This document shows, in pieces, positions 1-20,837 of a stretch of 20,837 bases of DNA. Source of the stretch: a virus; the IMG/VR virus record IMGVR_UViG_3300004097_000077, positions 1 through 20,837 of that record; one strand, given 5' to 3'. The first letter of the stretch is position 1. Each line of letters opens with the position of its first letter. Below the pieces are notes generated by a model. It did no database searches and was not told the origin of the DNA. It worked only from the letters and a program-made list of their open reading frames with translations. The position numbers and the translations under genes were made by a program.

Positions 1-1
1 T

Positions 2-106
2 GAATATTGCCAAGCGTTGAGAGACCTGCCACTGAACAGTGATCCTCAACTGGATGAGAATGGTCAATTGACCAATGTAACATGGCCGGAGAAACCAAAT
101 GCCTAG
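2..106 (+). CDS. Tail fibre assembly chaperone, C-terminal end (5' truncated by window edge)
   Basis: The reading frame is open from base 2 to a TAG at 104-106 and encodes the last 34 residues of a protein. The pieces YCQALRDLP and NVTWPEKPNA closely match YRQALRDV and NVTWPEEPA at the end of the complete chaperone-like gene at 683-1000, so the two are paralogues. The family (phage tail assembly chaperone, Phage_tail_APC type) helps fold or attach tail-fibre tips and usually lies just after its fibre gene, so a fibre gene probably lies upstream of the window. The stop overlaps the next start (99) by 8 bases, which suggests translational coupling. The start and N-terminal domain are outside the window. 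Confidence 0.75.
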   Translation, partial: EYCQALRDLPLNSDPQLDENGQLTNVTWPEKPNA

Positions 107-686
107 TGCTTTACGAATCAAAGAGATAAGAGACTTAGAAGATAATGTGATGATGTCAAATGGAGCATTGACGGAGAATGTTTCTTTAGAAAGTGCTTCT
201 TTTCCTGCTGGACACATTATACAAACAGTGACTGAATATAAAACAGATACTGAAACAATTTCTGGTTATAGTGGTTATGTAGATATAGATTTTCAATGTC
301 AAATCACACCGAAATTCAGTAACAGTAAAATACTGGTGTCTGTAAATATCGAAGCGGCTGGTGGCGGTTCGAATTATACACTGTCTTTTAAATTATTAAG
401 AGATAGCACAGAAATTGGATTAGCAGATGCTCTGAGTAGCAGACCGAGAACATTTGGTGTAATAGGCGCACAACCTTGGAGTAATTATGTAAGAAGTTAT
501 ATGTCAAAACAATTTCTTGATACCCCACCAATACCATCAACTCCAATACCAATAACATATAAAATGCAAGCAAGAGACAATCGTGATGGTGGTTATATAT
601 TGATTAATCGTCAGTGGTATGACTATGATGGAGGTTCTCATTCTACAGGAACTTCATCAATAGTTTTACAGGAGATTTCACAATGA
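99..686 (+). CDS. Putative tail fibre / receptor-binding protein
   Basis: A 195-residue protein starting within the end of the preceding chaperone gene. It opens with MPSALRIKEI, an N-terminal pattern (M-[AP]-x-x-L-x-[VI]) shared with the genes at 1967, 4942 and 10860. A segment reading FPAGHIIQTV (about residues 35-44) begins a beta-rich domain that runs to the C-terminus, which ends GTSSIVLQEISQ. This layout, a short N-terminal peptide followed by one compact beta domain, is one I recognise from small fibre proteins of marine myoviruses. The assignment also rests on its position between two assembly chaperones. Its stop overlaps the next start as ATGA (683-686). The receptor and oligomeric state cannot be read from the sequence. 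Confidence 0.6.
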   Translation: MPSALRIKEIRDLEDNVMMSNGALTENVSLESASFPAGHIIQTVTEYKTDTETISGYSGYVDIDFQCQITPKFSNSKILVSVNIEAAGGGSNYTLSFKLLRDSTEIGLADALSSRPRTFGVIGAQPWSNYVRSYMSKQFLDTPPIPSTPIPITYKMQARDNRDGGYILINRQWYDYDGGSHSTGTSSIVLQEISQ

Positions 687-1000
687 TGTTACAAGCATTA
701 GATGAACTTGGTTATAGTGGATATTCTTGGCGATTAAAGAATGATAAACTTATTTGGAATGATAGTAGACCAGGACCAACTGAAGAACAAATCCAATCAA
801 AAATAGAGGAACTAAAAGCCGCTGAACCTCTTCGATTGCTTCGAGAAGAAAGAGATCGAAAATTAGCAGCAACAGATTGGCGTGCCACAATTGATTATCC
901 AGGAGACGACCAAGCAGCATGGCTTGAGTATCGTCAGGCACTTCGAGATGTTACAGAACAAGATCCAGAAAACGTCACTTGGCCAGAGGAGCCGGCATGA
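683..1000 (+). CDS. Tail fibre assembly chaperone (Phage_tail_APC-like)
   Basis: A 105-residue protein. Residues about 53-100 (LLREERDRKLAATDW, then AAWLEYRQALRDV) are the hallmark of the phage tail assembly chaperone family, whose core is an LxxxRDxxLxxTDW helix followed by a YRQALRD helix. The N-terminal half is a small domain with LGYSGYSWRL. These proteins assist folding or attachment of fibre tips and are not usually part of the virion. A good ribosome-binding site (CAGGAG) lies 9 bases before the ATG at 683. The start overlaps the fibre gene's stop and the stop overlaps the ATG at 997, so it is translationally coupled on both sides. It is paralogous to the truncated gene at the window's left edge. 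Confidence 0.8.
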   Translation: MMLQALDELGYSGYSWRLKNDKLIWNDSRPGPTEEQIQSKIEELKAAEPLRLLREERDRKLAATDWRATIDYPGDDQAAWLEYRQALRDVTEQDPENVTWPEEPA

Positions 1001-1536
1001 TCAAGATTCATGGTTCATCAGGAATTGAATTTCCAAACAACTATTCAATCAAGTCAGACAGTGGTGACTTAACTGTAATGAATGATGTGAACAAGTTATG
1101 GGGAATGAATTCTGCTGGTTATGAAAGTAAGCCTAATATTCCAGCTTTTTATGGTTCCGACCTTAGTCCTGTAACAGTAGATAGATTTGCTAGAGCAAAT
1201 AATATTTTAATAAACAAAGGTAATCACATTACACATGTCAGTCCTGATGGCAATGAGAGAACAAGATTTAATGCTCCTGTAACAGGATTATATCATGCAT
1301 GGATGGGTAATATAGGTACAAATGTTGCAGGAACTCTTAGAATGCATTTTTATATAAATGGAACCTCTCAATATCCACAACTAAGAAACGCTCAAACTCT
1401 TAATAATGGTACTAGTGCATCAATGGTAGGTATATTTGAAATGAGTGCGGGAGATTATTTAGAGTGGTATTCATCTGACCAATATGGATGGTATAGTAGT
1501 ATTTATGCTCATATTGGTTGTTATTTGATAGGTTAG
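997..1536 (+). CDS. C1q-like-domain tail fibre protein
   Basis: A 179-residue protein when started at the ATG at 997, which overlaps the preceding TGA as ATGA. A longer in-frame version from a TTG at 979 is possible but would lie inside the chaperone gene and has no obvious ribosome-binding site. The N-terminus (MIKIHGSSGIEFPNN) looks like a fibre-tip peptide. From about residue 52 the sequence has the jelly-roll pattern of C1q/TNF-like domains: DRFARANNILINKG, then RFNAPVTGLYHAWM, a central strand with FYING, and MSAGDYLEWYSS near the end. C1q-like domains form trimers and serve as adhesive tips in many phages and bacteria, so a receptor-binding role is likely. Specificity cannot be inferred. 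Confidence 0.65.
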   Translation: MIKIHGSSGIEFPNNYSIKSDSGDLTVMNDVNKLWGMNSAGYESKPNIPAFYGSDLSPVTVDRFARANNILINKGNHITHVSPDGNERTRFNAPVTGLYHAWMGNIGTNVAGTLRMHFYINGTSQYPQLRNAQTLNNGTSASMVGIFEMSAGDYLEWYSSDQYGWYSSIYAHIGCYLIG

Positions 1537-1539
1537 TCT

Positions 1540-1692
1540 ATGAGCATCAAAAATAAACTTTGGAATGACTATCGACTCTTTCAAAGTTTATTCACACGCA
1601 AAGAACTTTTTCATCCAAAAGTGATCAGTGTGTTTGTCTTTTCATATCTTTTCGTTTTTGCTACTACAGTGATTGTATACATTTCTCAATAG
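1540..1692 (+). CDS. 50-residue single-pass membrane microprotein
   Basis: ATG at 1540, TAG at 1690-1692, 50 residues. The first 28 residues are polar and basic (start MSIKNKLWNDYRLF). Residues about 29-48 form one hydrophobic helix (VISVFVFSYLFVFATTVIVY), and the tail is only ISQ, so a single membrane-spanning segment is clear. It starts three bases after the C1q-like gene's stop, so it is co-transcribed and probably coupled to it. There is no clear ribosome-binding site. I do not recognise a family. A membrane-acting accessory such as a small holin-like or exclusion protein is conceivable, but nothing in the sequence proves this. Confidence 0.55.
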   Translation: MSIKNKLWNDYRLFQSLFTRKELFHPKVISVFVFSYLFVFATTVIVYISQ

Positions 1693-1699
1693 ATAAATA
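1691..1699 (+). promoter_or_regulatory. T4-like late promoter element (AGATAAATA)
   Basis: AGATAAATA lies at 1691-1699, in the short gap before the gene at 1738. It resembles the T4 late consensus TATAAATA recognised by the gp55-type sigma factor. I found the same nine bases only at two other places, 4893-4901 and, on the minus strand, 19853-19861, each likewise upstream of a start codon. Expected transcription start is a few bases downstream, giving a leader of about 30 bases before 1738. Confidence 0.55.
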
Positions 1700-1737
1700 T
1701 AGAAAACTGAATTTTCAATTTTTTTCATAGAAAAAAT

Positions 1738-1965
1738 ATGGGCAATATCATTAAACATCTTAGAGGTACAACCACCGACCATGCTTCATATACCGGTGAA
1801 AAAGGCGTGATTTCCGTTGTTACTAATGAAGGCCCAGAATATTTACCAACAGGTGAAATACGAGTGCATGATGGTAAGACCGCCGGCGGGCTTGATCCGT
1901 TAAGTGAACTCAAACAAATGATCGTAGATTTACAAAATCGAGTTACCACTTTAGAGGGAAGTTAA
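1738..1965 (+). CDS. Small tail protein with tropism-determinant-like N-terminal repeat
   Basis: A 75-residue protein. The first two thirds have the pattern of the Mtd/fibre N-terminal domain: a basic start with LRGTT, a turn with YTGEKGVISVVT, then GEIRVHDGKTAGG, which matches the usual 'ivvhDGsTaGG' ending. The last 20 residues (LSELKQMIVDLQNRVTTL) form a short heptad-patterned coiled coil, suited to trimerisation. It is probably a small virion component of the tail-fibre complex. It follows a late-promoter-like motif and ends one base before the ATG of the long fibre gene at 1967. The ribosome-binding site before its ATG is weak. The paralogous module at 5357 has the same domain without the coiled coil. 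Confidence 0.6.
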   Translation: MGNIIKHLRGTTTDHASYTGEKGVISVVTNEGPEYLPTGEIRVHDGKTAGGLDPLSELKQMIVDLQNRVTTLEGS

Positions 1966-1966
1966 T

Positions 1967-3811
1967 ATGGCCGGTGTTTTAATTGTAGAAGAGATACGTC
2001 CACCAGCGGATAAAACGTATATCAAAATTTCGGCACCTTTGACAAACGTACAAGGAACCGCAATCTTTGATCCGGTTTCTGGGAATACAAGTGTTCTCAT
2101 GTCAAAGTTTGCCGATGGTGAAGTACCTCTCGAAAAAATGACAATCAATGATGAATCAATTCCTTATAAAAGAATTGCGATTGCTAACAATCAAATTCTT
2201 GAGGAAAAGCTAGGACCAATTTCTTATGATAAGATTGTAATACCAGAAAAAGCAATCAAGCTTGACAAGATTGATATACCTCTCGCATCAATACATTGGA
2301 ATAAAATTGAAAATGGAATTCCAATTCACAAACTCGCTCCTGTTCCCTACAATAAACTTGCATTGAATGATGGTGATATTGAAGTAAGTAAACTTGCTCC
2401 AATACCATATGAAAAAATTGTTATCAACAAACATCAAATTCCACTTGACCATCTACCATCAAGTTTTGACTATAGCATGATCAATGTTCCTGATGAGGCA
2501 ATTGAATTAAGTAAATTGCCCGCAACAATACCATTCTCAAAAGTTGATATATCGGAACATCAAATTGGTTGGAACTTATTGCCGAATACAGTACCTTATG
2601 AGATGGTTGAAATTGCAGATGGTCAAATTGATATATCAAAGGTAACTATACCTGATGGTTCAATTTCTCTTACTGCATTTGAAATTGATCCTGGTACAAT
2701 TGAAGTTGATATGAGTGCTGCATTGATCCCTCCTGCATCAATTTCTGGTGCAAGCATAAAGACTTGGGAAACAAATTACATGCACTATATGCCAAACTAT
2801 ATTCTTCCTGGTCAGCAAAGAGTGATGCGCCAGAGATATGTAACTAGTATGGCTGAAGATATCAAGGAAATGATTCCTGCAGCATGTTTTATGCGTATTA
2901 GTGCAAAGGGTGGTGGTAATAATTCTTCACAGTGGACAGGTGTCCATATTAATGAAATGCTATATGAATCAAAAGGCAATTTCAATGTGCTAGTCATTGG
3001 CGGGCCGACCGGTAGATATCTTGATGATTTTCACAATCAAGACAAGCTTGATGCAGTTGAAGATTGGCGATTAAATATGTGGCATGCCGTTCCTCAAGAA
3101 TCAGTTATACTAGCGAACACCGCAAATATAACATTTTCAAATAATACAAATACAATCATCACAACTGATACTGGAGGAATCACAACATATACAGACCTTG
3201 ATGGCAATACAGTCAATACTGTAAATGCAACATTCATTATGTCTGAAGATTTTAATGCTCACACACCTGCAAATAATTATCCGATTTTAAGATTCGAATC
3301 GAATACAACTATTACAACAACAGATAGTAATACAATTTTCACAGATAGTGTTACTGGTAATACTATCAATACAATGAATGTTGTTATAACAACAAATAAA
3401 TGGGTGGAAAAAGATAAGCCATATTTAAATAAAAACATCCAATATGGACGTATAATCTATCATGAAGGATTTCCAAATAGTTCAACTGGAAGAAGTCAAG
3501 CAAGTGATGCATTTAACTTGTATTTGAAAGATGGCAACTATGTAATTTTTTGGACAAATGGTGCTGGCGCTCAATACCTTTCTGATTCAATGTCCGCACT
3601 TTCACCAAGAGGTGCAAACTATCCATCGAAATTTGCACATAACTTACCAAATGATTCAGCATACTACTGTATAATGATGGGCGGCGTTTCAGATAATCAC
3701 CATGAATTTTTATATGATCCGCCATTTGGTATTATTGATGAAGGATATTCACCAGAAGGTAATAATTCAAGAGCCTTTATAACATATAATAATTTCTTAC
3801 TATTATTCTGA
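1967..3811 (+). CDS. Long tail fibre protein with repetitive shaft
   Basis: A 614-residue protein, preceded by a good ribosome-binding site (AGAGGGAAG). The N-terminus (MAGVLIVEEIRPP) belongs to the shared anchor class of this locus. Residues about 62-232 are a periodic shaft of units of 20-22 residues with the pattern [IVF]-[PSD]-[YF]-x-[KM]-[IVL] followed by a KL-P turn, for example IPYEKIVINKHQIPLDHLP. After it come a linker (about 233-280), a globular region (281-384, including VLVIGGPTGRYLDDF), two similar Thr/Asn-rich modules (about 386-425 and 445-477) and a C-terminal domain of about 135 residues rich in Tyr and Asn, probably the tip. Such a layout fits a trimeric receptor-binding fibre. 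No enzymatic motif was recognised. Confidence 0.65.
   Translation: MAGVLIVEEIRPPADKTYIKISAPLTNVQGTAIFDPVSGNTSVLMSKFADGEVPLEKMTINDESIPYKRIAIANNQILEEKLGPISYDKIVIPEKAIKLDKIDIPLASIHWNKIENGIPIHKLAPVPYNKLALNDGDIEVSKLAPIPYEKIVINKHQIPLDHLPSSFDYSMINVPDEAIELSKLPATIPFSKVDISEHQIGWNLLPNTVPYEMVEIADGQIDISKVTIPDGSISLTAFEIDPGTIEVDMSAALIPPASISGASIKTWETNYMHYMPNYILPGQQRVMRQRYVTSMAEDIKEMIPAACFMRISAKGGGNNSSQWTGVHINEMLYESKGNFNVLVIGGPTGRYLDDFHNQDKLDAVEDWRLNMWHAVPQESVILANTANITFSNNTNTIITTDTGGITTYTDLDGNTVNTVNATFIMSEDFNAHTPANNYPILRFESNTTITTTDSNTIFTDSVTGNTINTMNVVITTNKWVEKDKPYLNKNIQYGRIIYHEGFPNSSTGRSQASDAFNLYLKDGNYVIFWTNGAGAQYLSDSMSALSPRGANYPSKFAHNLPNDSAYYCIMMGGVSDNHHEFLYDPPFGIIDEGYSPEGNNSRAFITYNNFLLLF
2150..2662 (+). repeat. 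Fibre shaft repeats (about 8 units of 60-66 bases)
   Basis: In translation this stretch reads as tandem units containing IPYKRIAI, ISYDKIVI, IHWNKI, VPYNKLAL, IPYEKIVI, FDYSMINV, IPFSKVDI and VPYEMVEI. Each is followed 10-12 residues later by an L-P or K-L turn. At nucleotide level the units have diverged, so this is a protein-level repeat of a beta-structured shaft and not a recent tandem duplication. Confidence 0.7.
3122..3397 (+). repeat. Two related Thr/Asn-rich modules inside the long fibre
   Basis: Residues about 386-425 (containing TNTIITTDTGG and DGNTVNTVNATF) resemble residues about 445-477 (containing TTITTTDSNTIF and TGNTINTMNVVI). The two copies are separated by about 20 residues. 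They look like a duplicated beta module in the fibre's distal half. Confidence 0.45.
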
Positions 3812-3820
3812 TAGGATAAA

Positions 3821-4228
3821 ATGCCGTATATAGGATCATCTAACCAAAATGTAAATACACGGTCATTGATTGAACATCAACATTATCTTCGTGTTGATGC
3901 TGATACAACAACATATCCTAATTACTATGCATTTCAAGTAAACTATACACCAGGAAATATAACTGTAGTTGTAGGTAATACCTTTTTAAAGCATACAGAA
4001 TACGTTGCAACAAATGGTAAAGAAGTTTTAATACCAACTTCATACACAATTTTAAGTACAGACCCAATTGAAATTATTGGATACAACGTACCAACAAGTT
4101 ATGCACTTGAACGTTCAGATGTAAACATTACTAATGGTATTATTGGTGGTGTAAATGTTACCGACTTTAAATCAATTCTTGATAGACTTGATGCGCTTGA
4201 GGCACAGGTTGCAAGCTTAACATCTTAA
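3821..4228 (+). CDS. Small fibre-associated structural protein with beta-hairpin module and C-terminal coiled coil
   Basis: A 135-residue protein nine bases after the long fibre gene, with AGGA in the gap as ribosome-binding site. Residues about 40-85 carry the 'Y-P-G-x-V-x-V-x-x-G-x-x-L-x-x-x-x-Y-x-A-x-N-G' module (here VNYTPGNITVVVG, then LKHTEYVATNGKEV), common in fibre proteins of marine phages. The end (FKSILDRLDALEAQVASL) is a strong heptad coiled coil, probably a trimerisation or attachment helix. It is likely a virion protein linking or completing a fibre. It shares the hairpin module with the gene at 4241. Confidence 0.5.
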   Translation: MPYIGSSNQNVNTRSLIEHQHYLRVDADTTTYPNYYAFQVNYTPGNITVVVGNTFLKHTEYVATNGKEVLIPTSYTILSTDPIEIIGYNVPTSYALERSDVNITNGIIGGVNVTDFKSILDRLDALEAQVASLTS

Positions 4229-4240
4229 TAAGTTAAAAAT

Positions 4241-4882
4241 ATGTTTATTGGAAATCAACCCGGAAGTGAAAAGATACAAGACCATAAATCATATGCAGGT
4301 GACGGAAACAGAAAGTTTTTTGCAATTGCCTATCAAGGTAATAATGTTCTTGTTTTTCTAAATGGTATTAAATTAAAAGAAGGCATTGATTATCATATTG
4401 AACCTACTGGTTCATATGTTGAATTTACTCTTGCACCTGAAATTGCAGACTCAATTGATCTTTATGGTGCAAGTGAAGTAACAGACCTTTCTCGTTCAAC
4501 ATATTCAAAAGAAACATTCACTGCAGGTGCAGGTCAAACAATGTTTCAATTGCTTGGTCAAATTGCAGGTGGTGAAAGAATCAATGTATATTTAAATGGT
4601 CTTCGTTTAGCAGAAAGCGATTATGAGATTGACTATATAAATAAAAATATAACAATTTCTCCCAGATTAGAGGGTGACATTATATTTGTTGAAATACTTC
4701 AACATGGTTTTCGAAGTTCAATGCACAATGCAAAGAACGAGAAAGCATTACACCCAATGTTTGCAACACCTTCAAAAGTCACTCAAAATCTATTAGTACC
4801 TGAAGGTGAGAATGCAATGTTAGTTGGTCCAATTGATCTAGAAGGTGTCATTGAAGTTAATGGCACTTTAACAATCGTTTAA
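4241..4882 (+). CDS. Structural protein with two 'NG-L-DY' beta-hairpin modules
   Basis: A 213-residue protein. Two copies of one module are visible: NVLVFLNGIKLKEGIDYHIE at about residues 30-49 and INVYLNGLRLAESDYEIDY at about 112-130, each followed by a strand and an acidic turn. The end (about 165-213) is different and contains LHPMFATPSKV and a hydrophobic final strand VNGTLTIV. The modules are typical of marine myovirus tail-fibre and baseplate-associated proteins. Its position between fibre genes supports a virion role. The ribosome-binding site is poor. The gap after it holds a late-promoter-like motif, so the transcription unit may be re-initiated there. Confidence 0.5.
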   Translation: MFIGNQPGSEKIQDHKSYAGDGNRKFFAIAYQGNNVLVFLNGIKLKEGIDYHIEPTGSYVEFTLAPEIADSIDLYGASEVTDLSRSTYSKETFTAGAGQTMFQLLGQIAGGERINVYLNGLRLAESDYEIDYINKNITISPRLEGDIIFVEILQHGFRSSMHNAKNEKALHPMFATPSKVTQNLLVPEGENAMLVGPIDLEGVIEVNGTLTIV

Positions 4883-4892
4883 ATTGTGAATA

Positions 4893-4901
4893 AGATAAAT
4901 A
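4893..4901 (+). promoter_or_regulatory. T4-like late promoter element (AGATAAATA)
   Basis: The nine bases AGATAAATA, identical to the element at 1691-1699, lie in the 59-base gap between the genes ending at 4882 and starting at 4942, giving an expected leader of roughly 35 bases. The gap is otherwise AT-rich and shows no convincing hairpin. Confidence 0.55.
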
Positions 4902-4941
4902 CTATTAATTGCTTAACAATAACAATTTAAAAAAAGTATAA

Positions 4942-5364
4942 ATGGCAAGTGTATTAAAAGTAGATAGTTTACAGGAATTAACGGCTAATGCTGGTATTCA
5001 TATTGTTGGTAAGATTACAGGACCTTCCGGTGATCTAATTACTGCTGACGGTAGACTTTCTGTAACGAGACAGAATATTAATGTCACTGAGGATTTAACA
5101 GCAAACAAAGTTATCGGTACTCAATTTGTAGGTTTTAAATTAAACATGGTTGAGAACCTAATAAATGCTGATAGTGCAGGAATAAATCAAGTATTAACCA
5201 CAGATGGTGCCGGCAACTTCTTTTTTGCTAATCCGATAGAAGCTGGAGCCATAGGATACGCTACTGACGCAATCGACAACATCATCGATGGTGGTGGACC
5301 CGGAGTAGTATATCTTGCTGAACTAGGAACAATCGATGGAGGAGGAGTAGTACAAGATGGCTAG
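4942..5364 (+). CDS. Small tail fibre protein
   Basis: A 140-residue protein. It starts MASVLKVDSLQELTANAGI, a clear member of the N-terminal anchor class that I also see at 99, 1967 and 10860. The middle contains VLTTDGAGNFFFANP, a pattern familiar from phage fibre proteins just before the distal part. The C-terminal 40 residues are rich in Gly and Asp (IIDGGGPG, IDGGGVVQDG), probably a flexible or glycine-rich tip. It overlaps the next gene by 8 bases and follows the late-promoter-like motif. No enzymatic function is seen. Confidence 0.5.
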   Translation: MASVLKVDSLQELTANAGIHIVGKITGPSGDLITADGRLSVTRQNINVTEDLTANKVIGTQFVGFKLNMVENLINADSAGINQVLTTDGAGNFFFANPIEAGAIGYATDAIDNIIDGGGPGVVYLAELGTIDGGGVVQDG

Positions 5365-5854
5365 TCTAATTCAAATACGAAGAGGAACTAAACAAGAGTG
5401 GTCAGACGAAAATCCTATTCTCAATTCTGGAGAGTTTGGATTTGAAACTGATACAGGACGATTAAAGATTGGAGACTCAACTAAACCATGGATTAATCTT
5501 GAATATTTCGTAAGAAACGAAAGTGATATTCGTGGTGATTTGTTACCACTCACACTTCAAACTGAAGATGTTACACTTCGTCGAAGTGATGGTGTTTCAA
5601 TCATTCGTGAAGAAAGTGGCACCGCTATTCTTGAAAACATTTCCATAGGTGTTAATGTTTCAGGTATTGCTGGTGGAGGTGGTGGTGCGGCAAACACTGC
5701 ATTCTATCGACTATCACTTGGTGCAAGTGGCACAGAACTTAATTGGGAAACTGTTGAAGGTGCAGAACAAGTTGACCTTGGACAAGAAGACCAATATCAT
5801 ATTGGTACAGGATCATTCTCACTTATTAACAACAATCTAGTATTAGTAATATGA
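5357..5854 (+). CDS. Tail fibre protein with tropism-determinant-like N-terminal domain
   Basis: A 165-residue protein. Residues 1-48 match the Mtd/hyaluronidase-fibre N-terminal pattern very well: IQIRRGTKQEW, then NPILNSGEFGFETDTGRL and KIGDSTKPW. This domain usually attaches a fibre to the phage particle. The rest is beta-rich with a glycine-rich linker (GIAGGGGGA) and a terminal ASGTELNWETV segment, short for a receptor-binding domain. Its stop overlaps the next ATG as ATGA (5851-5854), so it may be an adaptor made together with the RCC1-like protein downstream. This pairing is inferred from context only. Confidence 0.6.
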   Translation: MASLIQIRRGTKQEWSDENPILNSGEFGFETDTGRLKIGDSTKPWINLEYFVRNESDIRGDLLPLTLQTEDVTLRRSDGVSIIREESGTAILENISIGVNVSGIAGGGGGAANTAFYRLSLGASGTELNWETVEGAEQVDLGQEDQYHIGTGSFSLINNNLVLVI

Positions 5855-7635
5855 ATATAGATTTCAAAAAACTCGGATATCGTTGGCGTGGCTATTACGA
5901 TGTCAATCAAGTATATGCAGATAAAGATGTAGTATTTAAAGAAGGTGCTGCATTTGCATATGATTCACTTAGTCAGAATTTTAGGATATTTGCACGTGGG
6001 CATGAAGAAGCATTAGTCAAAGGTGAAATCATCGTTGGTGGTGATATTGACCGAGCGATTGGCAATCCTGGTGAATATCTTTATGTACGAGAAGGAAAAG
6101 TAAAGTTTGAACATCCAATTGACCGTAACGGAATAAAAGTTGTAAGACTTGGACAAAAAGCAGATTGTTGGATGGGCAACATTAATTACATGTCACATTG
6201 TTATGGTGTGTTTATCATGAGTGATGGTTCTGTTCGTGCGATGGGTAGAACATGGGAAGGTCAGCTTGGAACAGGTGACAAAGACGAAGGAATTGGTTAT
6301 TGGACTCCAATTCGTGTTAACTATCCTAACGGAACACCTGCACAAGTAAAAGCATTTCCTGGATACCATTGTTTACATACAATTGATGCTAAAGGACAAC
6401 TTTGGGGTGCTGGTGATGAATTTGCAGGTTGGTCATCATCCACAGACCATTTTGCTGATCCCGGTGGAGATGAAACTGAACAACGAATGACAAATGTTGG
6501 TGAACGTAGTGATATTGGTGATGCTAAAATTGTAGATGTTGTAAAATGCTTAGATCAATACTCACATTACGAAGTATTCTATGCAATTGATGATCAAGGA
6601 AGAGTTTATTCTTGGGGACATAATCCACATGGCATCCTTGGACACGGAAACACTAGTAGTATTCGGAGAGCAAAATTAATCGAATTTACAAAAGATATAC
6701 CAATTGCAAAAATTGGAACCGATGCTCATACTGTTACCGGTATGATTGACTATGATGGAAACTTATATACCTGCGGTCATTCAGGTTATAACTGGCATGG
6801 ACATCATCGTTACACTTTTGAAAAGGTTCATGGACTTCAAGGTAAATGTGTAGAGTTTACAGGAAATTCAAACGAAGGACATTGGAATCACGGTCATTAT
6901 TTATTCAGTAGTGTACTTCTTGAAGATGGTAGATTGTATGTTCGTGGAAATGGTTTTGGACAAGTAGGTTGGGGAACACCATCACCAGATACATCAAACG
7001 CATTCATCAATGATAATCATTTGCTTGGTAAAAACATTAAAAGAAGTTTTATGAAGCATGGTGGGTATGGAATATGTATAGCACAAAAATTTGATGGTTC
7101 TTGGATCTTTAGAGGTGATAACCGTTGGCATCTAAATTCCGGTGGACAAGCAAATATTGCACCATCAAATGCTGAAGACTGGGATACACGAACTGATTGT
7201 ATTTTAAATCCAGACTACTACAATAACAATATTGATCGCTATATATTTGTCGGCTCAAACATTAACGAAAATGCAATCGGACTAACAAAAGATGGTCGTG
7301 CATTTGTTGATGGCTGTAATCGTGTTGGGCAAAGAGGTAAAGGTGTATATGATTATTACTGGTACCTTGGTAAAAACTGGACAATAAACAACAGTAGCTA
7401 TACTGCAGACTTTGCACATAGCGGTGATGATTACATGCGTATCCGAGATAAAATTGTTGATGTTGCTTTCGCAGGTCACAATTGGCATCCTTATAACGCT
7501 AGTTATTATGATTACCTAGCTTGTTATTTCCTTACCGACAAAGGAGATGTTTTCGCAACTGGATCAAATCATTATGGAATTAATGGAAGTTATACCGGTG
7601 GTAATGCTGGTTGTCCACAAAAGATTTATTTTTAA
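5851..7635 (+). CDS. RCC1-like beta-propeller tail fibre protein (copy 1)
   Basis: A 594-residue protein. The N-terminus carries a CBM5/12-like module at about residues 9-50 (YRWRGYYDVNQVYADKDVVF: aromatic-G-aromatic, then Y-x-x-x-DVV). From about residue 120 I count eight RCC1-like repeats, each a hydrophobic strand, D-x-x-G-x-hydrophobic, then G-x-N/H-x-x-G-x-x-G. Examples are DGSVRAMGRTWEGQLGTG, GRVYSWGHNPHGILGHG and GDVFATGSNHYGING. RCC1 repeats fold into a beta-propeller. In this setting it is most plausibly a glycan- or protein-binding fibre head; nothing suggests the eukaryotic exchange-factor role. Another copy follows directly. The start overlaps the preceding stop. Confidence 0.7.
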   Translation: MNIDFKKLGYRWRGYYDVNQVYADKDVVFKEGAAFAYDSLSQNFRIFARGHEEALVKGEIIVGGDIDRAIGNPGEYLYVREGKVKFEHPIDRNGIKVVRLGQKADCWMGNINYMSHCYGVFIMSDGSVRAMGRTWEGQLGTGDKDEGIGYWTPIRVNYPNGTPAQVKAFPGYHCLHTIDAKGQLWGAGDEFAGWSSSTDHFADPGGDETEQRMTNVGERSDIGDAKIVDVVKCLDQYSHYEVFYAIDDQGRVYSWGHNPHGILGHGNTSSIRRAKLIEFTKDIPIAKIGTDAHTVTGMIDYDGNLYTCGHSGYNWHGHHRYTFEKVHGLQGKCVEFTGNSNEGHWNHGHYLFSSVLLEDGRLYVRGNGFGQVGWGTPSPDTSNAFINDNHLLGKNIKRSFMKHGGYGICIAQKFDGSWIFRGDNRWHLNSGGQANIAPSNAEDWDTRTDCILNPDYYNNNIDRYIFVGSNINENAIGLTKDGRAFVDGCNRVGQRGKGVYDYYWYLGKNWTINNSSYTADFAHSGDDYMRIRDKIVDVAFAGHNWHPYNASYYDYLACYFLTDKGDVFATGSNHYGINGSYTGGNAGCPQKIYF

Positions 7636-7657
7636 ACAATAGAAGAGGTTAAGAATT

Positions 7658-9430
7658 ATGGCAAACGTAGTTTTAGGAAAGGTTGCGATTTCTTGGAAAG
7701 GAGAATGGTCAACTAGTCTTACATATACAAAACAAGATGTAGTCAGAAATGGTGCATCTGCTTATATTTGTGTAGCCGATGCAAGCACTCCAGGTACATT
7801 TGATACAGATGAGTGGGAACTATTTGCCCAAGGTACCTCTGATATTGCATCCACTGCTGGTGACATTATATATCATGATGGTACAGAACTTGTATCATTA
7901 CCAATTGGTACACAAAATCAAACACTCACTGTAAATCTAAACGGTGTTCCTGAGTGGACTTCAAACCCATCAAGAAGTTCTGTTCGTGTCCGTAACTTTC
8001 CAATGTGGACTGGTGTCGGACTGAATAGCTATGAGCAATGGGCGATCATGGACAATGGTGACATGCGAGCCTGGGGTCATGGTGGACACTATGGTTTAGG
8101 ACAAGGAAACAATAGTAATGCCCGAGCAGTACCGAACATCATTCCATTTCCACAAGGATTTCCTGGTGTAAAAGCTGACAATGCACAAAGAGCATATGCA
8201 TATGGTTTTAGCATCATTGATGAAAATGATGATTTATGGACATGGGGTAGAATAGAATATGGTGTTACAGGAATGAATGGTGATGCATGGGTTCCTCATA
8301 ATATCATGAAAGTTAATGATGGTGCAAATCCATTCTATGAAGGTAATGTTGATCCTGTAAAAGCCGCATACTTAGCATTGCCTTGTGGTTCAGAAAGTTA
8401 TGTTTGTATGGGTGTACTCGGAACAGATGGTAAAGTGTACATGACAGGATATAATGGTTATGGTCAACTAGCAAGAGGAAGTACATCAGATAGCGGATGG
8501 TTTGTAAGAAGTGATTACTTCAACAATATCGTAGATGGAACTCCTGCAGTTTTTGCAGAAGATGGTGTAACAATTGTAACACCAGAAATTGTTGGTACAC
8601 CAATTACAAAATTTAAACTCGGTAGATGTAGATATACACATGGTTTGGCAGTTGATACATCAGGACGGTTGCACATGTGGGGATACAATGGTGACTATCA
8701 ACTTGGAAATGGTAACTCAACAAATCAACCAACTCCTTTTCATCTAAATCAAGGTTCAATCACTGGACGTAGAATTGTGGATGCTTGGGGTGCCTGGTGT
8801 TGTACATACATTCTTGATGAAGATCAAAATCTTCATTTCTGTGGTTCCGATCATTACGGTAGAAGTGGTCTTGGTATTCATACTGGTAGTAGCGGAAATA
8901 ATGGTTCAACAAGAAATCCTGTATTAACAATTGATGATGTTGAATTAGTTGCATTTGATACTTATGATTATCCAGCAGCATATGTTATGAAAACAGATAA
9001 GACTTTGTGGGCAACAGGATATAATAGCCCAGGAAATCTTGGAATTAATAGTACAAGCCATAGTTCATCTTGGGCACAAATGGACATGAGTAATTTCATG
9101 TCTGATGAAATTCCAACCAAAATTTTCTGCAATGGCTCAAATGGTCATAACGTATTTGGTTGTGTGACAAACAAAGGACGAGTAATGGTTTGTGGATACA
9201 ATGGATACGGACAACTTGGTATAGGACATTCATCAAGTAGATCCAAGCTTGAACCTGTTATATGCCGTGAATTCATTGTTGATGCAATCTTCCAAGGACA
9301 TGAAAGATACATGAACTTGAATGTTCTACTTGAAGATGGTCAAATGCTATCAACCGGTTGTGGTGATAACCATGCACTAGCATCTGAAGATGGTGAAGAA
9401 TACTGGACATTATCACCAATTCGTTTCTAA
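7658..9430 (+). CDS. RCC1-like beta-propeller tail fibre protein (copy 2)
   Basis: A 590-residue protein with the same architecture as its upstream neighbour. A CBM5/12-like module lies at about residues 10-60 (ISWKGEWSTSLTYTKQDVV, then WELFAQGTSD), followed by a short linker and, from about residue 125, eight RCC1-like repeats. Examples are GDMRAWGHGGHYGLGQG, GRLHMWGYNGDYQLGNG and GRVMVCGYNGYGQLGIG. The GYNGYGQLG form is nearer the RCC1 consensus than most repeats in copy 1. The ribosome-binding site is GAAGAGG. The tandem pair has almost equal lengths, so it probably arose by duplication followed by strong divergence. A role as an alternative or partner receptor-binding propeller is inferred. 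Confidence 0.72.
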   Translation: MANVVLGKVAISWKGEWSTSLTYTKQDVVRNGASAYICVADASTPGTFDTDEWELFAQGTSDIASTAGDIIYHDGTELVSLPIGTQNQTLTVNLNGVPEWTSNPSRSSVRVRNFPMWTGVGLNSYEQWAIMDNGDMRAWGHGGHYGLGQGNNSNARAVPNIIPFPQGFPGVKADNAQRAYAYGFSIIDENDDLWTWGRIEYGVTGMNGDAWVPHNIMKVNDGANPFYEGNVDPVKAAYLALPCGSESYVCMGVLGTDGKVYMTGYNGYGQLARGSTSDSGWFVRSDYFNNIVDGTPAVFAEDGVTIVTPEIVGTPITKFKLGRCRYTHGLAVDTSGRLHMWGYNGDYQLGNGNSTNQPTPFHLNQGSITGRRIVDAWGAWCCTYILDEDQNLHFCGSDHYGRSGLGIHTGSSGNNGSTRNPVLTIDDVELVAFDTYDYPAAYVMKTDKTLWATGYNSPGNLGINSTSHSSSWAQMDMSNFMSDEIPTKIFCNGSNGHNVFGCVTNKGRVMVCGYNGYGQLGIGHSSSRSKLEPVICREFIVDAIFQGHERYMNLNVLLEDGQMLSTGCGDNHALASEDGEEYWTLSPIRF

Positions 9431-9449
9431 GTTTATAGGAAAATGAACT

Positions 9450-9923
9450 ATGTGGCAAGGAACATCTTTTGTTGGAATGATTGCACCATTTGGAACTAAC
9501 AAAGTACCTCAGGGTTGGTTAGCTTGCAATGGTGCAACTCTAAATGCAGTTAATGATCCTACATTCTGGGATTTATGGCTATATCTTGGAACTGCTTGGG
9601 GCGGTTCAGGTTCAAGTAGTTTTAGTATTCCCGACCTAAGAGGTGAATTTATTCGTGGTTGGGATGCCGGTAGAGGTACTGATAGCGGACGAGGACTTAA
9701 TAGTCATCAAAGTGACGCAATGCGAGAACTCACTGGTTGGTTTCAATCAGGTACAAATTCAACAGGATCTGGAGGTTGTTTTTGGGGTGGAAGAAATGGT
9801 GGTGGGGAAAGACAAGGATATCACAATGGTGTCCGTTTTTGGTTTGCAGCATCAAGACAAGTACCAACTGCTGGCGAAGTTCGTGTAAGAAATCGAGCAC
9901 TACAATTCTGTATAAGATACTAG
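9450..9923 (+). CDS. Tail collar domain fibre protein (copy 1)
   Basis: A 157-residue protein. Residues about 6-72 are a textbook phage tail collar domain: VGMIAPFGTNKVPQGWLACN, then W-x-L-x-x-x-L-G-T-x-W-G-G-S-G, and FSIPDLRGEFIRGWDAG. The C-terminal half is Gly-rich and ends VRVRNRALQFCIRY, the usual closing strand ('RPRNxALxxCI+'). Collar domains occur in short tail fibres (gp12 of T4) and at the tips of many fibre proteins. The protein lacks a shaft, so it is a stand-alone tip or short fibre. It ends one base before the second collar gene. Confidence 0.8.
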   Translation: MWQGTSFVGMIAPFGTNKVPQGWLACNGATLNAVNDPTFWDLWLYLGTAWGGSGSSSFSIPDLRGEFIRGWDAGRGTDSGRGLNSHQSDAMRELTGWFQSGTNSTGSGGCFWGGRNGGGERQGYHNGVRFWFAASRQVPTAGEVRVRNRALQFCIRY

Positions 9924-9924
9924 C

Positions 9925-10455
9925 ATGGCCCAATTAGTTATTGAAAGTAAATCAGGACAAAGTGACTTAGTAAATACTTTGTATTCACAGGAAGTCACTT
10001 GGGGTTCTGCGATACCTAAAGGTATGATTGCTCCTTTTGGAAGTTCAACAGCACCTGAAGGATGGTTGATTTGTGATGGCTCAACTCTCAATGCTTTACA
10101 AGATGTCGCTTTTCGAGACCTATTCAGTGCGATTGGTACAACATGGGGAGGTTCTGGTGAAGGAGACTTTAAGATACCAGATTTGAGAGGAACTTTCTTG
10201 AGAGGTTCTGGTACTCAAACATATAACTCTAAAATGTTTGATGGTGGCAATGTTTCACAAAAGAGCAGGGATGAATATGAAATGCATCGTCACGAAATAA
10301 GATCTATAACTCTGGCTGGGGCACCTTATGATCGGGCTGTGGCAGGAGGTTCTGAATCTGGGCACTGGTCTACTGATGCAATAACAAAATATTCAGGAAG
10401 CGCAAGCGAAACAAAACCATTCAATACATCAGTCTTATATTGTATTAAATTTTAA
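9925..10455 (+). CDS. Tail collar domain fibre protein (copy 2)
   Basis: A 176-residue protein with a 25-residue N-terminal extension, then a collar domain at about residues 32-95 (GMIAPFGSSTAPEGWLICDG, W-G-G-S-G-E-G, KIPDLRGTFLRG). After it comes an HRH motif (residues 121-123) in EMHRHEIRS. HxH pairs bind a metal ion along the trimer axis in T4 gp12, and this one may do the same, but that is inferred. The end (FNTSVLYCIKF) is the usual final strand. The start is one base after the preceding stop. The two collar proteins share only the collar core. Confidence 0.8.
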   Translation: MAQLVIESKSGQSDLVNTLYSQEVTWGSAIPKGMIAPFGSSTAPEGWLICDGSTLNALQDVAFRDLFSAIGTTWGGSGEGDFKIPDLRGTFLRGSGTQTYNSKMFDGGNVSQKSRDEYEMHRHEIRSITLAGAPYDRAVAGGSESGHWSTDAITKYSGSASETKPFNTSVLYCIKF

Positions 10456-10464
10456 GGAAAAATA

Positions 10465-10857
10465 ATGAAAACAGTTTATTCAATTTACGGTGGTGAGCCA
10501 GTACTTGCACAAGAAAATCCTGTGCGGCCTGGTGACTATTTAATACCTGCAGACTCAACAGAATATCCACCACCAGTCCATGATCGTGAAACTCAAGAAG
10601 TTTTTTATAATGGTACACAATGGGAAATTAAAGACATTCCTCAAACTATTGATCCAGAAACAGGATTACCAGTCAGTGATCCTGATCCATTATTTGGGAC
10701 TGACGCACCTGAAGAAGTTCCGCAATATGTACAACAACGGCTTGAAGCATATGGTACATTAGCTCAACAAATTGAATATCTTACAGAACATGGCTTTGAC
10801 GCTTGGAAAGAAAGAGTAGAAGAAATTAAAGCAATGTATCCTAAGCCGGCTGAGTAA
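10465..10857 (+). CDS. Tail fibre assembly chaperone-like protein
   Basis: A 130-residue protein with a strong ribosome-binding site (AAGGA). The N-terminal part (MKTVYSIYGGEPVLAQENP, then EYPPP and VFYNGTQWEIKD) matches the small N-terminal domain of tail-fibre assembly proteins, with its YPPP and 'yxngxxW' turn. The C-terminal helix (about 92-130, YGTLAQQIEYLTEHGFDAWK) matches the 'yGslxEQlexlxxxGxdaWkxxi' ending often fused to such domains in marine phages. It lies between a collar gene and another fibre gene, consistent with chaperoning one of them. Its N-terminal domain differs from that of the chaperone at 683, so it is a different subtype. Confidence 0.6.
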   Translation: MKTVYSIYGGEPVLAQENPVRPGDYLIPADSTEYPPPVHDRETQEVFYNGTQWEIKDIPQTIDPETGLPVSDPDPLFGTDAPEEVPQYVQQRLEAYGTLAQQIEYLTEHGFDAWKERVEEIKAMYPKPAE

Positions 10858-10859
10858 TT

Positions 10860-11492
10860 ATGCCAAGTCAATTATATATTGAAGAAGTTTATAGTAAAAA
10901 TTCAAAGTATAAACTTGTTGACCTAAGAGGATTTTCAGCAAACAATTTTGTTCAAATCGGACATGCAAACACAATGTTGCATGTTGCTCAATCATATTAT
11001 GGTAATGCTGTAATGATTGAAAGTGAAACAGGTACTCCTTTCATTATCAATCAACAAGGTGTTCTTGAAGAAGCATCAATTGCATCAACTGTTCGTATGC
11101 CATCAGGTATTATAAAACTGTTGAGTGTTGGATCAATTGCGCCAAATAACACAATCACGGCAGATACAACACTATATTCATATACACTTGGGCAGGATGT
11201 TAGCCTTGGTACAAAGTTATATGTCGATGTTTCTTTGACTATCGATAAACTTGATGCAGATGCAACAGCAACTGCAGATTTAGTATTCACCGGTGACCAT
11301 ATTTCAGACAAAATATTTGCTCAATCAGTTGGAATGGTTGCGCAAAACGGTAGACAATATTTAACAGGAATTGCCTTAACATCTGAAATTACTTCCGTTC
11401 CATCCTCACTAAATATAGAAATCAAGAACTTCACAAACAATCCTCAGTTTTCTTTGATAAGTGGTACAGTCTCAGTTAGTGAGGTGTTTTAA
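10860..11492 (+). CDS. Putative tail fibre / virion structural protein
   Basis: A 210-residue protein starting two bases after the preceding stop. It starts MPSQLYIEEVYSKN, again fitting the shared N-terminal anchor pattern. The rest is beta-strand-rich and low in Cys and Trp. The C-terminal half (about 110-210) reads like one compact beta-sandwich with alternating hydrophobic strands, ending SLISGTVSVSEVF. I recognise no named domain. It is the last structural-looking gene before the AT-rich accessory block. Virion location is inferred from the anchor and context. Confidence 0.45.
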   Translation: MPSQLYIEEVYSKNSKYKLVDLRGFSANNFVQIGHANTMLHVAQSYYGNAVMIESETGTPFIINQQGVLEEASIASTVRMPSGIIKLLSVGSIAPNNTITADTTLYSYTLGQDVSLGTKLYVDVSLTIDKLDADATATADLVFTGDHISDKIFAQSVGMVAQNGRQYLTGIALTSEITSVPSSLNIEIKNFTNNPQFSLISGTVSVSEVF

Positions 11493-11513
11493 TTAAATTA
11501 TTATAAGGTTACT

Positions 11514-11663
11514 ATGTCACCATATGAAAAAGAAGAATTATTAAAAAGTATTCAAGATAAAATTGATCAACTTTCATTAATGGTCTTTGAGTTTAATACA
11601 AAAATAAAAATTGAAATGAGAGACATTGTTGATGAGTTAGAAAAAGTAAAAAATTCCCAGTGA
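11514..11663 (+). CDS. 49-residue helical microprotein
   Basis: ATG at 11514, TGA at 11661-11663, 49 residues. AAGG 7 bases upstream is a plausible ribosome-binding site. The whole chain is charged and heptad-like (start MSPYEKEELLKSIQDKI, later IVDELEKVKNSQ), so it is predicted to be alpha-helical, perhaps a coiled coil. It has no membrane segment. Its stop overlaps the GTG of the next gene (GTGA), which suggests co-translation with that gene and supports both starts. Family unknown. Confidence 0.5.
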   Translation: MSPYEKEELLKSIQDKIDQLSLMVFEFNTKIKIEMRDIVDELEKVKNSQ

Positions 11664-12493
11664 TAGAATTTAAACATTGTTTTCTGCGAACAGGAATCTT
11701 TGTAACAGAATCAAAAGAATATTATAAAAAAGCTGACTTTAGTACTATTAATAAAATTTTAAAAAGTTTTAATATACTCGGACTATATGATGCATTTGAA
11801 GAAAAAAAAGATTTAAGTTTACCTATACTTGAAGATATTGCTGTTACTTGCACAAATTATGGTATATATCTAAAGCCGCTTCACGCTAAATATCAAACTT
11901 ACATCGTTGAAAAATTCATAAATTCAGATTCAGAATTACAACAAAAACAAAATATTGATCTTTCATTTAAAGATTCTATTTCAAAATATCACGGTAAAAT
12001 AAGCGATAACATTGAAATTGAAAACTTAATTATATTGTCTTCAAAAATAAAATGGATTGATTATGATTGGTCATTGATTAATCGCATGATTAAAAAACAA
12101 AATAGTTTTATTAAACTACATCCAATTTTTACTGAAGATGATAAGCAATTTCTAGCTAAAAAATTTGGCAAACATAAACTTATTGATAGTGATAATATTG
12201 CAGATGTATTAATAGCTAATGCAAAAAAGATTGGAATCGGTGCGTCATCAGAAACATTAATTACAAGTAATTTATTAAATAAAGAAATTGAATTTCTAAA
12301 TGTTTCAAATCCTAAAACAATACTTCTCTATACTGTAGTGTATGAAGGTCTAAAAAAAGGATATCATATAAATGAATTGATTAACTCATTAGTATTTAAT
12401 TTAATACCATGGAGCTATATTCACGATGAAACTGTAATAAAAAATAATATTGAATTTATACGAGAACAATATGCAGAGTGTCACAAAATTTGA
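11660..12493 (+). CDS. Putative GT-B-like glycosyltransferase (KLHP and SS motifs)
   Basis: A 277-residue protein with a GTG start that overlaps the previous stop. No ATG occurs in frame until well inside the protein. The C-terminal half holds NSFIKLHP (KLHP at 152-155), then 40 residues later a short-hydrophobic-GASSE segment (194-198). This spacing of an HP motif followed by an SS motif is seen in CDP-glycerol transferases, polysialyltransferases and related GT-B enzymes. The N-terminal half is not recognisable. The protein is shorter than typical enzymes of that type, so it may be a partial fold or an unrelated protein with chance motifs. It heads the AT-rich block and sits upstream of two GT-A-like genes. 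Confidence 0.35.
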   Translation: MIEFKHCFLRTGIFVTESKEYYKKADFSTINKILKSFNILGLYDAFEEKKDLSLPILEDIAVTCTNYGIYLKPLHAKYQTYIVEKFINSDSELQQKQNIDLSFKDSISKYHGKISDNIEIENLIILSSKIKWIDYDWSLINRMIKKQNSFIKLHPIFTEDDKQFLAKKFGKHKLIDSDNIADVLIANAKKIGIGASSETLITSNLLNKEIEFLNVSNPKTILLYTVVYEGLKKGYHINELINSLVFNLIPWSYIHDETVIKNNIEFIREQYAECHKI

Positions 12494-13226
12494 ATTTTAT
12501 GTTAATAATGTTCAAGATAATTTTTTTGAATCTTATTATAATTTAATATTTGATAATGATTTAAAAATATTATCAACCGATAATTGTTCAGTATATACTA
12601 TACTTGATAATATATCAAAAAGTAAACTTACAGAACACAAAATTATTGTATTAGTAAATGGAAATGTTTTGATTAATAACAATTATGATCATTTATCATT
12701 ATTTAATGATTTTCATAATGTTTTACAAAATACAAATAAGTGTATTGCTGAAATTAAATATTTTTCAGGAGAACATAATGATTCAGTGTTGGTTTTTAAT
12801 TCTGAAAAATGTAGAGAATTAGAAGTTTTTGAAATTTTACAAAATGATGTAAAATTATTAACACATCAAAAAAATAATACTCATGTACTTAACATCATTG
12901 ATAATTTAATCCTTGATTTAAAAGAAGTTTATCAAGACGGTGAAATATTATTGAGTCCTAAAAATTATTTGTTAGATGTTAATGAAGGATTCAAACCGGG
13001 TGATTTTATAAAAATAGATCCTGCTTTTTTTGAATACGTTGATACACCAAAAAATCATGTCAATTCAACAGTAGTTCAATTATGCAATGATTTAATATAT
13101 TGTTTAATGAATCAGTATTCTTGTATTAAGAATAAAGAACTTTCACAAAAAATACTAAAAGAAACATTCTACATTAATACATTATTATACTTAAAGGACA
13201 GAAAAAATGAAATGTCTAATTATTAA
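12471..13226 (+). CDS. Hypothetical protein of AT-rich accessory block
   Basis: A 251-residue protein when started at the ATG at 12471. A TTG at 12450 in the same frame is possible but lies deeper in the preceding gene. The start overlaps that gene by 23 bases. The stretch HKIIVLVNGNVLINNNY (about residues 56-72) resembles the strand-turn of GT-A glycosyltransferases that normally carries Asp-x-Asp, but no DxD is present. The rest is rich in Asn, Lys, Ile and Asp, with no signal peptide or membrane segment. I recognise no family. Context among glycosyltransferase-like genes hints at a surface-modification role, without direct proof. Confidence 0.5.
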   Translation: MQSVTKFEFYVNNVQDNFFESYYNLIFDNDLKILSTDNCSVYTILDNISKSKLTEHKIIVLVNGNVLINNNYDHLSLFNDFHNVLQNTNKCIAEIKYFSGEHNDSVLVFNSEKCRELEVFEILQNDVKLLTHQKNNTHVLNIIDNLILDLKEVYQDGEILLSPKNYLLDVNEGFKPGDFIKIDPAFFEYVDTPKNHVNSTVVQLCNDLIYCLMNQYSCIKNKELSQKILKETFYINTLLYLKDRKNEMSNY

Positions 13227-14496
13227 TGATGGTGATATTTATGGATATATTTTTGCATATTCATTATTCAATATGTCTCTTGAGAGAAGTATTTCAATTG
13301 ATATTGAATTCATCAAACTACCAGACTCAAAAGAAGTTGTAAACGATAATCTATTATTAAATCAAAGTCTACAGTATATGAATAGGTCTTGTTTTTTTAA
13401 TAATATTGATATTTCAACATTTAATGCAGTTTATGCAATCAATCAACAACTTTGTAATTTTTTTGAAGAAGATGCTGAGACATATTTGAATCATAATAAT
13501 GGATGTCTTCGACACGATGCTAAAGAAATAGCCCAATATATGGAAGTACATGATAGTCAATATGATGTAGATAATCTTTACTATCAAAATATACTTGCTA
13601 AGAACGACCTTTTTGATTCAAGTTTGATCAACTCTATGTATAATATTACATTTGATTCTGCATACTTTGTTGAACAAATGACAACACTGTTCAAAAGTTT
13701 AAACAATTTTACATATCGTGAGACTGATTTGTCTGACGATATTTTTAAGACAGAATCAAATGGCCAATTGTTCTTCTTTGACAATACCTATGACAACGTG
13801 ATGACAAATGCTGAGTATAGTAAAAGTGGTTCGAAATTTCAATTTAAGTATGATCGACAAATTAAAAATCCACATAAATACATCGAAGAAGATATTTTAA
13901 ATTTTGAAAAAATTGAATTTTCAAATAAAGAAATCAAGCAGACCATATCATCCTTTGATAGCAACATAGAAACAATTTATCTGAAAAATGATAGTGTCAC
14001 AAATGATTTAAATTCACATGTCTATCAAAACAATGTGTTCAATATTGGTGTTGCTTTTTGCAAATATAACTTTTCGTTTCATTTAGATCAATTTTTACAT
14101 TTTTATGTTCTAGATAAAGTATCTACTTTCATATTGAATAATAAAAGAAATTTTTCATATCTAAAATCAGTTCACATATATGCTGCTAAAATTATGAAAA
14201 ATATTGATATGTTTTTACACAAATTATTAGTGTGTTCCGGACAATTAGAAGAATTACCTTCTTATAATTTTGATTTATTACAAGGAACAAATATTGACTT
14301 TTTGAACTTGAAATATTTTAATGTTGATAGAAATAATTTTACTGAAAGTACTCAAAGAAAAGTTTTTGATTTTATATCCATGAATAAACCATTTATAAAA
14401 ACTAAAAATTATAAGTTATCAAATCAATATGTATATCTTATGCAACACCAATACAAACAAGATTTATCTTTAAAGACGGAGTTATTATATGTCTGA
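13207..14496 (+). CDS. Hypothetical protein, possibly a divergent FAD-dependent halogenase-like protein
   Basis: A 429-residue protein with a good ribosome-binding site (AAGGA) and a 20-base overlap with the gene before. The N-terminus MKCLIINDGDIYGYIFAYSL has the strand-turn-helix rhythm of a dinucleotide-binding fold, and DGDIYGY aligns with the GGGTAGW of tryptophan halogenases, but with two of the three Gly lost. Later, YNFSFHLDQFLHFYVLDK (about 287-304) resembles the FHxDxxLF segment of that family. Everything else is unrecognisable, so the similarity is weak; it could be a decayed relative or coincidence. It lies between two unrecognised or glycosyltransferase-like genes in the AT-richest part of the window. 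Confidence 0.4.
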   Translation: MKCLIINDGDIYGYIFAYSLFNMSLERSISIDIEFIKLPDSKEVVNDNLLLNQSLQYMNRSCFFNNIDISTFNAVYAINQQLCNFFEEDAETYLNHNNGCLRHDAKEIAQYMEVHDSQYDVDNLYYQNILAKNDLFDSSLINSMYNITFDSAYFVEQMTTLFKSLNNFTYRETDLSDDIFKTESNGQLFFFDNTYDNVMTNAEYSKSGSKFQFKYDRQIKNPHKYIEEDILNFEKIEFSNKEIKQTISSFDSNIETIYLKNDSVTNDLNSHVYQNNVFNIGVAFCKYNFSFHLDQFLHFYVLDKVSTFILNNKRNFSYLKSVHIYAAKIMKNIDMFLHKLLVCSGQLEELPSYNFDLLQGTNIDFLNLKYFNVDRNNFTESTQRKVFDFISMNKPFIKTKNYKLSNQYVYLMQHQYKQDLSLKTELLYV

Positions 14497-16198
14497 GGAC
14501 TATCAAATAAAAATTGCAGACAAAAATTTTAAAAAAAATTTGAAATTAAATGAAGAATACCCCGCTAATGTTTGGACTTTCGCACATGTGAATTTGTATA
14601 ATGATTATTTCATACCTTGTCCGCCTAAAGATAGCACGGAAAAATATAATAAAAGATGGGATTTTAATTCAACGGAAAGAATTTTTTCACCCGAAAATTA
14701 TCTATTAACTTATCACAATAAAAGATTTTTTGATATTCAAACTAAAGAATTAAGTCTTTCAAATCGTGAAAGGTCAAAAATCAAAGATAAATCAATGATC
14801 ATTGGTTCACGATATCGGTTTTATATTCCACTCATTGATAAAAGTTCAGATTATCCATGGGTAATATATGCTGACCCAACAATGCTATTTCTTAATAATC
14901 CTAGAAGTATTATTGAAAATTTAGATCCATCTAAAACTGTTTATGTGTGTAAGCATGACAATTATACTACAAAAAAACAAACTAAAACTTTGATACCGAG
15001 TATAAATTATCCATTCAACGTAAGTATAAAAGATTTTTTTGAACTTTTAAAATATTTAAATGAAAATCCAGAACATTATTTTCACAAAGGAAGAAACATC
15101 GTAATTGAAACTTTAAAAGAATTATATTCATCTGAAAATTTTGAAAAGTTTGAAAAGTTATTTGCACAAAGAGATTTAAGCCAAGATGACTTTATGAAAG
15201 CATGTCTTGCTATTTTTAAAGATAAAAAGAATTATATGCTTCGCAATAAACATATTGCAAGTGAACAAGTACTTGAAGAAATTTATCAAAGATGGTATGT
15301 TAGTGATGAAATGGAATCATTTGATAATTTTGATTATGATAGAAAAAATTGGTCAAGCTTTATGATCTTTAACAAAGAAAAATTTAATTTGAAATGGCGT
15401 CAACTTGATAGTTATTCAATTGAAGACTTGCATCAATTCAAATGGTGTACTGACGAAGAAATTGGTGAATTACCATTAAGTTGGAATCATCTTGTAGATG
15501 AGCAAGAAGATATTTCAAATCCAAATGCGTTGAATTTTACTGTTGATTCTCCAGGTAGATACAAATCAAACAGTACTTCAAAACTGAATCAAAAATATAT
15601 TAATATAAATTTGGCGCAAATCTTATGTTTAGAAGAACTACCTTTTTCCACACCTGATGAAAATGCTCCTGAAGATGAAGGCTCTTATTGGCTTGATGTA
15701 TTTGAAAAAACTATTAAATACATTCTAGATCTAACACCAAAAAAATTAGAAAGTGCATGTGAAAAGTTGAATATTAAAAATTTTTCACCACTCGAAGTTT
15801 TATACACTCAGAAAGATGCACAACATGGGTTTGGACTTGCTGATTTACAATATTCTAACAATGTTAAAGATCCTTTGCCTAGTCCGATTCGAGAAGAACA
15901 CCTTACTAAAGAATTAGATAATGAAGTTAATAAAAATTATAATCAACAGTGTGCAGTACACAATGGATATAATATAGAATTTTATGTTCAAAATTGCTAT
16001 GATTCAAAAAATAAAATTAAAGAAATGATGAAAATACTACAAGAACAAATTAAGAATTTATCAGAAAATGATAAAAAAGAAATTGTTAATATCATGCATA
16101 CTTATAATCTTACTGCTCAGAATGCCGTATTAGGTACTGATACATTTCACCGAGATAAATGTTTGAGTATTCGTGAACTAACAGGAAGGTTGATATAA
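14489..16198 (+). CDS. Long, DxD-less paralogue of the downstream GT-A glycosyltransferase
   Basis: A 569-residue protein with ribosome-binding site GGAG and an 8-base overlap with the preceding gene. Residues about 107-137 (SRYRFYIPLI, then WVIYADPTMLFLNNP), 151-157 (VYVCKHD), 286-297 (KNWSSFMIFNKE), 314-328 (LHQFKWCTDEEIGEL) and 331-336 (SWNHLV) match the glycosyltransferase at 16203 in order. Three differences stand out: CDDDFLF of that enzyme is ADPTMLF here, so the DxD metal/sugar-nucleotide motif is lost; about 125 residues (about 158-284) are inserted between VCKHD and KNWSS; and a C-terminal region of about 210 residues (after 357) has no counterpart. A non-catalytic or re-purposed glycosyltransferase relative is the best reading. 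Confidence 0.65.
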   Translation: MSEDYQIKIADKNFKKNLKLNEEYPANVWTFAHVNLYNDYFIPCPPKDSTEKYNKRWDFNSTERIFSPENYLLTYHNKRFFDIQTKELSLSNRERSKIKDKSMIIGSRYRFYIPLIDKSSDYPWVIYADPTMLFLNNPRSIIENLDPSKTVYVCKHDNYTTKKQTKTLIPSINYPFNVSIKDFFELLKYLNENPEHYFHKGRNIVIETLKELYSSENFEKFEKLFAQRDLSQDDFMKACLAIFKDKKNYMLRNKHIASEQVLEEIYQRWYVSDEMESFDNFDYDRKNWSSFMIFNKEKFNLKWRQLDSYSIEDLHQFKWCTDEEIGELPLSWNHLVDEQEDISNPNALNFTVDSPGRYKSNSTSKLNQKYININLAQILCLEELPFSTPDENAPEDEGSYWLDVFEKTIKYILDLTPKKLESACEKLNIKNFSPLEVLYTQKDAQHGFGLADLQYSNNVKDPLPSPIREEHLTKELDNEVNKNYNQQCAVHNGYNIEFYVQNCYDSKNKIKEMMKILQEQIKNLSENDKKEIVNIMHTYNLTAQNAVLGTDTFHRDKCLSIRELTGRLI

Positions 16199-16202
16199 CA
16201 AT

Positions 16203-16916
16203 ATGACTAATTCATGGATTAATTTTTGGATTGGGCATACACCCAAGCATGTGATTGCTTCTGAGGTTTGCGCTCAAGTTTTATATGACAAATATAAATT
16301 CCCAGTATATCGACATGTTGCCTATTTTAAGGATAAGAACACAACAAATCCTTTTTCAAGAACACGATTTACTACACCTCTCTTAGATGATGATGTTTCT
16401 GATTCAGATTGGGTATTTTATTGTGATGACGATTTTCTTTTCTTGAATGATCCAAGAGTACTATTGCGTGAACTTGATGATTCAAAAAAAGTGTATGTAT
16501 GTAAACATGATTATACACCAAAGACAGCAAAAAAACTTGACGGTGAAATTCAGAACACTTATGAAAGAAAGAACTGGTCAAGTTTTATGATCTTCAATAA
16601 AAGAAAATTTGATTTGAAGATGTCTGATATTTTTGAAATCTCATTGATGGATTTACATCAGTTTCGATGGTGTGATGATAAAGAGATTGGTGAAATTCAC
16701 AAGTCATGGAACTGGCTTGTAGGTGAGTACGAAGAAGAACCAACTTCATTGAATGCATTGCACTATACATTAGGTGGACCTTGGTATGAGGAAGAAGCTT
16801 ATCAATCTAAATATAATGACTTATGGCTCGAATATAAAGATCACTACTTCCCGGAGGCACCACCAATCTATGAAGGCACTAATAGTTATCGGCTATCACA
16901 AGAAGGACAGCTTTAA
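16203..16916 (+). CDS. GT-A-fold glycosyltransferase
   Basis: A 237-residue protein. It shows the full pattern of a glycosyltransferase family common in marine phages and bacteria: an N-terminal substrate strand (FWIGHTPKHVIASEVCAQVL), FSRTRFTTPLL, the metal-binding WVFYCDDDFLFLND (DDD at 75-77), YVCKHDYTPKTAKKLDG, KNWSSFMIFN, LHQFRWCDDKEIGE, SWNWLVGEY and NALHYTLGGPWY. Family knowledge says these transfer a sugar from a nucleotide sugar. Neither donor nor acceptor can be read here; candidates are the virion surface or the host envelope glycan. The DxD and the GGPW segment are intact, unlike in the upstream paralogue. It overlaps the next gene by 47 bases. Confidence 0.8.
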   Translation: MTNSWINFWIGHTPKHVIASEVCAQVLYDKYKFPVYRHVAYFKDKNTTNPFSRTRFTTPLLDDDVSDSDWVFYCDDDFLFLNDPRVLLRELDDSKKVYVCKHDYTPKTAKKLDGEIQNTYERKNWSSFMIFNKRKFDLKMSDIFEISLMDLHQFRWCDDKEIGEIHKSWNWLVGEYEEEPTSLNALHYTLGGPWYEEEAYQSKYNDLWLEYKDHYFPEAPPIYEGTNSYRLSQEGQL

Positions 16917-17490
16917 TCACGGTATCGCACATACTATCAGAAAAGAATATGAATCATTTGAAAAACCATGCACAGTAATTGATTTGTATGATGATGAGTT
17001 TCACGCCGCTTTTCATGCCGAGAAAAACGAAAAATTAATTGAGAAGTATAAAAAACTGATTAAAGATGCAACGCACATATACTTTGTCAGTCCTGTTTGG
17101 TGGTTCCGTTGTACGTCAATGCTTGAAGGGTTTTTTGACCAACTCTTTGTGCCTGGATTTGCTTACAAGTTTCGAGCAATCACTAAGACATATGGAGTGC
17201 CAGAACCGTTGCTACGAGACAAAACTGTTTATACCTATCTCACACACGGCGCTCCAGCTTTACCTGTCCATACGCTTTATATTAACTCTGTGAAGTGGAG
17301 ATTACAGTTAGGTGTGTTCAGTTTTGTTTTTGGTTGGTTCAGACCTACAATACGACAATTCTTTTCCGTGCCGTTTTGTTCTGATCAAAAGAGAGAAAAG
17401 ATGTTGAAGATTGTTCGGAAGGATGTTGAAATGGAAGTAGGCAAGTGGACAAAAGATGATTGGTTTTCCGACTTACCTTGGCATTCATAA
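16870..17490 (+). CDS. Flavodoxin-fold NAD(P)H:quinone oxidoreductase-like protein
   Basis: A 206-residue protein when started at ATG 16870, where the fold begins (MKALIVIGYHKKDSFNHGIA). A GGAGG lies 12 bases upstream. An upstream in-frame ATG at 16774 would lie deep in the preceding gene. The motifs of the Flavodoxin_2 (MdaB/KefF/quinone reductase) family are clear: the first strand and phosphate loop, then ATHIYFVSPVWWFRCTSMLE with GFFDQLFVPGFAYKF (residues about 68-101), and YTYLTHGAP (121-129). Such enzymes bind FMN or FAD and reduce quinones or other electrophiles with NAD(P)H. In a phage this is an auxiliary metabolic gene. It is the last plus-strand gene, is less AT-rich than the block before it, and its stop abuts a minus-strand stop. 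Confidence 0.8.
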   Translation: MKALIVIGYHKKDSFNHGIAHTIRKEYESFEKPCTVIDLYDDEFHAAFHAEKNEKLIEKYKKLIKDATHIYFVSPVWWFRCTSMLEGFFDQLFVPGFAYKFRAITKTYGVPEPLLRDKTVYTYLTHGAPALPVHTLYINSVKWRLQLGVFSFVFGWFRPTIRQFFSVPFCSDQKREKMLKIVRKDVEMEVGKWTKDDWFSDLPWHS

Positions 17491-17655
17491 ACGATTGGCA
17501 CGGTCTTCTTCTATAGCCTCACGAACCATATCAGTTTCTCTTGCTTTTCGTTCCCAAACTGATTCATCATATTCTGGCCAGCACATTCTTGAGATGTGAA
17601 GTCCTACAATAATGCCGAGCGCAAACCCGACACCAAACATAAATCCTATTTCCAC
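17485..17655 (-). CDS. 56-residue membrane-anchored microprotein
   Basis: A minus-strand frame from GTG 17655 to TGA at 17485-17487. An internal ATG at 17640 gives a 51-residue version. The GTG is favoured because stop-C-start spacing (TGAcGTG) occurs here exactly as for two other genes in this run. One hydrophobic N-terminal helix (FMFGVGFALGIIVGLHI) is followed by a charged cytoplasmic-type tail (WERKARETDMVREAIEEDR), which is an N-anchored helical protein. Its stop codon lies against the stop of the convergent plus-strand gene, overlapping by six bases. Function unknown. Confidence 0.55.
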   Translation of the reverse strand: MEIGFMFGVGFALGIIVGLHISRMCWPEYDESVWERKARETDMVREAIEEDRANRL

Positions 17656-17656
17656 G

Positions 17657-17908
17657 TCACTCTTTTTTCTTTACATCTGAGTTTTCATAATCATCATCAT
17701 GCCTTACGTCATAAACATTGAGTTCGATAAGTTTAAGACCGATGATATAAAAAGACCAATAGAACCCACGATGTGATCCTTTGATTTTTGCAGATAAACT
17801 ATTTTCGTAAATTGGAAACCAACCTGGCGAACCAAACCATGTAAGAACGTCAATCTCAAATGCCCAGTTATCCGTAAGTTTTGCTGTAAAATATGTTTTG
17901 ATTTTCAT
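17657..17908 (-). CDS. Conserved-looking small phage protein, aromatic-rich
   Basis: An 83-residue protein with ribosome-binding site AGG 5 bases before the ATG. It begins MKIKTYFTAKLTDNWAFEID and holds a Trp/Phe/Gly-rich core (WFGSPGWFPIYEN, then GFYWSFYIIGLKLIELNVYD). The end is acidic, then KKKE. The pattern suggests a small beta-sandwich soluble protein. I believe similar small proteins occur in T4-like phages, but I cannot name a function. It is two bases downstream of the neighbouring gene's stop. Confidence 0.6.
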   Translation of the reverse strand: MKIKTYFTAKLTDNWAFEIDVLTWFGSPGWFPIYENSLSAKIKGSHRGFYWSFYIIGLKLIELNVYDVRHDDDYENSDVKKKE

Positions 17909-17910
17909 CT

Positions 17911-18312
17911 TTACCTATTGTTAAAGTAGTCGAAAAATACGTCTGTAGGTGTCTTATGGCTACCAGTTGCCACACCACGATGATATACATAGGCGATTAA
18001 ATCGCCATTGCTATCTTCAACAATATGTAAATCTGGATACTTACTGATGTTTGATCGTGAAAGTGATGCAGAACCTTTTTTCAAATAGTTCTTCATTGAT
18101 TCCACAAACATCGGTACGGCTTTAATTCGTTTATGACCAAAGAATTCCTCAATGACTTCTTCTGTTAAAGTCAATTCATCAAGTCCTTCAAGATACTGTA
18201 GTTCATCACGAACCAAATCTTGCTTCTGACTCATTACATACATTTGATTACTCACCATATCTGATGTATAATTTTGAATATCTTCTTCAAATAAATTCAA
18301 TTGCACTGTCAT
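17911..18312 (-). CDS. Hypothetical early phage protein
   Basis: A 133-residue protein when started at ATG 18312. A TTG at 18321 would add three residues but puts the GGAGGG too close, so the ATG, one base after the previous stop, is preferred. It starts MTVQLNLFEEDIQNYTSD, is acidic and helical through about residue 75 (ELQYLEGLDELTLTEEVIEE), then has basic KRIKAVPMFVESMKNYLKKG and a C-terminal strand-rich part (DLHIVEDSNGDLIAYVYHRG). No family is recognised. It is probably soluble, and may be a small host-takeover or regulatory protein given its place in an early-type operon. Confidence 0.6.
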   Translation of the reverse strand: MTVQLNLFEEDIQNYTSDMVSNQMYVMSQKQDLVRDELQYLEGLDELTLTEEVIEEFFGHKRIKAVPMFVESMKNYLKKGSASLSRSNISKYPDLHIVEDSNGDLIAYVYHRGVATGSHKTPTDVFFDYFNNR

Positions 18313-18313
18313 G

Positions 18314-18421
18314 TCATTCAATACCCTCCGGGATGGCTAAATCTTCAAGTACAGGAAAGCCTATAAGAAATAGAATCAAAATGGCAAGAATTACAAACAA
18401 TGCAAATCCTTCGTTACGCAC
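18314..18421 (-). CDS. 35-residue membrane microprotein
   Basis: GTG start at 18421 with an excellent ribosome-binding site (AAGGAGG, 8 bases upstream), TGA at 18314-18316, 35 residues. It reads MRNEGF, then one hydrophobic helix (ALFVILAILILFLIGF), then VLEDLAIPEGIE. It begins one base after the preceding gene's stop and ends one base before the next gene's ATG. The strong Shine-Dalgarno and exact packing support translation. Function unknown. Confidence 0.65.
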   Translation of the reverse strand: MRNEGFALFVILAILILFLIGFPVLEDLAIPEGIE

Positions 18422-18422
18422 G

Positions 18423-18563
18423 TTAAAGGCCTCCTTGTATTACTGCAATTGCAAAAACTGTATTGAAAATAAAAAATCCAAGAATGCCAATGATGATATC
18501 ATACTCTTGGATTTTACTATTCTCAACTTTATACTTATTTAGATCATCGGATGAATGCTGCAT
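18423..18563 (-). CDS. 46-residue membrane microprotein
   Basis: ATG at 18563, chosen because AAGG lies 7 bases upstream; three earlier in-frame ATGs have no ribosome-binding site. The stop at 18423-18425 lies one base before the GTG of the next gene, whose ribosome-binding site sits in this gene's final codons. Residues 1-20 are polar (start MQHSSDDLNKYKVE). Residues about 23-43 are one hydrophobic segment (IIIGILGFFIFNTVFAIAVI). The start lies 20 bases inside the preceding gene's end. Function unknown. Confidence 0.6.
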   Translation of the reverse strand: MQHSSDDLNKYKVENSKIQEYDIIIGILGFFIFNTVFAIAVIQGGL

Positions 18564-18672
18564 ATGGAGACCTTGGTTGAGGTTGTTGTTCATCGGTAAC
18601 ATTGTAAATGTAAACATTAAAAATAAATGAAAAAACTAAACTCATAAAGATAATCATTCTTAGACTTGTCAT
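18544..18672 (-). CDS. 42-residue microprotein with N-terminal hydrophobic segment
   Basis: ATG at 18672, TGA at 18544-18546, 42 residues. The start MTSLRMIIFMSLVFSFIFNV is one short basic N-terminus followed by a hydrophobic helix, resembling a signal anchor or an uncleaved signal peptide. A polar, proline-containing tail (TDEQQPQPRSPYAAFIR) follows. Ribosome-binding site weak (GAG). It starts 19 bases after the neighbouring gene and overlaps the next by 20 bases. Function unknown. Confidence 0.5.
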   Translation of the reverse strand: MTSLRMIIFMSLVFSFIFNVYIYNVTDEQQPQPRSPYAAFIR

Positions 18673-18691
18673 AACAAACTCACATTAAATG

Positions 18692-18847
18692 TTAATAATC
18701 AGCCTTTGTACTATCTAAGAAAAAATCAAGTAATGTCTTATTTTGCAACATCACTTCTTCAATAAATGGATAGGACAACATAAACAAAAGTAAAAGAGAA
18801 GACCAAATTAATATTCTTCTCCATCTACGGTAGTTTGCAGGAGTCAT
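18692..18847 (-). CDS. 51-residue membrane microprotein
   Basis: ATG at 18847 with AGAGG 4 bases upstream, TAA at 18692-18694, 51 residues. Basic N-terminus (MTPANYRRWRR), one hydrophobic helix at about residues 12-28 (ILIWSSLLLLFMLSYPF), then a polar tail with KTLLDFFLDSTKADY. The positive-inside rule predicts the N-terminus in the cytoplasm. The start overlaps the stop of the small ORF before it (ATGA). Function unknown. Confidence 0.6.
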   Translation of the reverse strand: MTPANYRRWRRILIWSSLLLLFMLSYPFIEEVMLQNKTLLDFFLDSTKADY

Positions 18848-18948
18848 ATTACCTCTATTGAAAATGCGGCAATTACATGCCGCTTGTTGGTGGCAATTTC
18901 AACCACAATGACGACCTTTTCTTCATTCAGTGACACAACGAATATCAT
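18844..18948 (-). CDS. 34-residue possible microprotein
   Basis: A short minus-strand frame from ATG 18948 to TGA at 18844-18846, overlapping the next ATG as ATGA. It reads MIFVVSLNEEKVVIVVEI, then ATNKRHVIAAFSIEVI: two beta-strand-like segments, no membrane helix. No ribosome-binding site is visible, and alternative starts (TTG 18951, GTG 18936) are no better. It is supported only by the tight coupling to the following gene and is the least certain gene of this run. Confidence 0.3.
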   Translation of the reverse strand: MIFVVSLNEEKVVIVVEIATNKRHVIAAFSIEVI

Positions 18949-18981
18949 CAAGGATGTAGACGTAGGTATGAATGCCGCTAT

Positions 18982-18997
18982 CTATCGCCTTCGATAG
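18982..18997 (-). other. Perfect hairpin between early genes
   Basis: CTATCG (18982-18987) and CGATAG (18992-18997) form a 6-bp perfect stem with a 4-base loop. It lies 9 bases past the stop of the 19007 gene. No run of U follows on either strand, so it is not a classical terminator. It could be an RNA-processing or stability element between the 84-residue gene and the microprotein run. Confidence 0.4.
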
Positions 18998-19006
18998 CGA
19001 AACGGC

Positions 19007-19261
19007 TCAACGCCAATCTTTTCTATCGCCAATAATTTCTGAGTATTTGTAGCCAGCGTAGTAGTCGGCAACTTGTTCGGGCGTCATCGATTCTTCGGTG
19101 ATTCTTTTGCCACGAACTTTACTACCTTCCGTATAGTAGTGAGGATCTTCCGGGCGATAATAGTAAAAGTCAGCAGTGCCACAATCCCATGGAGAACAAT
19201 GTGATGTATCACGACCTTCTTTTAACTTTTCTAATTCTTCGGTGTTTTGAAAAACAATCAT
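19007..19261 (-). CDS. Small early protein, 84 residues, function unknown
   Basis: ATG at 19261 with a strong ribosome-binding site (AAGGAG, 5 bases upstream). It reads MIVFQNTEELEKLKEG, then SHCSPWDCGTADFYYYRP (two Cys, SPWDCG turn) and ends with a helix MTPEQVADYYAGYKYSE and GDRKDWR. It is hydrophilic, with no membrane segment or signal peptide. It is the first gene behind the sigma70-like promoter at 19306-19333, so it is probably strongly expressed early. The SPWDCGTADFYYY pattern looks like a distinct small phage family, but I cannot assign a function. The two Cys could bind a metal or be incidental. Confidence 0.65.
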   Translation of the reverse strand: MIVFQNTEELEKLKEGRDTSHCSPWDCGTADFYYYRPEDPHYYTEGSKVRGKRITEESMTPEQVADYYAGYKYSEIIGDRKDWR

Positions 19262-19305
19262 GACAACTCCTTATAAGAAATATCAATCACTCAACTCATG
19301 ATCAG

Positions 19306-19333
19306 ATCATATCATATTGAGAAGAAATGTCAA
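19306..19333 (-). promoter_or_regulatory. Sigma70-like early promoter P1
   Basis: On the minus strand, TTGACA (complement of 19328-19333) and TATGAT (complement of 19306-19311) are 16 bases apart, near-consensus -35 and -10 boxes. The upstream flank AAAAGTTC and the downstream sequence CTGATCATGAGTTGAGTGA are almost the same as at the promoter at 20795-20822. The transcript would start about 40 bases before the ATG at 19261. The -35 box begins 7 bases after the stop of the 19340 gene. Confidence 0.75.
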
Positions 19334-19339
19334 GAACTT

Positions 19340-19477
19340 TTATGCAGTGAAAGTTTTCTGCATTTTTTTACGTTCTTCTTCTTTCTTATCTTGGGCAGCA
19401 AGCAAAGCTTCTTTCTCTTTTCTGCTTCGCTCTCGAACGAGAATATCATAACTACTTGGAGGTAAATCATTTCCCAT
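19340..19477 (-). CDS. 45-residue charged helical microprotein
   Basis: ATG at 19477, TAA at 19340-19342, 45 residues. It starts MGNDLPPSSYDILVRERSRK, then a continuous charged helix (EALLAAQDKKEEERKKMQK) and KTFTA. It is soluble and strongly helical. It lies 28 bases after the 19506 gene, with only a weak ribosome-binding site. The P1 promoter begins directly behind it. Function unknown. Confidence 0.5.
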   Translation of the reverse strand: MGNDLPPSSYDILVRERSRKEKEALLAAQDKKEEERKKMQKTFTA

Positions 19478-19505
19478 GTCCGCACCAAATTAAAGTGTTA
19501 TAAGG

Positions 19506-19820
19506 TTAAATCCAGATTGTATCCTTTCTTGGTCTTTGAATCATTTTCTTGCAAGTTGAAGTAACATATTTCCATTCACCGAGTTGTCTTTCATCAGCAC
19601 TAGTCCAATAACTCAAGAATTCATCATATGTGTTACGCATTGCATAATAACTTTGTACACACTCAATCAAATTTACCATATCAAGTTTATCAGATGTATC
19701 TGAAACTTTGTCGGGATCATAAAGTAAGTCAAAAAAAGCATTTCGTTCTTCATTAGACCACATTCCGTAAGCATTAGTACTTAGAATCAATGCAGTCAAT
19801 GCAATCATAAATTTTTTCAT
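19506..19820 (-). CDS. Small secreted (periplasmic) protein
   Basis: A 104-residue protein when started at ATG 19820, which has AAAGGAA as ribosome-binding site. A TTG at 19847 in frame would spoil the signal peptide and overlap the promoter leader. The N-terminus MKKFMIALTALILSTNAYG is a classical signal peptide, with likely cleavage after AYG (residue 19). The mature chain is acidic and helical and has two Cys (in LIECVQ and TSTCKK) that could form a disulphide in the periplasm. It is preceded by a late-promoter-like AGATAAATA on the same strand. Secretion suggests action in the host envelope, for example in exclusion or lysis control, but that is speculation. Confidence 0.6.
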   Translation of the reverse strand: MKKFMIALTALILSTNAYGMWSNEERNAFFDLLYDPDKVSDTSDKLDMVNLIECVQSYYAMRNTYDEFLSYWTSADERQLGEWKYVTSTCKKMIQRPRKDTIWI

Positions 19821-19852
19821 AGTTGTTCCTTTTTTTCGGTTGTACAAAACTA

Positions 19853-19861
19853 TATTTATCT
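19853..19861 (-). promoter_or_regulatory. T4-like late promoter element (AGATAAATA) on minus strand
   Basis: The complement of 19853-19861 reads AGATAAATA, identical to the two plus-strand elements at 1691 and 4893. It is 32 bases upstream of the ATG at 19820, so it would give a short leader for the secreted protein gene. Confidence 0.5.
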
Positions 19862-19862
19862 T

Positions 19863-20132
19863 TTATACAACTTCTACAGCATAGTGCAAAGCAATCCAAT
19901 CGTCAATACAATCTTCAACTGTATAGTTCTTGATCACATGATCCATCCCATGTTTTGATACTTGTTTTTCAAGCCAAGGTTGCCAATGAGAATTGATGAT
20001 TTCAATTTCAGTGACTGTCACATATTCTGGAACTGAAAGACTTGGTGGACTTTTATATGTGAAGCTTCGTGTCCGGTTTAATTCTTTATTTGTTGGTAAA
20101 ACGGAAATCAATTTCCTAACAAAGTTGTTCAT
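19863..20132 (-). CDS. Hypothetical early protein, 89 residues
   Basis: An 89-residue protein starting at ATG 20132, 17 bases inside the end of the DUF3310 gene. It begins MNNFVRKLISVLPTNKE, has a beta-strand pair (SVPEYVTVTEIEIINSHWQ) and ends in a helix (DCIDDWIALHYAVEVV). No membrane segment or known motif is seen. The ribosome-binding site is purine-rich (AGAAAGAAG), not a strict AGGAGG. Its place in the P2 operon suggests early expression. Confidence 0.5.
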   Translation of the reverse strand: MNNFVRKLISVLPTNKELNRTRSFTYKSPPSLSVPEYVTVTEIEIINSHWQPWLEKQVSKHGMDHVIKNYTVEDCIDDWIALHYAVEVV

Positions 20133-20529
20133 TTCTTCTTTCTACTTCTCTAAGTATTTGTTGCAAATAATCAATTGCATCTTCAAGGTCTCCAGAATGT
20201 CCGCCATAAAATTGGCAACGGAAGATTAATTGAAAAACATTATATGCTTTAATGTTATCTTCGCATTTTAAAAACTCTTTCATCTTCATTCGAATAGGAC
20301 TTCCGGCTTGTATATTTTCAGATAAAATCGGAATTTCTTTTAAGGTCTTTTGCCTATTTAGATACCAAATCGCTTTGTGTATATCTTGAATACCACCCTT
20401 CAGGTGGTAGCGAAAAAGATATTTGAAAGCATTGCCTAAGTTAAAACACATCTGCTCACAAATATCTATCGCCTCAATTCCTGAAGGATGTCGGTTGTAG
20501 TGTTCGGGATGGTTTACTTTTTCACTCAT
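20116..20529 (-). CDS. DUF3310-family protein with duplicated core
   Basis: A 137-residue protein. The first half has the DUF3310 signature: VNHPEHYNRHPSGIEAIDIC, then LGNAFKYLFRYHLKGG and DIHKAIWYLNRQ. DUF3310 proteins are widespread in phages, sometimes labelled nucleotide kinase-like, with no proven activity. The second half (about residues 94-131) repeats the same core in weaker form: YNVFQLIFRCQFYGG, DLEDAIDYLQQI. The usual family core is only about 60 residues, so the length fits an internal duplication. It overlaps the upstream gene by 4 bases (ATGA). Confidence 0.75.
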   Translation of the reverse strand: MSEKVNHPEHYNRHPSGIEAIDICEQMCFNLGNAFKYLFRYHLKGGIQDIHKAIWYLNRQKTLKEIPILSENIQAGSPIRMKMKEFLKCEDNIKAYNVFQLIFRCQFYGGHSGDLEDAIDYLQQILREVERRNEQLC

Positions 20530-20744
20530 GATATTACTTTGTACTTCTTGCCATTAATGACTTCAATCTTACGAACTTTCAGTGCTGACGGTGGTGACAA
20601 AGTATTATCAGGATTATCACTACCGCCGTTGTCAAGAAAACGAACCTGCGCCGTTCGCATGTCTGCATTAAATTGACGATCACCCTTTGCATTTGTCTTA
20701 GCTTTTGGAAGGCATCGTGATACGAAAGGGATTTGCTGTGACAT
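20526..20744 (-). CDS. Small early protein, 72 residues, function unknown
   Basis: ATG at 20744 with AGGAG 7 bases upstream; first gene behind promoter P2. It reads MSQQIPFVSRCLPKAKTNAK, then GDRQFNADMRTAQVRFLDNG, a Pro/Asp-rich middle (DNPDNTLSPPS) and a C-terminal beta-hairpin (KVRKIEVINGKKYKVIS). It is basic, soluble and has no recognised family. Its stop overlaps the DUF3310 start. Confidence 0.55.
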   Translation of the reverse strand: MSQQIPFVSRCLPKAKTNAKGDRQFNADMRTAQVRFLDNGGSDNPDNTLSPPSALKVRKIEVINGKKYKVIS

Positions 20745-20794
20745 AATATTCTCCTGATGGGTTTAAATTCAACTCACTCACTCAACATGATCAG

Positions 20795-20822
20795 ATCTTA
20801 ACAGACTGGTCAGGAATGTCAA
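20795..20822 (-). promoter_or_regulatory. Sigma70-like early promoter P2
   Basis: On the minus strand, TTGACA (complement of 20817-20822) and TAAGAT (complement of 20795-20800) are spaced 16 bases. The flanks AAAAGTTC upstream and CTGATCATG-TTGAGTGAGTGA downstream repeat those of P1. It drives the genes at 20744 and 20529 and probably the one at 20132. Confidence 0.75.
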
Positions 20823-20837
20823 GAACTTTTTTCGAAA

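Follow-up and report, generated by a model that had tools for sequence, protein, structure and literature searches.

The locus analyzed here raised the question of whether a run of very short open reading frames (ORFs) in an uncultured virus encodes genuine membrane proteins and, if so, what these might do for the phage. The stretch studied (hereafter the window) is a 20,837-base record. Genes for tail-fibre, collar, and RCC1-repeat proteins occupy its left part, on the plus strand; the operon itself, including its promoter, lies on the minus strand and, in every lineage compared, points at tail-fibre or flavodoxin genes of opposite orientation. Two pairs of adjacent proteins were also observed in the window. 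Those at 14489–16198 and 16203–16916 both belong to phrog_28018 (PHROGs, unknown function), which suggests a duplication, and those at 5851–7635 and 7658–9430, in the tail-fibre region, are of similar size, the second matching RCC1-repeat families and the first being similar by eye.

Relatives and scope of the comparison

No DNA match to the window was found among 50,697 cultured-phage records, and searches of cultured phages at both nucleotide and protein level returned a single weak match, that of the first operon product, p84, to Roseobacter phage CRP-901 (E 2e-5), where no recognisably similar operon was annotated around the match. The relatives were uncultured metagenomic contigs throughout. 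They were counted as five lineages (the window, L004, L013, a 146.5-kb virus record, and L042) rather than as eleven records, some viruses having been sampled repeatedly: L004 and L005 represent one virus, as do L040, L041, L042, and L043, and the loci L026 and L033 both come from the 146.5-kb record. Gp23 and terminase models did not place this record among known phages, the Gp23 control itself matching nowhere. The record also encodes a full-length glycine dehydrogenase (GcvP, 955 aa; L026 4134–7001), and a NifU/IscU-type protein with an intein-like insertion was observed on a phage contig (L024 8186–9055; NifU_N E 2e-48, Intein_splicing E 8e-7). Over 3.1 kb, contig 3300048010_000543 shared 99.9% identity with the window, differing from it within the helix run at one base (18373), synonymous in p35.

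Operon layout and evidence for genes

The initial annotation had read six small minus-strand genes as a tightly packed series of membrane microproteins. The coordinates and lengths of these ORFs (34, 51, 42, 46, 35, and 56 aa; named here by length) were reproduced, as were the ATGA overlap of p34 and p51 (18844–18847), the 20-base overlap of p42 and p46 (18544–18563), the stop-C-start junctions before 18421, 18312, and 17655, and the AAGGAGG placed 8 bases before p35. Where genes of the conserved core described below adjoin, they are linked by 4-base overlaps or one-base gaps and are therefore probably translated together. One hydrophobic helix was likewise recovered in five of the six ORFs, with best 19-residue Kyte-Doolittle means of 1.79 (p51, a borderline score), 2.01 (p42), 2.58 (p46), 3.12 (p35), and 2.15 (p56); p34, with a mean of 1.59 and charged residues throughout, was not convincing. 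The helices are predicted to be hydrophobic enough for insertion, and charge patterns suggest that the N-terminus lies inside for p51, p42, and p35, with p56 oriented the opposite way. As a control, positions 17400–19300 were subjected to 300 mononucleotide shuffles, in which ORFs of 28–60 aa scoring at least 2.0 arose at a mean of 0.14 per strand (maximum 2), vs. three observed on the minus strand and none on the plus strand.

Conservation is far stronger evidence for genes than this excess. Frames were intact and starts present in diverged lineages, p46 having a lineage-specific upstream start, and synonymous change exceeded nonsynonymous change: pN/pS was 0.14–0.56 for p51, p29/p46, and p56, and 0.22–0.51 for p35 (window, L004, and L013), the deepest p35 comparisons being saturated and uninformative in this respect. 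Between the window and L004, differences at codon positions 1, 2, and 3 numbered 10, 4, and 24 in p35 (pS 0.94, pN 0.21) and 11, 3, and 25 in p56. Judged by their relatives, p51, p46, p35, and p56 are real, conserved genes under purifying selection, and for these four the reading as distinct single-helix microproteins was borne out.

The remaining two ORFs fared differently. The gene status of p42 (18544–18672) is plausible, given its frame and hydrophobicity; it was found only in near-identical contigs, and its slot in L042 and L033 holds an unrelated two-helix protein of 53/57 aa. The 34-aa ORF p34 (18844–18948) is probably not a gene and likely a chance ORF: it had no Shine-Dalgarno sequence and no homologue in the relatives examined, and it overlaps a terminator-like hairpin (18883–18866) in a 159-nt structured stretch (folding z = −2.7). 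This structured RNA, spanning 18848–19006 between p84 and p51, is a possible attenuator.

Promoter and first gene

The operon starts with p84 (19007–19261), a soluble protein of 84 aa with homologues in the same place in L033 and L042 (p87 in both). The claim that an early-type promoter precedes the operon was upheld, in that a host-type promoter was found upstream and repeated in the genome. This sigma-70-like promoter (19290–19333) reads TTGACA-16-TATGAT followed by CTGATCAT, and a second copy in the window starts at 20822. Across four lineages, nine distinct copies of the motif TTGACaTTtC...TCTGnTATGATCTGATCAT were found, and it stands ahead of p84 in the window and of its homologues in L033 and L042. 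The resemblance to the host sigma-70 type would suit early expression. A match to mir-365 at 20403–20483 was far under the family threshold and was dismissed.

Conserved core and lineage-specific members

Two helix proteins and their downstream neighbour proved the most widely kept. Residues 18–46 of p46 (18423–18563) match 28–29-aa proteins of the four other lineages; the 17-residue N-terminal extension is peculiar to the window lineage and goes with the 20-base p42/p46 overlap. Since p46 has an isoleucine at the alignment position where the other lineages have their initiating methionine, its translation must begin upstream. Identity was 46–54% in the tblastn segments of L004 and L042, and independent pairwise searches against the other lineages gave E values of 1e-4 to 1e-7. 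The second helix protein, p35 (18314–18421), has a GTG start and an acidic C-terminus, and p133 begins one base downstream. Family models gave one match per record for p46/29-aa (E 1e-16 to 1e-20) and a single match in each of four records for p35 (E 4e-15 to 2e-19); both were built from these same lineages, and their matches thus indicate uniqueness rather than independent homology. Across the deepest split, p35 and its 33-aa counterpart are 23–26% identical, so that the case for their relationship draws on position and on a profile made from the same sequences. The soluble partner p133 (17911–18312) was 42–66% identical in four other lineages. It had no family or fold match, with weak structure models (mean pLDDT 70.6, five models disagreeing), and no match turned up when bacterial and archaeal genomes were scanned. 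The soluble, beta-rich p83 (17657–17908; 42–74% identity in four other lineages) had no significant fold match, its structure models also being weak (mean pLDDT 67.0, five models disagreeing).

Homologues of p51, p46, p35, p133, p83, and p56 follow one another in L004 and L013 as in the window, with a methyltransferase-like gene and a Bmp/PnrA-type lipoprotein gene lodged between members. L033 and L042 carry, in order, p87, a 140/143-aa protein, the two-helix 53/57-aa protein that replaces both p42 and p51, a 28/29-aa helix protein (the p46 core), a 33-aa helix protein (p35 position), a 109/111-aa protein (p133), a 91/96-aa protein, and an 82/88-aa protein (p83). The p46 core and p35 stand directly ahead of p133 in five lineages, two of which have a cargo gene separating the pair. 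The helix protein and p133 meet in an ATGA overlap in L013, L033, and L042; in L004 the overlap is TAATG, and in the window a gap of one base lies between them. In L004 and L013 the Bmp lipoprotein gene splits the two helix proteins, so strict co-translation does not hold for the pair in every lineage. That lipoprotein gene, intact in L004, is broken in L013 by a 668-aa reverse transcriptase/maturase-type ORF (2735–5470; RVT_1 E 4e-37, RVT_N E 8e-25), in the manner of a group II intron inserted in a phage.

The tight run of four was not sustained as a selected series: four consecutive helix genes are peculiar to the window lineage, p42 and p51 vary between lineages, and cargo genes stand between members in two. 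What is conserved is a core of a 28–46-aa helix protein, a 33–37-aa helix protein, and p133.

The flanking helix proteins were more restricted. In p51 (18692–18847), a basic N-terminus (MTPANYRRWRR) precedes the helix, and a probable N-in/C-out topology is predicted; it is present in three lineages (pN/pS 0.46–0.56), with 34-aa homologues beginning MSPANFRRWRR in L004 and L013 (E 5e-9 and 1e-8). A Presenilin match of p51 (E 0.029) was far under the family threshold and was dismissed. The helix-then-acidic-tail pattern prompted consideration of a common ancestry of p51 and p35, for which profile probability was just 53% and no claim is made. The last gene, p56 (17485–17655), encodes an N-terminal helix and a charged tail of ~35 residues, with probable N-out/C-in topology. 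It was found in three lineages (73–76% identity in L004 and L013; dN/dS 0.19–0.24), and a possible 29-aa relative lies in the 146.5-kb record near that record's flavodoxin gene.

In the window, p56 overlaps a convergent flavodoxin gene by 6 bases. This flavodoxin-fold, quinone-reductase-like protein (window 16867–17490; L024 4583–5188) is conserved next to the operon in three lineages; a second copy is present on contig 3300023110_000115, and a search with this protein recovered bacterial relatives only.

Possible functions of the operon

The helix proteins had no named relative in Pfam, PHROGs, PADLOC, or cultured phages. They are families without prior description within a familiar category, that of short phage genes with no assigned function. 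A general precedent comes from small membrane proteins known to attach to larger membrane complexes and modulate them, among them the bacterial microproteins CydX, KdpF, and AcrZ, which resemble the helix proteins in having ~30–50 residues, one helix, and often an operon setting. However, the genes of CydX and KdpF adjoin those of the complex to which each protein binds, whereas the operon studied here contains no such target gene.

The best explanation, which we put forward tentatively, is a probably early phage operon whose inner-membrane microproteins would act on host membrane proteins, a form of host-membrane takeover. The operon interleaves predicted inner-membrane microproteins (p51, p42, p46, p35, and p56) with soluble p84, p133, and p83. 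Soon after infection the helix proteins would enter the inner membrane and bind host integral membrane proteins, such as transport, respiratory, translocation, or DNA-entry machinery, altering their activity; p133 would partner them from the membrane face as a soluble protein, and the variable members (p42, p51, and the two-helix 53/57-aa protein) could be host- or rival-specific additions. A more specific and clearly more speculative version holds that the p46/28-aa and p35/33-aa helix proteins form with p133 a translation-coupled membrane complex of a kind not described before, fixed in a group of large uncultured phages, which would reprogram some inner-membrane machine of the host or keep rivals out.

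The main dull alternative is a loose set of unrelated accessory genes: an early region gathering small, perhaps near-dispensable genes that are adjacent through compaction and share no function. The swapping of members and the insertion of methyltransferase and Bmp lipoprotein cargo between lineages would fit it, as would helix families that are mutually unrelated save for the weak p51/p35 profile match (53% probability). However, the order 28/29-aa, 33/35-aa, p133, p83 is kept in all five lineages even though p133 identity falls to 42%, and we regard this alternative as considerably less probable than action on host membrane proteins.

Much the same standing, perhaps slightly lower, is given to superinfection exclusion, by which at least one helix protein in the inner membrane would keep the DNA of related phages from entering, as T4 Imm and P22 SieA do. 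The likeness is that of phage-encoded inner-membrane proteins, here predicted from sequence; the early-type promoter agrees with it, and lineage-variable members could reflect diversification against rivals. However, no sequence relationship to known exclusion families, SieA and Imm included, was found in Pfam, PHROGs, or PADLOC, SieA has ~162 residues and three helices (PMC10883804) vs. one here, and the core is kept across distant phages rather than diversifying fast.

Lysis regulation by small holins, antiholins, or pinholin-like regulators appears unlikely. Single hydrophobic helices with short tails would suit it, and the 57-aa protein of L033 had a very weak holin-family match (phrog_1129, E 0.12), but that protein does not occur in the window, neither an endolysin nor a spanin gene was recognised in the neighbourhood, and the early-type promoter and accompanying soluble proteins of other kinds argue against it. 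That the ORFs are chance hydrophobic frames and no genes at all is highly improbable: short ORFs do arise randomly, and p34 is probably one, but conserved frames, starts, and synonymous excess over lineages contradict this for p51, p46, p35, and p56.

Very short, formerly uncalled phage genes have been recognised by conservation across metagenomic phages before, as in the bulk catalogue of small phage genes by Fremin et al. (2022, Cell Reports), as cited in PMC11364881; the genes described here differ in belonging to a defined operon with a conserved order and a shared promoter. Proteins of ~30 residues are routinely left out of phage annotation. Two such proteins kept in fixed order over five lineages turn a short-ORF guess into defined, testable families, and the conserved core of p46, p35, and p133 can now be told apart from lineage-specific additions.
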